Source: Planktothrix paucivesiculata PCC 9631
GTDB lineage: Bacteria; Cyanobacteriota; Cyanobacteriia; Cyanobacteriales; Microcoleaceae
Assembly: GCF_900009265.2 (NCBI RefSeq)
Contig: NZ_LR735015.1
Coordinates: forward strand, 43,758 to 107,757
Direction of reading: 5' to 3'
DNA: 64,000 nucleotides
In this document: piece after piece, positions 1 through 64,000 of the stretch
How positions within the stretch are numbered: the stretch's first letter is position 1
Layout of the letters: each line of letters starts with the position of its first letter
Translations under genes and position numbers: made by a program
Notes under the pieces: generated by a model
What the model was told of the DNA's origin: nothing
What the model saw: only the letters and a program-made list of their open reading frames with translations
Databases searched by the model: none

Positions 1-1231
1 GGCTTGCTGAAAAAGTAACAGAAAAGGAAACGAATGATTAACTAGCTAATGAAGTCAGAAGGTCAGATAAGTTTTTTTCGAGGTAATGAGTTAAGAGATA
101 ACTTGTCATAATCAATGACTTGAAAAAAGTAATGGAATAAAAAAATTGACCCCAAAATCTGTCTAAGAATCACAGAGAGATTCATGACTAAAAAAGTAAT
201 AGCAATTGCCGTTTCGGAAGTATGAGCTAGTTTATTCATAATCCGATTCAGGCTAAATCTTCTTTTTCCTTGGCCAAATTTGCCTTCAATAGAATTCCGA
301 ATCTTTTCATCTTCTGACGCCTGCTTCTTAGTAGCTTTACTAATATTTACTGGAGGTCTACCTAACGGGGGGCCACTCATTCTAATCCCCTTTTCTTTAC
401 ACCAAGCTCGGTTGTCTCTAGTTCGGTAAATTTTATCTACATGGACTGACTCAGGATAATGTCCCGTATATTCTTTAAAAGCCTCTATTTGTGCTTTTAA
501 ATCACATGATTCGTTAAAATTATCCCAACTAATCCGGTCAAGAAATACATATTCATCCAGACAACTAGCAGACAATTTGGCTCCAAATTCTACTGACGTT
601 CCGGCTTTTCCTCGGACAATTGGACGAATATGGGGTTGGCTTAAACTTACGATTCTGTCGGAAATACTTTGTTTGTTATGATCATACATCCATTGCTGTT
701 GACGATAAACTTCTGATACCACTAATAAACTCTTATATTGTCTGTCATTCAATTCATCCAGCCTCCCTCTATTGGCGATTATTTGGTCTATATGTCCTAA
801 GTTTCGTTTAATATATTGCATCGGACAACCCAATAAAATACTGCAAGTAGGGATTTTCTTTGATTTGTTCTACTGTCTCTCTATCACTTATCCCTAATTT
901 TTCTTTAATGATTAAGGCTCCCAATGCCATTCTAAATGTTTTGGCTGGTGCTCCCATAACAGATGAGAATAATTCTGCGTATTCCGCTTCAAATTCTGCC
1001 CACGGTATCCATTGGGCCATGATTACCCACCGATTCTCTTCTGAGAGTTTTCCCTCAAATGGCAGTTTGAACTCTTCGGGTGGTGTCCTTGGTTGCTCGT
1101 CTTTACGGTACATTTTCACCGACTCATGCAAGGTTTTTGCGTTATTTTACACCCATCCCTTGCACCTGATTCATTTTTTCTTGTCTTCACCTCCCCTCTG
1201 TTCTGGCTTTTCGCCTTTTTTCAGCAAGCCC
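1..1231. mobile_element. Internally deleted IS5/IS1182-type element, copy 1
   Basis: The ends are inverted repeats starting GGGCTTGCTGAAAAA (the first G lies just outside the window) and ending TTTTTTCAGCAAGCCC at 1231. The next six bases, TAATTA, are the expected right half of a target duplication. The full element would be 1232 bp, the same as the copy at 43997-45228, and both ORF translations are identical between copies. The transposase inside is broken, so this copy could move only if a relative supplied transposase. It cuts off the 3' end of the gene at 1232-1898. Confidence 0.88.
63..1131 (-). pseudogene. Transposase, internally deleted and frameshifted (copy 1)
   Basis: Two overlapping frames cover what should be one DUF772/DDE transposase. 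The upstream frame (1131-808) carries the N-terminal helical domain, including EQIKENPYLQYFIGL. The downstream frame (833-63) carries the later catalytic half, with VHVDKIYR and SIEGKFGQGKRRF, which should hold the second Asp and the Glu. From family knowledge, roughly 150 or more residues between these blocks are missing, including the first catalytic Asp. At the joint the first frame stops within a few codons. The protein cannot be an active DDE enzyme. ATG 1113 is an equally good start for the first frame. Confidence 0.85.
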
Positions 1232-1898
1232 TAATTACTGCTAATAATTGTTCTTTTCCTTCTTCAACTGGAGCAAAAGCAGGGTTAGGTGCGGAGGATT
1301 GAGGTAGTGTTATCTCTCCTTTATCCAAATACGACTGAGGAGCATATTCTGATGGACACCAACAGTACATTCCGCCAGAGGGTTCTCGTTCTAATAAAAT
1401 TAAGTGTCCAGGTTGATCAAGATTAATTTTGAAAAGAAAATCACTATGAAGCGGTACAGTATCAAGATAACTTTTAGGTCGTGGTTTCAAGCTTGATAAA
1501 CTTGGTAAAACTGGCCCCATTCTATTCTTAGCCGTTGTTTGTGTTTTCAGTTCATCCCAAAGTTGTTGTTTCAACCATTGTAGATAAACTGTCCCTCGTA
1601 ACCAAGATTTAGCACTTAGAGATTTATCTCTACTCTTAAAATCACAGCCTTGTTCTGTCATTTTCCTGAAGATATTTTTGGTGAGATAGTCTTTTAAAAC
1701 TTGAGGATAATTAACGTCAGGTTTACTACCTTCTAACTTATCTTTTAATTTATCAGCTAGATCATCATGTGTTTTCTGATCATTGCTACTGCGGAACCGT
1801 TCAACGAATACTAATTTACATCTATCCTTGAAACCCCATTGATCAGCGATCGCATTGAGAAACATCTCCTCGTTATCATTATATTCTTTAGAAATCAT
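1221..1898 (-). pseudogene. DUF4384-like protein, C terminus removed by IS
   Basis: The N-terminal ~90 residues are charged and helical and look like a small adaptor domain; an effector-associated domain is possible but unproven. A low-complexity linker follows. The last ~90 residues (DFLFKINLDQPGHLILLERE, then GGMYCWCPSEYAPQ) resemble the DUF4384 beta domain that cyanobacteria often attach to caspase-like or regulatory proteins. The frame reads KEQLLAVI and then enters the IS at 1231, ending after two or three foreign residues. In relatives this domain continues for a short C-terminal stretch, so only the tail appears lost. The gene is divergent from the nuclease at 2095, with repeats between them. 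The family call is by eye. Confidence 0.6.
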
Positions 1899-1968
1899 AT
1901 TAAATTTGCCTTATTGATTTAATTACTATCATCAGTATATAAGCAATTTTCTGGTTTGCCTAGAGGGT

Positions 1969-2008
1969 TTCTACTCGGTTCTACTTGATTCTACTCAGTT
2001 CGATCAAG
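1969..2008. promoter_or_regulatory. 10-bp phased direct repeats in a divergent promoter region
   Basis: Three tandem decamers, TTCTACTCGG (1969), TTCTACTTGA (1979) and TTCTACTCAG (1989), are followed by a weaker unit, TTCGATCAAG (1999). A further TTCTATTTTT lies in the same phase at 2019. The 10-bp period places each unit on the same helix face, as in operators bound by multimeric regulators. The array sits between the DUF4384-like gene (start 1898) and the nuclease gene (start 2095). No binding protein is known; an operator role is inference. Confidence 0.5.
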
Positions 2009-2094
2009 CTCTATATTCTTCTATTTTTTGCGATTTACAAACTCAGATTTAAAGATTAATTTAAAGAGGTAATCAATCAATAGAGGCTAAGGCA

Positions 2095-2715
2095 ATGAAA
2101 CCAAGATTTAAGTATTATAGCTGGGTCACTCGTTTAGCTGAAATGCTAACAGATGATAAAAAGTGCCATTATGCACAAGCGTTAATGACTCAGTATCAAG
2201 TTGATAAAAAACTGAGTAACTATGATTCCTCAGAACATGATGAAATGGTTCTCGAAAGAGCAAGACAATTAGAATCAGAAGGTTATAAAGTGTATGTTGA
2301 GGAGCAAAATTCGTTCAAATATCATGGAAAATACTTTCCGATTTGTGTCGGAGGTAGACCGGATCTTAGACCCATGAAAGGTAATCAATTGATTGTAGAA
2401 GATTGTAAATCAGGCAGACGCAAACATTCTCACAAGATGCAAGTATTACTCTATATGTTTCTCCTTCCCTTTGCACCCGAAACTAAAGCTCTCTATCAAG
2501 GTAAAATTCCCCATGGACGAATTATTTATCAGGATGGAATTGTCGAAATATTTCCAGAAGAAGTTAACGCAGAATTTCAACAAAAGTTACGAAATGTGAT
2601 TGCAACGTTGTGTAATTCAACATTACCTCAAGCAACACCGAATAAATGGGAATGTCGTTATTGTCCAATTCCTAATTCTCACTGTCCTGCTCATTATTCA
2701 GGTGAAATTGCATAA
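2095..2715 (+). CDS. PD-(D/E)XK nuclease, Cas4-like
   Basis: This 206-residue protein shows the core of the PD-(D/E)XK nuclease fold. GGRPDLRP supplies the Asp near residue 90, and VEDCKSG about 20 residues later supplies the E-x-K pair (E-D-C-K). The helix motif QVLLYMF follows. A C-terminal cysteine cluster, ECRYCPIPNSHCP, resembles the Fe-S ligands of Cas4/RecB-type nucleases; a fourth ligand would have to lie elsewhere. No cas genes or CRISPR repeats are nearby, so this is a solo Cas4-like enzyme, possibly for DNA repair or defence. The family is well supported; the role is unknown. Confidence 0.75.
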   Translation: MKPRFKYYSWVTRLAEMLTDDKKCHYAQALMTQYQVDKKLSNYDSSEHDEMVLERARQLESEGYKVYVEEQNSFKYHGKYFPICVGGRPDLRPMKGNQLIVEDCKSGRRKHSHKMQVLLYMFLLPFAPETKALYQGKIPHGRIIYQDGIVEIFPEEVNAEFQQKLRNVIATLCNSTLPQATPNKWECRYCPIPNSHCPAHYSGEIA

Positions 2716-2736
2716 TCATTATAAGTTAAAATTGCC

Positions 2737-2765
2737 GCGTAGGATGAAAAACACCCATTCTACGC
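2737..2765. other. Hairpin in the gap before cbiA
   Basis: GCGTAGGATG (2737-2746) pairs with CATTCTACGC (2756-2765), allowing one G-U pair, around a 9-base loop. No T-run follows, so it is not a classical terminator; it may be a dispersed palindrome. The rest of 2716-2945 shows nothing clear. I looked for a cobalamin riboswitch before cbiA and did not find its conserved box. Confidence 0.4.
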
Positions 2766-2945
2766 AATAGCATCAGGTCTAAGAATCTGGTGCACATCTA
2801 AACTGGGGGGTTTAAAAATAGTTTGGGTTAACATAGGGATTAAAATAGTTTTATATTTTTAGTTATCGTGTTTAAGGTTATTATAACACTCAGACGCACC
2901 CAGAAACCTGGTATTTAATCCTTGATTGACTCAAACTGTTAGATT

Positions 2946-4334
2946 ATGACCTTGATTATTGCCGGAGAACGTAGTGGTGTTGGTAAAACAACAATTACAT
3001 TAGGGATTTTATCCTATTTAAAAAAACACTATTCTAATATCCAATCCTTTAAGGTTGGCCCCGATTATATTGATCCGATGTTTCATCACTATGTGACGGG
3101 TAAACCTTGTTATAATTTGGATTCAATTTTAACCTCTGAATCCTATATTAAAACCTGTTATCATCAACATATTCAGACTGCGGACTATGGCTTAATTGAA
3201 GGGGTGATGGGTTTGTTTGATGGCATTCCCGATGGAGAAAATGTTCCGATCGCTTCAACAGCCCAAATTGCCTTAATTCTGGATTTACCTGTGATTTTAG
3301 TCTTAGATTGTAGTCGATTATCGGGTTCTATTGCTGCGATCGCCATGGGTTTTAAAAACTTTAATCCCCATATAAAATTAGAGGGTTTGGTTTTAAATAA
3401 AGTCGGCAGCGATCGCCATTTAGAATTATTAAAAGCCTTCTTAGCCCCCCTGAATATTCCGATTATAGGAACAATTAAAAGACAGGAAAATATTGTGATT
3501 CCCGATCGCCATTTAGGGTTAATTCCTACGAATGAACTCCCCCAAATGGATTTATTCATTCAAGAGTTAGCTGAATTAGCGGAAAATTGGTTTGACTGGG
3601 AACAATTATTACCCTTATTAAAAAATACTTTAAGTTTTAATGATCGAGTAGACTATACTCCTACGCCATGGGTTGAAAACACCCATCAACCGATTAGAAT
3701 TGCGATCGCTAAAGATGCTGCATTTAATTTTTATTATGCCGATAATTTAGAGATTTTGCAACAGTTGGGGGCAGAATTAATCGAATGGAGTCCGTTAAAT
3801 GATGATCAATTACCTGAAGAAATTCAAGGATTATATTTTGGGGGAGGTTTTCCCGAGGTATTTGCCCAACAATTAAGTGAAAATCAGGTGGTTTTGAAAG
3901 CGCTTAAAACCGCTATTTTATCAGGAATGCCCACCTATGCCGAATGTGGGGGGTTAATGTATTTGTGTGAAAAAATTATTGACTTTGAAAATAATGCTTG
4001 GTCAATGCTGGGGATATTACCGACCACTGCGGTTATGGGAAAACGCTTAAAATTAGGGTATTATCAAGCCAAGGTGTTAACAAATACCCCTTTATTATCG
4101 GAGGGAGAAATCATCACAGGACATGAGTTTCATCGGTCTGAATTAAGGGAAAACCCCTCTCACCCTTTATATGAAATGCAGCGTTTTTTGTCCTCAGAAA
4201 CTAACGCCCCCGTATTAGAAGGTTGGGGAAATTATCCTAATGTGCATGGGTCTTATTTACATCTCCATTGGGGAAATAGGATTGATATTCCTAGCCGTTT
4301 TTTAAAGTCTTGTAGGGAGTGGAATGTTATATGA
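2946..4334 (+). CDS. cbiA: Cobyrinate a,c-diamide synthase
   Basis: CbiA/CobB amidates the a and c carboxylates of cobyrinate using glutamine and ATP, a step in the corrin ring pathway. The N-terminal half is an ATP-binding domain of the dethiobiotin-synthetase type, with P-loop GERSGVGKTT at residues 7-16 and KVGPDYIDP after it. The C-terminal half is a class I glutamine amidotransferase domain: YAECGGLMYL carries the nucleophile Cys-334, and the His is in VHGSYLHLHW. Length (462) matches the family. It stands alone; the sister amidase gene cobQ is 29 kb away on the other strand. The start codon is ATG. Confidence 0.93.
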   Translation: MTLIIAGERSGVGKTTITLGILSYLKKHYSNIQSFKVGPDYIDPMFHHYVTGKPCYNLDSILTSESYIKTCYHQHIQTADYGLIEGVMGLFDGIPDGENVPIASTAQIALILDLPVILVLDCSRLSGSIAAIAMGFKNFNPHIKLEGLVLNKVGSDRHLELLKAFLAPLNIPIIGTIKRQENIVIPDRHLGLIPTNELPQMDLFIQELAELAENWFDWEQLLPLLKNTLSFNDRVDYTPTPWVENTHQPIRIAIAKDAAFNFYYADNLEILQQLGAELIEWSPLNDDQLPEEIQGLYFGGGFPEVFAQQLSENQVVLKALKTAILSGMPTYAECGGLMYLCEKIIDFENNAWSMLGILPTTAVMGKRLKLGYYQAKVLTNTPLLSEGEIITGHEFHRSELRENPSHPLYEMQRFLSSETNAPVLEGWGNYPNVHGSYLHLHWGNRIDIPSRFLKSCREWNVI

Positions 4335-4360
4335 AATCGAAAAAATAATGCTACGGCAGA

Positions 4361-4394
4361 GAATTATGAATTACGAATTACGAATTACGAATTG
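4361..4394. repeat. AATTACG heptamer array
   Basis: About four head-to-tail copies of the 7-mer AATTACG (first copy variant, AATTATG) lie between the convergent ends of cbiA and the ABC permease gene. The same array recurs at seven more places in this window. It fits the short tandemly repeated repetitive (STRR) class described in cyanobacteria. Confidence 0.8.
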
Positions 4395-4473
4395 GGAATA
4401 GTTATTAGCCACCCGATCCTGATTAATAATTTGTAGCATACATTTAAGGATTTCATATTAGTATTTAAAACTT

Positions 4474-5310
4474 TTAATGTTTTATTCTTAATAATCCTTG
4501 GGTGGGACTGAATAAAAAAGTTAAGACAAATAACCCCGAGGTTACTAATACAATAGCTGGCCCGGAAGGGAGATTATAAAAATAACTCAGGTACATTCCG
4601 CTAATACTAGAAATTACCCCAATAATTACACCCAAGATCATAACTAAATGCAGACGTTCAACTAATAAATAAGCTGTGGCGGCGGGGGTAATTAATAGGG
4701 ATAATACCAGGATGACACCGACGGCTTTTAAACTGGCAACAATGGTTAAGGCAATTAATCCCATTAATCCTAAATTAAGCAGGTTAACGGGTAAACCTGT
4801 GGCTTCTGCACCGAGGGGATCGAAGGTATAAAATAGCAGTTCTTTATAGATTAATGCAACTACAGTTAAGATAATAATAGCAATAATAAATGTATCCCTA
4901 ACATCGTCTCCTGTTACTCCCAGAATATTACCGAATAGAAAATGATTCAGGTCAATTTTATTATCTTTTTGAACTAAAGTAATTAAAGTTATTCCTAATG
5001 CGAAAAATGCAGAAAATACTATTCCCATCGCCGCATCTTCTTTAATTCGAGAATAGGTTCTAATGATATTCATGCAAATTGTACTGAGAATTCCGGCAAT
5101 AAAAGCCCCGACAAAGATATTAGCATTGAGGATAAAAGCGATCGCTAAACCGGGTAAAACAGAGTGACTAATGGCATCTCCTAATAATGCCAATCGTTGT
5201 ACCATTAAATAGCTTCCGACAACGGCACAAATAATTCCGACTAAAATCGCTATAGTTAGCGATCGCTGCATAAAACTATATTGTAAAGGTTCGATCAAAA
5301 GATTAATCAT
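4474..5310 (-). CDS. Metal ABC transporter permease (Mn/Zn type)
   Basis: This is an integral membrane permease of the ABC-3 family (ZnuB/MntB/SitD), with about eight hydrophobic segments. Family signatures include GDAISHSVLPGLAIAF near the N terminus and LLITPAATAYLLVERLH near the C terminus. It would move manganese, zinc or iron across the inner membrane with an ATPase and a binding protein, neither of which is adjacent, so the partners must be elsewhere. The longer frame from 5325 begins with TTG; ATG at 5310 (MINLLIEPL) is the likelier start. Cyanobacterial relatives are often manganese systems, but the sequence does not fix the metal. Confidence 0.87.
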   Translation of the reverse strand: MINLLIEPLQYSFMQRSLTIAILVGIICAVVGSYLMVQRLALLGDAISHSVLPGLAIAFILNANIFVGAFIAGILSTICMNIIRTYSRIKEDAAMGIVFSAFFALGITLITLVQKDNKIDLNHFLFGNILGVTGDDVRDTFIIAIIILTVVALIYKELLFYTFDPLGAEATGLPVNLLNLGLMGLIALTIVASLKAVGVILVLSLLITPAATAYLLVERLHLVMILGVIIGVISSISGMYLSYFYNLPSGPAIVLVTSGLFVLTFLFSPTQGLLRIKH

Positions 5311-5346
5311 TAGATTTAAACTCAAATCAAAGTTATATTATAGCTA

Positions 5347-5380
5347 TTTGTAGGGGTAATTCATGAATTACCCCTACAAA
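5347..5380. repeat. 34-bp perfect palindrome
   Basis: Bases 5347-5363 are the exact reverse complement of 5364-5380. The core, TAGGGGTAATTCATGAATTA, is shared with a 28-bp palindrome at 18567-18594. It fills most of the space between lysC and the permease gene, which are co-oriented. It may be a dispersed repeat or form a hairpin in read-through transcripts. Confidence 0.75.
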
Positions 5381-5396
5381 ATTTGGGGGAATTTGA

Positions 5397-7235
5397 TCAA
5401 GCAACGGGGGCGCGTTCAGGAACAATAAAGGTTTTCTCCCCAGATAGTTCAAAGATTTCGTGAACCGCTTTTAATGCTTCTACGCCCTGGTCTTCATCCA
5501 CTAAACAACTAACTTTAATTTCAGAAGTCGCAATCATAGAAATATTAATATTTCTGTTAGCTAAAGCCTCAAACATTTTAGCAGCTACCCCGGGATGATG
5601 TAACATTCCCGAACCCACAACACTTAGTTTGGCAATGGATTTATTCAGAATAATTTCACCACAGCCTAATTCAGATACCGCCCGTTCTAAAATTTGTTGA
5701 GATTCATCCGCATCTCCTTGGGCAACAGTAAAGGCAATATCTCTAGTTAAAATCCCATTAATTTGATGACAGCGTTGGGATTGAATAATCATATCCACAC
5801 TGATATTATGGTCGGCTAAAAGGGAGAATATTTTGGCTGCCATCCCCGGACGATCGGGAATATAACGAATTGCTAAACGGGCTTGTTTAACATCTAATGC
5901 CACCCCACGCACGGGGGGTAAGGTTTGATTCTGGGAAGTTTTTTCTGGTTCAAAATTGCGGGATGGTTTTTCAGGAATATTAACCTCACAGGATTGACAT
6001 AAAGCCACAACAGCCCGTTCACAATCTGCGGAGGAAATTACACAACTAACTTTAACTTCTGAAGTCGAAATCATCTGAATATTAATTCCGGCTTCGGCAA
6101 GGGTATTAAACATTTGGGAGGCAACTTTTGGGTGACCAATCATTCCTGCCCCCACAATACTAACCTTAGCAATAGGAGTATCATCTCCGGTGACTTCAGC
6201 ATTACTAATATCCGAACTATTGGTTTTTCCTAAAGCGGGTAATAAGGCATCCGCAACGGCGATCGCTTTATTAAAATATTTTCGTTCTACAGTGAAGGTA
6301 ATATCATTAATATTGGCTTCATGAATCGATTGAATAATTAAATCCACATCTAAATTTTGTGAGGCAATACCCCCAAATAATTTAGCCGCAATTCCGGGAC
6401 GATCTGGTATTCTTAATAAAGAAACCGCCGCTTGATCCGTATCAAATTCCACACCATCTACCGGACGAGCTAATTCTAATCCTTCTAAGGGTCGAGGTTG
6501 TAGTTTGGGGGGAATAACTTTAGTTCCAGGGTCATCTGTCCAACTGGAACGAACGACTAAAGAAACCCCATAATTTCTAGCGATTTCTACGGCGCGAGGA
6601 TGCAAAACTTTTGCCCCCAAACTGGCGAGTTCTAACATCTCATCACAGGTAATTTCTGTCATTAATTGAGCATTAGGAACTAAGCGGGGATCGGTGGTTA
6701 AAATCCCGGGAACATCCGTATAAATTTCACATAAATCAGCTTTTAAAGCCGCTGCTAAAGCCACCGCCGAGGTATCAGAACCGCCCCGTCCTAGGGTAGT
6801 AATTTCTAAATCATCTTGACTACTTACGCCTTGAAATCCGGCAACAACTACCACTTGTCCTTGATTTAAGTGACGTTCTATCCGTTCGGTTTCAATCTTT
6901 AAAATTCGGGCGCGAGTATGTTCGGCTTCGGTGACAATTCCCACTTGGGCACCGGTTAAAGAAATTGCAGGTTGTCCTAATTCCTGCAATGCCATACTTA
7001 ATAAAGCGATACTGATTTGTTCTCCCGTTGAGAGTAACATATCCATCTCTCTACGGTTAGGAATCGGAGAAATTTGTTGGGCTAAACCAACTAATTGATC
7101 AGTGGTTTTTCCCATAGCAGAAAGAACGACAACCACTTGATGATCTTGGGCTGTTTTTAACACCCGTTGAGCCACCGATTGAATGCGTTCAACGGAACCG
7201 ACCGAACTACCACCGTATTTTTGAATAATTAGCAT
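5397..7235 (-). CDS. lysC: Aspartate kinase with four ACT domains
   Basis: This enzyme phosphorylates aspartate, the first step towards lysine, threonine and methionine. The kinase domain starts with KYGGSSVGS (residues 6-14) and includes [18 protein letters not shown]. Four ACT units follow, recognisable as repeated blocks such as [12 protein letters not shown] and [12 protein letters not shown] and the paired [11 protein letters not shown] and [11 protein letters not shown]. Four ACT domains and about 600 residues are typical of cyanobacterial LysC; most bacteria have two. The ACT domains would carry feedback control by lysine and/or threonine. ATG start. Confidence 0.95.
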
Positions 7236-7552
7236 ATTAACTTCCGAGTTAGTGATTGGGATGGAACAATTAAACTAATTTAAGATTAGGCTGAATCAAC
7301 CTATTATATTCTAAAGGGAAAGAGGAGAAAATCATCCTCAAGTTTGGAAAAATATTTCAGGAAATGTTGACATAAAGGGTATGGAAGTGGGGATTTTGGA
7401 TTATAATATCATAGCACAGACAAATATAATCGCAATCATTTTATTACGGAAGTTGCCAAGTGTTAATATTTTCCGCAATTCATTAACTCCCGCTCTGGTT
7501 ATCTTGTCTGATTATTTTAGATAAAGACAACATCATTAATCTGGAATACCCA
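7236..7552. other. Divergent intergenic region, lysC / histidine kinase
   Basis: This 317-bp AT-rich gap separates two divergent genes. A TTGACA near 7367 and a TATAAT near 7400 are too far apart to form one promoter. No RNA gene, repeat or ORF could be supported. Confidence 0.5.
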
Positions 7553-10321
7553 ATGTTTGAAAAACTTTCCCTCCGCTTTATTCTAATTGTTCCCTTTGTT
7601 TTACAAGTTTTTGCTGCGGTTAGTTTGACGGGCTATTTATCCCTGAGAAATGGGGAAAGAGCAGTTAATAATTTAGCGATCCAGTTACAAAATGAAGTCA
7701 GTAGTCGCATTTATCAACACTTAAATAATTATTTAGCGATCGCTCCTCAACTGAATCAAATCAATGCCCATGCCATTAAAACAGGAATCCTGAATCCAGA
7801 TAATTCAACTGAACTCGTACAGTTTTTTTGGAAACAGCGAGTTACCTTTGATATTGGTTATGTATTATTGGGAACATCCACAAGAAAATTTTCCAGCGTG
7901 GGTAATTATTTTGGAGATAGTAGAATTGGTTGGGACAATGTAAGTTATCAAAATCATGGCAATTACTTGATGCACACTTTTGCCATTAATAGTCAGGGAA
8001 AACCCACAAAACTCCTCTTAAAAAGCCAGAAAGATTATTTATTTGAAAAAGAAGGATGGTATGCGGCGGGAGCCCAATTAGGAAAACCCACCTGGAGTAA
8101 AGTTTATAACTGGGAAGTTGAACCCTTTGCCCTGTGCATTGCCGCCAGTTATCCTTTATTTGATGATAATAAAAAATTAACTGGAGTCTTGGGTGTAGAA
8201 ATGCGATTATCCCAAATTAGTGATTTTTTACAACAATTGAAAGTCAGTCCTTCCGGCCAAACTTTTATTATGGAACGGAATGGATTACTCATTGGTAGTT
8301 CCAGTGCTGAAGAACCTTTTCTCATCAAATCAGGACAAAAACCCCAAAGATTAAAAGCCATAGATAGTCAACAACCTTTAATTAAAGCCACCGCCAACTA
8401 TTTAGAATCACAGGTTAAAAATCTTGAAACTATTGAAACAACTCAGAATCTGAATTTTTCTTGGAATAATGATCAACAATTTGTGGAAATTACTCCTTGG
8501 CGAGATCCTTTGGGTTTAGATTGGTTAGTGGTTGTGGTGGTTCCAGAATCAGATTTTATGGCAGAAATTCAGGCAAATACTCGGACTACAATTTTGCTAT
8601 GTTTTGGGGCATTAATATTAGCAACTCTATCAGGAATTTATACCACTCGTCGGATTACTCAACCGATTTTACGCCTGAGTGCTGCATCGAAAACCATTGC
8701 CAAAGAAGCTCAACAGGGGTTTAAAGGGGACTTAGCTCAACCGAGGGTGGAAGAACCTAAAATCAAAGAATTAGGAGTTTTAGCCCATGCTTTTAATCAA
8801 ATGATTCAACAGTTACAAGATGCTTTTATTACCTTAGAACAGGCAAATAAAGTATTAGAAAAACGGGTAGAAGAACGGACAATTGAACTGCAAACTGCTA
8901 AGGAAAAAGCGGATACAGCCAATCAAGCAAAAAGTGAGTTTTTAGCGAATATGAGCCACGAATTACGCACTCCCTTAAATGGAATTTTGGGCTATGCTCA
9001 AATTTTACAACAATTGGAACCTTTGACGGATAAAGGACAAAAAGGGGTGGAAATTATTCAACAATGTGGATATCATTTATTAACCCTGATTAATGATGTT
9101 TTAGATTTATCTAAAATTGAAGCTCGCAAAATGGAACTATACCCTTCTGATTTTCATTTTCCAGCATTTTTAGAAGGAGTATGCGAAATTTGTAATATTA
9201 AAGCCGAGCAGAAAAAAATTAAGTTTTATTATCGACCCCAAGACGGTCTTCCCATTGGTATTAAAGCCGATGAAAAACGTCTCAGACAAGTCTTAATTAA
9301 TTTATTAGGAAATGCGATTAAATTTACGGATAAAGGGAGTGTAACCTTTTCAATTCAAGCTACATTTATCCCAGAAACTTCTATGTATCGCCTAAAGTTT
9401 CAAATTAAAGATACGGGAGTAGGGATGAATTTAGAACAAGTCTCTCGAATTTTTCTACCCTTTGAACAAGTCGGAGAAACCAAAAAAAATACAGAAGGAA
9501 CTGGGTTAGGATTAGCCATTAGTCAACAAATTGTTTCCTTAATGGGAAGTCAACTTCAGGTAGAAAGTCAGGAGGGAGAAGGGAGTATTTTCTGGTTTGA
9601 TGTGGAATTACCCGAAGCCAAAGAATGGGCAAATACCTCTCGAAATATTCAGAAAGGAACGGTTACTGGGTATCAAGCGGAAGAAAAAACTATTTTAATA
9701 GTAGATGATAATTGGGCAAATCGTTCTGTAATTGTCAATTTATTAGAACCGATTGGATTTAAAGTGGTAGAAGCTAATAATGGTCAAGAAGGATTACAGC
9801 AAGCGATCGCCATTCTTCCTAGTTTAATTATTACGGATTTGATCATGCCTCTCATGGATGGGTTTACATTAATTAATCTATTACGTCAATCGTCAAAACT
9901 CAAAGATATTCCAGTAATTGCCTCCTCTGCTAGTGTATTTGATAGTGATCAACATCGCAGTTTAAATGCGGGGGCTAATGCGTTTTTACCTAAACCCATT
10001 TCAGCCGATTTATTACTGAATTTATTGCAAGTTCACCTAAACTTAGAATGGATTTATCTAACCTCTGATGCTCCGGTTGAAACCCTGAAACCATCGGTAG
10101 ATTTTCCCGCAGAAAATCCTAAAATTCCGGTTGAAATCCTCTCAAGATTATATGAATTAGCTCAAGAAGGAGATGTAGATGGTATAATAGAGAAAACCAC
10201 CCTATTAGAAAATAATCATCCGATTTATTCTGCCTTTACTCAGCAAGTGATTCAGCTTACAGAAAACTTTCAACTCAAAAAGCTGCGAGAATTGTTGAAT
10301 GAAACCCTCAGTCAATCTTAA
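7553..10321 (+). CDS. Hybrid sensor histidine kinase with C-terminal receiver
   Basis: Domain order: an N-terminal membrane helix (residues ~8-27); an extracytoplasmic dCache-like sensor (~30-330); a second membrane helix; a HAMP domain ([11 protein letters not shown]); a coiled coil; HisKA with [12 protein letters not shown] (phospho-acceptor His-469); a HATPase domain ([28 protein letters not shown]); then a receiver domain starting ILIVDDN with phospho-acceptor Asp-762 (TDLIMP). The last ~100 residues are helical and do not match a full HPt domain. The ligand is unknown. The next gene starts 49 bp downstream and also carries receiver and kinase modules, so the two probably form one phosphorelay unit. 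Confidence 0.93.
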
Positions 10322-10370
10322 AGCCTTGATTTTTCCCATAAAATTAAAATAAAATCCCCTATTTTTATCT

Positions 10371-11630
10371 ATGCAAGACCTTGGTTTTATCCTGATTGTT
10401 GATGACAACCCCACTAATTTAGCCGTTTTATCCCAAACTCTAAAAAGTGCAGGATTTGCTGTGCGAGTCGCGGAAGATGGAGAAAGTGCTTTAGAATTAG
10501 TGGAACGGAAACAACCTGCCCTAATTTTATTAGATATACAAATGCCTGGGATAGATGGGTTTGAAACTTGCAAAAAATTAAAAGCTGATCCCAAAACTCA
10601 AGAAATTCCAATTATTTTTTTAACGGCTTTAACAAATACTGAAAATAAAGTCAAAGGACTTTCTTTAGGAGCAGTTGATTATATTGGTAAACCCTTTGAA
10701 AAGGAGGAGGTTTTAGCTCGGGTTCGTGTACATTTAGAACTCAAACATTTGACGGAAACCCTAGAAGAAAGGGTGGCAGAAAGGACAGCGATTTTAGAAA
10801 AAACCCAAGTTCAATTAGTGCAACAAGAAAAACTTTCAAGTCTCGGACAATTAGTGACCGGAATCGCCCATGAAATGAATAATCCGATTAGTTGTATTGT
10901 TAATAATATTCCTCCGGCGCAGGAATATGTCATGGATATTAATCATATTTTGAATTTGTGTCAAACCTATTATGATCAGCTACCTGAACCTCTCCAAACT
11001 GCGATTATTTCAACGGATTTAGATTTTATTTTAACTGATTTAAACGATCTGTTTAATTCTATGAAATTAAGTACGGAGCGAATTAAAGATATTTCCACTT
11101 CTTTAAGAAATTTTGCCCGATCTGATGTGTCCACTAAAGTTCTTTTTGATATTCATGATGGCATTGATAGCACACTATTAATTTTAAGTCATCGCTTTAA
11201 ACCCCTAGGGGAAAATATGGCGATTCAATTGCTTAAAGAATATGGGGATTTACCGCCTATTTACTGCTATCCAGGTCAACTCAATCAAGTGTTTATGAAT
11301 GTTTTAGCTAATGCCATTGATGCCTTAGAAGAAGCGAGTAACCATGGACTATTCAACCCTCGGATTCCCCTAATTACAATTCAAACTAGCCAACCAGAAC
11401 CTCAATCGGTTTTAATTAAAATTTCTGATAATGGAATTGGCATGACCAAGGAAATTATTCAGCGAATTTTTGAACCTTTATTTACAACCAAACCCGTAGG
11501 TCAGGGAACAGGATTAGGATTGCTGATTGTAAATGAAATTATTGAAAAACACCGGGGTAAACTCAATCTAAATTCAACCCCAGGAGAGGGCACAAAATTA
11601 GAAATCTTACTTCCGTTGCATGAGCAATAA
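10371..11630 (+). CDS. Receiver-histidine kinase (soluble)
   Basis: An N-terminal receiver domain (ILIVDDNPTN, acceptor Asp-55 in LLDIQMPG, Lys in IGKPFEKEE) is followed by a coiled coil and a kinase core. The H-box is GIAHEMNNPISC, with His-167. The HATPase motifs are NVLANAIDALEEA, ISDNGIGM and GTGLGLLIV. There are no membrane segments. This receiver-first layout is common in cyanobacteria, where the receiver accepts phosphate from an upstream kinase and controls the attached kinase. It is co-directional with the hybrid kinase just upstream, its likely partner. No output DNA-binding regulator is adjacent. Confidence 0.92.
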   Translation: MQDLGFILIVDDNPTNLAVLSQTLKSAGFAVRVAEDGESALELVERKQPALILLDIQMPGIDGFETCKKLKADPKTQEIPIIFLTALTNTENKVKGLSLGAVDYIGKPFEKEEVLARVRVHLELKHLTETLEERVAERTAILEKTQVQLVQQEKLSSLGQLVTGIAHEMNNPISCIVNNIPPAQEYVMDINHILNLCQTYYDQLPEPLQTAIISTDLDFILTDLNDLFNSMKLSTERIKDISTSLRNFARSDVSTKVLFDIHDGIDSTLLILSHRFKPLGENMAIQLLKEYGDLPPIYCYPGQLNQVFMNVLANAIDALEEASNHGLFNPRIPLITIQTSQPEPQSVLIKISDNGIGMTKEIIQRIFEPLFTTKPVGQGTGLGLLIVNEIIEKHRGKLNLNSTPGEGTKLEILLPLHEQ

Positions 11631-11659
11631 GCAATAGACTTGCTATAAAATATTAGTCG

Positions 11660-11796
11660 CTACCGATTTGAATTGAGAATTTCTGGTGCAGTAGATAGGG
11701 TTTCGGCGGCAGTTGTCATCCATTCAAATTCCGTCGGACTCCAAAGATGAGGAAATCGACAATGATGAGCAATTAATAAACCCCAAAGTTGGTTAG
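11660..11796 (-). pseudogene. GAF-domain protein, C-terminal fragment
   Basis: Read on the minus strand from the IS630 border, the frame gives NQLWGLLIAHHC, then FPHLWSPTEFEWM, then a stop at 11660-11662. The LWGLLIAHHC motif is typical of GAF domains in cyanobacterial phytochrome-like or light/redox sensors. Only ~45 codons remain; everything upstream is missing because the IS630 and then an mscS fragment occupy that side. This is a relic left by rearrangement, not a working gene. Confidence 0.72.
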
Positions 11797-11798
11797 TA

Positions 11799-12981
11799 AG
11801 TAGGTGGTCATAAATAAAGTCAATAATAGAAAAAGATTGTTTAGGATAATTCTTGAGAGTTACTCAGGGAATTAAATCGCAAGCGATCGCAGGTACAATC
11901 ATTTCTTTCGTTTCTATCTTCAATGGCTTGAATCACAGCTTGGCTCAAATCATATTCATCTTCAAACATTCTTCCCGCCAGTTCATGAGTTTTTAATTGA
12001 TGCCATTCTGGTTCGATTTCATTCAATTCAGGGCTATAAGCAGACAGGAAGAAAAATTCTAATTTTTTGTCTTGCCACTCCCTTTCTTTTTCTTGTATTT
12101 TTTGACTTTTATGGACACTGTAGTTATCTTGAATCAGTACGGTAATTTGTCGAGTATTTTGAAAATGCTTTTCAGCTTTTTCCGCTTGCCAATCTATAAA
12201 TTTTATGTAATTCTCACTTGTAATTCCTGACAAACTTAAACCGTACTCAAAACTTTTTCCTTTTTCTAATACTCCAATTACATTCAATCTTTTTCCTCGC
12301 TTTTTCGTCTGGTTTATTTGTTTCTGCTTCCCCTTTTTTACATAGGTGTAACTCACAGGACTCCATAAACAAAAACCTGCCTCATCTAAATATTTTAATC
12401 TGACCAAACCCTCTTCTTCATAACGCTTTAACGTCTCCAAATCTCTTTTCTTGCTCGCTGTTTTTTCGGGATTCTGTTTTTTCTTTAAACTGGCTTTTGT
12501 TCTTTTCCAGCGCCAGTCTTTTTTTTTTAAGATTTTTCTAATTCTTTCTGCGCTTAGTGCGATCGCTCTCTCTCGCAGAAGTTTTTCCGACAGTTGACGG
12601 CTATTATAAGTTCTTTCATCTGACTCTATACAAGTTTCTAAATATTCTATATCTTCTTCTTTCCACCTCCGTTTTCTTCCCGAACGAGGAGCATCAAATA
12701 ATCCTTCTTTTTCTTGATTTATCCATCGAGTTATTGTTTTTCTTACCATGGCTTCTGAACACCTTAAAGTCTGGGCTATTTTTGAGACCATCCATCCTCC
12801 ATCACTAAACATTAATATATCTATTCTCTGCCTTGTTCTTTTCGGAACTTTCTCTTGCTGATACAGAGTTAGTAGCTCTTGTTTTTCTTCTTCTGTTAGT
12901 TGAATTCTTAACCTCAGTGGCATGACTATTCCTCTGATATTTCTTCATTTCTTATTTTAACTCTATTTATGACCACCTACT
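11799..12981. mobile_element. IS630-family insertion sequence, copy A
   Basis: The 1183-bp element has terminal inverted repeats AGTAGGTGGTCATAAATA / TATTTATGACCACCTACT and is flanked by TA on both sides, the standard IS630 target duplication. It carries one transposase gene. The other two copies are at 23325-24507 and 37200-38382 and have the same length and the same transposase translation. The left neighbour is a GAF fragment and the right neighbour an mscS fragment, so the two flanks do not come from one gene. Confidence 0.95.
11841..12923 (-). CDS. IS630-family transposase (copy A)
   Basis: This is a full-length 360-residue transposase. The N-terminal ~130 residues are helix-turn-helix domains (VSKIAQTLRCSEAMVRKTI, then a second DNA-binding unit around RQLSEKLLRERAI). 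The DDE catalytic domain is complete: Asp in LKYLDEAGF, Asp in VLIQDNYSVHKS, and Glu in SPELNEIEPEWHQLK. It is expected to cut and paste the element into TA sites. The reading frame is intact and identical in all three copies, so the element is probably still active. Two HIP1 octamers (11883 and 12559) lie inside the gene. Confidence 0.96.
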   Translation of the reverse strand: MPLRLRIQLTEEEKQELLTLYQQEKVPKRTRQRIDILMFSDGGWMVSKIAQTLRCSEAMVRKTITRWINQEKEGLFDAPRSGRKRRWKEEDIEYLETCIESDERTYNSRQLSEKLLRERAIALSAERIRKILKKKDWRWKRTKASLKKKQNPEKTASKKRDLETLKRYEEEGLVRLKYLDEAGFCLWSPVSYTYVKKGKQKQINQTKKRGKRLNVIGVLEKGKSFEYGLSLSGITSENYIKFIDWQAEKAEKHFQNTRQITVLIQDNYSVHKSQKIQEKEREWQDKKLEFFFLSAYSPELNEIEPEWHQLKTHELAGRMFEDEYDLSQAVIQAIEDRNERNDCTCDRLRFNSLSNSQELS

Positions 12982-13526
12982 TAGGACTTAAAACCACCTC
13001 ATTTGTGGCAATTCTAGGGGCTGCTGGGTTAGCTATTGGTTTAGCGTTGCAGGGATCTTTATCTAATTTTGCTTCGGGTGTATTTATGATTTTTTTTCGC
13101 CCGTTTAAAGTCTATGATTATATTGAAGGGGGAGGAGTGGAAGGAATGGTTGAAGAAATCCAAATTTTTACTACTCTCTTAAAAACACCTGACAATAAAA
13201 CCATTATTATTCCTAATAGTAAGCTATACGGAGATAAGATAGTAAATCACTCGATTCAACCGATTCGCCGAGTTGATATTAAATTGAATTTCAGTTACAA
13301 TACTGATCTGGATCAACTTAGGGAAGTTTTTAATACTTTGGTTCAAGCTGAACCCCGGATTTTATTAGAACCGATACCCGATATGGAAATTCAAGAAATA
13401 GCCGCGGGGGGGATTAAAACTTTATTAACGGTTTGGGTGGTTAATTCTGACTATTTGCGGGTACGTTCTGATCTGAATCAAAGGCTTAAACAGAGCTTAG
13501 ATGGGGCGGAAATTCAATTGGTTTGA
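12969..13526 (+). pseudogene. MscS-family mechanosensitive channel, N terminus missing
   Basis: The frame contains the pore helix and beta domain of MscS: TSFVAILGAAGLAIGLALQG, SNFASGVFMIFFRPF, and the EEIQIFTTLL and IIIPNSKLYGD blocks. The upstream transmembrane helices are absent. The frame begins inside the IS630 end, whose inverted repeat supplies an ATG (ATG ACC ACC TAC) in frame with the channel remnant, giving a 185-residue product if expressed. The missing N-terminal part is not on the other side of the IS, so simple insertion does not explain the loss. Channel function is unlikely. Confidence 0.85.
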
Positions 13527-13604
13527 TCCCTTAGTTGTTAAGGTGCGATCGCCAAAATTAGAATTATTTGTGTTATAACTACTCATAAGAGTTAGGCATA
13601 AAAT

Positions 13605-13748
13605 ATGGCATCCGATTTAGATCGTGGAATCATGAAATTTAAAGGGGCGGACAGCCCCACGGCAATTATTATTTCTTCTGTGCTGGTTTTGGGAGGTATC
13701 GGCGTTCTGGTTTGGTGGGCACTGCAAACGGCCTATTCTCTATCTTGA
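13605..13748 (+). CDS. Small single-pass membrane protein (47 aa)
   Basis: ATG at 13605 opens a 47-codon frame. A polar start (MASDLDRGIMKFKGADSP) is followed by one hydrophobic helix (IIISSVLVLGGIGVLVWW) and a short tail. This layout is typical of the small conserved membrane peptides of cyanobacterial thylakoid or plasma-membrane complexes, but I cannot name the family. It lies between the mscS remnant and a probable terminator at 13809, so it may be transcribed alone. The clean hydrophobic segment is the main argument that it is real. Confidence 0.6.
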   Translation: MASDLDRGIMKFKGADSPTAIIISSVLVLGGIGVLVWWALQTAYSLS

Positions 13749-13808
13749 TCAGGAACTATAACGGATATTGATATTAATAAGTCAATCTCCATTACTATTT
13801 TAGCAACT

Positions 13809-13838
13809 GGGTTTCTTGCAGAAATCCGGTTTTTTTTT
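13809..13838 (+). terminator. Probable intrinsic terminator
   Basis: GGGTTTCT, a short loop and AGAAATCC form a seven-pair stem with one bulged T, followed by GG and a run of T. It lies about 60 bp after the stop of the small membrane protein gene. The GAAACC core resembles dispersed repeats elsewhere in the window, so it may double as a repeat element. Confidence 0.45.
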
Positions 13839-13925
13839 ACTTATAACTGTGGGAAACGGGTTATATTAAGATCAATAGGTGCGATTAATCTCCGTCGCAA
13901 GTCTAGCCAAGGAAAGCAAAACAGT

Positions 13926-14834
13926 ATGTTTGAAATTAAACAAGGGTTATTTCAGTTTGAATTTATGGATAATCACGGGATTTTAGGGGTTTCCCTAGAA
14001 GCCGAATTTGACGATATCCGCAAACGCTATATGCAGATCGCCCGTCGTTTGCATCCTGATACCTGTCCCTTTGAAAACCCCCAAGATCGGGAGTTAGCCA
14101 AGCAATTATTAGCTAAATTAGTCAGTCCGGCCTATAATCAGTTTTCTAAGGAAGCAGAACGTAAAGAATATACACTGCTATTAAAAACCATTGGCGATCG
14201 CATTGTTAAAGAACAACATAACCTAAAACCCCAAACCGAATCCGCTCAAAAACTTCTGCAAGCCTCCGATTATCAAAATGCCTATGAAAGTGCGATTAAA
14301 GCGTTAGCAAAACATCAATATGAATCCCCGGAAAAGGTCTTAGAAATTACCGGGCAAATCAGTGAGTTAAACCTGGTTTATTTACTTCGTAAAAATCAAA
14401 AAGGTGCCGCCCCCCCATCTGTCAATGTTCCCGAAATTACTCCCACCCCCCATTCAGCCATACCTAAAAAAGATTCCTTTGTCGAACAAGCCTGTCACCG
14501 TGCCGAACAGTTGATTGCGAGTCAAAACTATGCCCAAGCCGCTTCAGAATTAAAAGATGCTATTAAACGGCAACCTGATAATAGTCATTGTCATGGTTTA
14601 TTAGGGTTAGTTTATGTCAAACAAAATCAACCTAAACTAGCTACTCCCCATATTAATCGGGCCTTACAAATTGATCCCAAACAACCCCAAGCCCTGGAAG
14701 CGAAAAAAGAACTGGAAAAACCTCCAGCCTCCGCCGGGACAAAATCTAAAACCGGTCAACAAACTGCTAAAAAATCCGATAAATCCTCCGGTGGGGGGTT
14801 ATTTGGTGGGCTATTTGGCGGCAAGAAAAAATAG
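13926..14834 (+). CDS. J-domain protein with TPR repeats
   Basis: The N-terminal ~85 residues form a J domain with the HPD motif at residues 43-45 (RRLHPDTCP), the contact that stimulates Hsp70 (DnaK) ATPase. Residues ~85-160 are helical. Residues ~190-265 hold TPR-type repeats (YAQAASELKDAIKRQPDNSH, then HGLLGLVYVKQNQPKLATPH). The C terminus is basic and glycine-rich and ends GGLFGGLFGGKKK. It lacks the zinc-finger and substrate domains of DnaJ, so it is a specialised co-chaperone of a type common in cyanobacteria. Client proteins are unknown. The next gene starts 57 bp downstream. Confidence 0.85.
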   Translation: MFEIKQGLFQFEFMDNHGILGVSLEAEFDDIRKRYMQIARRLHPDTCPFENPQDRELAKQLLAKLVSPAYNQFSKEAERKEYTLLLKTIGDRIVKEQHNLKPQTESAQKLLQASDYQNAYESAIKALAKHQYESPEKVLEITGQISELNLVYLLRKNQKGAAPPSVNVPEITPTPHSAIPKKDSFVEQACHRAEQLIASQNYAQAASELKDAIKRQPDNSHCHGLLGLVYVKQNQPKLATPHINRALQIDPKQPQALEAKKELEKPPASAGTKSKTGQQTAKKSDKSSGGGLFGGLFGGKKK

Positions 14835-14891
14835 AAATTATCGCCAGCAGGGGCATCAAATCAAAAGGTATTAAAGCTGTTTAATGAAATC

Positions 14892-15614
14892 ATGTCTAAA
14901 CTCACGGGTTTATCATCTTCTAAAATAGGATTAACTTGGTTAATTGTGGCAGCTATTGTCACCATTATTTTATGGCAATTTCCTTGGGGAAGTTATATTT
15001 TATATCCCTTCTCTATTTTAGCAACTTGGTTCCATGAAATGGGACATGGATTAACCGCAATTCTGTTAGGGGGCAATTTTTATAAACTATTAATGTTTCC
15101 CGATGGTTCAGGAATAGCCTACAATTCCGTGTCTTTTGGAGGTCGAATTGGAAAGGCATTAGTGGCCATGGGTGGCCCTATGGGGCCAGCTTTGGCGGGG
15201 GGACTGTTAATTTTATCCAGTCGTCGCTATAAAACCGCCCGTTGGTGTTTAATCGGTTTGGGTTCGTTGATGTTACTTTCGGTATTATTGTGGATACGGA
15301 CTTGGTTTGGGGCGGTGGCGATGGCTCTGTGGGGACTATTTGTTTTATTAATCGCTTTTCAAACTCCCCAAGGAATTCAGGCTTGGATGGTACAATTTTT
15401 AGGTGTACAAGCGATTGTGAGTACCTATCATCAAAAAGAATATTTATTTGGGCAAAGTTCAGTCAATATTAATGGTCAACAGTTAGTTTCCGATACCGGA
15501 AAAATAGCCGAATATTTATTTCTTCCCTACTGGTTTTGGGCAACATTGATTATTATTATTTCTACTTTAATTTTTTGGGTGAGTTTGAATATCGCCTATG
15601 GCTCCAATGATTAA
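14892..15614 (+). CDS. M50B-like membrane metalloprotease homologue
   Basis: This 240-residue integral membrane protein carries the zinc-binding signature HEMGH at residues 48-52 (TWFHEMGHGLTAILLGG), the start of the site-2-protease / M50 active site. Several hydrophobic helices follow. A GPMGPALAGGLL stretch around residue 95 could be the loop after the first catalytic helix. The second zinc-ligand motif (NxxPxxxxDG in true S2P enzymes) is not obvious, which fits the 'M50B-like' subgroup of uncertain activity. The final ~30 residues include a last transmembrane helix. It is co-directional with the J-domain gene. Confidence 0.75.
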   Translation: MSKLTGLSSSKIGLTWLIVAAIVTIILWQFPWGSYILYPFSILATWFHEMGHGLTAILLGGNFYKLLMFPDGSGIAYNSVSFGGRIGKALVAMGGPMGPALAGGLLILSSRRYKTARWCLIGLGSLMLLSVLLWIRTWFGAVAMALWGLFVLLIAFQTPQGIQAWMVQFLGVQAIVSTYHQKEYLFGQSSVNINGQQLVSDTGKIAEYLFLPYWFWATLIIIISTLIFWVSLNIAYGSND

Positions 15615-15723
15615 AAATACAGTTTTAACTCATTCTTAGTCCGTGGGTAACAGAATACGGTATGGTAAGGAAAGTTACAAATTGATTGGTTTGTAACTCT
15701 ATGTTAATTCTTAATTCTCCAGT

Positions 15724-16956
15724 ATGGTTTATCAACCCCCATCGGGTGCGCGGGATTTACTGCCCCTTGATGTTGCTCAAAAAATTTGGATTGAACGGCG
15801 CTTACAACAGGTGTTTCACCGTTGGGGCTATCATCGAATTATCACCTCCACCCTAGAACGGTTGGACACCCTCATGGCGGGAGGGGCGGTACAACCCTCA
15901 ACCGTGATTCAATTGCAAGATGCTGAAAATCAGGGTCTAGGACTGCGCCCCGAATTAACCGCATCCATTGCCAGAGCCATTGTCACCCGGATGGGAAAAC
16001 TACCATCATGGCCCCAACGCCTCTATTACAACGCCAATGTTTTTCGCAAAGGCAAAGCCCTGGATCACGGACAACAGTTAGAATTTTATCAAGCCGGGGT
16101 AGAACTCCTGGGTGCGGGGGGGTTACGGGCTGATTCGGAAATTCTGTTATTGTTGCGGGACTGTCTGCAAAATTTGGGCTTGGGTAATGCCGATTTAATA
16201 ATAGGAGAAGCGGGTTTAACTCAATCGTTATTATCACCTTTTCCAACTAAAGAACGGGAAAAAGTCAGAACCGCGATCGCTAATTTAGATAGAATTGGTT
16301 TAGAATCCCTATCCCTTTCCTCCGAACTGCGAGAGCGAGCCTTATTTTTATTTGATTTACGCGGTCGTCCCGAAACCGTATTATCCCAAGTTTCTCAACT
16401 TGATTTAGATCCCTCCCAACGGCAAGCAGTTAATAATCTCAAATCCTTGATGGAATTATTACAAAACTGTTGGGAAAATTCCGAAATCAAACCCTCAATT
16501 ACCCTGGATTTAAGTTTAGTTCAAACCTTTGATTATTATACCGGAATTGTGTTTATTGCCGTGAGTGATACCGCATCTGGAGCCAGGGTATTAGGACAGG
16601 GCGGACGTTATGACCAACTCCTAGGGCTATACCATCCCCAGGGACAAACTGAACCCGGAATAGGATTTTCTTTAAATATTGAAAGCCTGCATCAAGTGTT
16701 ATTAGGACGGGGTGAACTCCCCCATCAAACCCCTGCCAGTGATTGGTTAGTGGTCGCCCAAACCTCTGAAGCCGATGCAGCCGCCTTTGCCTATGCCAGT
16801 CAGTTAAGGTGCTCTAGTGAGTTAGTCCGGGTGGAAGTGGAGTTAGGGCGTCGGGAAACCTCCGAAGATATCCGCGACTATGCCCGCCGTCGAGGCATTG
16901 ATCAAATTGCTTGGGTTAATATTAACGGCGACCCAACAATTGAAAAAATAATCTAA
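15724..16956 (+). CDS. hisZ: ATP phosphoribosyltransferase regulatory subunit
   Basis: HisZ is a catalytically inactive paralogue of histidyl-tRNA synthetase. It joins the short form of HisG to make the first enzyme of histidine synthesis and gives it feedback sensitivity. The protein starts GARDLLPLDVAQK and keeps the class II synthetase core (RPELTASIARAIVTRM, then RLYYNANVFRK, then TFDYYTGIVF, then GQGGRYDQLLG). At 410 residues it lacks the C-terminal anticodon-binding domain of a real HisS. hisG is not in the window, as is usual in cyanobacteria, where his genes are scattered. Confidence 0.92.
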   Translation: MVYQPPSGARDLLPLDVAQKIWIERRLQQVFHRWGYHRIITSTLERLDTLMAGGAVQPSTVIQLQDAENQGLGLRPELTASIARAIVTRMGKLPSWPQRLYYNANVFRKGKALDHGQQLEFYQAGVELLGAGGLRADSEILLLLRDCLQNLGLGNADLIIGEAGLTQSLLSPFPTKEREKVRTAIANLDRIGLESLSLSSELRERALFLFDLRGRPETVLSQVSQLDLDPSQRQAVNNLKSLMELLQNCWENSEIKPSITLDLSLVQTFDYYTGIVFIAVSDTASGARVLGQGGRYDQLLGLYHPQGQTEPGIGFSLNIESLHQVLLGRGELPHQTPASDWLVVAQTSEADAAAFAYASQLRCSSELVRVEVELGRRETSEDIRDYARRRGIDQIAWVNINGDPTIEKII

Positions 16957-17064
16957 GTTTAGAGTAGGAAAAGGGGGAAATTTTCTAATTCAGTTTTCTC
17001 CCTAGCAAATCCGCCAATTTTTAACCCGAATTACATCTTATTTTCCAGGAGGAGAAAACTAACC

Positions 17065-17292
17065 ATGCCCCATAGTATTGTCACTAATATTTGTGAAGGT
17101 GTCGCCGATTGTGTGGTGGCTTGTCCGGTTGCCTGTATTCATGAAGGGCCGGAAAAAAATATCAAAGGAACAGATTGGTATTGGATTGATTTTTCCACCT
17201 GTATTGACTGCGGAATTTGTCTACAAGTTTGTCCCGTAGAAGGGGCAATTGTACCAGAAGAACGCCCGGAATTACAGAAAACTCCCCAATAA
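17065..17292 (+). CDS. Two-cluster ferredoxin (7Fe/8Fe type)
   Basis: This 75-residue soluble electron carrier has two cysteine motifs. The first is spread out: Cys-10, Cys-16, Cys-20, Cys-24 (CEGVADCVVACPVAC). The second is the standard CIDCGICLQVCP at 46-57. The first motif's wide spacing resembles seven-iron (3Fe-4S plus 4Fe-4S) ferredoxins. A strong ribosome site (aggagg) precedes the ATG. Its redox partner is not indicated by neighbours. A heptamer array and a large inverted repeat follow directly. Confidence 0.9.
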   Translation: MPHSIVTNICEGVADCVVACPVACIHEGPEKNIKGTDWYWIDFSTCIDCGICLQVCPVEGAIVPEERPELQKTPQ

Positions 17293-17304
17293 AAAGGGAA
17301 TCGG

Positions 17305-17336
17305 GAATTACGAATTACGAATTACGAATTACGAAT
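17305..17336. repeat. AATTACG heptamer array
   Basis: Four to five copies of AATTACG follow the ferredoxin stop codon and run into the left arm of the inverted repeat starting at 17333. The array orientation matches the arrays at 4361 and 50199. Confidence 0.8.
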
Positions 17337-17510
17337 GGGTAATACTTCGACTTCGCTCAGTAATGGGTAATGGGTAATAAGCTTCTGTAGCATAGTGTAA
17401 ACAAAAGATATAAAATCTTTAATACACAAGCTAAAATTGCAATAATAGAAACACAAATTCCTAAAACCCCAAAACCCTGTTACTGAGCGAAGTCGAAGTA
17501 TTACCCATTC
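17333..17510. repeat. MITE-like element with 31-bp perfect inverted repeats
   Basis: Bases 17333-17363 and 17480-17510 are exact reverse complements (31 bp). The arms contain ACTTCGACTTCGCTCAGT, a motif that recurs widely in bacterial genomes. The ~116-bp centre is AT-rich and has no ORF. It lies between the ferredoxin and MoxR genes. No target duplication was recognised, so it could be a miniature transposable element or a large extragenic palindrome. Confidence 0.7.
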
Positions 17511-17533
17511 CCTGAAAAACCTGATGATTTAAT

Positions 17534-18478
17534 ATGGAACATAATATATCGGGTCAAGAGATTTATCAAAGAATTAATAATAATATTCAGCAGGTAATGA
17601 AAGGGCAATCCCTAGGGATTAGAAAGCTATTAGCTGCCTTTTTTAGTGGGGGTCATGTTCTACTTGAGGATTATCCCGGGACAGGAAAAACAACCCTGGC
17701 TAAAGCCCTTGCCGCTTCCATAGAGGCTAGTTTTAAACGCATTCAATTCACCCCGGATCTTTTACCTTCAGATATTTTAGGGGTTTCTATTTTTGACCAG
17801 CATGAGCGCGGCTTTCATTTCCATGAAGGGCCGATTTTTGCTAATATTGTTTTAGCCGATGAAATTAATCGCGCCTCTCCTCGAACTCAATCCGCTATGT
17901 TAGAAGCCATGGCAGAATCTCAAGTTAGTATTGATGGAAATTTGAGAAAACTCAAGGATTTATTTTTCGTAATTGCCACTCAAAATCCCGTGGAATCTCG
18001 GGGCACCTATCCCCTTCCTGAAGCCCAAATGGATCGATTTGCCCTACAATTTAGTTTGGGTTATATTCTCCCTGAAGATGAAGTAAATTTACTCTCAGAT
18101 CAAATTAATCAAAATCCGATTGATACCCTAAAATCCTGTGTTTCCTTGCCAGAAATTTTTGCTTTAAAACAACAGGTAAAACAAATTAGAATTAGTGCGG
18201 AAATCAAGCGGTATATTGTAGATTTAATTAATGCCACTCGCACCGCAGCCGATGTACAATTAGGAGCTAGTCCCAGGGCTTCTATTGCCTTAATGAAAAT
18301 AGCCCAAGCCTTAGCTTTATTTGATGGCTATGAATTTGTTACCCCCGAACATATTCAGGAATTAGCGATTCCAGTTATTGCCCATCGTTTAGTCTTAGAA
18401 CCCCGTTCAAGATTTACAGGGAGAACCGCCCCAGTTATTGTAGAAGAAATTATTAAATCTGTTCCTGTTCCTGCTTAA
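17534..18478 (+). CDS. MoxR-family AAA+ ATPase
   Basis: This is a 314-residue AAA+ ATPase. The Walker A motif is GTGKTT at residues 49-54 (EDYPGTGKTTLAKAL). The Walker B motif is in VLADEINRASPRTQSAMLEAM. Sensor 1 lies around IATQNPVESRGTYPLPEAQMD, and the arginine-rich lid is at the C terminus. MoxR proteins act as chaperones in assembling multi-subunit or cofactor-containing complexes and usually sit beside DUF58 and transglutaminase genes. That is the case here: the DUF58 and transglutaminase genes follow at 19424 and 20773, with a fibrillin-like gene between. Confidence 0.93.
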   Translation: MEHNISGQEIYQRINNNIQQVMKGQSLGIRKLLAAFFSGGHVLLEDYPGTGKTTLAKALAASIEASFKRIQFTPDLLPSDILGVSIFDQHERGFHFHEGPIFANIVLADEINRASPRTQSAMLEAMAESQVSIDGNLRKLKDLFFVIATQNPVESRGTYPLPEAQMDRFALQFSLGYILPEDEVNLLSDQINQNPIDTLKSCVSLPEIFALKQQVKQIRISAEIKRYIVDLINATRTAADVQLGASPRASIALMKIAQALALFDGYEFVTPEHIQELAIPVIAHRLVLEPRSRFTGRTAPVIVEEIIKSVPVPA

Positions 18479-18566
18479 ATCTATTAGAAACCGGGTTTTT
18501 GCATAAATTTTATTTGGGTTGCTCAAATTTTAAGAAAAACTTGGTTTCTGAGATTTTTGAATAATA

Positions 18567-18594
18567 GTAGGGGTAATTCATGAATTACCCCTAC
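18567..18594. repeat. 28-bp perfect palindrome
   Basis: Bases 18567-18580 and 18581-18594 are exact reverse complements, sharing the core of the 34-bp palindrome at 5347-5380. It lies between MoxR and the fibrillin-like gene, flanked by GAAACCGGGTTT-like motifs (18486-18500, and a related stretch at 18660-18675) and a GCGTAAGTCCT remnant like the end of the element at 40318. Confidence 0.75.
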
Positions 18595-18714
18595 ATCTAG
18601 GGTTACATCCCCAAATTTGCGTAAGTCCTGTTTTATTTTAGATTGCTCAAATTTAAGGAAAAACTCGGTTTCTGGAAGGGTATAATCAATAATAGTCAAA
18701 TCAATTAAATCACC

Positions 18715-19362
18715 ATGGAAATGTTATTAACGCAAACCGACTTAAAACAAGAATTAATTACTAAGATTCAGTCGATTCAATCCCAACTGGGCGGAATAGA
18801 AGGAACTCCCGTCACTAACGTTAAAATAAAACCCGATCTCGCTCAAGAAATCGAAGCCATGGTGATTCAATTAGAAGCGAAAAACCCCAACTATCGACCC
18901 TTACTGTTTAAACCCTTATTATTAGATGGAGCTTGGTTGCTGCTCTATTCTACAGCCCGAGAAATTCGTAATTTAGCCTCACTTCCTTTAGGGTTAAAAG
19001 TTGGGAAAATCTATCAAATTATTGATGTTGCTTCCGGCAGTTTTTTGAATCAAGCCTTTGTTAAACATCCATTAGGATTAATTTCTGGGTATGTAAAAGT
19101 AACGGCTAATTTTGAAATTGTTCGTGATGATAATAACTTACCCAATAACCGCCTAAATGTTTATTTTCAACAACGTTATTTAGCAATTTCTAATATTGTA
19201 GGGGTCAAAACTCCCCAACTAGAACCCGCCCGGGTTGTCCCGGCAAAAAATCCCGTTGGACGTATTCCCAGTTTAGATATTACTTACCTTGATGAAACTT
19301 TTCGTATCGGTCGAGGGGGAGATGGGAGTTTATTTGTTTTGATTAAAAGTGAATTACCATAA
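18715..19362 (+). CDS. PAP/fibrillin-family protein
   Basis: This 215-residue protein resembles plastid lipid-associated (fibrillin) proteins. It has the conserved LLDGAWLLLYSTAREIRNLA block near residues 62-82. Beta-rich lipocalin-like segments follow (GKIYQIIDVASGSFLNQAFV, LISGYVKVTANFEI), and the C-terminal signature is YLDETFRIGRGGDGSLFVLI. Fibrillins bind lipids or quinones at thylakoid membranes and plastoglobules and take part in stress protection. There is no signal peptide. Its place between MoxR and DUF58 is unusual for the operon and may be chance or shared transcription. Confidence 0.85.
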   Translation: MEMLLTQTDLKQELITKIQSIQSQLGGIEGTPVTNVKIKPDLAQEIEAMVIQLEAKNPNYRPLLFKPLLLDGAWLLLYSTAREIRNLASLPLGLKVGKIYQIIDVASGSFLNQAFVKHPLGLISGYVKVTANFEIVRDDNNLPNNRLNVYFQQRYLAISNIVGVKTPQLEPARVVPAKNPVGRIPSLDITYLDETFRIGRGGDGSLFVLIKSELP

Positions 19363-19423
19363 TCGCAGCAGGTAGACGCTCACACTAGCAAACCCAGATG
19401 TTAAATAACTCAATTAAGGAGAA

Positions 19424-20776
19424 ATGAAAAGGTTATTTTATCGCCTATTTTATTTCAGTTATGCCGTTAAAGAATCTCGCAGAAAACGATTTACTACCCG
19501 TGGGTTAATCGTTCTTTCGGGTGTTGTAGTTACGGCTTTTTTGGGATTAGATACTAACCAAAGTTTGACTTATCAAATATTTACCTTTCTAGTCTCTCTC
19601 CTGGTGGTTTCTCGGATTTCGGGTCTAGGGTTTCGGTTCCGTTTTAATGCCACTCGAACTCTACCCCGATTTGCCACGGTAGGTATCCCTTTTAAATCTC
19701 GTATTACTATTCATAATAACACCAATAAAACTCAAATAGGATTGCAAATTGTTGAAAATTTTGCCGATCCTCGCCCGACTCTACAAGAGTTTATGGAAAC
19801 TCCCGAACCCTCAGAAAAACAGCGAAATCCTATTGATCAAATATTAGGTTATTATCGCTGGTTATGGTTAATTAATCAAAAACAATATGCCCTAGAAAAA
19901 CCCCAGGATTTGCCTTCCCTGCCTCCTCGACGTTCAACGGAAACTGAGATGAATATTATACCCCGTCGTCGAGGGATTTTGCAATTCACCTGTTTGACCG
20001 TTTCCTGTGCTGATCCTTTCGGTCTTGTTAACGCCAGAAAGACAATTTCTTTACCCCAATCTTTATTAATTCTTCCTCCATTTTATCATGTTCCGCCGAT
20101 TAAACTTCCCGGGTCTAAACAATATCAATCCGGTGGTGTTAGTCTGGCTTATTCCGTGGGAGATTCGGAAGAATTTAGGGCTTTACGAGATTACCGTCCG
20201 GGGGATTCTTTAAGAAAAATTCATTGGAAAAGTTGGGCAAAATTAGGGAAACCCGTTGTGAAGGAGGAACAGGATGAATTTTTTGTCCGCCATGCTTTAA
20301 TTTTAGATACTTTTCACCCTTTAAAGTATAGTGAATGTTTGGAAGAAGCGATCGCCATTGCTGCTTCAGTTGCCTATGAAATTCAAACTCAAGAATCTCT
20401 TTTAGATTTAATGTTTGTCGGTCATGAAGCCTATTGTTTTACCTTTGGTCGAGGGTTAAGTCATACGGACAAAATGTTAGAAATTTTAGCCTCGGTTGTC
20501 TGTTGTCAGGATAAAACCTTTGATTCTATTATTCCGATTATCATAGATAGGGTTTCTCTCATTAGTGGGTGTATCTGTATTTTTATTGATTGGGATGAAC
20601 ACCGCAAAACCCTAATTAATTATCTCAATAGTATGGGGATTCATACTTTAGTTTTAGTGGTGACAGATGAGCAAAATTCTGAACAACCGCTTAATTTAGA
20701 ATCTCTCAATAATAATTTTACGACTTTTTATCCATTACATTTAGGCAAAATTCAAGAGGAGTTAATGCAATTATGA
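19424..20776 (+). CDS. DUF58 domain protein
   Basis: This 450-residue protein has one or two N-terminal membrane helices (residues ~25-65). A beta-rich region follows, then the DUF58 signature around residues 245-290 (EEFRALRDYRPGDSLRKIHW, then KSWAKLGKPVVKEEQDEF). The rest is a von Willebrand-A-like fold. DUF58 proteins work with MoxR ATPases. The ribosome site (aaggag) is clear. Its stop overlaps the start of the next gene (ATGA), so the transglutaminase protein is translationally coupled to it. Confidence 0.9.
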   Translation: MKRLFYRLFYFSYAVKESRRKRFTTRGLIVLSGVVVTAFLGLDTNQSLTYQIFTFLVSLLVVSRISGLGFRFRFNATRTLPRFATVGIPFKSRITIHNNTNKTQIGLQIVENFADPRPTLQEFMETPEPSEKQRNPIDQILGYYRWLWLINQKQYALEKPQDLPSLPPRRSTETEMNIIPRRRGILQFTCLTVSCADPFGLVNARKTISLPQSLLILPPFYHVPPIKLPGSKQYQSGGVSLAYSVGDSEEFRALRDYRPGDSLRKIHWKSWAKLGKPVVKEEQDEFFVRHALILDTFHPLKYSECLEEAIAIAASVAYEIQTQESLLDLMFVGHEAYCFTFGRGLSHTDKMLEILASVVCCQDKTFDSIIPIIIDRVSLISGCICIFIDWDEHRKTLINYLNSMGIHTLVLVVTDEQNSEQPLNLESLNNNFTTFYPLHLGKIQEELMQL

Positions 20777-22764
20777 AAACCCCAGCTTTGCTGTTAGGTG
20801 CAACGTTAATTTTTTGGGGATGGCAAACGGGGCTATTAATTTTTGCCTTACCTATGGCTTTAATTCTTGAAGGTTATCGCTGGATTCAGTGGCGATGGGA
20901 TGTATCTTCAGAGGATATTAAAAATATAGAGATTTTTTGTTTAATTGTGGTGGTTTTAGTTACCATTCTTTTAATTATAAGTAATCGCTCAATTCAATTT
21001 ATTTATACGCTTTTACAATGGCTTCCCATACTTTTTTTCCCTTTGGTTGTGACTCAAACCTATTCTGTTAGCGATCCCATTAATATTCATAAACTCTCTT
21101 TCTTGTTAAATGCTTTCTCCTCATCAAAAAACTCTGAAGGTTTTTATCTGAATTTAACCTATCCCTATTTTATCCTCTGTCTGATCTCCACCAGTGCGGC
21201 GAATCTTCAGGATTTATCATTTTATGTAGGGATGTTTATACTGGTAGCAATTCCCCTCTTTTCTGGTCGATCTAAACGATTTTCTCCCCTAATTTGGGCA
21301 GGGTTAATGATAGGAGTAGGAACTTTAGGTATGATTGGATTTATCGGACTCCACCGCCTGCATTTAACCTTTGAACAAGCGGTGATCGAACAATTAAGCG
21401 GGCTATCCTCCCAAGATGCTGATCCCTTTCAAAGAAGGACAGCCATGGGTGATATCGGAGTTTTAAAACGTTCTAATAATATATTCTTTAGAGTAGCTAC
21501 TGAGGATAAAAAAAACACACCAATTCTTCTAAGACAATCTACCTATAATAAATATAATCTATCGACTTGGTTAGTAACTAATTCTCAATTTCAGCCTATT
21601 CAACCCGCTCAAAATCTAACCACTTGGCTATTAACGAAACCCCATATAAACTATTCTCAAATCACAATTTCTGGACAGCTACAGGATGGAAAAGGATTGT
21701 TAAAGCTGCCGAATGGAGCATTTCAAGTTAATCAATTACCTGTTTTAAGTTTAGAAAAAAATCAATATGGGACAGTTAAAATAGAAGGTAAACCCGATTT
21801 AATCTCCTATCAGATCCTATTCAATTCTAGTATTAATCTTGATAGTTATCCCACGGAAGCGGACTTACAAATTCCCAATGCAGAAAAATCAGCTATTGCT
21901 CAAATTGTCAAGGAATTAGATTTAAAAGGAAAACCTCCTCAAGAGATTTTGAAGCGAGTTAAAGATTTTTTTGATAATAATTTTAATTATTCTTTGCAAC
22001 TATTAGGAACAGACCTAGAAACCACACCACTTTCTACTTTTTTACTCAAAAATCGGTCGGGACACTGTGAATATTTTGCCACAGCCACAACACTTTTATT
22101 GCGGGAAGTTGGAATTCCAGCCCGTTATGCGATCGGGTTTTCCGTGAGTGAATTTAGCCCATTAGAGAATCAATTTATTGTTCGAGGTCGGGATAGTCAC
22201 GCCTGGACTTTAGTGTATTTAGATGGGGTTTGGCAAAATTTTGATACCACTCCGGCGGGATGGTCAGCTTTTGAAGATGCTGCTGCACCTAAATGGGAAT
22301 TGATAACTGATATCTGGTCTTTTTTGGGGTTTCAATTGACTCTATTTTTGCAATCTATCCCCAGCAAAAATCTGTTAAAATATGGGGGGTTATTAATGAT
22401 TCCGGTGTTGTTAATTGTTGGGTTTCAAGCTAAAAAACGAGTGCATCGTTTCAAGTCTAAAAAAATCAGATCACAACCTATTTTACCCAATCCAAAACCG
22501 GGTACAGATTCAGAATTTTATAGAATTGAGAAATCCCTGAATGATTTAGGTTTTTTTCGTCATCCCTCCGAGTCTTTAAAATCTTGGATGAAACGATTAA
22601 AACGGGAGTCACCTCAAAACCCGTTAATGAATGATTTATCCTCTATGGTTGAACTTCATTATCGTTATCGTTTTGACCCTGAAGGTATTAATCAAGCGGA
22701 AAAACAAAAATTAAACAAGATGATCGAATCTTGGTTAAATATTTATCAAAAACTCGATCAATGA
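20773..22764 (+). CDS. Membrane-bound transglutaminase-like protein
   Basis: The N-terminal ~200 residues contain several transmembrane helices. The central part holds a transglutaminase/cysteine-protease-like domain, with the catalytic Cys in RSGHCEYFATATTLLLREVG, the His in GRDSHAWTLVYLDG and the Asp in WQNFDTTPAGW. A further membrane helix (near residue 540) and a cytoplasmic DUF4129-like tail (LNDLGFFRHPSESLKSWMKR) follow. With MoxR and DUF58 it makes the standard three-gene set, thought to process or cross-link envelope proteins; the substrate is unknown. All three catalytic residues are present. Confidence 0.9.
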   Translation: MKTPALLLGATLIFWGWQTGLLIFALPMALILEGYRWIQWRWDVSSEDIKNIEIFCLIVVVLVTILLIISNRSIQFIYTLLQWLPILFFPLVVTQTYSVSDPINIHKLSFLLNAFSSSKNSEGFYLNLTYPYFILCLISTSAANLQDLSFYVGMFILVAIPLFSGRSKRFSPLIWAGLMIGVGTLGMIGFIGLHRLHLTFEQAVIEQLSGLSSQDADPFQRRTAMGDIGVLKRSNNIFFRVATEDKKNTPILLRQSTYNKYNLSTWLVTNSQFQPIQPAQNLTTWLLTKPHINYSQITISGQLQDGKGLLKLPNGAFQVNQLPVLSLEKNQYGTVKIEGKPDLISYQILFNSSINLDSYPTEADLQIPNAEKSAIAQIVKELDLKGKPPQEILKRVKDFFDNNFNYSLQLLGTDLETTPLSTFLLKNRSGHCEYFATATTLLLREVGIPARYAIGFSVSEFSPLENQFIVRGRDSHAWTLVYLDGVWQNFDTTPAGWSAFEDAAAPKWELITDIWSFLGFQLTLFLQSIPSKNLLKYGGLLMIPVLLIVGFQAKKRVHRFKSKKIRSQPILPNPKPGTDSEFYRIEKSLNDLGFFRHPSESLKSWMKRLKRESPQNPLMNDLSSMVELHYRYRFDPEGINQAEKQKLNKMIESWLNIYQKLDQ

Positions 22765-22809
22765 CGTTCTAAAATAATGGTTTATTTCAATAGACATCTC
22801 CGAAAATCC

Positions 22810-22920
22810 TCAAATGCCCTCTATCGCTACTTTTTGAGCCTCTAGCACTCCTGTGCCGGGTTCTCCTAAAGTAACGGATTCATAGGCTTTTTCAGTTACA
22901 TTAATAATAATTAATGAATT
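22810..22920 (-). pseudogene. Short unassigned coding remnant
   Basis: On the minus strand a ~36-codon open stretch reads INVTEKAYESVTLGEPGTGV, then LEAQKVAIEGI and a stop at 22810. It looks protein-like but has no start codon, and a stop sits just upstream. It is probably the tail of a gene destroyed by the rearrangements around IS630 copy B. I cannot assign a family. Confidence 0.25.
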
Positions 22921-22944
22921 TTATTTCTGATATTCAATCATTTT

Positions 22945-23322
22945 TCAAAAGTATTCTGGGCAATTCTTAGATGATAATACAATCGCTCCTATTCGCCATC
23001 TTATTAGTCCACATACTGTCAAGATTACTGCTTCATAATTTTGGCTCTTTAACCGAAATCTTTCGGAAGCAACTCGATAAATTTTTATCAGTCTTATTAA
23101 ATGTTCGACTACAATCCTTTGTTTGGCTTTTAACCGATTTTCTTCTCGATGTTCAAGGGATATTTCTTGATTCCTCGGTTTCTTATGTGGTGTATTAATT
23201 GCTGTTTCCCCTACATAAGCTTTATCCCCCCTGTATTTTTGATGATTCCCCAATTCCTCCCTTCTTTCTCTCCACAATTTCAGATCGCTTGTTGCTCCGG
23301 TATAACCCACAGCTACATCCAC
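22945..23322 (-). pseudogene. IS5-like (DDE_Tnp_4) transposase, C-terminal remnant
   Basis: The remnant begins at the IS630 border and reads VDVAVGYTGATSDLKLWRER, GDKAYVGE and EHREENRLKAKQRIVVEHLI. This is the last part of an IS5/ISL2-type DDE transposase, with the second Asp (GDKAY) and the Glu (VVEHLI). The N-terminal half and first Asp are missing and are not on the far side of IS630 copy B. The IS630 inverted repeat provides an in-frame ATG (ATG ACC ACC TAC TTA). The product would be inactive. Confidence 0.8.
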
Positions 23323-23324
23323 TA

Positions 23325-24507
23325 AGTAGGTGGTCATAAATAAAGTCAATAATAGAAAAAGATTGTTTAGGATAATTCTTGAGAGTTACTCAGGGAATTA
23401 AATCGCAAGCGATCGCAGGTACAATCATTTCTTTCGTTTCTATCTTCAATGGCTTGAATCACAGCTTGGCTCAAATCATATTCATCTTCAAACATTCTTC
23501 CCGCCAGTTCATGAGTTTTTAATTGATGCCATTCTGGTTCGATTTCATTCAATTCAGGGCTATAAGCAGACAGGAAGAAAAATTCTAATTTTTTGTCTTG
23601 CCACTCCCTTTCTTTTTCTTGTATTTTTTGACTTTTATGGACACTGTAGTTATCTTGAATCAGTACGGTAATTTGTCGAGTATTTTGAAAATGCTTTTCA
23701 GCTTTTTCCGCTTGCCAATCTATAAATTTTATGTAATTCTCACTTGTAATTCCTGACAAACTTAAACCGTACTCAAAACTTTTTCCTTTTTCTAATACTC
23801 CAATTACATTCAATCTTTTTCCTCGCTTTTTCGTCTGGTTTATTTGTTTCTGCTTCCCCTTTTTTACATAGGTGTAACTCACAGGACTCCATAAACAAAA
23901 ACCTGCCTCATCTAAATATTTTAATCTGACCAAACCCTCTTCTTCATAACGCTTTAACGTCTCCAAATCTCTTTTCTTGCTCGCTGTTTTTTCGGGATTC
24001 TGTTTTTTCTTTAAACTGGCTTTTGTTCTTTTCCAGCGCCAGTCTTTTTTTTTTAAGATTTTTCTAATTCTTTCTGCGCTTAGTGCGATCGCTCTCTCTC
24101 GCAGAAGTTTTTCCGACAGTTGACGGCTATTATAAGTTCTTTCATCTGACTCTATACAAGTTTCTAAATATTCTATATCTTCTTCTTTCCACCTCCGTTT
24201 TCTTCCCGAACGAGGAGCATCAAATAATCCTTCTTTTTCTTGATTTATCCATCGAGTTATTGTTTTTCTTACCATGGCTTCTGAACACCTTAAAGTCTGG
24301 GCTATTTTTGAGACCATCCATCCTCCATCACTAAACATTAATATATCTATTCTCTGCCTTGTTCTTTTCGGAACTTTCTCTTGCTGATACAGAGTTAGTA
24401 GCTCTTGTTTTTCTTCTTCTGTTAGTTGAATTCTTAACCTCAGTGGCATGACTATTCCTCTGATATTTCTTCATTTCTTATTTTAACTCTATTTATGACC
24501 ACCTACT
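23325..24507. mobile_element. IS630-family insertion sequence, copy B
   Basis: Same 1183-bp length, ends and TA flanks as copy A. It lies between a truncated transposase (left) and an AATTACG array (right), ending 87 bp before the ribBA start. The left flank gene is missing its N-terminal half, so this copy too borders a deletion or rearrangement. Confidence 0.95.
23367..24449 (-). CDS. IS630-family transposase (copy B)
   Basis: The translation is identical to copies A and C: 360 residues, two N-terminal helix-turn-helix units and a complete DDE triad (LKYLDEAGF, VLIQDNYSVHKS, NEIEPEW). Its orientation is away from ribBA. Identity at protein level over three copies suggests recent spread or gene conversion. 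Confidence 0.96.
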   Translation of the reverse strand: MPLRLRIQLTEEEKQELLTLYQQEKVPKRTRQRIDILMFSDGGWMVSKIAQTLRCSEAMVRKTITRWINQEKEGLFDAPRSGRKRRWKEEDIEYLETCIESDERTYNSRQLSEKLLRERAIALSAERIRKILKKKDWRWKRTKASLKKKQNPEKTASKKRDLETLKRYEEEGLVRLKYLDEAGFCLWSPVSYTYVKKGKQKQINQTKKRGKRLNVIGVLEKGKSFEYGLSLSGITSENYIKFIDWQAEKAEKHFQNTRQITVLIQDNYSVHKSQKIQEKEREWQDKKLEFFFLSAYSPELNEIEPEWHQLKTHELAGRMFEDEYDLSQAVIQAIEDRNERNDCTCDRLRFNSLSNSQELS

Positions 24508-24508
24508 T

Positions 24509-24540
24509 AATTCGTAATTCGTAATTCGTAATTCGTAATT
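24509..24540. repeat. Heptamer array (CGTAATT orientation)
   Basis: Four copies of the reverse-orientation heptamer (ATTCGTA) begin at the right TA of IS630 copy B and end ~55 bp before ribBA. The IS630 may have inserted into, or recombined at, this array. Confidence 0.8.
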
Positions 24541-24594
24541 CATATCGATCAACGGCGTTACAATTAGTTAATAAGCGTTGATGAGAAAACGATT

Positions 24595-26322
24595 TTGAAC
24601 GAGTCCGTGCTACTGACAAACCCCTACCCATTCGACACGATAGAAACCGCCTTAGCCGATCTCAAAGCCGGCCGCTGTATTGTGGTCGTGGACGATGAAC
24701 ACCGCGAAAACGAAGGCGACTTGATTTGTGCGGCCCAGTTTGCCACCCCCGATATGATAAACTTCATGGCGGTGTACGCCCGGGGATTAATTTGTTTGGC
24801 CCTGACTGGAGAACGTCTCGATCAGTTAGACTTGCCCCTGATGGTCACAAAAAACACCGACGCCAACCAAACCGCCTTCACCGTTAGTATTGATGCGTCC
24901 CCTCAAATGGGCGTTTCCACGGGAATTTCCGCCGATGACCGCGCCCGCACGATTCAAATTGCCATTAACCCCGCCAGTCATCCCGAAGATTTACGGCGTC
25001 CGGGCCATATTTTCCCCCTGCGGGCTAAGGATGGAGGGGTATTAAAACGGGCGGGACATACGGAGGCGGCCGTTGATTTATCTCGGTTAGCAGGGTTGTA
25101 TCCCGGGGGGGTGATTTGTGAAATTCAAAATCCCGATGGCTCAATGGCGCGACTTCCCGAACTCATTGAATATGCTAAAGTTCACGATTTAAAATTAATT
25201 ACGATCGCCGATTTAATTAGTTATCGCCTCAAACATGACCGTTTTGTGTATCGGGAAACCGTGGCTCAATTGCCCACCCAATTCGGGGATTTTAAAATTT
25301 ATGCCTATCGTAATTCCTTAGATAATACGGAACATATTGCTTTAGTTAAAGGTGATCCCGAACAGTTTAAAGAAATGCCCGTGATGGTGCGGGTTCACTC
25401 GGAATGTTTAACCGGAGATTCCTTTGGTTCGATGCGGTGTGACTGTCGAATGCAGTTACAAACCGCGATGAAAATGATTGATTATGTTGGGTCAGGAGTA
25501 ATTATTTATCTGCGACAGGAAGGGCGCGGAATTGGATTAATTAATAAGATTAAAGCCTATTCTTTGCAGGATATTGGATTCGATACCGTTGAAGCCAATG
25601 AAAGATTAGGGTTTGCTCCTGACCTAAGGGATTATGGCATAGGGGCGCAAATGCTGAATGATTTAGGGGTGCGTCAAATCCGTTTAATTACTAATAATCC
25701 GCGTAAAATTGCCGGGTTAAAAGGCTATGGAATTGAAATTGTGGATCGGGTTCCGTTAATTATTGAAGCCACGGATCATAATACGGCTTATTTGGCGACA
25801 AAAGCCGAAAAATTAGGTCATTTATTATTACAAACCTACTTAATGACGGTCGCTATTAATTGGGATGAATCTCAACCTTTAGTTGAAAATCCAGAAGCAG
25901 AATATATGGAGTCAAAACGAAATAAAACTTCAATTCTCAGCAGTTATGAACGGTTAGAAAAGTTGAGATTTTTAGCCAAAACCAATGATTTATTATTACA
26001 AGAAGAAGCTCGACCCGTAGCAACGGCTCTATTTGATCAAGCGCCATTAATTGTTAATTTAGGCTTTGATCAAGCCGGAGTCGCCGATCCCCATTGGTAT
26101 CAACAACTAGATCATCCCTACCTCAAAGCCGTTACCCAAATTTTAGATCAAATTACCCAATGGCCCCATCTCCAAAAACTACAATTTATTGTTTCTTCCG
26201 GGGTTGATCCCCTGACCAATTTGCAGGTACAACTCCATCGGGAACAATTTCCCTTAACTCAACTCCCTTCCTCTATTTGTCAACAGTTACAACCCCAAAC
26301 CATTTATATTTTTTCCTCCTAA
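24595..26322 (+). CDS. ribBA: Bifunctional RibBA (DHBP synthase / GTP cyclohydrolase II)
   Basis: This fusion makes both entry precursors of riboflavin. RibB (residues ~1-215) carries [14 protein letters not shown] at 31-44 and the [20 protein letters not shown] loop. RibA (~215-420) carries the zinc ligands in [20 protein letters not shown] and [11 protein letters not shown]-terminal extension of ~150 residues, seen in cyanobacterial homologues, has no known role. The frame starts at TTG 24595; GTG 24604 is an alternative, and no in-frame ATG lies near the conserved start. The IS630 and an AATTACG array occupy its upstream region, so its original promoter may have been displaced. Confidence 0.94.
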
Positions 26323-26334
26323 ATAAACCGTAGT

Positions 26335-26350
26335 GAGGGCTTTAGCCCTC
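26335..26350. repeat. Short palindrome after ribBA
   Basis: GAGGGCT and AGCCCTC form a perfect 7-bp stem with a 2-base centre, 13 bases after the ribBA stop. No T-run follows. It could be a weak terminator or a dispersed palindrome. The rest of the gap to the ATPase gene shows nothing clear. Confidence 0.4.
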
Positions 26351-26560
26351 TCACCCCCATAACTTTGAGAATCAATTTAGCGTTTCTCCCAATCAATAAC
26401 TTGACGCAAAACAACAAACAGTAGATATTATTGAAAGGGAAATTGTAAGTTGCAATTAATTTTATGGCAAAATGTTGAAGCATGAACAATACAACAACCC
26501 GCTATAAACCCCGAATGCGTGGCGATAGTTCCCCATTGCTCACCTCAAAAAAATTCCCCT

Positions 26561-28309
26561 ATGACCATTGAAAAACCCCTGGGTTCTGTCATTCAAGGTT
26601 CCTTAACAAAAGGTTTGGAAGTTCGCTTACATCCCGATGTGTCTGTAGAAGAAATGCGGGTGGGAAAATTTTTAGTCGTGCGGGGAAAGCGATCGCATTT
26701 TTTCTGTTTATTAACTGATGTCTCTTTAGGAACCTCCAGTCAGCGAATTATTGCTAACCCTCCTCACCCCGATGATGATTTTTTACAAGCAATTCTAGCC
26801 GGAAATAGTACCTACGGAACCGTCGAACTGAGTCCGATGTTGATGTTGAGTCGGGAAGTTTCCGAACGAGAAGAAGAAATGATTCGGTCTGTCGCCCAAC
26901 AGCAGCAAAAAGTGAGTAAAAATAATGGAAAATCTGCGATCGCTTCCTTTCAAACCCAAACTAATAGCCCTGATATTGAACTCTTACCCGTAAAAACTAT
27001 TCCCGTGCATTTTTCCCAGGTTTATGAAGCCAGTGAACGGGATTTTAGAATTATTTTTGGTTGGGAAGATGACCCCACCCGGCGCAATTTTGCGATCGGC
27101 AAACCCCTAGATATGGACGTGCCCATTTGTTTAGATTTAGATCGGTTTGTAGAACGGAGTAACGGAGTTTTCGGGAAATCAGGAACCGGAAAATCCTTTT
27201 TAACTCGGTTATTACTATCGGGAATTATTAAGAAAAAAGCCGCCGTTAATTTAATCTTTGATATGCACTCCGAATATGGCTGGGAAGCGGTATCAGAGGG
27301 CAAACAATTTAGTACCGTTAAAGGCTTAAGACAACTATTCCCTGGTCAAGTAGAAGTATATACCCTTGATCCTGAATCTAGCCGACGGCGAGGGATTAAA
27401 GATGCCCAGGAATTATATCTAAGCTATGCTCAAATTGAAGTAGAAGATATTATGTTAGTGCAACGGGAATTAAATCTTTCCGAAGCAAGTATTGATAATG
27501 CTAATATTCTCCGTAGTGAATTTGGCTCCTCTTGGATTTCTCAATTGTTATCTATGACTAATGAAGAAATTCAACTATTTTGCGATGAACGTCGCGGACA
27601 TAAAGGCTCAATTATGGCGCTCCAACGGAAATTACTACGGATGGATAATTTAAAATATATGCGTCCCAATTGTCCGTTTAATTATGTAGATCGAATATTA
27701 CAATCTTTGGACGCGGGAAAAAATGTGGTTGTGGAGTTTGGATCGCAGTCGGATATGCTATCCTATATGTTAGTTACTAATATGATCACTCGCCGGATTC
27801 ACCACGCTTATGTGAAAAAATCCGAGAATTTTTTAGCCTCTAAAAATCCCGTAGACCGTCCGACTCAATTGGTAATTACGATTGAAGAAGCTCACCGTTT
27901 TTTAGATCCTGCTATTGTGCGTTCTACTATTTTTGGAACTATTGCCCGGGAGATGCGAAAATATTTTGTCACCCTCTTAATTGTTGATCAACGTCCCTCT
28001 GGTATTGATGCAGAAGTCATGTCTCAAGTGGGCACTCGAATTACCGCTTTATTAAATGATGATAAAGATATTGATGCAATTTTTACCGGGGTTTCTGGGG
28101 GGCAAAGTTTGCGGTCGGTGTTATCGAAATTAGATTCTAAACAACAAGCATTAGTCTTAGGTCATGCTGTCCCGATGCCCGTTGTAGTTCGCACCCGTCC
28201 CTATGATGAAACATTTTATCGGGAAGTTGGGGAAACTGACTGGACACAACAATCCGATGAAAAAGTATTAAAAGCCGCGGCTTTAGCTAAGGATGATTTA
28301 GGGTTTTAA
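26561..28309 (+). CDS. HerA-like ATPase (DUF87)
   Basis: This is a hexameric-helicase-type ATPase of the HerA/FtsK superfamily. An N-terminal HAS-like beta-barrel (~residues 1-100) precedes the P-loop GKSGTGKS at 205-212. The Walker B region is LVITIEEAHRFL, and the arginine-rich C-terminal region starts VDQRPSGIDAEVMSQVGTRI. HerA proteins work with NurA nucleases in DNA end processing or in anti-phage systems; no nurA is adjacent. The frame extends upstream to a GTG at 26519, but ATG 26561 (MTIEKPLGSVIQG) fits the domain start. Cyanobacterial orthologues are usually single genes, so a housekeeping role is likely. Confidence 0.85.
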   Translation: MTIEKPLGSVIQGSLTKGLEVRLHPDVSVEEMRVGKFLVVRGKRSHFFCLLTDVSLGTSSQRIIANPPHPDDDFLQAILAGNSTYGTVELSPMLMLSREVSEREEEMIRSVAQQQQKVSKNNGKSAIASFQTQTNSPDIELLPVKTIPVHFSQVYEASERDFRIIFGWEDDPTRRNFAIGKPLDMDVPICLDLDRFVERSNGVFGKSGTGKSFLTRLLLSGIIKKKAAVNLIFDMHSEYGWEAVSEGKQFSTVKGLRQLFPGQVEVYTLDPESSRRRGIKDAQELYLSYAQIEVEDIMLVQRELNLSEASIDNANILRSEFGSSWISQLLSMTNEEIQLFCDERRGHKGSIMALQRKLLRMDNLKYMRPNCPFNYVDRILQSLDAGKNVVVEFGSQSDMLSYMLVTNMITRRIHHAYVKKSENFLASKNPVDRPTQLVITIEEAHRFLDPAIVRSTIFGTIAREMRKYFVTLLIVDQRPSGIDAEVMSQVGTRITALLNDDKDIDAIFTGVSGGQSLRSVLSKLDSKQQALVLGHAVPMPVVVRTRPYDETFYREVGETDWTQQSDEKVLKAAALAKDDLGF

Positions 28310-28435
28310 AATTTGTCACCCTAAAATTAAGAAATTTTTAATATTTATTATTTGAAAATCAAACCCTATAGTGTTAATATCTAAAAATCTTAATTGATAT
28401 TTTCTCTGTTGGCAATATTACTACAAAGATTAATC

Positions 28436-29887
28436 ATGGTAGAAACATCCCCGATAACTAATTCGCTTCCCGTAGTTGAACCTAACCTGATAAAATCTGA
28501 TTTCTTTTTAAAGGATTATTTAATTGATCATCAAGGATTAAATCGGTTAAATATTAATGTTATTTATACTGATCAAAGCAATAATTCTCCTAATCTTTCC
28601 CCTGTCCTGATTCAACAAATTGATCAGACTTTAATTCAATATCCGAATGAAAGTGATTCTTGGCGAATTCTAAATCAGAATCTAACTCAACAAATTCTAA
28701 AGCAAAATCCTAATTTATCGGAAATTACGATTAATTTAGAAGTATTACCGATTACCAATCCCGGTTATAGCTTTATTAGTAATATAACCCAAAGTCAACC
28801 CCAATTTATTCCCGATATTCAAAGTTTTTTAGTCACTAATAGTGATGGCAATAATATTGTGCGTTATGATGGGACAACGGGCAATTATTTAGGGGAATTG
28901 ATTGCGGCTGGAAGTGGCGGATTATTCAAACCGGATACCGCAATTATTGGGCCCGATGGGAATGGGGATTTTATTAATGATATTTATGTCACCAGTGGAG
29001 ATAAACCCGCAAGTTCGTCAGAATTAGGGGCATCGGCGGTTTTCAGATATGATGGGATCACCGGAACTTTTATCGATAAATTTATTGGAGATAATCCCAA
29101 TACAACAATTGATGAAACCGCAGGTTTATTTCGTCCCTATGGGGCTATATTTGGCCCCGATGGCTATTTTTATGTCGCCAGTTTCTTAACAGATCAAATT
29201 CTTCGCTATGACGGACAAACCGGGCAGTTTTTAGATGTATTTGCCTTTGGAAATCAACAACCTGGGGGATTAAATGGCCCCAATGGATTATTATTTACAC
29301 CCGATGGTAATTTATATGTTACGACTCAAGGCAGTGTGGCGGTGAATGGAGAACCGGATTTTAGCCAGGGTTTGCCTAGTCAAATTTTACGTTATAATCC
29401 GGCGGGACAGGGAAGTGTTTTTGCTACACCCGAAGCCGCTAGTGATGGGGCGGGTTTTGTGAGTTTATTAGGGTTAGCTTTAAATCCTAATAATGGCAGT
29501 TTAGCGGTTAGTGACTTCGCCGGAGGAATCAAAAATTATGATTTATTAACGGGTGAATTATTAAATAGCATTTCCACAAATTATTTAGGGACTTCCCCCA
29601 GTAGTAACTTTTTGGGTGGGTTAACATTTGGCAATGATGGTAATGTTTATACCGTCGGTTTTGATACCCGAGAAGGGGCTAATAATATCGGAGCAATTTT
29701 AGCTTATAATCCCCTAACTGGTGTTCCTCTTCCTAATCCTAATAACCCCAATTCTAATATCTTTGTCGGCCCAGATTCCCGCTTAAATCAACCCATTGGG
29801 ATTACTTCTTATACGCCGCCTCTAGTCGGTGATACTCGATTTACCGAAACTTTCTCCGTAATCAGTCCTAATCTGGCTGTAGTCTAA
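28436..29887 (+). CDS. Beta-propeller (NHL/Vgb-like) protein
   Basis: From ATG 28436 (MVETSPITNS) this is a ~483-residue protein. The first ~130 residues are polar and low in recognisable features. The rest consists of repeated six-bladed-propeller motifs: FLVTNSDGNNIVRYDGTTGN, FGPDGYFYVASFLTDQILRY, FTPDGNLYVTTQGSV and FGNDGNVYTVGFDTREGANN. Such propellers bind ligands or act as lactonase-like folds. An N-terminal Ser/Thr-rich segment without a signal peptide is common in cyanobacterial proteins exported by type I secretion, but no secretion repeats are visible. No catalytic residues can be assigned. The upstream TTG at 28394 is a poor start. Confidence 0.75.
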   Translation: MVETSPITNSLPVVEPNLIKSDFFLKDYLIDHQGLNRLNINVIYTDQSNNSPNLSPVLIQQIDQTLIQYPNESDSWRILNQNLTQQILKQNPNLSEITINLEVLPITNPGYSFISNITQSQPQFIPDIQSFLVTNSDGNNIVRYDGTTGNYLGELIAAGSGGLFKPDTAIIGPDGNGDFINDIYVTSGDKPASSSELGASAVFRYDGITGTFIDKFIGDNPNTTIDETAGLFRPYGAIFGPDGYFYVASFLTDQILRYDGQTGQFLDVFAFGNQQPGGLNGPNGLLFTPDGNLYVTTQGSVAVNGEPDFSQGLPSQILRYNPAGQGSVFATPEAASDGAGFVSLLGLALNPNNGSLAVSDFAGGIKNYDLLTGELLNSISTNYLGTSPSSNFLGGLTFGNDGNVYTVGFDTREGANNIGAILAYNPLTGVPLPNPNNPNSNIFVGPDSRLNQPIGITSYTPPLVGDTRFTETFSVISPNLAVV

Positions 29888-30329
29888 CTGATTGACTGTC
29901 AAAAGTTCGGTTAAGGGGTGTGGGAAAACCTATACACCCTGTAACCGATACCGGAAAGTTCGGTTATTACTCAATTACTACAGTTGTATTATCAAAGCAA
30001 TCAGGGCATGATGAAATTATGTTAATAAAAGCGGCTAGGACAGGAGGTTATGCCATGAAGCACTTGACTTTTAACCCTAGTTATATGTCATAATCTTTTA
30101 AGGACGTTTATTAGCCCTAGGCCATGGAGAGCAACCCTCTATTTAATCGCAACGAAAAATAAAGATACGACAGAATTCGTCTTTATGGAGATAAACAAAA
30201 TTAGGAATCCTTCCCAGAACCAAAGTGAGGGGGAGACTTTGTAGTCGATTCCTGTGGAACCTCCTGTAGAGAGATGACAAAAATTTGCTACCCCTGTAAA
30301 TTCTGTTTTTAGGAGTGTAATTCATAATC
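29888..30329. other. Long leader region upstream of the sigma factor gene
   Basis: In this 442-bp gap a GGGTGT...ACACCC stem (29922-29943) follows the propeller gene and may end its transcript. Closer to the sigma gene, AGGAATC (30203) can pair with GATTCCT (30246), and there are several purine-rich stretches. A 12-codon frame with a strong ribosome site lies at 30055. The layout suggests a long structured 5' untranslated region for the sigma gene. No known RNA family was recognised. Confidence 0.4.
30055..30093 (+). CDS. Possible 12-codon leader peptide
   Basis: ATG 30055 is preceded at good spacing by CAGGAGG, one of the strongest ribosome sites in the window. The frame encodes MKHLTFNPSYMS and then TAA. 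It is 237 bp upstream of the sigma factor gene on the same strand. It overlaps a TTGACT...CATAAT pair (30064-30094; 19-base spacer), so the stretch could instead be promoter DNA. I cannot choose between the two from sequence alone. Confidence 0.3.
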   Translation: MKHLTFNPSYMS

Positions 30330-31328
30330 ATGCCAACTGTCAATACTACAGATAAAGAGCAAGTGGCTTCCAGAAGCACTCGACCGGTAACTACCGACAC
30401 AGTTCGTACCTATTTGCATGAAATTGGGCGCGTTCCTTTACTTACCCGAGAACAGGAGATTACCTACGGTAAGCAGGTACAGACCATGATGCAACAGTTG
30501 GAAGTGAAAAACACTCTCGCAGAACAACTGGGTCGAGAACCGAGTCAGCAAGAGTGGTCTGAGGCGGTGGAAATGAGCCAAGAGGAACTTCAAACCATCT
30601 TGAAGCAAGGACGTCGGGCTAAGGGAAAAATGATCGAAGCCAATTTGCGTTTAGTCGTCTCCATTGCTAAGAAATACCAAAAACGCAACATGGAATTTTT
30701 GGATTTAATCCAAGAAGGAACCCTAGGTTTAGAACGGGGCGTGGAAAAATTCGACCCCATGCGGGGATATAAATTCTCGACCTATGCTTATTGGTGGATT
30801 CGTCAAGCGATTACCCGTGCCATTGCCCAAACTTCTCGCACGATTCGTTTGCCCATCCATATTACCGAAAAACTGAACAAAATTAAAAAAGTTCAACGGG
30901 AGTTAGTCCAAAAATTAGGACGCAACGCCACTCCCGGGGAGATTGCCCAAGCGTTAGAGTTAGACCCGGCTCAAATTCGGGATTATCTGTTGGCGTCTCG
31001 TCATCCCGTGTCTTTGGATTTGCGGGTGGGGGATAATCAAGATACCGAATTGCAAGATCTCCTTGAGGATCATAATACCTCCGCCGATGCTTTTGTGACT
31101 CAAGAGTTATTGCGTCAGGACTTGAAAAATTTACTGGCGGACTTAACCGCCCAACAACGGGAAGTAATTACCCTGCGTTACGGGTTGGAAGATGGTAAGG
31201 AGATGTCCCTGTCTAAAGTAGGGGTGCAAATGAGCATCAGTCGTGAACGGGTTCGTCAACTGGAAAACCAAGCCCTAAACCACCTGCGGCGTCGTAAGGC
31301 TCAAGTTCGGGAATATTTGGCGAGTTAG
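30330..31328 (+). CDS. Group 2 sigma-70 factor
   Basis: This 332-residue RNA polymerase sigma factor has region 1.2 (TVRTYLHEIGRVPLLTREQE), region 2 ([20 protein letters not shown], then [20 protein letters not shown]), region 3 and region 4.2 (SISRERVRQLENQALNHLRR). Region 1.1 and the long N terminus of primary SigA are absent, as in the non-essential group 2 factors (SigB-SigE class) that direct stress and circadian promoters in cyanobacteria. I cannot fix which paralogue it is. The upstream leader is long, and a clear terminator follows at 31351. Confidence 0.92.
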   Translation: MPTVNTTDKEQVASRSTRPVTTDTVRTYLHEIGRVPLLTREQEITYGKQVQTMMQQLEVKNTLAEQLGREPSQQEWSEAVEMSQEELQTILKQGRRAKGKMIEANLRLVVSIAKKYQKRNMEFLDLIQEGTLGLERGVEKFDPMRGYKFSTYAYWWIRQAITRAIAQTSRTIRLPIHITEKLNKIKKVQRELVQKLGRNATPGEIAQALELDPAQIRDYLLASRHPVSLDLRVGDNQDTELQDLLEDHNTSADAFVTQELLRQDLKNLLADLTAQQREVITLRYGLEDGKEMSLSKVGVQMSISRERVRQLENQALNHLRRRKAQVREYLAS

Positions 31329-31350
31329 TCGCTAGTTGAAAAAATATCTG

Positions 31351-31383
31351 TAGGGGTTGGGTTTCCCAATCCCTATTTTTTTG
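31351..31383 (+). terminator. Intrinsic terminator after the sigma factor gene
   Basis: AGGGGTTGGG and CCCAATCCCT make a 10-pair stem (one G-U) around a TTT loop, followed by A and a run of seven T. It begins 23 bp after the sigma stop codon. Confidence 0.8.
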
Positions 31384-31390
31384 AGATAGC

Positions 31391-31461
31391 AGGGAACAGG
31401 GAACAGGGAACAGGGAACAGGGAGCAGGGGAGGCAGGGGGAGCAGGGGGAGCAGGGGAGGT
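31391..31461. repeat. Low-complexity GGGAACA / GGGGAGCA repeats
   Basis: Tandem CAGGGAA units pass into AGGGGGAGC units. Shorter versions occur at 62694-62716 and, reverse-complemented, at 50407-50466. They are intergenic simple repeats with no coding capacity. Confidence 0.75.
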
Positions 31462-31482
31462 AATGCTATAAACGCAAAACCC

Positions 31483-31514
31483 ATTCGTAATTCGTAATTC
31501 GTAATTCGTAATTC
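31483..31514. repeat. Heptamer array (CGTAATT orientation)
   Basis: Four copies of the heptamer lie between the convergent sigma and ferredoxin genes, ending 10 bases before the ferredoxin stop codon. Confidence 0.8.
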
Positions 31515-31523
31515 CCTAATATC

Positions 31524-31757
31524 CTACCAAGTCGGATCACTATAAATATTAATGGTCATTTCACTTTTCCCAGGGGGAACAGCAGAAATACAAGCACAGA
31601 TAAAATTATCTTTGTCTATTTCCACTTCACAAGCATGACAAGACCCCATTAAACACCCGGTAGGAATGACGACCCCAGCGCGTTTTGCCACATCTAATAA
31701 AGGTTCGCCCGGTTGAGCTTCAATCGTTACTTCGTCGGGCATAAAATGGATTTTCAT
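31524..31757 (-). CDS. Small [2Fe-2S] ferredoxin
   Basis: This 77-residue protein has a plant-type-like [2Fe-2S] cluster motif: GCLMGSCHACEV provides three cysteines (C-x5-C-x2-C) and CACIS supplies the fourth. The first ligand spacing is one residue longer than the usual C-x4-C. It begins 39 bp after the cobQ stop on the same strand, so the two are likely cotranscribed. A role in reducing the corrin cobalt or another cobalamin intermediate is possible but only inferred. The gene ends close to a heptamer array. Confidence 0.85.
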   Translation of the reverse strand: MKIHFMPDEVTIEAQPGEPLLDVAKRAGVVIPTGCLMGSCHACEVEIDKDNFICACISAVPPGKSEMTINIYSDPTW

Positions 31758-31796
31758 AGTTAATTTTTACCGCTAAAAATCAGATTTTTTTTGAGC

Positions 31797-33263
31797 TTAA
31801 CCTAGAATACAATTCAGATCTAAATGAGATTCTATCGTATCTGCTAATACATCTAATAACAGTTCTCGCTGTTCTCGATAATTGGCAATTCCCGTGGGTA
31901 AGGCATTTAAACCCCTAGATTTTCGCAGATGATTTAGCCAAGTTCGTCTCCAAGGGCCGTTATCAAAAACACCATGTAAATAATGCCCCCAAATGGATTT
32001 TTGACTATTAACATATCCTAAATTTTGATCATCAAATAAAGGAAAAATATCATTAGCATCCAGAAGTTGGGTGCGTCCTTGATGAATTTCATAGCCTTCG
32101 ACGGGTAGATTTTCCTGGGGATAATGAGAATTTACCAACCGTTGGCGGGAGGTTTTTTGGTTGGAAATTACTGTTTTTAGGGCTAGTAATCCTAATCCCT
32201 GATGATCTCCTTGTTTTCCCTCTATTCCATAGGGGTCGGAAACCACTTTTCCTAACATTTGATAGCCGCCACAGATGCCCATGACTTGACCCCCCGCCTC
32301 AATATAATTTTTAATTTGATCTGCCATTCCCGATTCTTTTAATACTTGCAAATCTGATATAGTTGTTTTAGACCCAGGCAAAATAACAGCATCGGGATGT
32401 CCTAAATATTCCGAAGGGTTAATATACTTAACTGTCACCGTTGGTTCGGAGTCTAAAGGATCAAAATCGGTGAAATTAGAAATGCGAGGAAAACGGATTA
32501 CGGCAATAGTTAATTCTGTTTGAGGAGAACCCGAAGGTCGATCTAATAAGCTTAAAGAATCCTCGGCGGGAAAGGGATGATCAATCCAAGGAATTACGGC
32601 AACAACGGGAATCTTAGTATATTCTTCTAACCATTCTATTCCCGATTCTAATAGCGATCGCTGTCCCCTAAATTTATTAATCACAATACCCCGAATTAAA
32701 GCCCGTTCATCGGGTTCTAATAATTGTAAGGTTCCCACCACATGGGCAAAAGCGCCACCCCGATCAATATCAACTACTAATAAAGTTTTAGCATTCAAGT
32801 GTTTAGCCACCCGCATATTAGTTAAATCTCGATGTTTAAGATTAATTTCCGCCGGACTTCCCGCCCCTTCACAAACTAAAACATCAAATTCTTGGGTTAA
32901 ATATTCTAAACATTCAGTAATGGCTTCCCAACCCCGATCAAAATATTGTTCATAATAATCACTAGCTTTGACCACCCCAACTGGTTTCCCTTTAAAAATC
33001 ACCTGAGAGGTCATATTTCCTTGGGGTTTCAATAAAATTGGGTTCATCGTCACCGAAGGAGTAACCCCCGCCGCCCAAGCCTGCACCGCTTGAGCATAAC
33101 CCATTTCCGATCCCGCCGGAGAAACATAGGAATTGAGGGCCATATTTTGCCCCTTAAACGGGGCCACTTTCACCCCGCGACGATGTAAAATCCGACAAAT
33201 GGCCGTCACCATCATCGATTTTCCGGCGTGGGAAGTGGTTCCCACAATCATAATTGCTTTCAT
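31797..33263 (-). CDS. cobQ: Cobyric acid synthase
   Basis: CobQ/CbiP amidates the b, d, e and g carboxylates of adenosyl-cobyrinate a,c-diamide using glutamine and ATP, later in the same pathway as CbiA at 2946. The N-terminal ATP-binding domain has GTTSHAGKSM at residues 8-17 and FKGQNMALNS. The C-terminal glutamine amidotransferase domain has MGICGGYQMLG with the nucleophile Cys and the His in GHYLHGVFDN. Length (488) is normal. The downstream ferredoxin gene is on the same strand. Upstream, upp is divergent. No cobalamin riboswitch was recognised. Confidence 0.95.
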   Translation of the reverse strand: MKAIMIVGTTSHAGKSMMVTAICRILHRRGVKVAPFKGQNMALNSYVSPAGSEMGYAQAVQAWAAGVTPSVTMNPILLKPQGNMTSQVIFKGKPVGVVKASDYYEQYFDRGWEAITECLEYLTQEFDVLVCEGAGSPAEINLKHRDLTNMRVAKHLNAKTLLVVDIDRGGAFAHVVGTLQLLEPDERALIRGIVINKFRGQRSLLESGIEWLEEYTKIPVVAVIPWIDHPFPAEDSLSLLDRPSGSPQTELTIAVIRFPRISNFTDFDPLDSEPTVTVKYINPSEYLGHPDAVILPGSKTTISDLQVLKESGMADQIKNYIEAGGQVMGICGGYQMLGKVVSDPYGIEGKQGDHQGLGLLALKTVISNQKTSRQRLVNSHYPQENLPVEGYEIHQGRTQLLDANDIFPLFDDQNLGYVNSQKSIWGHYLHGVFDNGPWRRTWLNHLRKSRGLNALPTGIANYREQRELLLDVLADTIESHLDLNCILG

Positions 33264-33386
33264 AAGTAATCAATCTGAAGACAGAATAATATTTTAATCG
33301 GTTAGGGTGGGGTGGGGTTAGAAACCTTTAACTTGACCCTGGCACTGGTATGGGATGATAGTTGAGAAATGAAGAACGGTTTTGAT

Positions 33387-34043
33387 ATGGCTCCTCAACT
33401 GCGTATTTATGTCCCGCCCCATCCTCTGATTAAACATTGGTTAGGGGTAGCGCGAGATCAAGCGACTCCTCCAGGTTTGTTTCGGACGGCAATGACGGAG
33501 TTAGGGCGTTGGTTAACTTATGAAGCGGCGAGGGACTGGTTACCAACCCTAGAAACAACGGTACAAACTCCCTTAACCGAATGTAATGCCACGTTTGTTA
33601 ATCCTGAAGTTCCCCTGATTGTAATTCCAATATTACGGGCGGGTTTAGGATTGATGGAAGGAATTCAAAGTGTTATCCCCCTATCTTCGGTCTATCATTT
33701 AGGTATGGTACGCAACGAAGAAACTTTAGAAGTTAGTTGTTACTTAAATAAATTACCCGCCGAATTTGACCCCCAAACTCGGGTAATCATTAGTGAACCC
33801 ATGTTAGCAACCGGGGGAACTATGATGGCAGTGATGGCTGAACTCACCCAACGCCGTCTTGACCCGGCTTTAATCAGAATTATTTCTATTGTCGCCGCAC
33901 CCCCGGCGTTACAAAAGTTAAGTCAAGCCTATCCTAGTTTACAAGTATATACGGCGATTATCGATCCCGAAGTCAATGAACAGGGCTTTATTATACCTGG
34001 ATTGGGAGATGCGGGCGATCGCACCTTTGGCACTTTTGATTAA
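33387..34043 (+). CDS. upp: Uracil phosphoribosyltransferase
   Basis: UPRT salvages uracil to UMP with PRPP. Recognisable motifs are VIPILRAGLGLMEG, the PRPP-binding loop ISEPMLATGGTMMAVM, and the uracil-binding C terminus FIIPGLGDAGDRTFGT. The frame opens at ATG 33369, but cyanobacterial homologues begin near the second ATG at 33387 (MAPQLRIYVPPHPL). A TTGACC at 33333 with a TGATAG 17 bases later is a weak promoter candidate whose transcript would start near the first ATG, which also favours the second. Length (218) is normal. Confidence 0.93.
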   Translation: MAPQLRIYVPPHPLIKHWLGVARDQATPPGLFRTAMTELGRWLTYEAARDWLPTLETTVQTPLTECNATFVNPEVPLIVIPILRAGLGLMEGIQSVIPLSSVYHLGMVRNEETLEVSCYLNKLPAEFDPQTRVIISEPMLATGGTMMAVMAELTQRRLDPALIRIISIVAAPPALQKLSQAYPSLQVYTAIIDPEVNEQGFIIPGLGDAGDRTFGTFD

Positions 34044-34393
34044 TATTGCTATTTACTGAGCCAATTAATTGAGTCTCGCAAGATTAAACTCTCGGGATTT
34101 TTTTATGTTTGGTGGCACAAATTTTATAAAATCTCCGTCCTGAAGTTGTAGTATAGTTGCAAATCGGGAATGGGTTATTTCTAGGGTGGCGATCGCCCGC
34201 CCAACAGATAACCAGCAGTTAGAGGCGGATGTGGTGTTGATTAGTGGATATAGTCGAAGGGGCGACGCGACCTGATTCAGTCATCTATAATGAATGGGGT
34301 TAGCGATCGCCCCCCTTTGCGTTTATTCTGTTTGTCGATTCTAATTGTTAAAATCAAACCCTGAGCGATTCCCGTTTAAAATTAAAGTTTATT
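34044..34393. other. Intergenic region upp / TonB-like gene
   Basis: 350 bp with two HIP1 octamers. A ~29-codon open stretch from GTG 34187 (VAIARPTDNQQLEADVVLIS) ends in TGA and looks mildly protein-like, but it has no partner or family. I see no terminator with a convincing stem, no RNA gene and no repeat shared with the rest of the window. Confidence 0.4.
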
Positions 34394-35812
34394 ATGACGG
34401 CTTCTACAACATCCTTTATTGAATTTTTACCCCCGACCGTTCGCCAGCCCGTTGTCCTGTGTGTCTTGGCATCTTTAGGGCTGCATGGGGTATTTGCGGC
34501 CAATATTCAATATATGAGTTTCTATTCCCAATCGGTTAAACTCCCGCCAACGGTGCAAATCGTGGAACTTTCCCCGGAACAAATTAATGGGGTTTATCCG
34601 GCCCCCCCGTCTAAGCTCTCCTTCACCCCCTTAGACTCTCTCTCCCCCTCCTTATCTATTCTTCCAGTCCCCGGCATCGATAATATTTTGCCTCCCCCTG
34701 CACCGGAGGACTTCATATCCGGCGCATCTCTCCCCGTCTGGCCGACGAATATTCCCCTACCGCCCGCGAGTAATTCCCCAGGTTTACCTACCTATCGTTT
34801 ACCCCCCGTCGTCTCCCCAGGGTCTAATTCCGATCCTCTCAATTCCGGTAATATCGGGTTTTTGCCTAACTCTAGTCCCTCTTTATCCTTTATTCCCGGG
34901 CCTCCTTTGGGCTTTGATAACTCTAATGTTCCTCCGGGTGAAGTTCCTGGGCAGCCCAAACCACAGGGAAATCTGCCCCCGGCCGATGAGTTAGCCCTCA
35001 GACAACAGTTAATTCGGGAATTGGGTCAGGATGTGGATTGTCCACCGATGTTTAATAATGGCAATTGCACCCCTTCAATGTTCAATCCGAATAATAATCC
35101 CGACACTCCCGCTAATCCTACCCCTCCTGAAAATAATCCCCCAGTTGCACCCACTCCCCCGAAAGGTTCAATTCTGGCCGGACTCCAGAAGGGTTTGCAA
35201 CAGGACACAACAGCCCAACCCCAACAACCCGAAACCCGTGAAGGTGTGATCAGTGAACAACAAACGGCGATGTTACAGGGAGGAAGTGCTTATTTAAACT
35301 GGGTGAATCGTTTATTGCCCAACTATCCCAACTTAGAAACCGCCTCTCCGATGGTGGCAAACCGTTTCTATCCAGCCGCAGCTTGTGAACAAAAGTTAAC
35401 CGGGAAGGCTTTAATTGGGGTTGTGGCGGGGGAAGGGGGAGAAGTTATTCAAAAGCCAGAAACCTTATTAGGGACAGGTTATCCCGTTCTGGATGATGCC
35501 GCGGTTGCCGCGGTTGCGGAAATGACCTTTGACCCGAGTAGTTCACCGAAAGCCTATCAAATTCAATTTCAGTTTGATAGTCAGGAAAACTGCAAGACCG
35601 TTGATAACCCAAGTCCAGAACCCGCAAATCCTGCCGGGGCGACTTCTCCACCCCCAGCACAACCCATCCCCCCAGCTTCGGAAACCCCAGCACCGACTAA
35701 TCCTGTGGAACAAAAACCGCCGGAGTCCACGGAATCCACCGCCCCAACTTCAGAAACCCCAGAATCTGCCGCGCCCCCAGAAGCCCCGATGTCGGAAACC
35801 CCAGACCCTTAG
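34394..35812 (+). CDS. TonB-like energy transducer, proline-rich
   Basis: A single N-terminal membrane anchor (residues ~18-38; PVVLCVLASLGLHGVF) is followed by a long Pro/Ser-rich periplasmic spacer, the usual TonB layout. A C-terminal TonB-like beta domain follows (ALIGVVAGEGGEVIQKPETL, LDDAAVAAVAEMTFDPS), then an unusual Pro/Thr/Glu-rich tail of ~70 residues. It would transmit inner-membrane energy to outer-membrane receptors. ExbB/ExbD are not adjacent. The block around residues 50-70 (PPTVQIVELSPEQINGVYP) is typical of cyanobacterial TonB-like proteins. Confidence 0.82.
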   Translation: MTASTTSFIEFLPPTVRQPVVLCVLASLGLHGVFAANIQYMSFYSQSVKLPPTVQIVELSPEQINGVYPAPPSKLSFTPLDSLSPSLSILPVPGIDNILPPPAPEDFISGASLPVWPTNIPLPPASNSPGLPTYRLPPVVSPGSNSDPLNSGNIGFLPNSSPSLSFIPGPPLGFDNSNVPPGEVPGQPKPQGNLPPADELALRQQLIRELGQDVDCPPMFNNGNCTPSMFNPNNNPDTPANPTPPENNPPVAPTPPKGSILAGLQKGLQQDTTAQPQQPETREGVISEQQTAMLQGGSAYLNWVNRLLPNYPNLETASPMVANRFYPAAACEQKLTGKALIGVVAGEGGEVIQKPETLLGTGYPVLDDAAVAAVAEMTFDPSSSPKAYQIQFQFDSQENCKTVDNPSPEPANPAGATSPPPAQPIPPASETPAPTNPVEQKPPESTESTAPTSETPESAAPPEAPMSETPDP

Positions 35813-35898
35813 CCGGAAGTTCAGAGGAAATAGGCAATGGGCAATCAATTAGAACCCTTTTTGTAGAGTAGTTAGGGCAGTTGATTTAACTCTTTCGA

Positions 35899-36795
35899 TC
35901 AGGTGTTGCCAATTGCCTGTTCCATGTTGCCTGTGATATCAAATAGGCGATCGGCGTGACAAAAGATTTCCCAGGCGCGAATTCCCATAAACCCAATCCC
36001 GGCAACCGCTAAGGGTATGGCAGCAGCACCTAAAAGCGTGGCAATGGGGGGAAATATCATACAAATTGTTAACAGAATTCCGGTCATTACACCCCCGGTA
36101 ATTCCAGCAGTAGCGGTGGCAGTAGCTACTTTTTCAACTAATTCAGACTGGGTAATTTTGCCTTCAACGTACAATAAAGAGTTTTCTAAAATAGAAAATA
36201 CTAACTCAATAACTGCTGCAACAATCGCACCTTTAAGAGTTGCCCCAACGATTTCGGCAACGGCTGTTTTCAAAGCGGCGCCTGCTAAAACCTTCTTCGC
36301 CGCGGCTAATTCTTGGGGGTTCATGTCCACCCCACCACGAGCCCGATTCACCGTAGAATATTCAAAAATCCCGTTAATGGCTTCGCTTCCGCCGCCATTA
36401 ACGTGGGCTTTGATGTGACTCCAATCCTTATCCTGACAGAAGTTACGAATGGCTTCTGGCCCTTGGGCGCTAATTTGGGCGGGTATGGATTCAAACACCT
36501 TGGCGGCTTCTTGAACACTTCGCATTCCATCACGCACACCCGCCCGAGCGAATTTTAATTGTAACCCTGTAGGTAGGTTTTCAAACCGGATATTATGGGC
36601 GACTTTAAAGGCTTCTTGAGTCACAACGACCCCAGCACCAACCATGGAACCGGGGGCGGATTCTACCCATGTCGTGACCGTCTTGGCACTGTCCTGAACA
36701 TTGGCAGCTATTTGGTTAGCGAAATTTTGGGTATCGTTAACCGTTTCTTGAACCTTGGCAGATAGAAATTCGAGGGGATTAGGGTTAATTTCCAT
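35899..36795 (-). CDS. Uncharacterised membrane-associated protein
   Basis: I do not recognise this 298-residue family. The N-terminal ~90 residues are helical and amphipathic. The middle has DKDWSHIKAHVNGGGSEA followed by EYSTVNRARGG; the W-x-H-I...H...GG spacing recalls the start of some HNH-type nuclease motifs, but this is only suggestive. Residues ~180-210 and 235-285 are strongly hydrophobic and rich in Ala/Gly, giving two or three membrane helices. The arrangement (soluble motif plus pore-like helices) could be toxin-like. It is convergent with the TonB-like gene and divergent from the sigma-fusion gene. Confidence 0.6.
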   Translation of the reverse strand: MEINPNPLEFLSAKVQETVNDTQNFANQIAANVQDSAKTVTTWVESAPGSMVGAGVVVTQEAFKVAHNIRFENLPTGLQLKFARAGVRDGMRSVQEAAKVFESIPAQISAQGPEAIRNFCQDKDWSHIKAHVNGGGSEAINGIFEYSTVNRARGGVDMNPQELAAAKKVLAGAALKTAVAEIVGATLKGAIVAAVIELVFSILENSLLYVEGKITQSELVEKVATATATAGITGGVMTGILLTICMIFPPIATLLGAAAIPLAVAGIGFMGIRAWEIFCHADRLFDITGNMEQAIGNT

Positions 36796-37199
36796 ATTGA
36801 TCCGGTTTGCCTGGTTAATTATTTAATTATTCTCACTATAGCAGAACTGAAGCCGTTGATAAAGTGTGATAATTTTTCTTAATTAAACCTTTGTTATTTA
36901 ATGCGGTTATGAGTTTAAAATTGATAAATAACCTGTAATAGTTAAGACCATGACCGCACCCTCTGAACGGCCAGCTATTGAGAATCTTCGGGGTAAATTC
37001 ACCAGTCCAGACCTTCAACAACGACTTACAGCCCTTTCAGACTGTCTAAAATTTGATCAAGGTTTAGATTTACTCGCGCAACAGGCATTAACCAACCCTT
37101 CAGAACAGGTTAAACAATCTGCTTATTGGGTGCTGTATGGTGATAATCCTTATTTAACTGAAAATGTTAATTTGCGATCGCCTAATATTATACAAGATA

Positions 37200-38382
37200 A
37201 GTAGGTGGTCATAAATAAAGTCAATAATAGAAAAAGATTGTTTAGGATAATTCTTGAGAGTTACTCAGGGAATTAAATCGCAAGCGATCGCAGGTACAAT
37301 CATTTCTTTCGTTTCTATCTTCAATGGCTTGAATCACAGCTTGGCTCAAATCATATTCATCTTCAAACATTCTTCCCGCCAGTTCATGAGTTTTTAATTG
37401 ATGCCATTCTGGTTCGATTTCATTCAATTCAGGGCTATAAGCAGACAGGAAGAAAAATTCTAATTTTTTGTCTTGCCACTCCCTTTCTTTTTCTTGTATT
37501 TTTTGACTTTTATGGACACTGTAGTTATCTTGAATCAGTACGGTAATTTGTCGAGTATTTTGAAAATGCTTTTCAGCTTTTTCCGCTTGCCAATCTATAA
37601 ATTTTATGTAATTCTCACTTGTAATTCCTGACAAACTTAAACCGTACTCAAAACTTTTTCCTTTTTCTAATACTCCAATTACATTCAATCTTTTTCCTCG
37701 CTTTTTCGTCTGGTTTATTTGTTTCTGCTTCCCCTTTTTTACATAGGTGTAACTCACAGGACTCCATAAACAAAAACCTGCCTCATCTAAATATTTTAAT
37801 CTGACCAAACCCTCTTCTTCATAACGCTTTAACGTCTCCAAATCTCTTTTCTTGCTCGCTGTTTTTTCGGGATTCTGTTTTTTCTTTAAACTGGCTTTTG
37901 TTCTTTTCCAGCGCCAGTCTTTTTTTTTTAAGATTTTTCTAATTCTTTCTGCGCTTAGTGCGATCGCTCTCTCTCGCAGAAGTTTTTCCGACAGTTGACG
38001 GCTATTATAAGTTCTTTCATCTGACTCTATACAAGTTTCTAAATATTCTATATCTTCTTCTTTCCACCTCCGTTTTCTTCCCGAACGAGGAGCATCAAAT
38101 AATCCTTCTTTTTCTTGATTTATCCATCGAGTTATTGTTTTTCTTACCATGGCTTCTGAACACCTTAAAGTCTGGGCTATTTTTGAGACCATCCATCCTC
38201 CATCACTAAACATTAATATATCTATTCTCTGCCTTGTTCTTTTCGGAACTTTCTCTTGCTGATACAGAGTTAGTAGCTCTTGTTTTTCTTCTTCTGTTAG
38301 TTGAATTCTTAACCTCAGTGGCATGACTATTCCTCTGATATTTCTTCATTTCTTATTTTAACTCTATTTATGACCACCTACT
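37200..38382. mobile_element. IS630-family insertion sequence, copy C
   Basis: This is the cleanest of the three copies. The TA before it (37198-37199) and the TA after it (38383-38384) are the target duplication, and the flanks join into one open frame when the element is removed. It interrupts the fusion gene after codon 83. Length and ends match copies A and B. Confidence 0.97.
37242..38324 (-). CDS. IS630-family transposase (copy C)
   Basis: 360 residues, identical in translation to copies A and B, with an intact DDE triad and two helix-turn-helix units. It is transcribed against the interrupted host gene. No outward promoter towards the sigma part was recognised. Confidence 0.96.
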   Translation of the reverse strand: MPLRLRIQLTEEEKQELLTLYQQEKVPKRTRQRIDILMFSDGGWMVSKIAQTLRCSEAMVRKTITRWINQEKEGLFDAPRSGRKRRWKEEDIEYLETCIESDERTYNSRQLSEKLLRERAIALSAERIRKILKKKDWRWKRTKASLKKKQNPEKTASKKRDLETLKRYEEEGLVRLKYLDEAGFCLWSPVSYTYVKKGKQKQINQTKKRGKRLNVIGVLEKGKSFEYGLSLSGITSENYIKFIDWQAEKAEKHFQNTRQITVLIQDNYSVHKSQKIQEKEREWQDKKLEFFFLSAYSPELNEIEPEWHQLKTHELAGRMFEDEYDLSQAVIQAIEDRNERNDCTCDRLRFNSLSNSQELS

Positions 38383-40317
38383 TAATATTCAAGTCGTAGG
38401 AACCAATAATGGCAGTATTTATATTCAAAACCTTAATCAATACCCTAATCCATCTCGTAGAATCACAGGTCATACTGGATTTATTAGTTCTATTGCTGTT
38501 AGTGCTAATGGCAAACTATTTGTTAGTGGGAGTCGGGATTGGATCAAAATTTGGGATTTGCAAACAGGAGAACCTTTATATCTCCTAGAAGGTGAGTATC
38601 CTAAGCTAAAATCATTACAAATTAACCCTAATTATAGAGAGCTATATTGTGGTCAATCTCAACAATTTAATGTTAAAGGTTTTGATCAATATAATCAACC
38701 TATTCCCATCGGACAAGTCACTTGGACGGCTACAGGGGGAACAATTAATCAGAATGGTTATTTTATTCCATTAGAGGATGCTGATGGAAGTTATGAAGTT
38801 TATGCTAAAGCTATCCCAGAGAATATTAGCGATTTAGCTGAGTTTAAAGTTATTCCTGTTCCCAAGATAAAAGATGTTTATGTTTCATCTGATTTTAGCA
38901 ATAGAAATCCGGTTAAACCTTATTTCATAGATGAAGTGATTAAAACGGTCGGTGAAACAATAGAAAAATTAGATCATTCCAAAAATAATCCTAACCCCGA
39001 ACCAACTCCACGTCCAGCACCATGTCCAACACCGAGTCCAACACCATGTCCAACCCCAAGTCCAACCCAAACTCCGACTCCAACTCCGACTCCAACACTA
39101 ACTCCCGAACCCAAGGAAAACCCTGAAAGCTATTCTAAAATGGCAATAGGAGTATTCACTCGTTGGCATATTCGATCTTATATCTTCCGAGATTTGGATG
39201 AATTTAAATTACTGTATGGTCATTTGTATGGTTATTACCAGATGCCATTTGGTAAATGGGTTAGATCCCGGCGTCGAACTCAGACCAAGAAAAAACACTA
39301 TACAGAAGATTCGATTCGTCTTTATCTGCAAGAAATTAGTCGAATTCGTTTATTACGCGCGGATGAAGAAATTGAACTCGCTCGTAAAATTGCCGACTTA
39401 CTTGAACTAGAGCGAATTCGGGAAAAATTGATGGAACATTACGACCGCGAACCCAATGAGCAAGAATGGGCAACCGCCGTTGAAATGAGGCTACCAGAGT
39501 TCCGCCGCCGTCTTTATATAGGCCGTCGGGCTAAAGATAAGATGGTACAGTCTAACCTGAGACTGGTGGTTTCCATTGCCAAAAAATATATGAATCGAGG
39601 TCTATCTTTCCAAGACTTGATTCAAGAAGGCAGTTTAGGATTAATTAGAGCCGCCGAGAAATTTGATCACGAAAAAGGTTACAAATTTTCAACTTATGCG
39701 ACCTGGTGGATTCGTCAGGCAATTACTAGAGCTATTGCTGATCAATCTCGGACAATTAGACTACCAGTTCACCTGTATGAAACCATTTCTCGGATTAAAA
39801 AGACCATCAAGTTACTGTCTCAAGAAATGGGTCGCAAACCCATGGAAGTAGAAATCGCAACTCGCATGGAAATGACCATCGAGAAGTTACGGTTTATTGC
39901 GAAATCGGCTCAACTTCCAATTTCTTTAGAAACACAGATTGGAAAAGAGGAAGATTCTCGCCTAGGAGATTTTATTGAATCCGATGGCGAAACTCCTGAA
40001 GATCAAGTGTCTATGAATCTATTACGAGAAGACTTAGAATATGTATTAGATACCCTCAGTCCCCGTGAACGAGATGTCTTACGTTTACGTTATGGGTTAG
40101 ATGATGGTCGGATGAAGACATTAGAAGAAATTGGTCAGATTTTTAATGTCACCCGTGAACGGATTCGTCAAATAGAGGAGAAAGCTCTCAGAAAGTTACG
40201 TCATCCTAACCGTAATAGTATCTTGAAAGAATATCTATTGTTATTTTAGGATCTAAAGCAGTGCGAGCGTTCTTCCTCGTTACACCCCAAAATCCACCAA
40301 TTAATTGTTTTAATATC

Positions 40318-40424
40318 AGGACTTACGCACCCAACCAAAGAAACCGGGTTTTTTCCTAAAATATTCGTTTTGACCCACATATTCTCTAAAAAACCCGGTT
40401 TCTCGATCCTCATGCGTAAGTCCT
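40318..40424. repeat. 107-bp MITE-like palindromic element
   Basis: The ends are perfect 12-bp inverted repeats, AGGACTTACGCA (40318) and TGCGTAAGTCCT (40413). A second nested pair, GAAACCGGGTTTTTT and AAAAAACCCGGTTTC, lies inside. Related pieces appear at 13809, 18486-18675 and 43360-43390, so this is a dispersed family. It lies between the sigma-fusion gene and the toxin-antitoxin pair. Confidence 0.7.
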
Positions 40425-40606
40425 AAATATTATTGTATTTGCGATCGCATATTCTTATATTAATATCAATTTTAGTAAGATGGTGCGTGTTAATTTGATT
40501 GGGGTTGCGATCGCTCCTATTTAAAATAGTGTAATACTTGAAAAATTATCAAATTTATGATACAATAACCCATATAGTTTTTAACTCATTAATTCCTAAT
40601 AAACTC

Positions 40607-40897
40607 ATGAACCTTGATGACCTGCTGAAAAGTTATCGTCAAGAAATTTTAAGGATTGCGGCTCAATATGGAGCCTATAATATCCGAATTTTTGGATCTG
40701 TGGCTAGAAATGAAGCAGATTCCAATAGTGATGTAGATTTTTTAGTTGAGCTTGAACCTGGAAGAAGTCTTTTTGATTTAGGTGGACTTCTGATGGACTT
40801 ACAAAATTTATTAGGGTGTCCAGTTGATGTTGTTACAGAAAAAGGTTTAAAAAAACGAATTCGTGAACAAGTATTAAAAGAGGCAATTTCCTTATGA
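40607..40897 (+). CDS. mntA: MntA-type nucleotidyltransferase antitoxin
   Basis: This 96-residue minimal nucleotidyltransferase has the signature [22 protein letters not shown] followed by the D-x-D metal ligands. In MntA-HepT modules this protein AMPylates or otherwise blocks the HEPN toxin. ATG 40607 ([15 protein letters not shown]) is the natural start; the longer frame from 40538 begins with TTG. Its stop overlaps the start of the next gene (ATGA), giving coupled translation, typical of such pairs. Confidence 0.9.
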
Positions 40898-41232
40898 GAA
40901 GCGATTCCGAAAAATTAAAGGATATTTTGGAAGCTATTATTCGGATTGAAAAATATTCTGTTCAAGGTAAGACCTGTTTTGAAGAAGATGAATTAATTCA
41001 AACTTGGTTTGTGCAAAATTTACAAATTATCGGCGAAGCATCTCGCGCACTTTCAGGAGATTTTAGAGAACAATATTCAGAAATGCCTTGGTCACAAATG
41101 ATTGGAATGAGAAACATCTTAGTTCACAATTATTTTGAGATCGATACAGAAATTGTTTGGTCTGTTATTGAACGAAATTTACCCGAATTAAAAGCTCAAA
41201 TAGAAACTATTTTAAGAAGAATAGATAATTAA
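40894..41232 (+). CDS. hepT: HepT-type HEPN toxin (DUF86)
   Basis: This 112-residue all-helical protein of the HEPN/DUF86 family carries the RNase-type R-x4-H motif in [10 protein letters not shown]. The motif is intact, so the toxin should be active as an RNase when freed from MntA. DUF86 features such as [17 protein letters not shown] precede it. With the upstream mntA it forms a two-gene toxin-antitoxin operon in which, unusually among TA modules, the antitoxin is an enzyme. Confidence 0.9.
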
Positions 41233-41282
41233 ATTAATACGATCATTAATATAGATTTTAACCTCACCTCTAAGAATCAATG

Positions 41283-43307
41283 TTATTGTTTCCACAACTT
41301 CACCGTCCGGTCATAACTTCCCGTGGCTAACCATTGACCATCGCCACTAAACGCCACCGTAAAAACATCACTATCATGGGCTTTAATGGTTTCTAATAAT
41401 ATCCCTTTTTGTACATCCCAAATATCAATTATTCCCTGTCCTCCTCCACTCACTAAAAACCGATGATCTGGGCTAAAAACAATATTAAATATCTCTTGAT
41501 CATCGGCTCTTAATGTTCTTAATAATACCCATTTTTCCTGTTGATTTTGCCATATTCTAATCATGCCGTTTTTAGACGCCGAAGCCAACAATTGACCGTT
41601 TAAACTAAACGCCACACTTCGCACCCAGTCCCCATGACCTGTTAAGGTTTGGACTTCCTTTGCTGTGTTCAAATCCCAAATTTTTACCGTTTGATCTCGA
41701 CTCCCACTGGCTAACTTTTGACTATCCAAACTAAACGCCACACTATAAACTCGATCCTGATGACCTGTTAAAGTAAACCCCCGTTTTCCCTTATTCATAT
41801 TCCAAATTTCAATATTTTTATCTCGACTTCCACTGGCTAAAAATTGACCATTGGGACTAAACGCCACCCCTTCCACCCCGTCTTGATGACCCGTGAGGGT
41901 ATACCACCTTTTACCCTTGGTCATATCCCAAATTTCAATGGTTTGATCCCGACTCCCACTCGCCAAAGTCTTGCTATCAGGACTAAAAGCAATGGTCGTG
42001 ATCCAATTGCTATGACCAACTAAGGTATACCACCGTTTCCCCGAGTCCAGCCGCCAAATTTCAATCGTCTGATCCTGACTCCCACTCGCCAAGGTCTGGC
42101 CATCGGGACTGAAAGCCACTCCGGTAATGGCGTTGCGATGACCACTGAGGGTATGGACACACTTCCAAGAGGGCGGGTGCAAGGGTTGAACACGCTGCTG
42201 TTGGGGGGGTGTCAGTTGTTGGATCGTGCGGGGGGGTAAGGTCTGGGAGGGGGCCGGGGCGGGAGTTCTAACGGTTTGGGGTGCGGGAGTTGGGGGGGAT
42301 GGGGTTTGTAAATGGCGGGCGATCGCTACGGGTATGCCACTCGGATGTAGATCTTTTAGGACTTTTAAGGCAGAATCATAACGTTGACTGGGTAATACGG
42401 CTAACATTTTATCTAATATTTTTCCTAATTCCGAACTCACATAATTTTGTTTTAAATAATCTCGCCAAATCCATCGATCCTCATGAATATCATATAAATC
42501 AAAAGGGGAAATGTGCGTCATTAAATAAATACAAGTTACCCCCAAACTATAGATATCACTGCTATAAATTGCCTGTCCTCGGGTTTGTTCCGGGGCGACA
42601 TATTCGGGACTCCCAATTACTGTTCCCATGATTGGAACTTGACTATCGGTAACGACCTTTGCGGCTCCAAAATCGACTAATACTAACTGACCTTGAGGTT
42701 GAGAACCCGCAGGAGTATTTGGAGGCGAAGATTCTCCCCGCAATTGTTGTAAAAATTCAGGACGAACTAAGGGCAATTGTGCCGATAAAGATCCCTCTCT
42801 CAGAATAATATTCGCGGGCTTAATATCTCGGTGAATTACCCGATGATGATGAATAAATTGTAAAACTGGTAATAAATCATCTAAGACTTGACGAATTTGG
42901 GCTTCATTAAAAATCCCGTGATCCAAAATTTCCGCTTCTAAGTTCGGCCCATTAATAAATTCTTGGACTAAATATTGATGATTCTCTTGTTCAAAATGGG
43001 CTAATAATTCAGGAATTTGAGGGTGTTTTCCCAACTCATCTAATCTTTCTGCTTCTCGATGAAATAACTCAATGGCTTTTTGAGAATTTCCCTGCATTTG
43101 GGGGCGAAATTGTTTAATCACACAAGCCGGACGGGAGGGTTTATCTTCATCTACGGCTAAAAATGTTTTACCAAACCCCCCATGACCAATCACTTTAACG
43201 GCGCGATACCGTTCTCTTAATAACAATTTTGCCCCACAGGTTAAACAGAATTTAGCCTCTGGGGTGTTCTGGGGTTGAGGACAATGGGGATTTAGGCAAT
43301 AACTCAT
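41283..43307 (-). CDS. Ser/Thr protein kinase with WD40 propeller
   Basis: An N-terminal zinc ribbon (CLNPHCPQPQN...CLTCGAKL) precedes a Hanks-type kinase domain: glycine loop IGHGGFGKTF, catalytic HRDIKPANI (Asp ~161 from this start), DFGAAK and the APE-like YVAPEQT. A Pro-rich linker (~340-385) leads to about seven WD40 repeats (GHRNAITGVAFSPDGQTLAS and similar) forming a propeller. An inserted loop lies before the DFG motif. Such kinases are common in filamentous cyanobacteria; substrates are unknown. ATG 43307 (MSYCLNPHC) is preferred to the TTG at 43322. No transmembrane helix is present. Confidence 0.92.
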   Translation of the reverse strand: MSYCLNPHCPQPQNTPEAKFCLTCGAKLLLRERYRAVKVIGHGGFGKTFLAVDEDKPSRPACVIKQFRPQMQGNSQKAIELFHREAERLDELGKHPQIPELLAHFEQENHQYLVQEFINGPNLEAEILDHGIFNEAQIRQVLDDLLPVLQFIHHHRVIHRDIKPANIILREGSLSAQLPLVRPEFLQQLRGESSPPNTPAGSQPQGQLVLVDFGAAKVVTDSQVPIMGTVIGSPEYVAPEQTRGQAIYSSDIYSLGVTCIYLMTHISPFDLYDIHEDRWIWRDYLKQNYVSSELGKILDKMLAVLPSQRYDSALKVLKDLHPSGIPVAIARHLQTPSPPTPAPQTVRTPAPAPSQTLPPRTIQQLTPPQQQRVQPLHPPSWKCVHTLSGHRNAITGVAFSPDGQTLASGSQDQTIEIWRLDSGKRWYTLVGHSNWITTIAFSPDSKTLASGSRDQTIEIWDMTKGKRWYTLTGHQDGVEGVAFSPNGQFLASGSRDKNIEIWNMNKGKRGFTLTGHQDRVYSVAFSLDSQKLASGSRDQTVKIWDLNTAKEVQTLTGHGDWVRSVAFSLNGQLLASASKNGMIRIWQNQQEKWVLLRTLRADDQEIFNIVFSPDHRFLVSGGGQGIIDIWDVQKGILLETIKAHDSDVFTVAFSGDGQWLATGSYDRTVKLWKQ

Positions 43308-43416
43308 TATGATATAACTCAAACCAGCCTAAGTTTATTTTACCCTAAGATAACCGGAAGAAACCGTTTTTCTGAGAAACCTGGTTTCTATAAATTGTTA
43401 TACTATAAAAAAATAA

Positions 43417-43515
43417 TTCGTTGTTGCGCTTTAGCGCTCCTAATCTTAGCTATAAACAGCAACGACAAAATGCGCTGAAGTGCAACAACAAGATGCGCTT
43501 CAGCGCAACAACGAA
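43417..43515. repeat. GCGC-rich palindromic repeat upstream of the Uma2 gene
   Basis: TTCGTTGTTGCGCT (43417-43430) and AGCGCAACAACGAA (43502-43515) are perfect 14-bp inverted repeats. Between them, two further units, TGCGCTGAAGTGCAACAAC and a near copy ending GCGCTTCAGCGCAACAAC, make an interleaved palindrome. It lies in the divergent region between the kinase and Uma2 genes, just upstream of ATG 43541. Confidence 0.65.
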
Positions 43516-43996
43516 CTGTCTTATTAGTGTTATTTTATTTATGACTATTTACTTGGAATCGGAAACGGAAGTTAAATTAATCACCTTAGAGGAATTTTTG
43601 GACTGGGTTCCCGATGGTTACGGACGGTATGAATTACATCAAGGAGTTATTAAAGAAATGCAGCCTACAGGAACTCATGAACAAGTCGCTGGAGAAATTG
43701 CTGCTGAGTTGACCTTAGAAATTCGGCGTTTACAATTACCTTACTTTATTCCTCGACAATGTATTATCAAACCCATTGATTCTGATAATTCAGGTTATAT
43801 TCCAGATGTGACTATTATTGATAAAAATGCCCTAGAAAATGAACCAATATGGAAAAAGCGCTCAACTATTACTCAAGGAGAAAGTTTACCTTTAGTGGTA
43901 GAAGTAGTTAGTACCAATTGGCAAGATGATTATTTAATGAAATTATCAGAATATGAAAGATTAGGAATTAAAGAATATTGGATTATTGATTATTTA

Positions 43997-45228
43997 GGGC
44001 TTGCTGAAAAAGTAACAGAAAAGGAAACGAATGATTAACTAGCTAATGAAGTCAGAAGGTCAGATAAGTTTTTTTCGAGGTAATGAGTTAAGAGATAACT
44101 TGTCATAATCAATGACTTGAAAAAAGTAATGGAATAAAAAAATTGACCCCAAAATCTGTCTAAGAATCACAGAGAGATTCATGACTAAAAAAGTAATAGC
44201 AATTGCCGTTTCGGAAGTATGAGCTAGTTTATTCATAATCCGATTCAGGCTAAATCTTCTTTTTCCTTGGCCAAATTTGCCTTCAATAGAATTCCGAATC
44301 TTTTCATCTTCTGACGCCTGCTTCTTAGTAGCTTTACTAATATTTACTGGAGGTCTACCTAACGGGGGGCCACTCATTCTAATCCCCTTTTCTTTACACC
44401 AAGCTCGGTTGTCTCTAGTTCGGTAAATTTTATCTACATGGACTGACTCAGGATAATGTCCCGTATATTCTTTAAAAGCCTCTATTTGTGCTTTTAAATC
44501 ACATGATTCGTTAAAATTATCCCAACTAATCCGGTCAAGAAATACATATTCATCCAGACAACTAGCAGACAATTTGGCTCCAAATTCTACTGACGTTCCG
44601 GCTTTTCCTCGGACAATTGGACGAATATGGGGTTGGCTTAAACTTACGATTCTGTCGGAAATACTTTGTTTGTTATGATCATACATCCATTGCTGTTGAC
44701 GATAAACTTCTGATACCACTAATAAACTCTTATATTGTCTGTCATTCAATTCATCCAGCCTCCCTCTATTGGCGATTATTTGGTCTATATGTCCTAAGTT
44801 TCGTTTAATATATTGCATCGGACAACCCAATAAAATACTGCAAGTAGGGATTTTCTTTGATTTGTTCTACTGTCTCTCTATCACTTATCCCTAATTTTTC
44901 TTTAATGATTAAGGCTCCCAATGCCATTCTAAATGTTTTGGCTGGTGCTCCCATAACAGATGAGAATAATTCTGCGTATTCCGCTTCAAATTCTGCCCAC
45001 GGTATCCATTGGGCCATGATTACCCACCGATTCTCTTCTGAGAGTTTTCCCTCAAATGGCAGTTTGAACTCTTCGGGTGGTGTCCTTGGTTGCTCGTCTT
45101 TACGGTACATTTTCACCGACTCATGCAAGGTTTTTGCGTTATTTTACACCCATCCCTTGCACCTGATTCATTTTTTCTTGTCTTCACCTCCCCTCTGTTC
45201 TGGCTTTTCGCCTTTTTTCAGCAAGCCC
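43997..45228. mobile_element. Internally deleted IS5/IS1182-type element, copy 2
   Basis: The complete 1232-bp element has ends GGGCTTGCTGAAAAA / TTTTTTCAGCAAGCCC and a 6-bp target duplication TATTTA (43991-43996 and 45229-45234). Excision restores the Uma2 frame. Both ORF translations match copy 1 exactly, including the internal deletion. A perfect target duplication shows it arrived by transposition in its deleted form or was damaged after arrival and then copied. Confidence 0.93.
44060..45128 (-). pseudogene. Transposase, internally deleted and frameshifted (copy 2)
   Basis: Same two frames as copy 1: N-terminal piece 45128-44805 and C-terminal piece 44830-44060. The first catalytic Asp and neighbouring ~150 residues are missing, and the pieces are out of frame. 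Not expected to be active. Confidence 0.85.
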
Positions 45229-45427
45229 TATTTAGGGTTAGGAGGTCGGCGATATATTGGAAATCCCAAACAGCCCACTATTTCAGTTTATCAAATGATC
45301 GATGGGGAATATATGGTAAATTTATTTAGAGAAAATGATAGAATAGAATCGGCCATATTCCCTGAATTAAATTTAACCCCAACACAAATTTTTCAAGGGG
45401 CTGAATTATAATTTTAAAAATCCCCCT

Positions 45428-45465
45428 AATCGTAATTCGTAATTCGTAATTCGTAATTCGTAATT
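45428..45465. repeat. Heptamer array (CGTAATT orientation)
   Basis: About five copies lie between the Uma2 stop and the penicillin-binding protein stop (convergent genes), reaching the stop codon of the latter. Confidence 0.8.
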
Positions 45466-47734
45466 ATCTTGCAATCTGACTCATATAATCCCGCCATAAT
45501 TTAGCCGCATTCGCACTACTTCCATTGGTAGGAGAATTATCATCATTCCCTAACCAAACCCCCGTGGTTAATTTTGAATCGGGAAGATAACCAATAAACC
45601 ACAAATCAACATTATCATTTGTTGTTCCAGTTTTACCCGCTTCTCCTAATCCGATATAGGCACTTCTAGCCGTTCCCCGACGAACTGCTCCTTGCAATAA
45701 AGTTGTCATTGTTTCGGCCACAGAAGCCGATAAAACTGAAGGAATTGTGGGATTATCTCGATCATAAGCATAAATCACCCGACAAGTATTAATATCATTA
45801 AAATCCGTACAATCACTACTATCTAAAATTCGTTTAATTGCATGGGGGGAATGATGTAAACCATTATTAGCAACGGTGTTATAAGCTCCCGTAATTTCTA
45901 ATAGATTCACCTCACTTTGACCTAGGACTAAACCCGGAACTGGATCAAGTTTTGAATTAATTCCTAGGAGTTTTGCCATGTCAATAACTCGATCTAATCC
46001 AACATCTTGAGCAATTCTCAGGGCGATCACATTCTCTGATAAGGCTAACCCTCTATACATATCTAAATCACCCCCACTGCGTTCACACCCTTGATAACTT
46101 TGTCCTTTCCAAGTTAAGGGTTCACAGGAATAGATTTGACCCGGAGGAATACCTTGGGCTAGTGCTGCTAAATAGGTAAATAATTTAAACGTTGATCCCG
46201 GTTGACGTTGAGCTTGGGTAACACGATTAAACTGACTTTCTTTATAATCTGCACCCCCCGCCATTGCCAAAATTTCCCCGGTATTAGAATCTAATGTTAC
46301 TAGACCCCCTTGAGAAAATCCATCAGTTGCGCCCGTGGTCTGAATCGAACTTTTTAGGGAAGATTCTGCAATCGTTTGCATCGAAGGATTTAATGCTGTT
46401 TCTACGATAAAATTGCCTTCCCGTGCTAATTGTTCCCCTAATAACTGCTGTAATTCAGCAAAAATATAATCATAAAAATACGGGGCAATGGTACTTTCTA
46501 AAAACTCTTTAGCTTTGGGATTAATTTCAATCCGAGAACGACGAGCGCGATCGGCTTCATCTTCACTAACCATGCCCAGTTCTAACATCCGACTAATCAC
46601 GCGATCGCGATACTCTACCGCTAACTGATAATTTTGAATCGGATTAAAACTATTGGGCGCGGGTAAAATTCCCACCAGGGTTGCTGCTTCTGAAAGAGTT
46701 AAATCCTGGGCTGATTTGTCAAAATAGAATTGAGCGGCATCCTCAAATCCATATAAATTAATCCCTAAATAAACCCGATTCAAATAGGTTTTTAGGAGCT
46801 TATTTTTACCATAAACCGTTTCTAATTTTAGCGCTACAACCGCTTCCCTAAATTTCCTCCCCGCCGAATCTTCTGTCCCGACATAATCCCGATATAAACT
46901 CCGGGCCAACTGTTGAGAAAGGGTACTGCCTCCTTCTCGAATTTCCCCATCCCGCACATTAGTTAATAAAGCGCGTAATGTGCCAAAGGGATCAATTCCC
47001 AAATGCCAATAAAACCGAGCATCCTCAGAAGCGACCACGGCTTTGGGTAAATAGGGGCCAAAATCCGATAACTGATCCGCTTCTAAATGGGCGATCGTAT
47101 TAGCTTCTCGCAGGGGACGGCCATCGGCGGCGTGAATAATCACTGGCCCGGTTACGGTTTTTGGCAGGGGATCAACTTCAAATTTTTGCGACTCAAACAG
47201 CACCACAAGACCCACGGCGGCCGTTAAACCACAGATTCCATAAAACCCATAACGCAGGGTTTGAAGATACCAAGGGGGCGGATCACGATATTCGACCCGG
47301 GCAACGGAGGCCAATTCAGGTGGCCCCAAGGTGAAACTATCCCCATGGCGCAACGGCAGTTCTTTAACCCGTTGCCGTCCCCAATATAAGCCATTCGTGG
47401 AGTTTTCATCCTGAATCAGAAACCCGGTGCTACTCGGGAATAAGCCCGTTTTTTTGGGAGATCGGACGATACTGATATGGGTTTGGCTAACCAGGGGGTT
47501 ACGAACGACAATATCGCAGGTTCGCGAAGATCGCCCGACCACATAGTGATCCCCTAATAGGGGATAAACTTCAGCTTTGTTAGTATCAGCCTGATGTACT
47601 ATCAGTTCTGGGACTTTGGCATTGGGTTTGAGGATCAGTCGGGAAAAATTAACTTTGGCGTGAAGGGTCTGGACAACCTGTGTGATTGTGTTCAGGAGCG
47701 TTTGAGGTTTCTGAGGGGGCAAGGGGGTGGACAT
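45464..47734 (-). CDS. FHA-domain class A penicillin-binding protein
   Basis: A bifunctional peptidoglycan synthase. Residues ~50-150 form an FHA phosphothreonine-binding domain (YVVGRSSRTCDIVV, SQTHISIV, STNGLYWGRQRV). One membrane helix follows (YGFYGICGLTAAVGLVVLFE). The glycosyltransferase (GT51) domain has AVVASEDARFYWHLGID and GGSTLSQQLARSLY. The transpeptidase domain has PGSTFK (S-x-x-K), SEN and KTGTT. The cytoplasmic FHA part suggests control by Ser/Thr kinases. ATG 47734 is the likely start; a GTG lies three codons upstream. It is third-to-last of a minus-strand run bioB-bioY-lspA-pbp, 40 bp after lspA. Confidence 0.93.
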   Translation of the reverse strand: MSTPLPPQKPQTLLNTITQVVQTLHAKVNFSRLILKPNAKVPELIVHQADTNKAEVYPLLGDHYVVGRSSRTCDIVVRNPLVSQTHISIVRSPKKTGLFPSSTGFLIQDENSTNGLYWGRQRVKELPLRHGDSFTLGPPELASVARVEYRDPPPWYLQTLRYGFYGICGLTAAVGLVVLFESQKFEVDPLPKTVTGPVIIHAADGRPLREANTIAHLEADQLSDFGPYLPKAVVASEDARFYWHLGIDPFGTLRALLTNVRDGEIREGGSTLSQQLARSLYRDYVGTEDSAGRKFREAVVALKLETVYGKNKLLKTYLNRVYLGINLYGFEDAAQFYFDKSAQDLTLSEAATLVGILPAPNSFNPIQNYQLAVEYRDRVISRMLELGMVSEDEADRARRSRIEINPKAKEFLESTIAPYFYDYIFAELQQLLGEQLAREGNFIVETALNPSMQTIAESSLKSSIQTTGATDGFSQGGLVTLDSNTGEILAMAGGADYKESQFNRVTQAQRQPGSTFKLFTYLAALAQGIPPGQIYSCEPLTWKGQSYQGCERSGGDLDMYRGLALSENVIALRIAQDVGLDRVIDMAKLLGINSKLDPVPGLVLGQSEVNLLEITGAYNTVANNGLHHSPHAIKRILDSSDCTDFNDINTCRVIYAYDRDNPTIPSVLSASVAETMTTLLQGAVRRGTARSAYIGLGEAGKTGTTNDNVDLWFIGYLPDSKLTTGVWLGNDDNSPTNGSSANAAKLWRDYMSQIAR

Positions 47735-47783
47735 TTTCAGCACTCAGACTTGCGTGGGTCTGTATCTATTGTACCGTTTCGTT

Positions 47784-48254
47784 TCAGGACTCAGGTTTTA
47801 ATTGGGTAAACATTGCCATAATTAAACACCAGATTCCAATATTAATCGAGATATCTGCCAAATTGAACACGGGAAAATTAATCAGTTGAAAATCTAGGAA
47901 ATCCACGACATGACCAGAAACAAACCGGTCAATTCCATTCCCTAAAGCACCTCCTAAGATTAAACCATATCCTACCTGTTCCCAACGCTGGAGACGAGGG
48001 CCAAACAAAGCCATTGCCATTAATCCTAGACTCACCAATAATGATAGCCAACGTAACCATAAAATGCCGCCATTACTAAATAAACTAAATGCTGCTCCCG
48101 TATTTGTAACATAGGTTAGGTGAAACACATCAGGCCAAAGAGGTAAAGTTTCTCCTAGTTCAAAATTTTGTACCACCCAGAATTTAGTCAGATGATCCAC
48201 AATTAAACTAACCAGAGCAACTATCCAGAAATTAGAATTTTTCTTAAATCGCAT
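47784..48254 (-). CDS. lspA: Lipoprotein signal peptidase
   Basis: LspA removes signal peptides from prolipoproteins (such as PstS at 50580) in the inner membrane. The 156-residue protein has four hydrophobic helices and the family motifs VDHLTKFWVV, TNTGAAFSLF, GGALGNGIDRF (first Asp) and VFNLADISINIG (second Asp). Both catalytic aspartates are present. It lies between bioY and the penicillin-binding protein on the same strand. Confidence 0.94.
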   Translation of the reverse strand: MRFKKNSNFWIVALVSLIVDHLTKFWVVQNFELGETLPLWPDVFHLTYVTNTGAAFSLFSNGGILWLRWLSLLVSLGLMAMALFGPRLQRWEQVGYGLILGGALGNGIDRFVSGHVVDFLDFQLINFPVFNLADISINIGIWCLIMAMFTQLKPES

Positions 48255-48258
48255 AAAT

Positions 48259-48298
48259 CAGTCATCAGTTAACAGTCATCAGTCATCAGTCATCAGTT
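48259..48298. repeat. CAGTCAT tandem repeats
   Basis: Irregular tandem copies of CAGTCAT / CAGTTAA lie between bioY and lspA. A GC-rich stretch near 48392-48420 (CGTCTC end) resembles the hairpin after pstB. This is another 7-mer simple repeat, distinct from AATTACG. Confidence 0.6.
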
Positions 48299-48421
48299 GT
48301 AGGGGCGGGTTCTTTTATATCTTTGTTAATTACCTAAATCTTGATAAACCCACCCTTACCAGTTATAAGTAGGCCAGACGTGCCAATAGCCCACGGCATC
48401 GCTGCGCTCGGGCGCGTCTCT

Positions 48422-49006
48422 TTAATAAAATAGTAATCCTCTTAAAAGATAAGATAAAACAGCTACCGCACAACTAACCGCTAATTGGCCAGGGAAAGGT
48501 TGAATAGAATATTTATTAATCGCATCTCCAAGAATAATTCCTTGAGTAGCAACTCCATTAAAAACGTGACTTAAACTTAAATAAATTAACCCTACAGTGT
48601 GAACAGTCAGTAATCCACATAAACAACTAAAGGCTAATAATTCTAATTTAGGTAAAGCTTTAAATGCTAAAAATCCACAGAGCCAGCCGCCGGGAATAAA
48701 CCCTAATAAATATCCAAAGGTGGGCTGTTTTAAATAGTCTATTCCCCCTCCCTCTGAAAAAACGGGTAATATAGTTAATCCCAAAGCCAGATAAGCAATT
48801 TGGGACATGGCCGCGGCATTTTTCCCCCCCAAACAAGCAACTAACAAAACCGCCCCAATTTGATAGGTTACACCTAAAGAGTGAACTTCAACATTGTCTT
48901 GTTGCCAAAGCCAAGAGGGATCGGTGACAAAGGCTTCTAAAAAAGTGCCACCAATCGTTAATAAAACACCAATAATTGCCCAGAAAAACTCAGAGGTCGC
49001 TGTCAC
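48422..49006 (-). CDS. bioY: Biotin transporter BioY
   Basis: BioY is the substrate-binding membrane (S) component of biotin uptake (ECF type or solo). The 194-residue protein has about six hydrophobic helices and the family region PTFGYLLGFIPGGWLCGFLA. It starts with GTG (rc at 49006), 19 bp after bioB ends, so it is cotranscribed with bioB. Uptake and final synthesis of the same vitamin are thus in one unit. No BirA operator was recognised. Confidence 0.9.
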   Translation of the reverse strand: MTATSEFFWAIIGVLLTIGGTFLEAFVTDPSWLWQQDNVEVHSLGVTYQIGAVLLVACLGGKNAAAMSQIAYLALGLTILPVFSEGGGIDYLKQPTFGYLLGFIPGGWLCGFLAFKALPKLELLAFSCLCGLLTVHTVGLIYLSLSHVFNGVATQGIILGDAINKYSIQPFPGQLAVSCAVAVLSYLLRGLLFY

Positions 49007-49025
49007 AATAGAGAAATATTAACCA

Positions 49026-50147
49026 CTAGGAAAAATGAGGAACCTGAGCTTCACCCCCTTCGAGTCCCAAGGATTTTAACATCGCATGATCCTGTTCGGG
49101 AGCTTGACCAAAAGTGGTTAAATAATTGCCAATTAACATGGCATTAATTCCCGATTTTAGGCCCAAACCTTGCAGTTCTCCCATGATCGCTTCCCGTCCT
49201 CCAGCATAGCGGATAATTTGAGTCGGAAGAATTAACCGGAAAATTGCGATCGCTTTTAAGGCTTCATAGGGATCAAGTTTAGATTGTTCTGACAAAGGCG
49301 TTCCCGATCGCGGGTTTAATAAATTAATAGGGACGGACTCCACCTCTAATTCAGCTAAGGAGAAGGCCAAATCGATCCGATCTTCCCAGGTTTCTCCCAT
49401 CCCAATAATCCCCCCAGTGCAGGCTTGAATTCCCGCCGCTTTCAGGTTTTTAACGGTTTGTACCCGATCTTCCCAGGTATGGGTAGTTACGACTTGGGGA
49501 TAAAAGGCTTTTGAGGCTTCTAAATTATGGTTATAGCGGGTAACTCCCGCCTCAGCTAAAGCCTGGGCTTGTTCTAAGGTTAATTCCCCTAAAGCACAAC
49601 AGGGTTTAACGTTGGTTTCTTGAATAATTCGTTTAACCGTGGCTAAAACCTGTTCAAATTCCGAGGATTTCGGACTATTATATTTAATCCCTCGTCCCTG
49701 AGAAACTAAACAAAATCTGTCGGCTCCGGCGGCTTCTGCGGATGCGGCATGGTCTAAAATTTCATCACTAGACTTTAATCCATAGACCGGAGAGGCTTCC
49801 CCCGGATGATGGACAGATTGGGAACAAAAACCACAGTTTTCTGAACAATTCCCCGATTTAATATTAACAATACTACAGAGATCAACGGTATTACCACAGC
49901 AAGATTGACGAACTTGATCGGCGGCTTGACACAGTAATAAAATTTGTTCTTGATCTTCAATCTGGCTTAGAGCTAAAGCTGCTTCTCGACTAATGCGATC
50001 GCCAGATATAATTCTTTCAACTAATTCATTCAGCCAGATTTGTAAGTCTTCTTGGGTTTCCCAATTCTGAGGAACTTCCAATGGGGAATCACTCACCGAA
50101 GACAAACTACTATTAAGCGCGGGTCGTACTGGAACTACATTGATCAT
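49026..50147 (-). CDS. bioB: Biotin synthase
   Basis: BioB inserts sulfur into dethiobiotin. It is a radical-SAM enzyme with the cluster motif C-x3-C-x2-C in NCSENCGFCSQS (near residue 105). The auxiliary [2Fe-2S] cluster ligands include the Cys in RFCLVSQGRG, the Cys in KPCCALGELT and the Cys in ACTGGIIGMGET. Length (373) is slightly above the usual ~345 because of an N-terminal extension. It heads the bioB-bioY-lspA-pbp run. Its upstream side is the long repeat region before pstS. Confidence 0.95.
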   Translation of the reverse strand: MINVVPVRPALNSSLSSVSDSPLEVPQNWETQEDLQIWLNELVERIISGDRISREAALALSQIEDQEQILLLCQAADQVRQSCCGNTVDLCSIVNIKSGNCSENCGFCSQSVHHPGEASPVYGLKSSDEILDHAASAEAAGADRFCLVSQGRGIKYNSPKSSEFEQVLATVKRIIQETNVKPCCALGELTLEQAQALAEAGVTRYNHNLEASKAFYPQVVTTHTWEDRVQTVKNLKAAGIQACTGGIIGMGETWEDRIDLAFSLAELEVESVPINLLNPRSGTPLSEQSKLDPYEALKAIAIFRLILPTQIIRYAGGREAIMGELQGLGLKSGINAMLIGNYLTTFGQAPEQDHAMLKSLGLEGGEAQVPHFS

Positions 50148-50198
50148 GCCAGAATTGCTAGTTATCTAAAATTGTTGACGATTAACAGTTATAGCGGG

Positions 50199-50279
50199 TA
50201 ATTACGAATTACGAATTACGAATTACGAATTACGAATTACGAATTACGAATTACGAATTACGAATTACGAATTACGAAT
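50199..50279. repeat. Long AATTACG heptamer array (about 11 copies)
   Basis: The second-longest array in the window runs from 50199 to 50279 without visible interruption, between the divergent starts of bioB and pstS. It ends in GAATGGGTTTTGGG, which leads into the 21-bp repeats at 50309. Confidence 0.85.
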
Positions 50280-50308
50280 GGGTTTTGGGTAATGAGTAAT
50301 AGGGTTTT

Positions 50309-50392
50309 GGGTTTTGGGTAATAAGTTATGGGTTTTGGGTAATAAGTTATGGGTTTTGGGTAATAAGTTATGGGTTTTGGGTAATAAGTTAT
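50309..50392. repeat. Four tandem 21-bp repeats
   Basis: Four exact copies of a 21-bp unit (starting GGGTTTTGGGTAATAAG) occupy 50309-50392, followed by a CCCCTGCCTCC-type low-complexity block to ~50466. A frame through the repeats would encode a repeated GNKLWVL peptide; I regard that as non-coding. Confidence 0.8.
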
Positions 50393-50500
50393 GGGTTTAT
50401 AGCATTACCTCCCCTGCTCCCCCTGCCTCCCCTGCCTGCCCTGCTCCCCCTGCTCCCCTACCTCCTGGGTTATTGTACCATCAAGGGTATCGGGACAATC

Positions 50501-50530
50501 CTTAACCTCTCTTTAACCTTAACTTGTTAC
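50501..50530 (+). promoter_or_regulatory. Pho box upstream of pstS
   Basis: CTTAACCT (50501-50508), TTTAACCT (50512-50519) and CTTGTTAC (50523-50530, weaker) are spaced exactly 11 bp apart. This is the known cyanobacterial Pho box design, 8-bp repeats separated by 3 bp and bound by the response regulator SphR under phosphate limitation. It lies ~50 bp before the pstS ATG. Confidence 0.8.
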
Positions 50531-50579
50531 AGAGACGCTATTCTCTACGGTATCAACCCTAACAAAATATTGATTTTTT

Positions 50580-51761
50580 ATGCTGTTTCGTCTGAATTCA
50601 ATTAGTCCTTCTAGTCGTTTTGTAGCTAGATTTTCAGCCTTAGCCTTAACTTTGAGTTTAGCGGCTTGTGGCGGCAGTAATACCACGACAACTACAACAA
50701 CTACAACTCCGAATCAAACAACGGGTACAGAAGGAGCAGCAACCACAACTCCTAATACCGCCTCCGGTGCAGCCCAATTAATTAGTTTAGAACAACCTGT
50801 TGCATTAATTGGTGCGGGGGCCTCATTCCCGGCTCCTTTATATCAACGCTGGGCTAGTGATATTAGTGCAGCAACCAAAAATCTACAAATTGATTATCAA
50901 TCCGTTGGTAGTGGTGCTGGGGTAGAACGTTTTGTACAAGGGTTAGTTCAATTTGGCGCCAGTGATGTTGCCATGACCGATGAAGAAATTGCTAAAGTAC
51001 CCAACGGCGTTTTACTATTACCCATGACCGCCGGAAGTATAGTTTTAGCTTATAATATCCCCGATGTAGCAGAAGTCAAATTATCTCAACAAAACCTAAT
51101 TGATATCTTTTTAGGTAAAATTGCTAATTGGAATGATCCAGCCCTAGCCACAGATAATCCGGGTGTGACTTTCCCTGACTTACCGATTCAAGTAATTTAT
51201 CGTTCCGATGGTAGCGGAACAACCGGAGTTTTTACAAAAAATTTAGCCGCGATGAGTGAAGAATGGAATAGTGCCGTGGGAGAAGGTAAAACCGTTCAAT
51301 GGCCCGTAGGTATTGGCGGTAAGGGTAACGAGGGGGTTACGGCTCAAATCAGTCAAACGCCGGGTTCTATTGGTTATATTGAATATGGGTTTGCCAAAAG
51401 TGCTAACTTAAAAATGGCCTCCTTGCAAAATAAAGCGGGAAATTTTATTCAACCCAATGATCAATCCGCCGCAAAAACCCTCGAATTCGTAGAATTACCC
51501 GAAAATTTACGCGCTTTTATTACTAATCCAGAAGGAGCCGAATCCTATCCAATTGTTAGCTACTCTTGGATTATGGCTTATCAAAAGTACGATAAACCAG
51601 AAATGGCTAAATCCGTGGAAGCCATGATTCAATATGGATTAACTGAAGGTCAAAAAGTCAGTGCCCAACTGGGTTATGTTCCCCTACCTCCGGCGGTGGT
51701 CAAGAAAGTAGCGGCAAAAGCTGATCAAATCAGCCCAGACTTTACAATTAAAGTTGAGTGA
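50580..51761 (+). CDS. pstS: Phosphate ABC transporter, substrate-binding lipoprotein
   Basis: PstS captures periplasmic phosphate. The signal peptide ends in a lipobox, LSLAACGG, followed by a Thr-rich linker (residues ~32-60), so it is a lipoprotein. The binding domain has LIGAGASFPAPLYQRW and the phosphate-contact loop RSDGSGTTGVFTKNL, plus the early QSVGSGAGVERFVQG block. Length (393) is usual with the linker. It is the first gene of pstSCAB and follows a Pho box, so induction by phosphate starvation is expected. Confidence 0.95.
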   Translation: MLFRLNSISPSSRFVARFSALALTLSLAACGGSNTTTTTTTTTPNQTTGTEGAATTTPNTASGAAQLISLEQPVALIGAGASFPAPLYQRWASDISAATKNLQIDYQSVGSGAGVERFVQGLVQFGASDVAMTDEEIAKVPNGVLLLPMTAGSIVLAYNIPDVAEVKLSQQNLIDIFLGKIANWNDPALATDNPGVTFPDLPIQVIYRSDGSGTTGVFTKNLAAMSEEWNSAVGEGKTVQWPVGIGGKGNEGVTAQISQTPGSIGYIEYGFAKSANLKMASLQNKAGNFIQPNDQSAAKTLEFVELPENLRAFITNPEGAESYPIVSYSWIMAYQKYDKPEMAKSVEAMIQYGLTEGQKVSAQLGYVPLPPAVVKKVAAKADQISPDFTIKVE

Positions 51762-52004
51762 GCGGGTAAATTCGTTCACCGGATGAACCCGACTTAGTTA
51801 ATACTCAACTTGACAGTTGTAAGTTATAAATAGACGGTAAGGATGGCATTTGAGGGCTTTAAACCTGTTCAGGTTAGACTTGAAACTGCCTCCTTGCCCC
51901 AATTGGGTCTAGGGTTTTGATATTTTCACAAATGATAATCAAGGTTATTTATTTTAACCTTTAGTTTTGATTTATTTCAATTAATAGTGTAGAATATTCA
52001 ATGT

Positions 52005-52961
52005 ATGGCTATACCAAATCAGAATGTAACAGGAATTCCTCAATCTCGTTCCCCTATAGAAAAAAAACTGGATCAAGGGTTTGTTTGGCTAACACAAATT
52101 TTTGCTTGGGGAATTGTTGTCGTCTTATTATTACTGGGTTTTCCCATTGCTGAACAAGCCATTCCCGCCATTCAACAGTTTGGATTAGGGTTTTTATTTG
52201 GGAGTGATTGGAACCCCGTTACTAATCAATATGGCGCGTTTCCCATGATTGCTGGGACGTTGATGAGTTCATTAATTGCCCTATTATTTGCAGTACCTTT
52301 AGGTGTGGGAACAGCAATTTTCCTCAGTGAAGATTTTATTCCTCTCTCGGTTCGCACCGCCTTAACCTTTCTGGTGGAATTGTTAGCGGCAATTCCTAGT
52401 GTGGTTTATGGTCTTTGGGGAATTTTTGTCTTAATTCCTTTTTTAAGACCCTTTGGGATGTTCATGTATAAAAATTTCGGCTGGATTCCTTTATTTAGTA
52501 CCCCTGGTGGGGGGCCAGGATTATTCCCAGCCGGGGTAATTTTAGCAATTATGACTCTGCCTATTATTACGGCAATTTCTAGGGATTCCTTAGCTAGTTT
52601 ACCTCCTGATTTACGTCAAGCTTCTTTGGGGTTAGGCGCAACCCGTTGGGTCACTATATTTAGAGTTTTAATTCCGGCTGCTTTTTCTGGAATTGTCGGC
52701 GGAATTATGTTAGGACTGGGGCGGGCTATGGGAGAAACCATGGCAGCTACAATGATTATTGGTAACTCTAATAATCTGAGACCTTCCATATTTGCCCCGG
52801 CAAATACCATTGCTTCTTTGATGGCAAATCAATTTCCAGAAGCTTCGGGTTTACAGGTTTCAGCTTTGATGTATGCGGGATTAGTTTTGTTCGCCCTGAC
52901 TCTATTAGTGAATATTGCGGCGGAATGGATTGTTAATCAAGTTAAAGCGAAATATCAATAA
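52005..52961 (+). CDS. pstC: Phosphate ABC transporter permease PstC
   Basis: This inner-membrane permease subunit has six predicted helices (318 residues). It shows the family block GVGTAIFLSEDF and the EAA loop near RQASLGLGATRWVTIFRVLI. The gap from pstS (243 bp) is long for an operon and contains a single TTTAACCT half-site at 51953 and a TAGAAT-like sequence near 51990, so a second weak promoter is possible. ATG 52005 fits the family. Confidence 0.94.
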   Translation: MAIPNQNVTGIPQSRSPIEKKLDQGFVWLTQIFAWGIVVVLLLLGFPIAEQAIPAIQQFGLGFLFGSDWNPVTNQYGAFPMIAGTLMSSLIALLFAVPLGVGTAIFLSEDFIPLSVRTALTFLVELLAAIPSVVYGLWGIFVLIPFLRPFGMFMYKNFGWIPLFSTPGGGPGLFPAGVILAIMTLPIITAISRDSLASLPPDLRQASLGLGATRWVTIFRVLIPAAFSGIVGGIMLGLGRAMGETMAATMIIGNSNNLRPSIFAPANTIASLMANQFPEASGLQVSALMYAGLVLFALTLLVNIAAEWIVNQVKAKYQ

Positions 52962-53031
52962 TCTGAATCAGTAGTCACTGATCCTATTTTCAAAATCTGA
53001 TCGGCCTAAAAAAAATTAGTGTTTTTTCTGT

Positions 53032-53931
53032 ATGTCAAATCTAGCCAAAAATCCGAACTATCCTGAAAATCAAGAATTCAGTTTAATTCGCAACCCTAGA
53101 AGTTCCCGGGATATTTTTGAATTTTTAATGACGGGTATTGCTACAGCTTGTATTGTGATTACCTTGATCCCGCTTGTTGCGGTTTTGTCTTATATTTTTA
53201 TCAAGGGGTCTGCCCGTCTAAATTTAGATTTATTTACTAAACTTCCCCCGGCTGCGGGGCAAACCACGGGAGGCATTGCCAGCGCGATTCTAGGCACTAT
53301 TCAAGTGGTTTCAATTGCGACTTTGATTGCGGTTCCCTTTGGGATTTTAGCAGCTATTTTCCTCTCGGAATTTGGGGGAAATGGTCAAGTTGTCCGTTGG
53401 ATTCGGTTTATCACTAACGTTTTAAGTGGTGTTCCCTCTATTATTGCCGGGGTGTTTGCTTATAGTTTTATTGTGTTGAAAATGGGGTCATTTTCAGTCC
53501 TGGCCGGGTCAATTGCTCTCTCGGTTTTGATGTTACCCACGATTATTCGCACCGCCGATGAAGCCTTACAAATTGTTCCCCAGGAAATTCGCTGGGCTTC
53601 GGTGGGGGTGGGTGCTTCTAATTATCAAACCGTCTTGCAAGTGGTGCTTCCAGCTTGCTTACCTGCGATTTTAACCGGAGTCACCTTAGCTGTCGCCCGG
53701 GCTGCCGGAGAAACTGCACCTCTATTATTTACAGTGGTTTATACTAATAACTGGCCGGGAGGAATATTTTCTCAAACTCTCCCATCTTTAGCCTATTTAG
53801 TTTTTGAATTTGCCAGGGGATTTGATCAAGTTTTACAAGAGTTTGCCTGGGCTGCGTCCTTGGTAATTGTGGCTTTGGTTTTATTCACTAGCATCATTGC
53901 TCGTTTTGCGACTCGGCAAAAACAGTTTTAA
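53032..53931 (+). CDS. pstA: Phosphate ABC transporter permease PstA
   Basis: The partner permease of PstC has 299 residues and about six helices. It has the EAA-type loop PQEIRWASVGVGASNYQTVL and the family stretch FLSEFGGNGQVVRWIRFITN. It lies 70 bp after pstC and 156 bp before pstB on the same strand, in the usual order. Confidence 0.94.
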   Translation: MSNLAKNPNYPENQEFSLIRNPRSSRDIFEFLMTGIATACIVITLIPLVAVLSYIFIKGSARLNLDLFTKLPPAAGQTTGGIASAILGTIQVVSIATLIAVPFGILAAIFLSEFGGNGQVVRWIRFITNVLSGVPSIIAGVFAYSFIVLKMGSFSVLAGSIALSVLMLPTIIRTADEALQIVPQEIRWASVGVGASNYQTVLQVVLPACLPAILTGVTLAVARAAGETAPLLFTVVYTNNWPGGIFSQTLPSLAYLVFEFARGFDQVLQEFAWAASLVIVALVLFTSIIARFATRQKQF

Positions 53932-54087
53932 GTCTGAGCTTTCAACCTGTGAATTTTTTTGTTTCGGAGTTGTTTGTTTTTTTCTGACGCTGTTCTAATA
54001 ATCATCAAAATAGAGGAGTAATTAAATGAAATACTCTACCTTGATGTTGATTTTTTCGATATTGTATACCTTCAGGAGTTAATTTTT

Positions 54088-54906
54088 ATGTCCGGTGCTA
54101 ATGACTATCATTCTACCCAGATGGAAACGGTAATCCAAACCGAAAATATTGATATCTATTACGGGGATTTTAAGGCGGTTCGGGGGGTTTGTTTGGAAAT
54201 TCCTAAAAATAGAGTTACGGCTTTTATTGGGCCTTCTGGTTGCGGGAAAAGTACAATTCTACGCTGTTTTAATCGTCTGAATGATTTAGTTACAGGATTC
54301 AAACTAAAAGGGAATATTTTCTATCATAATCAAAATCTATATGCACCTAATGTTGATCCCGTAGAAGTTCGTCGCCGCATCGGGATGGTTTTTCAAAAAC
54401 CTAACCCTTTTCCTAAGTCGATTTATGATAATATTGCCTACGGGGTACGGGTCAATAAATTAGCTAAAAATAAAGCCGAATTAGATGAAATTGTCGAGAA
54501 ATCCCTGCGTCAAGCTGTATTATGGGATGAGGTAAAAGATAAACTGGGTCAAAGCGGTTTTGCCCTTTCTGGAGGTCAACAACAACGGCTTTGTATTGCG
54601 CGGGCGATCGCAATTAATCCTGATGTAGTATTAATGGATGAACCCTGTGCTTCCCTTGACCCGATTTCTACTTTATCGGTAGAAGAATTACTCCACGAAC
54701 TCAAACAAAAGTACACCATTATTATTGTCACCCACAATATGCAACAAGCAACACGGGTTGCAGACATGACGGCATTTTTTAATGCTAAAGCGATTGAAGG
54801 GGGTAAACGTTTTGGTTATTTGGTGGAGTATGATGACACCCAAAGTATTTTCCAAAACCCCAAAGAAGAATCCACTCAACAATATGTGAGTGGTCGGTTT
54901 GGATAA
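54088..54906 (+). CDS. pstB: Phosphate ABC transporter ATPase PstB
   Basis: This ATPase energises PstCA. It has Walker A (GPSGCGKST), the signature LSGGQQQR, Walker B ([13 protein letters not shown]) and the switch His ([11 protein letters not shown]). Length (272) is normal. In many bacteria PstB also relays phosphate status to the sensor kinase (SphS in cyanobacteria). The gene ends 45 bp before the convergent nblA stop. Confidence 0.96.
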
Positions 54907-54920
54907 ATCAGATTACAAAT

Positions 54921-54944
54921 AGAGACGCGCCGTGGCACGTCTCT
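54921..54944. repeat. Hairpin between pstB and nblA
   Basis: AGAGACG (54921) and CGTCTCT (54938) with inner GCC/GGC pairs form a compact hairpin. No long T-run follows on either strand. The AGAGACG...CGTCTCT design recurs as a fragment near 48410, so it is a dispersed palindrome that may also limit transcript read-through between convergent genes. Confidence 0.55.
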
Positions 54945-54951
54945 ACAATGA

Positions 54952-55119
54952 TTAAGGGTTTTTAATCCATTGACGCAGGAGATTATCTTTAACCATACTT
55001 TGGCGTAATAGTTCGAGTAGATAGTCTTGGGCTTGTTCTAAATTTAAGTTTTTGACTTGTTCCCGTAGAATTTGTAATTTGAATTGTTGTTCCAGGCTGA
55101 GGTTTGCAGGCGTTTCCAT
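54952..55119 (-). CDS. nblA: Phycobilisome degradation protein NblA
   Basis: NblA is a ~55-60-residue adaptor that binds phycobiliproteins and delivers them to a Clp protease during nutrient starvation. The protein METPANLSLEQQFKLQI..., with EQAQDYLLELLRQSM in the middle, fits the family. ATG 55119 is preceded by a strong GGAGGAG site; the longer frame from 55146 is unlikely. It faces pstB and is divergent from the bilin lyase at 55343. No Pho box or GTA-N8-TAC NtcA site was found upstream. Confidence 0.92.
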   Translation of the reverse strand: METPANLSLEQQFKLQILREQVKNLNLEQAQDYLLELLRQSMVKDNLLRQWIKNP

Positions 55120-55342
55120 GTTCACTCCTCCTACTAAGTTGTACAAATCACAAGGGATTTGGACTGACTAAGTTTATCTATATCACACTGAATGTAAAGT
55201 ATCGTAACAAGTCCTTGACAATCTGTCCACAATGCACATTTTTAAACTAATCTCTGTTACAGAAATTAAAAATGGACTCAGAATCGACTTATCATAGAGG
55301 TCAAACCCATAAATCATAGTCAGTCAAGGAATTTTAAGCGTG

Positions 55343-55930
55343 ATGGATGCAATAGAATTTTTTCGGAAAAGTGCTGGAACTTGGCGATCGCAACGGACAA
55401 CCCACCATTTAGCCTTCAGACAAGCTGAAAAAGGCTTTTCAGATATTCAAGTCACCAGCTTAGATGCAGACGACCCCAGAGTGATCGAAATTTGTCAGAT
55501 GCACAATGTTGACCCCACTTTATCCGCCGGGGGGGCCTACGTCACCTGGGCCGGGGAAATGGCCTGGGATAAGGACGATGAAAACCATAAGGGAGAAACG
55601 GTGTTTGCCATTGTTCCCGACCCGGAAAATCCCCGTAAAGGTCAAATGTTGCGAGAACGGGGTTATGCGGAAATTATGCCCGTGGCGGGTCAATTTGAGA
55701 TGGATGAGGACGATGCTTTAATTTTAATTACCGAATATGAAACCATGAGTGCGATTGAGCGTTTCTGGTTTATGGGTTCGGATATTCGGATGCGAACCAG
55801 TGCGGTTAAGCGGTTTGGTGGGTTCAATACCTCCACCTTTTGTACGGAAATTCGGGTTAACCACGATGGGGAAACGGTGTTGGAATCTCCCTCAGAGGAA
55901 AGTCAATTTTATTCGGCTTTCGGTTGGTAA
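55343..55930 (+). CDS. cpcS: CpcS/CpeS-family phycobiliprotein lyase
   Basis: This enzyme attaches phycobilin chromophores to cysteines of phycobiliproteins. The 195-residue protein starts AIEFFRKSAGTWRSQRTTHH, the family hallmark, and has a lipocalin-like beta barrel (EMAWDKDDENHKGETVFAIV, FWFMGSDIRMRTSAVKRFGG). The frame opens at GTG 55340 directly before ATG 55343. The subtype (CpcS, CpeS, CpcU) cannot be decided. It is divergent from nblA, so genes for assembling and dismantling the antenna share an upstream region with a TTGACA-like element near 55217. Confidence 0.85.
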   Translation: MDAIEFFRKSAGTWRSQRTTHHLAFRQAEKGFSDIQVTSLDADDPRVIEICQMHNVDPTLSAGGAYVTWAGEMAWDKDDENHKGETVFAIVPDPENPRKGQMLRERGYAEIMPVAGQFEMDEDDALILITEYETMSAIERFWFMGSDIRMRTSAVKRFGGFNTSTFCTEIRVNHDGETVLESPSEESQFYSAFGW

Positions 55931-55964
55931 TTTCTGTGTTGGGTGGGTGCGATCTGTTACCCAC

Positions 55965-57209
55965 CTAATTCTTACCAAATCCAACAGGTTTTTGCTGCCG
56001 TTTTTGTTTCGCCAACAGTTGCATCACTTCATCAGCATAACGACCTTGACGTAATAATTCTGCCATCATCGTCATCGGTTGATTAATATGGGTAAAAAAG
56101 GCTTTATATCCCGCACACAAATAATTTAAACCAGCTTCTCCATCTGGGGTTTCCATAAACCGGTTTTTAGGACAACCTCCATGACAGGCAAAACGTACAT
56201 CACAGGTGCGACAATAGTTCGGCAAAGAATCAAATTTAGCCTGACCAAACTGGCGTTGTTGTTCAGAAGCAATTAACTCTATCATCGGTGTTTCCTGAAT
56301 ATTACCCAATTTATAGTCAGGTTCCACAAAGTGATCACAGGAATAAAGATCCCCATTATGCTCCAACGCTAACGCCGTTCCACAGGTTTTAGAAAAGATA
56401 CAAATCCCCGGTTGAGTACCCACCCAATTTGCCAGCGCCGCGTCAAAATGTTGAATAAAGATTTTACCCACATCTCGCCGTATCCACTGATCAAAAATAC
56501 CGATTAAAAACTGTCCAAATTGTTCTGGTTTAACGGAGCGTTCTGTTACTTGATTTCCCGATTGAATCAACGTGGAACCGTCCGCATTGACCCGTTCAAT
56601 AATCGGAATAAACTGAATAAATTCCGCCCCTAAATCATCTCGAAAAAAGCGATAAACCTCTACAGGATGATCGCCATTAACGGCATTAACAGTACAGAGA
56701 ATATTAAAATCAACTTGATGTTTTTTGAGGATTTTCCAACCCTGCATCACCTGTTCAAAACTACCCCGTCCCCGCTTATCAACCCGATAGACATCATGCA
56801 ACGGTTGGGGGCCATCAACGCTGAGTCCAATTAAGAAATTATGCTGTTTAAAAAATCGTCCCCAGTGATCATCGAGTTTTGTACCATTGGTTTGCAAGGT
56901 ATGAATAATCTGCTGTCCGGGTTTCTTGTATTTTTCTACTAATTCTAGCGATCGCTCAAAGAACTCTAACCCCATCAATGTCGGTTCACCCCCCTGCCAA
57001 GCAACCGTCACCTCCGGGGTTTGATGTGATTCTAATAATTGCTGAATATAACTCTCCAACACCCCATCGGTCATGTGGAATTTGCTACCCGGATACAGTT
57101 GCTCTTTTGCCAGGAAAAAGCAATACTGACAATCCAAATTACAAATCGCTCCCGTGGGTTTTGCCAGGAGATGAAAAGCAGGAGGCGCGTTTTTAGGGAG
57201 TGTCAGCAT
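55965..57209 (-). CDS. Radical-SAM sulfatase-maturating enzyme (anSME)
   Basis: This enzyme converts the active-site Cys of sulfatases to formylglycine. The radical-SAM cluster motif is CNLDCQYC at residues 18-25. The C-terminal SPASM domain carries additional cysteines (CIFSKTCGTA, SCDHFVEPDY, CRTCDVRFACHGGCPKNRF) for auxiliary Fe-S clusters. Length (414) is normal. It lies 167 bp downstream of a Cys-type sulfatase on the same strand, its obvious substrate. One HIP1 octamer lies inside the gene. Confidence 0.93.
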   Translation of the reverse strand: MLTLPKNAPPAFHLLAKPTGAICNLDCQYCFFLAKEQLYPGSKFHMTDGVLESYIQQLLESHQTPEVTVAWQGGEPTLMGLEFFERSLELVEKYKKPGQQIIHTLQTNGTKLDDHWGRFFKQHNFLIGLSVDGPQPLHDVYRVDKRGRGSFEQVMQGWKILKKHQVDFNILCTVNAVNGDHPVEVYRFFRDDLGAEFIQFIPIIERVNADGSTLIQSGNQVTERSVKPEQFGQFLIGIFDQWIRRDVGKIFIQHFDAALANWVGTQPGICIFSKTCGTALALEHNGDLYSCDHFVEPDYKLGNIQETPMIELIASEQQRQFGQAKFDSLPNYCRTCDVRFACHGGCPKNRFMETPDGEAGLNYLCAGYKAFFTHINQPMTMMAELLRQGRYADEVMQLLAKQKRQQKPVGFGKN

Positions 57210-57250
57210 AGTAATGTTTGCTACAGATCATTAATCAGAATCGGGTGGGT

Positions 57251-57370
57251 AATTCGTAATTCCCAATTCGTAATTCCCAATTCGTAATTCCCAATTCGTA
57301 ATTCGTAATTCGTAATTCGTAATTCCTAATTCGTAATTCCTAATTCGTAATTCCTAATTCCTAATTCGTA
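57251..57370. repeat. Long degenerate heptamer array
   Basis: The gap between the sulfatase and its maturase is filled by CGTAATT units mixed with CCCAATT and CCTAATT variants. It is the longest array in the window and the only one between two co-directional genes that probably function together. Confidence 0.8.
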
Positions 57371-57376
57371 AAAGGG

Positions 57377-59746
57377 CTACTGCCGTGCCATTGCCACTCT
57401 CAGACGTTCTTCAGGAGAGATTAAGTGGTCGTGGTCATCCTTGCCTACATCCAGTTGCACCCAGTGAATTTTACCCGTGAACTTACTGCTATGGGTGGTG
57501 TAATCAGGACTGACAGGAGTACCCGATTCGTAACCGATGTCGGTGGTTTCATCTGCCGAGAAAATCATCGCCTGGGTTGCCTCAACTCGTCCGCTACCCG
57601 CAAGCTGACCATCATAGTAGAGGGTGACGTTGCCGCCTTTACCTAAACCACCGCCATCGTAGGCAAACTCCATCCGTACTTGGTGTTTCCCTTCTGGAAT
57701 CGGGGCTGTAGCTTCGGTGGGAAATTCATGGATGCCGAGTACATTGTAGGTAAACTTGAGTTTGCCCTCCTTGGCGTAGACGCTCCAGCCCCCGAACTTG
57801 CCTCCCTGAGCGATGATCACGCCATTGGCGGGTTTGTCTTTGACCTCGATCTCGGCGGTGATGGAGAATGACTTATTTTTAATATTGATCACGCTGTTTT
57901 CTGACAAACGACCCATGCCAGCAAAAAAGATTTGCGAGTCACCTTTCACCAGGGAGGGACGCCCCGCCGTCGTTGGATCAATCCGTTCAGTCTGCCGATC
58001 ATCGAGTGGCAAAACGTTGTACTTGACAGCCTCGATCAAAAACTGACGCTGCAATTCAAACAATTTCTGTGGCATTTCTTGAGAGAGATCATGGGCTTGT
58101 GTCCAGTCTTTACTGCCGTCGTACAATTCCCAGATGTCTTCGTCAAAAGGTACCATCTTTTGCCCCACCATAACCCAGGGGGTACGGTGTTTTGTAATCG
58201 CACTCCAGCCTTTGTAGTAGATGCCTCGGTTGCCAAACATCTCAAAATACTGCACATCATGGCGTTCAGGAGCCTGAGCATCGTTGAAACTGTAGGCCAT
58301 ACTCGTCCCCTCATAAGGGCTTTGCAGCACGCCGTTAACCATTGTGGGTTCAGGAATCCCTGCGATTTCCAGCACCGTTGGAGCCAAATCAATGACATGA
58401 GTGAACTGGTTACGGATGCCACCCTTCTCCTCAATGGCTTTGGGATAGTGGATAATCGTCCCGTTGCGAGTGCCACCCCAGTGAGAGGCGACCTGTTTCG
58501 TCCACTGATAGGGGGTATCCATTGCCCAAGCCCAACCCACGCCAAAATGGTTGTACGAGTCAGGGGAGCCGAAGTCATCGAGTTTCGACAGCATGAATTC
58601 AGGGGTTTCCAAGGCAGCCATGCCGTTGAAGTTCGCCATTTCGTTGAAGGCGCCGTGAATTGTTCCCTCAGCAGAAGCACCATTATCGCCAACAATCACA
58701 TAGACGAGGGTATCATCCAGAATCTCCAAATCCTCTAAACTCTGGATAAGTCGCCCAACGTGATAGTCGGTATGTTCCAAAAACGCGGCATACACCTCCA
58801 TTTGGCGTTCCAGCACGGGTTTGAGTTGGGAGTCTATGTCATCCCAGGCGGGAATCTCTGCATGACGGGGTGTTAGCTCGGCATCGGGGGAAATTACCCC
58901 CAGTTCCTTCTGTTTGGCAAAGGTAATTTCTCGTTGCTGATCCCAGCCGTGGGCAAATTTGCCTTTGTACTTCTCGATCCATTCCTTGGGGACATGGTGG
59001 GGAGCATGGGTCGCACCGGGGGCAAAGTACATAAAGAAGGGTTTATCGGGCATCAGGGCTTTCTGCTGACTCACCCAGGTGATCGCTTTATCTGCCAGGT
59101 CTTCGGTCAGGTGGTAACCTTCTTCCGGGGTGGCCGGAGGTTCAATGGGAGTTGTGCCTTCGTACAACGCTGGATCCCACTGATTGTTTTCGCCCCCAAT
59201 GAAGCCGTAGAAATACTCAAACCCACCTCCACCCGTAGGCCAAGCGTCAAAGGGCCCCATCGGCGAGGTTTGCCAAACCGGAACTTCATGACACTTGCCA
59301 AACATTGAGGTTGAGTAACCATTCAATTTCAGGGTCAAGGCTAGGGGTGCTTTGGTGTTGGGACGCACGGAGCATTGACCCGGGGCAGCCGTAGCGGTTT
59401 CGGTAATATTGCCCATACCGACGGAGTGATGGTTGCGTCCGGTGAGTAATGCTTGACGGGTGGGAGCGCAAAGGGCGGTGGTGTGAAAGCGGTTGTATTT
59501 AAGGCCCTGGGATGCTAGTTTCTCGAAGGCGGGGGTATTACAGGGGCCACCGAAGGCACTAGAAGCACCAAAACCGACGTCATCGAGCAGCACAATTAGT
59601 ACGTTGGGTGCGCCTGCTGGTGGACGTAAATCCCGGATGGGGGGATAGTGGGTATCGGGATTTTTGGCGTCGTAGGTGGTGAGTCCGAAGTGAGTTTGAT
59701 CGGGAATGGGTAAAATTTGGCGTTGAATTGAATCACTGGATGTCAT
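57377..59746 (-). CDS. Cys-type sulfatase with C-terminal jelly-roll-like domain
   Basis: This hydrolyses sulfate esters. The alkaline-phosphatase-like catalytic domain (residues ~45-560) starts with VLIVLLDDVGFG (metal Asp-55/56) and contains the formylglycine motif ALCAPTRQALLTGR, with the Cys to be modified at residue 93. Further ligands lie in GDNGASAEG. The last ~170 residues are beta-rich (VTLYYDGQLAGSG) and may be a sugar-binding lectin-like domain. No signal peptide is visible. At 789 residues it matches the large arylsulfatase group. By eye the gene is more GC-rich than its surroundings and I find no HIP1 octamer in it, suggesting transfer. Confidence 0.92.
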   Translation of the reverse strand: MTSSDSIQRQILPIPDQTHFGLTTYDAKNPDTHYPPIRDLRPPAGAPNVLIVLLDDVGFGASSAFGGPCNTPAFEKLASQGLKYNRFHTTALCAPTRQALLTGRNHHSVGMGNITETATAAPGQCSVRPNTKAPLALTLKLNGYSTSMFGKCHEVPVWQTSPMGPFDAWPTGGGGFEYFYGFIGGENNQWDPALYEGTTPIEPPATPEEGYHLTEDLADKAITWVSQQKALMPDKPFFMYFAPGATHAPHHVPKEWIEKYKGKFAHGWDQQREITFAKQKELGVISPDAELTPRHAEIPAWDDIDSQLKPVLERQMEVYAAFLEHTDYHVGRLIQSLEDLEILDDTLVYVIVGDNGASAEGTIHGAFNEMANFNGMAALETPEFMLSKLDDFGSPDSYNHFGVGWAWAMDTPYQWTKQVASHWGGTRNGTIIHYPKAIEEKGGIRNQFTHVIDLAPTVLEIAGIPEPTMVNGVLQSPYEGTSMAYSFNDAQAPERHDVQYFEMFGNRGIYYKGWSAITKHRTPWVMVGQKMVPFDEDIWELYDGSKDWTQAHDLSQEMPQKLFELQRQFLIEAVKYNVLPLDDRQTERIDPTTAGRPSLVKGDSQIFFAGMGRLSENSVINIKNKSFSITAEIEVKDKPANGVIIAQGGKFGGWSVYAKEGKLKFTYNVLGIHEFPTEATAPIPEGKHQVRMEFAYDGGGLGKGGNVTLYYDGQLAGSGRVEATQAMIFSADETTDIGYESGTPVSPDYTTHSSKFTGKIHWVQLDVGKDDHDHLISPEERLRVAMARQ

Positions 59747-59939
59747 AATGAGTTGATTTTCCTAAATTTTTTTAAATATATCTAACGAGTCTGTTAGCCT
59801 CAAACCTAACTTAGACAACAACAGTCAGAAATTGAGATATTTTTACATTTCTTTATAAATAGAAATTGATATCTGACTAATGATTAAGCTAAATCTTATC
59901 TTTAAAATGCCTCTTTTATGCTAATTCTTCATTACAGGA

Positions 59940-59948
59940 TGATATAAT
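59940..59948 (+). promoter_or_regulatory. Extended -10 promoter element
   Basis: TGATATAAT fits the extended -10 consensus (TGnTATAAT), 33 bp before the ATG of the DUF202 gene. No good -35 element lies 17 bases upstream, as is often true for extended -10 promoters. The rest of 59747-59980 is AT-rich without other features. Confidence 0.55.
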
Positions 59949-59980
59949 CGTTTACCCCCCCAAAAAAAATCTCAGCCGTT

Positions 59981-60418
59981 ATGAATCAATCACCTAACAA
60001 CTCAGAAACACATAAACAGCTTTCTACCAATGAATTAGCCGAAGATCGTACCGAACTAGCTAAATATCGCAGTCGCGCCGCCGCCGATCGCACGTTAATG
60101 GCGTGGATACGCACTTCTTTGTCGTTAATTGGTTTTGGCTTTGGTATTCCTACTATCGTCAGAACTATTGAACAAACTCACCTGAGTCCTAAGCTTGACC
60201 CTGTTCGATTTTCTGTTATTGTGGGACTGTCTTTTATTGGTACAGGAATGCTAGGAATGGCTTTAGGGCTGAGGGAACATCGTCGGTTACTCCAACAAAT
60301 AGAAAGTGAGCGTTATACCTATGAAAGTTCTTACAGTACCGAAATTATTGGGGTGGCTTTACTTGTCATTGGATTAGTAAGTTTTATTGGGGTAATTGTT
60401 AAATCCCTCAATTTTTAG
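59981..60418 (+). CDS. DUF202 membrane protein
   Basis: This 145-residue protein has three membrane helices. The DUF202 signature is RSRAAADRTLMAWIRTSLSL, followed by a glycine-rich helix (VIVGLSFIGTGMLGMALGLR) and a C-terminal helix. Members (YidH type) have unknown function; eukaryotic relatives include the C-terminal part of VTC proteins. The next gene follows after 39 bp, so the two may be cotranscribed. Confidence 0.85.
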   Translation: MNQSPNNSETHKQLSTNELAEDRTELAKYRSRAAADRTLMAWIRTSLSLIGFGFGIPTIVRTIEQTHLSPKLDPVRFSVIVGLSFIGTGMLGMALGLREHRRLLQQIESERYTYESSYSTEIIGVALLVIGLVSFIGVIVKSLNF

Positions 60419-60457
60419 TAGATTTTAAAAAACCTTTAAACTCGGACAAACTACCAG

Positions 60458-61957
60458 ATGAAATCAGCTTTAACTTCCTGTTTCAGTTTATTAACTTTTC
60501 TAGTTGTTACTCCCACTTGGGCGAGTTCCGTTAATCTGGATTCTGATCAAAAGCTATCCTCGGTTTTTTCAGAAGATCAGCATCAGTTTTTGATTGATTC
60601 CGATTTGCATTTTTCCGTTGATCAATCGTCGGTTGAGTTAAACCCCGTTCCTGTTGAAAAAATTGCGATCGCTGCTTTTTCACCTTCACAACAATTCACT
60701 GCACAGAATGCGGAAGATTTTAAACTCTCTCACATGAATTCAAACTTTTTAAATTCTAGCATTAATGCAGCAGATTTGCAACTAGATCAACTGAGAGAAA
60801 ATCATGAGATTTTATCAAAAAATCCTATTCCAAATGTGTCTAATTTAGAAGAAAATACACTCAGTCAAAATCCCATCAATCTTGAGCAAATTGTTAATGA
60901 AGCCTTGGCTGAAGACTCCCAGAGTTCAACTCCTAAAGGTGAACAACCTCAGTCCAGTAACGGATGGAGATTTGAAGTTGAACCAATGCTATTTGTTCCT
61001 TTTAATATTGATGGTTATGCCATTGTTGGAGAAGGAGCGAGCGTTAATCGAGTTGTTTTAGTAGACTTAATTACGGCTGAAATTACCAATCGCATCTTAA
61101 ATAAATTACCCCAAGATTTAATTGAACAAGCTGTTGATCGTGTTTTGGAAAGGTTGCCTTTTGATCGGAGTAATACTCGATTAGAAGATCGCATTGCTCA
61201 GGAGGTGCGAGAACGTTTACAACAACGGGGACAAGACCTAACAGAACGCTTAGAAACTCAAATTCGGGAAGGAGTACAAACAATTGTAGATCGAGTTCCT
61301 CCGGGTCAAGTTCCCGTTGAAGTTGATTTTAATTTTGGCTTAGGAAAAATTCTGGAGTTCGATAAAATTTTAGAGTTAGGAACTCGTTTAGAAGCCTGGA
61401 ATGGGGATATCGGATTAATCTTTCAGGGAGTCTATACGGAATTGGGTTTAACGGAGAAGGGTTCAGAAATTGATATTGATTTTAATACCGAATTATTAAT
61501 AGCAGAAGTATCACTTGCATGGCATTTAGGAACCCTTCCCTTAAGGGCTGTTAAAGATCCTTCAAAACCCAGTCCTGTCTATCCTTCTCTTGATTTTGAA
61601 GTGTATGGTGGAACTCGTTTTGGCTATCTCAATACTGATTTTAGTTTTGATCCTGGCCCAGATATTAACTATCGACCGGATTGGTTTGATCCGTCCTTCG
61701 GGGCACAAATTAAACTCAATTTAGCTGATAATTTAGCGATTACAACACGGGGGGGAACTGCAATTACAGGAGGAAGTGAAGCACTTGCAAATTGGGATCT
61801 ACTCATCGGTTTAGATTGGCAAGTTTCTCGTGATTTAACCTTATCAGCCGGCTATCGTTTATATCAATTAAAAGTTGAAAAAGAAGGAGACTTTGGAACC
61901 TCAACGGTTAAAATGACTTCACAAGGAATGCGTTTAGGATTAGGTTGGTCTTTTTAG
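60458..61957 (+). CDS. Exported protein with C-terminal barrel-like region
   Basis: A 499-residue protein with a signal peptide (MKSALTSCFSLLTFLVVTPT, cut after WASS). The middle has charged helical repeats (RIAQEVRERLQQRGQDLTER). The last ~220 residues alternate hydrophobic and polar residues (DFEVYGGTRFGYLNTDF, NWDLLIGLDWQVSRDLTLSA) and end in Phe (RLGLGWSF), as outer-membrane beta-barrel proteins do. I do not recognise a named family. An outer-membrane location is likely; function is unknown. Confidence 0.7.
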   Translation: MKSALTSCFSLLTFLVVTPTWASSVNLDSDQKLSSVFSEDQHQFLIDSDLHFSVDQSSVELNPVPVEKIAIAAFSPSQQFTAQNAEDFKLSHMNSNFLNSSINAADLQLDQLRENHEILSKNPIPNVSNLEENTLSQNPINLEQIVNEALAEDSQSSTPKGEQPQSSNGWRFEVEPMLFVPFNIDGYAIVGEGASVNRVVLVDLITAEITNRILNKLPQDLIEQAVDRVLERLPFDRSNTRLEDRIAQEVRERLQQRGQDLTERLETQIREGVQTIVDRVPPGQVPVEVDFNFGLGKILEFDKILELGTRLEAWNGDIGLIFQGVYTELGLTEKGSEIDIDFNTELLIAEVSLAWHLGTLPLRAVKDPSKPSPVYPSLDFEVYGGTRFGYLNTDFSFDPGPDINYRPDWFDPSFGAQIKLNLADNLAITTRGGTAITGGSEALANWDLLIGLDWQVSRDLTLSAGYRLYQLKVEKEGDFGTSTVKMTSQGMRLGLGWSF

Positions 61958-61994
61958 TTTCACGACAAATTTACGAACTTTTAACCACAGTATA

Positions 61995-62117
61995 TATAGC
62001 AATCCTATTTGAGTTGTATCCAAAATCTGGGTTCAAAAGGGAACAGAGAACAGAGATAATACTTCTGGCTGTTTCATATCAGTTATAAATTATTACAACC
62101 TATTTGGGATTGCTATA
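61995..62117. repeat. MITE-like element with TATAGCAATCC ends
   Basis: TATAGCAATCC (61995-62005) and GGATTGCTATA (62107-62117) are perfect 11-bp inverted repeats enclosing ~100 bp. The inner CCTATTTG pieces are direct repeats (62004 and 62099). It lies between the exported-protein and cupin genes. Confidence 0.6.
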
Positions 62118-62168
62118 GCTGTCGTAAATTTGATGTAAAATCTTTCTATTCTCTGTTCGGTTTAATTG

Positions 62169-62687
62169 ATGATGACTGTAGAAGAATTAATTGAAAAATA
62201 TCAGCTTATTCCTCACCCAGAAGGAGGATATTTTCGAGAAACCTATCGTTCAGAGGGGGTAATTCCTCACAGTGCTTTACCTAGTAATTTTAAGGGCGAT
62301 CGCAACTATTGTACAGGAATTTATTTTCTATTACCCCAGGGAACAAAATCACATTTACATCGAATTCAATCCGATGAAATGTGGCATTTTTATTTAGGCG
62401 GTTCCATGACTCTGCTCTTAATGCACGAAGACTATGGGGTACAAAATATTATTCTTGGGTCTAATATTTTAGCGGGAGAAAAAGTCCAGTTTGTGGTTCC
62501 GGCGGGATGGTGGTTTGGGGGTTATCCTAATTCTGAAAGTTCCTATAGTTTTGTCGGTTGTACTGTTGCACCCGGGTTTGATTTTGCCGACTTTGAATTA
62601 GCAAATCGCGACGAATTACTCCAAAAGTTTCCAGGATCTACGGATATTATTTTAACATTAACACCTGAACCGGAATCAGTATTTTAG
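62169..62687 (+). CDS. Cupin-fold protein (DUF985 / Cupin_5)
   Basis: This 172-residue single-domain cupin starts IEKYQLIPHPEGGYFRETYR, the family hallmark. A metal-type cupin motif follows (SHLHRIQSDEMWHFYLGG, then VPAGWWFGG). The His/Glu ligands look intact. Relatives are of unknown catalytic function. The frame opens with TTG at 62166 directly before two ATG codons; ATG 62169 is used here. It is convergent with argS. Confidence 0.87.
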   Translation: MMTVEELIEKYQLIPHPEGGYFRETYRSEGVIPHSALPSNFKGDRNYCTGIYFLLPQGTKSHLHRIQSDEMWHFYLGGSMTLLLMHEDYGVQNIILGSNILAGEKVQFVVPAGWWFGGYPNSESSYSFVGCTVAPGFDFADFELANRDELLQKFPGSTDIILTLTPEPESVF

Positions 62688-62738
62688 CAGGGAACAGGGA
62701 ACAGGAGAAGCAGGGAATGTAAACTAATTCTATTACCC

Positions 62739-62769
62739 ATTCGTAATTCGTAATTCGTAATTCGTAATT
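62739..62769. repeat. Heptamer array (CGTAATT orientation)
   Basis: Four copies lie between the convergent cupin and argS genes, preceded by a short GGGAACA repeat block (62694-62716). Confidence 0.8.
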
Positions 62770-62776
62770 TACTATA

Positions 62777-64000
62777 TTACATTCGTTCTAAGACAGAAAT
62801 TCCTAACAAAGATAACCCTAATTTTAAGGTTTTTGCGGTTAAATCACATAATGCTAAACGGGAAGTCCGTTGAGGTTCTTCGGCTTTGACAACGGCACAT
62901 TGTTCATAAAATTGATTGAATTTTTGGCTTAATTCAAATAAATATTGACATAAACGGTTCGGTAATAAATCTTGAGCAACTTCCTCTAAAATTGCCTGCA
63001 ATTGTAACAGATGTTTGGCTAAAACCAGTTCTTCCTCTGCTTCTAAAACCAGTTGAATATCCGTTTCTAACTTTTGCCAATCAATATTTCCTTTGCGACT
63101 AATGCCTTGAATTCTGACATAGGCATAGAGCATATACGGAGCCGTATTTCCTTGTAATGATAACATTTTATCAAAACTAAAAATATAATCACTGGTGCGA
63201 TTTTGGCTTAAATCTGCGTATTTAACCGCACTCAAACCAACGACTTCCGCCACATGATCAATAAACTCTTGATTTTCCGTGCGTCCTTCTACTTTGATCC
63301 GGGTTTCTAAATCCTTTTTAGCATCACTGACCGCCTCATCTAATAACTCCCTTAAACGCACGGTTTCTCCAGAACGAGTTTTTAATTTTTTGCCATCATC
63401 TCCTTTAACAATTCCAAAAGCAACATGAACTAATTCGACATTTTCTGGTATCCAACCTGCCCGTTTTGCTACTTGCCAAACCTGCATAAAATGGTTGGTT
63501 TGTCCAGCATCAGTAACATAAATAATTCGAGTCGCTTTCTCGGTTTCAATCCGATGTCTTAACGCCGCTAAATCCGTTGTGGCATAATTATAACCGCCAT
63601 CGGTTTTCTGTACAATTAAGGGTAAAGGTTCTCCCTCTTTATTCGTAAAACCTTCTAAAAAGACACATTTTGCTCCTTGATTTTCGACTAATAATCCAAT
63701 TTTGTCTAATTCTTGAACAATTTGGGGTAAAAATTGATTATAAAAAGATTCTCCTCTTTCGGTTAATTTAATCCCTAAATCATCATAAATTAACTGAAAT
63801 TCTCGCCGAGATTGTTCACACAATAATTGCCACGCCCGACGGCTATCTTCTGCGCCCGCTTGTAGTCGTACAACTTCCTGGCGAGAGGTTTCTTTGAAGG
63901 TTTCATCTTGATCAAATCTAACTTTAGCTTGACGATAAAACTCTACTAAATCCCCTAAATCTAAGGCATCTGCTGTAGTTAACGCATCGGGAGAAACTTC
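62777..64000 (-). CDS. argS: Arginyl-tRNA synthetase, C-terminal part (runs off window)
   Basis: ArgS charges tRNA-Arg. The visible ~408 codons cover the C-terminal two thirds: [20 protein letters not shown], the KMSKS-like loop LKTRSGE (around 63385), [20 protein letters not shown] and the helical anticodon-binding domain to the C terminus [11 protein letters not shown]. The frame continues open to the window edge, so the start lies upstream of base 64000 on the minus strand. Confidence 0.95.

Follow-up and report, generated by a model that had tools for sequence, protein, structure and literature searches.

A Planktothrix gene joining a WD40/Ig-like scaffold to a SigA-derived module belongs to a cyanobacterial scaffold family whose C-terminal slot repeatedly holds RNA polymerase subunits

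By sequence comparison, we show that a gene of Planktothrix paucivesiculata PCC 9631 belongs to a family of giant cyanobacterial scaffold proteins, whose C-terminal slot repeatedly holds one of the cell's own RNA polymerase (RNAP) subunits. The gene lies in a 64,000-nt stretch of DNA, the whole of which is called the window below. A defence role appears most likely, at a probability of about 0.4, in which the RNAP module would serve as an integrated bait on a propeller/Ig scaffold. The features of the gene and its neighbours are as follows.

35899..36795, minus strand: upstream neighbour of 298 aa, divergent and conserved, with no Pfam and no PADLOC match; also at the G007, G003, and G004 loci
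36950..37199, plus strand: 5' part of the scaffold gene (about 83 codons from the helical start conserved in the family), interrupted by the IS; aligns to the relatives L037 and L038
37200..38384, minus strand: IS630-type element plus one TA, 1185 bp, transposase ORF at 37242-38324 (minus); stands in place of 771 bp of the gene
38385..38610, plus strand: last WD40 blades of the scaffold (borders by eye; Pfam WD40 at residues 23-58 of the stretch from 38384)
38611..38862, plus strand: single Ig-like (Big_1/Big_2) unit (borders by eye)
38995..39118, plus strand: Pro/Thr repeat linker, one border of the cassette swap (borders by eye)
39119..39268, plus strand: junction segment, 150 bp, common to three sigma-type copies, with 97-100% DNA identity among the window, G007, and G008
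39269..40249, plus strand: SigA-derived module, sigma regions 1.2 to 4.2, without the acidic SigA N-terminus
40538..41232, plus strand: two small ORFs immediately after the gene; G008 has this pair downstream as well
41283..43304, minus strand: serine/threonine kinase with WD40 repeats (Pfam Pkinase E 4.5e-40), the downstream anchor

An earlier note on this DNA had read the gene as HEAT-like helices, WD40 blades, an Ig-like domain, and a sigma part very close to SigA. For the HEAT-like helices, Pfam gave no HEAT match, and the first 84-86 aa hit RPN13_C best (E 0.015-0.023); the 5' part of the gene matches the 86-position N-terminal model A2 of the family at E 5.4e-52. The WD40 blades were borne out, with one repeat passing in the window (Pfam WD40 E 2.4e-7) and six in each of three relatives. 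The Ig-like domain is weak in the window (Big_1 E 0.037) and solid in relatives (Big_1 E 7.5e-11 in L041; Big_2 E 3.5e-12), where extra copies of the unit occur in steps of about 84 aa. The sigma part shares 95.4% identity over 329 aa with the genome's own SigA, and scores above the cut-offs of the RpoD/SigA models (NF005643, 676 bits against 500; TIGR02997, 419.7 against 384.5). The normal SigA N terminus is indeed absent, since sigA homology starts at RRRTQTKKK with the scaffold in front. The junction segment has no Pfam match, its source was not found among the loci compared, and sigA homology begins only at its 3' end.

Once 37200-38384 was taken out, a single open frame of 704 codons plus stop extended over 36950..40249, as had been described. 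The removed IS630 is one of three 100% identical copies in the window, the others lying at 11799-12983 and 23325-24509. In the alignment with G007, the left flank aligns up to G007 base 2305 and the right flank from 3075; 771 bp (257 codons) have been lost exactly at the IS630, comprising most WD40 blades and the segment behind them. Both breakpoints are TA in identical codon phase, and therefore the open 704-codon frame is a 1-in-3 coincidence. With 771 bp missing relative to G007, the 704-aa joined protein is ruled out as the ancestral form. The loss probably occurred via recombination between two IS copies. Because it coincides exactly with the IS630, the window gene is a decayed family member. 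Split and shortened in this way, it has no continuous open reading frame, and this strain no longer makes the scaffold-sigma protein as a single chain; the proposal of a later inactivation was right for the window copy. The fusion does predate the IS, as the note had held; the evidence for this is the intact fusions of two further genomes in the genus (G007 and G008), not the open restored frame: being 257 codons short, that frame does not serve as proof.

Our search for IS-free versions returned proteins of 1064 aa (L037, in G007) and 1237 aa (L038, in G008), both within the genus. They consist of a WD40 propeller, Ig-like repeats, a Pro/Thr linker, and SigA regions 1.2-4.2 (sigma r2/r3/r4). 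The window gene has the N-terminal piece, WD40, and Ig unit of the scaffold family and shares its locus with these two genes. The WD40/Ig protein and the sigma factor were not seen as separate genes in the relatives examined. A second, complete sigA was also found in the window genome (L002, a normal 441-codon open frame), one of eight sigma-70 region-2 matches there, so the window gene is not the sole primary sigma of its genome.

Trees and dN/dS values were computed for genomes of the genus only, among which G005 (73% complete) gave no rpoA, and no sigA at the level of the others. The dN/dS was 0.059-0.106 among the three fused sigma copies (0.059-0.080 between the window copy and the other two) as against 0.008-0.018 in the four computed pairs of housekeeping sigA. 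Purifying selection acts on the fused sigma and, more weakly, on the fused alpha (0.08-0.39). From region 2.1 to the end of 2.4 (positions 83-157), comparison of the three fused with nine housekeeping SigA sequences found no residue absent from housekeeping SigA in G000 and G008, and one in G007. In the tree, the fused sigmas do not form one resolved clade (supports 0.2-0.7), implying that gene conversion or separate captures are possible.

At one Planktothrix locus, the sigma (G007) and alpha (G001) modules are exchanged on the same scaffold in a clean cassette swap. Homology between the two genes breaks off at the Pro/Thr linker, and the other border of the swap is a point about 40-45 bp past the stop codon. 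The two types represent one locus because they have the kinase neighbour in common downstream, over which G007 and G001 align for 2069 bp at 95.5%. The alpha-type join is also present in a named chromosome, that of P. rubescens PCC7821, and the G003 allele is split over two contigs at the repeat. No debris of the other RNAP type was detected downstream in the Planktothrix loci at E 1e-3. Relics of other RNAP genes lie just downstream of L138 (a SigC end) and of L181, L196, and L199 (rpoC1 pieces). The Geminocystis, G205, and omega-type fusions have no Pro/Thr repeat at the join.

The family searches were made with the scaffold only, with no RNAP part in the query. The family is sporadic, with 32 of 388 genomes of the order matching either model. 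Its scaffold runs from an N-terminal helical piece through a WD40 propeller, often a hydrophobic/TM segment, Ig-like repeats, and a hydrophobic helical module to an Ig unit. Across lineages, the slot contains sigma-A, group-2 sigma, alpha, beta, or omega. Among the 34 loci with a readable C-terminus, we found an RNAP module in 14, a WD40 propeller in 11, a short conserved tail in 8, and an unclear content in 1, the WD40 and short-tail classes being assigned by eye on C-terminal sequences; no captured housekeeping gene other than RNAP was seen in these 34 slots. Outside this count stand G189, G371, and G030:C94, where the frame stops at or near the contig end, and a 691-aa WD40 protein in G266 (L154) in which no Ig part was seen. 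Weak N-terminal matches in G158 (two), G171, G379, G380, and G246, and a second one in G224, were also left outside.

The individual modules vary in completeness. L041 carries an alpha NTD and three CTDs, and the alpha NTDs run through in four genomes; the G004 fusion has one alpha-CTD only, without the assembly domain. G205 (L199) has a full-length RpoB on the scaffold (90% identity), and its operon rpoB copy bears a 2-nt frameshift near codon 700, the fused copy being open. Group-2 sigma regions 1.2-4 are on the scaffold in L181/L232 and L196/L233, from two genomes that belong to the same genus; one of these cases is a Geminocystis plasmid. Omega is firm in L129 (NCBIfam E 5e-7 and 3e-7, above 600 shuffles; no Pfam omega match), moderate in L138 (Pfam Rpb6 E 9e-6, 26.0 bits at a cut-off of 26; NCBIfam RpoK E 0.09), and weak in L180 (Pfam E 4e-4, 20.8 bits, under the cut-off; NCBIfam omega E 0.07). 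A two-sequence RpoZ profile placed L129 first (E 8e-8) and L180 second (0.04), with L138 not separable from shuffles, and neither L180 nor L138 matched an RNAP sequence in the PDB. Broken copies, with stops, frameshifts, or IS, are those of the window, L198, L200, and L144. In L181 and L199, a TM segment and, behind it, positive charges stand in front of the Ig part; hydrophobic segments fall under the cut in several members, including L037 and L038.

In the plasmid collection, only the Geminocystis NIES-3708 plasmid (NZ_AP014816.1) covers 80% of the query. No record in the phage collection does so, and the best ten matches listed there hit the sigma part only. The plasmid's gene table, which describes itself as incomplete, lists just 1,014 bp at the 3' end of the 1390-codon frame and names them an ordinary sigma factor; fusions of this kind are thus readily missed.

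We also examined the neighbouring genes. In the small ORF pair beside the window gene, which we take to be MNT/HEPN-like, the first ORF matches the PADLOC candidate defence protein PDC-S09 (E 6e-41) and the second has no match. The scaffold gene lies directly behind Druantia DruE on the same strand in G082, G387, and G383, and in G055 it lies between a DUF1156/HmaB-like methyltransferase and a PbeA/DrmD/HmaA-like helicase. Such clear defence neighbours occur at 4 of the 19 flanks listed (raw count), and the members concerned are RNAP-free or, in G055, unclear and frameshifted. Among ten scanned neighbours of RNAP-fused loci, one gave a strong match (the MNT-like ORF in the window), one a marginal match (ZorA2, E 3e-4), and eight none. 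No nuclease, toxin, or other effector domain was recognised among the Pfam matches listed.

According to the available text of PMC12409349, host RNAP is a target that phages bind or modify, and there are defences that sense such attack. In the reading that we prefer, the RNAP module would link the scaffold protein to transcription as a copy of the surface bound by phage takeover proteins, and the propeller/Ig scaffold, probably membrane-attached in many members, would respond when the bait is occupied or modified. Exchange of the module would then change which takeover protein is sensed. Support comes from the many RNAP parts on one scaffold, found by scaffold-only searches, the cassette swap at one locus with RNAP relics downstream, the purifying selection on fused sigma and, weaker, on fused alpha, and the sporadic distribution. 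The DruE and methyltransferase/helicase neighbours, PDC-S09 beside the window gene, and the known phage attack on RNAP point the same way. Against this reading, the four clear defence neighbourhoods are not at RNAP-fused members, 8 of the 10 fused-locus neighbours gave no match, no effector domain was recognised, hydrophobic segments are under the cut in several members, the fused sigmas form no single resolved clade, and omega is weak in L138 and L180. We tentatively extend the bait role to a class of immune or conflict receptor with interchangeable RNAP-subunit baits, swapped allelically between strains, whose repertoire of sigma, alpha, beta, and omega modules across cyanobacteria may record the RNAP parts that their phages attack.

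It is possible, though less likely, that the fused sigma, alpha, beta, or omega assembles into RNAP as a tether or alternative-holoenzyme regulator, bringing the scaffold, which may be membrane-bound, to redirect, localise, or brake transcription. The fused parts are near-complete (sigma region 2 nearly unchanged, beta full-length, alpha NTDs through in four genomes), the G205 operon rpoB is frameshifted while the fused one is open, and the TM segment with positive charges before the Ig part in L181 and L199 would also fit; however, the sole alpha-CTD of G004 lacks the assembly domain, a housekeeping regulator would not be expected to be so sporadic, to turn over its modules, or to leave debris, and a single regulatory mechanism with four different types of subunit would be odd. 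Regulation of a sigma factor through its N-terminal part, as suggested earlier, does not work as a general explanation, because in other genomes that N-terminal part is joined to alpha, beta, or omega. We consider it unlikely that the protein itself acts against phages or competitors, as an effector entering or blocking phage-hijacked RNAP, like the predicted EAD10-GreA/B-C systems. Conflict proteins with an RNAP-association module, their archetype cyanobacterial, are predicted in the available text of PMC8195603, and the Druantia- and DISARM-like neighbours would agree with such a role, but no nuclease or other effector domain was recognised, and no GreA/B-C domain was among the best 25 of 60-65 Pfam families per protein.

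Neutral capture, in which a repeat-rich recombining locus accidentally takes up 3' gene pieces and the fusions are transient and functionless, has little to recommend it. The Pro/Thr DNA repeat at the Planktothrix border, the varying Ig copy number, and the broken window copy, L198, L200, and L144 would be in line with it. Yet the captures seen were all of RNAP genes, in at least five separate events, for which chance would be about (15/5000)^5, or ~2e-13, with gene numbers assumed; moreover, the modules are under purifying selection, and the Geminocystis, G205, and omega-type joins do without the repeat. A simple chance fusion, which the note had considered, is contradicted because different RNAP parts were repeatedly fused to one scaffold family, and is ruled out by the at least five separate captures together with the selection on modules. 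The G003 allele, broken at the repeat over two contigs, might suggest an assembly or sequencing artefact uniting separate genes. We give this next to no weight and regard it as ruled out, since joins of these kinds are found again in assemblies made independently, among them the PCC7821 chromosome, the complete plasmid NZ_AP014816.1, and the single-contig G205.

To our knowledge, it is very rare for a core RNAP subunit to be duplicated and joined to another protein, and a search of open-access article text turned up no report of RNAP subunits on a WD40/Ig scaffold. The earlier statement that no such architecture is known holds insofar as the literature seen describes no such protein, but WD40 itself is among the known sigma-70 accessory domains: in the available text of the survey by Gevin, Latifi and Talla 2024 (PMC11119718), the cyanobacterial ones include WD40 (8.39%) and NB-ARC (9.09%), at ends only. 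In that text, neither an Ig-like nor a Planktothrix case appears, and nowhere is sigma replaced by alpha, beta, or omega on one scaffold. Here, separate acquisitions have brought sigma of two kinds, as well as alpha, beta, and omega, onto one scaffold family, and at a single locus the modules are exchanged as cassettes. If the modules are baits, they would reveal RNAP surfaces attacked by cyanophages and provide a direct handle on phage takeover proteins; should they instead become part of RNAP, they would be natural tethered polymerases. Either case is testable in the named isolates Geminocystis NIES-3708 (plasmid) and Planktothrix PCC7821.

Polymorphic toxins and contact-dependent inhibition proteins have a constant N-terminal scaffold, an exchangeable C-terminal module, and displaced pieces downstream. 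The scaffold family resembles them in bearing different C-terminal modules (sigma, alpha) on one scaffold at one Planktothrix locus, and differs in that the modules are RNAP subunits, not toxins, with no immunity gene for them seen by eye. In the integrated decoys of plant NLRs, a host target domain is built into a large repeat protein. Likewise, the scaffold family has a copy of a pathogen-targeted host component, RNAP subunits in 14 of the 34 readable loci; unlike plant NLRs, no NLR-type NTPase was seen in it, and its sensing role is a presumed one. With MzaA of the MZA system it shares a sigma-70 domain in a defence context, a likeness limited to the generic sigma domain, as the window sigma scores 330.8 bits against the MzaA model, below the cut-off of 800; no Mza model matched in the three window neighbours scanned with PADLOC. 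Like the scaffold family, EAD10/GreA-B-C proteins are sporadic and present in cyanobacteria, and the available text of PMC8195603 predicts that they act via an RNAP-association module. They combine GreA/B-C with TPR, PIN, EAD, or other effectors, whereas the scaffold family combines whole RNAP subunits with WD40 and Ig-like domains.

The window gene (36950-40249) is a broken member of a giant-scaffold family, in which we observed a constant scaffold, an exchangeable RNA polymerase (RNAP) module at the C-terminus, sequence constraint, cassette exchange and relics. In a genus sample of 10 Planktothrix genomes, window genome included, the IS-free versions that the earlier note had proposed to look for were found as uninterrupted genes of the same part order in G007 (1064 codons) and G008 (1237 codons). 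A single housekeeping sigA is present in nine of the 10 genomes, and the incomplete G005 yielded no sigA at that level. By NG86, pairs of the three fused sigmas have dN/dS of 0.080, 0.059 and 0.106, against 0.008 to 0.018 for housekeeping sigA (four pairs computed), indicating that the fused sigmas are constrained, but less strictly. Of 316 positions compared with nine housekeeping sequences, 8, 11 and 3 hold a residue private to the fused copy, with 0, 1 and 0 such residues from the start of region 2.1 to the end of region 2.4 (positions 83-157, borders set by eye). Separately, Microcystis phage MaAM05 (MW495066.1) has its own rpoD, 52% identical to the fused sigma of the G008 protein.

The window copy (window, G000:C145:43758-107757; genome size, 6.15 Mb) consists of the following parts:

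from 36950: 5' frame of 84 codons, interrupted by IS630
37200-38384: IS630 element, splitting the scaffold gene
to 40249: next open frame, 563 codons when counted from its first start

On taking out IS630 and one TA, we obtained the single 704-codon frame reported in the earlier note. Its sigma part is SigA-like and scored 676 bits with the RpoD model, for which the cut-off is 500; WD40 (one repeat, E 2.4e-7) and the Pro/Thr repeat were recovered, and the Ig-like part is one weak unit. A second complete sigA does exist in this genome, a separate normal gene (L002), among 8 sigma-70 matches with the fused one counted in. An ordinary stand-alone group-2 sigma gene (L004) lies at 30330-31325 and starts ~8.9 kb ahead of the sigma module of the fusion.

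Aligned to the intact G007 gene, the left flank of the window gene ends at base 2305 and the right flank restarts at 3075, and 771 bp are absent, TA to TA. The frame is open after IS excision because both deletion borders share codon phase; with 771 bp missing, the 704-residue protein taken earlier as the pre-IS form probably never existed as such before the IS. The window contains three 100% identical IS630 copies (11799-12983, 23325-24509 and 37200-38384), a sign of very recent transposition, and recombination between two of them is therefore the likely cause of the 771-bp loss. The window copy is a recently decayed family member.

The same scaffold ends in RNAP alpha in G001, G002 and G009 (1705-1722 codons in all); by Pfam, the alpha-type protein L041 has an alpha insert domain, a dimerisation domain and three alpha-CTDs. 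The G003 alpha part sits on a short contig ending in the Pro/Thr repeat, and we read scaffold and alpha as one locus split by assembly (L089 and L039, apparently split and wrongly joined over contigs C34/C63 at this repeat). G004 retains one alpha-CTD only. An RNAP module thus stands at the scaffold gene in 8 of the 10 genus genomes, window counted; scaffold-model searches gave no match in G005 and G006. The four fused alphas of the genus group in a single clade (support 1.000); their pairwise dN/dS ranges from 0.08 (G001-G002) to 0.39, against 0.05-0.10 for housekeeping alpha (three pairs computed). Normal rpoA was found in 9 of 10 genus genomes, with none from G005. Between G007 (sigma) and G001 (alpha), homology runs through the end of the Pro/Thr linker, the modules are then wholly unlike, and homology resumes ~40-45 bp past the stop codon of the sigma module, at 92.4% over 499 bp; the kinase-WD40 neighbour is 95.5% identical over 2069 bp. 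The sigma and alpha modules are alleles of one slot.

Searches beyond the genus used scaffold pieces as sole queries, with no RNAP sequence. At E<=1e-8, the N-terminal model A2 matched 32 of the 388 genomes searched in the order. Model A3, built on the hydrophobic helical module, at E<=1e-8 matched 10 of 386 genomes across the phylum and 13 of 61 in the family, and at the looser E<=1e-6 it matched 32 of the 388 in the order. One contig scan with the scaffold gave 8 loci, 4 of them cyanobacterial. RNAP modules turned up here too. In G205, of the same family, a 1960-codon open frame comprises a TM, Ig repeats and an entire RpoB (90% over residues 11-1104 of 1104), and fragments of rpoC1 lie behind it. 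An rpoB apart from the scaffold locus is present in each of the 14 genomes tested. The G205 operon rpoB, 97.9% identical in DNA to the fused copy over 3429 aligned bp, has a 2-nt frameshift near codon 700 (L226:2755-2775), and the fused copy has none. Two readings follow: the fused beta is the functional one or, at least as likely, the frameshift arose by misassembly of the two near-identical copies.

G125 and G190, of one genus, have a C-terminal group-2 sigma with regions 1.2 to 4 and an rpoC1 relic downstream. G190 is Geminocystis sp. NIES-3708, with the fused gene on the 60,790-bp plasmid NZ_AP014816.1, whose gene table limits its entry for the 1390-codon frame (L249:9001-13173) to the final 1,014 bp, as a sigma factor, and has no entry for the scaffold part. 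The C-terminus of L129 (Microcoleaceae UBA9251) is omega (NCBIfam, E 5e-7 and 3e-7); those of L138 (G356; Pfam, E 9e-6) and L180 (G161; E 4e-4) are omega-like, and a SigC end relic directly follows the L138 domain. At E<=0.1, each of these three tails had a single NCBIfam match, to a model of omega or RpoK (E 3e-7 for L129, 0.09 for L138 and 0.07 for L180). The omega module of L129 may have come from a normal rpoZ at L129:7883-8107, ~2.2 kb from the omega-fused gene.

The C-terminus was readable in 34 loci. An RNAP module stands there in 14, a second WD40 propeller in 11 and a conserved short tail in 8; the remaining locus, G055, is unclear.

Short conserved tail, SWFYRSQLFYDGYS type (SQLFYDGYS), in the RNAP-free members L136, L137, L044, L146, L151, L197, L144 and L198

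This tail lies behind a frameshift or stop in L144 (frame 2) and L198 (after the stop). In L129, a stretch resembling it directly precedes the omega domain. Separate RNAP captures number at least five (sigma-A, alpha, beta, group-2 sigma and omega), or seven with both weaker omegas, and no capture of a non-RNAP housekeeping gene was seen among the 34 readable C-termini. Assuming ~15 RNAP genes in ~5,000 genes, the chance of five RNAP captures in a row is near 2e-13, and with sigma-A left out, because it prompted the search, that of four is still near 8e-11.

In many members (L041, L043, L044, L129, L136, L138, L139 and L141-L151), a hydrophobic segment (residues 279-356) behind the first WD40 blade group exceeds the Kyte-Doolittle cut applied, 1.6; in L037-L040, L042, L137, L140, L152 and L198 it does not. 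The hydrophobic segment is strong and N-terminal in L181, L197 and L199; L196 fails the cut. The positive-inside rule relates charges flanking a TM to topology, and the positive charges after the TM in L181 (group-2 sigma) and L199 (G205 beta) would therefore place the Ig part and RNAP module in the cytoplasm. The Ig units have an 84-residue period and variable copy number.

Some relatives adjoin defence genes. DruE directly precedes the scaffold gene on the same strand in 3 of the 19 flanks listed, as a raw count (G082, E 6e-94; G387, 2e-35, fragment scanned; G383, 7e-92; best E values). The G055 gene has a DUF1156/HmaB-like methyltransferase on one side and a PLD/SNF2 helicase (PbeA/DrmD/HmaA-like) on the other, and G206 and G386 have a ZorD/DpdE-like helicase and a type IIG enzyme within ~5 kb. 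PADLOC matched 10 of 14 proteins, picked by eye, near these six genes (G082 DruE counted twice; G383 and G387 being one genus), and their scaffold members have no recognisable RNAP module. Of 10 neighbours scanned at RNAP-fused loci, the MNT-like ORF of the window had a strong match (PDC-S09, E 6e-41) and a G356 neighbour a marginal one (ZorA2, E 3e-4). The other 8 had no PADLOC match, nor did the gene upstream of the window's scaffold gene. The G387 gene is adjoined by what we take to be TniQ-, TnsC- and TnsB-like genes (L231:14704-17944), which may form a CRISPR-associated transposon.

The RNAP module would associate the scaffold protein with transcription. We prefer the reading that it is a bait, copying the surface bound by phage takeover proteins, because phages bind or modify host RNAP, as stated in passages of a review (PMC12409349), because the G004 alpha-CTD stands without an assembly domain, because modules turn over quickly, and because relatives adjoin defence genes. 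Complete modules, the clean region 2 of the fused sigmas and the open fused beta of G205 speak for a tether assembling into RNAP, which we consider less probable than a bait.

Searches of an open-access library turned up no account of fusions with alpha, beta or omega, or of exchange among them; the scaffold family is therefore rated as new, and the window copy is one broken member of it. In passages of a survey of 4,193 cyanobacterial sigma-70 factors, WD40 is among the accessory domains (PMC11119718). A conflict system with an RNAP-association domain, EAD10-GreA/B-C, of cyanobacterial archetype, was predicted earlier (PMC8195603), but is built from other parts than this scaffold family.
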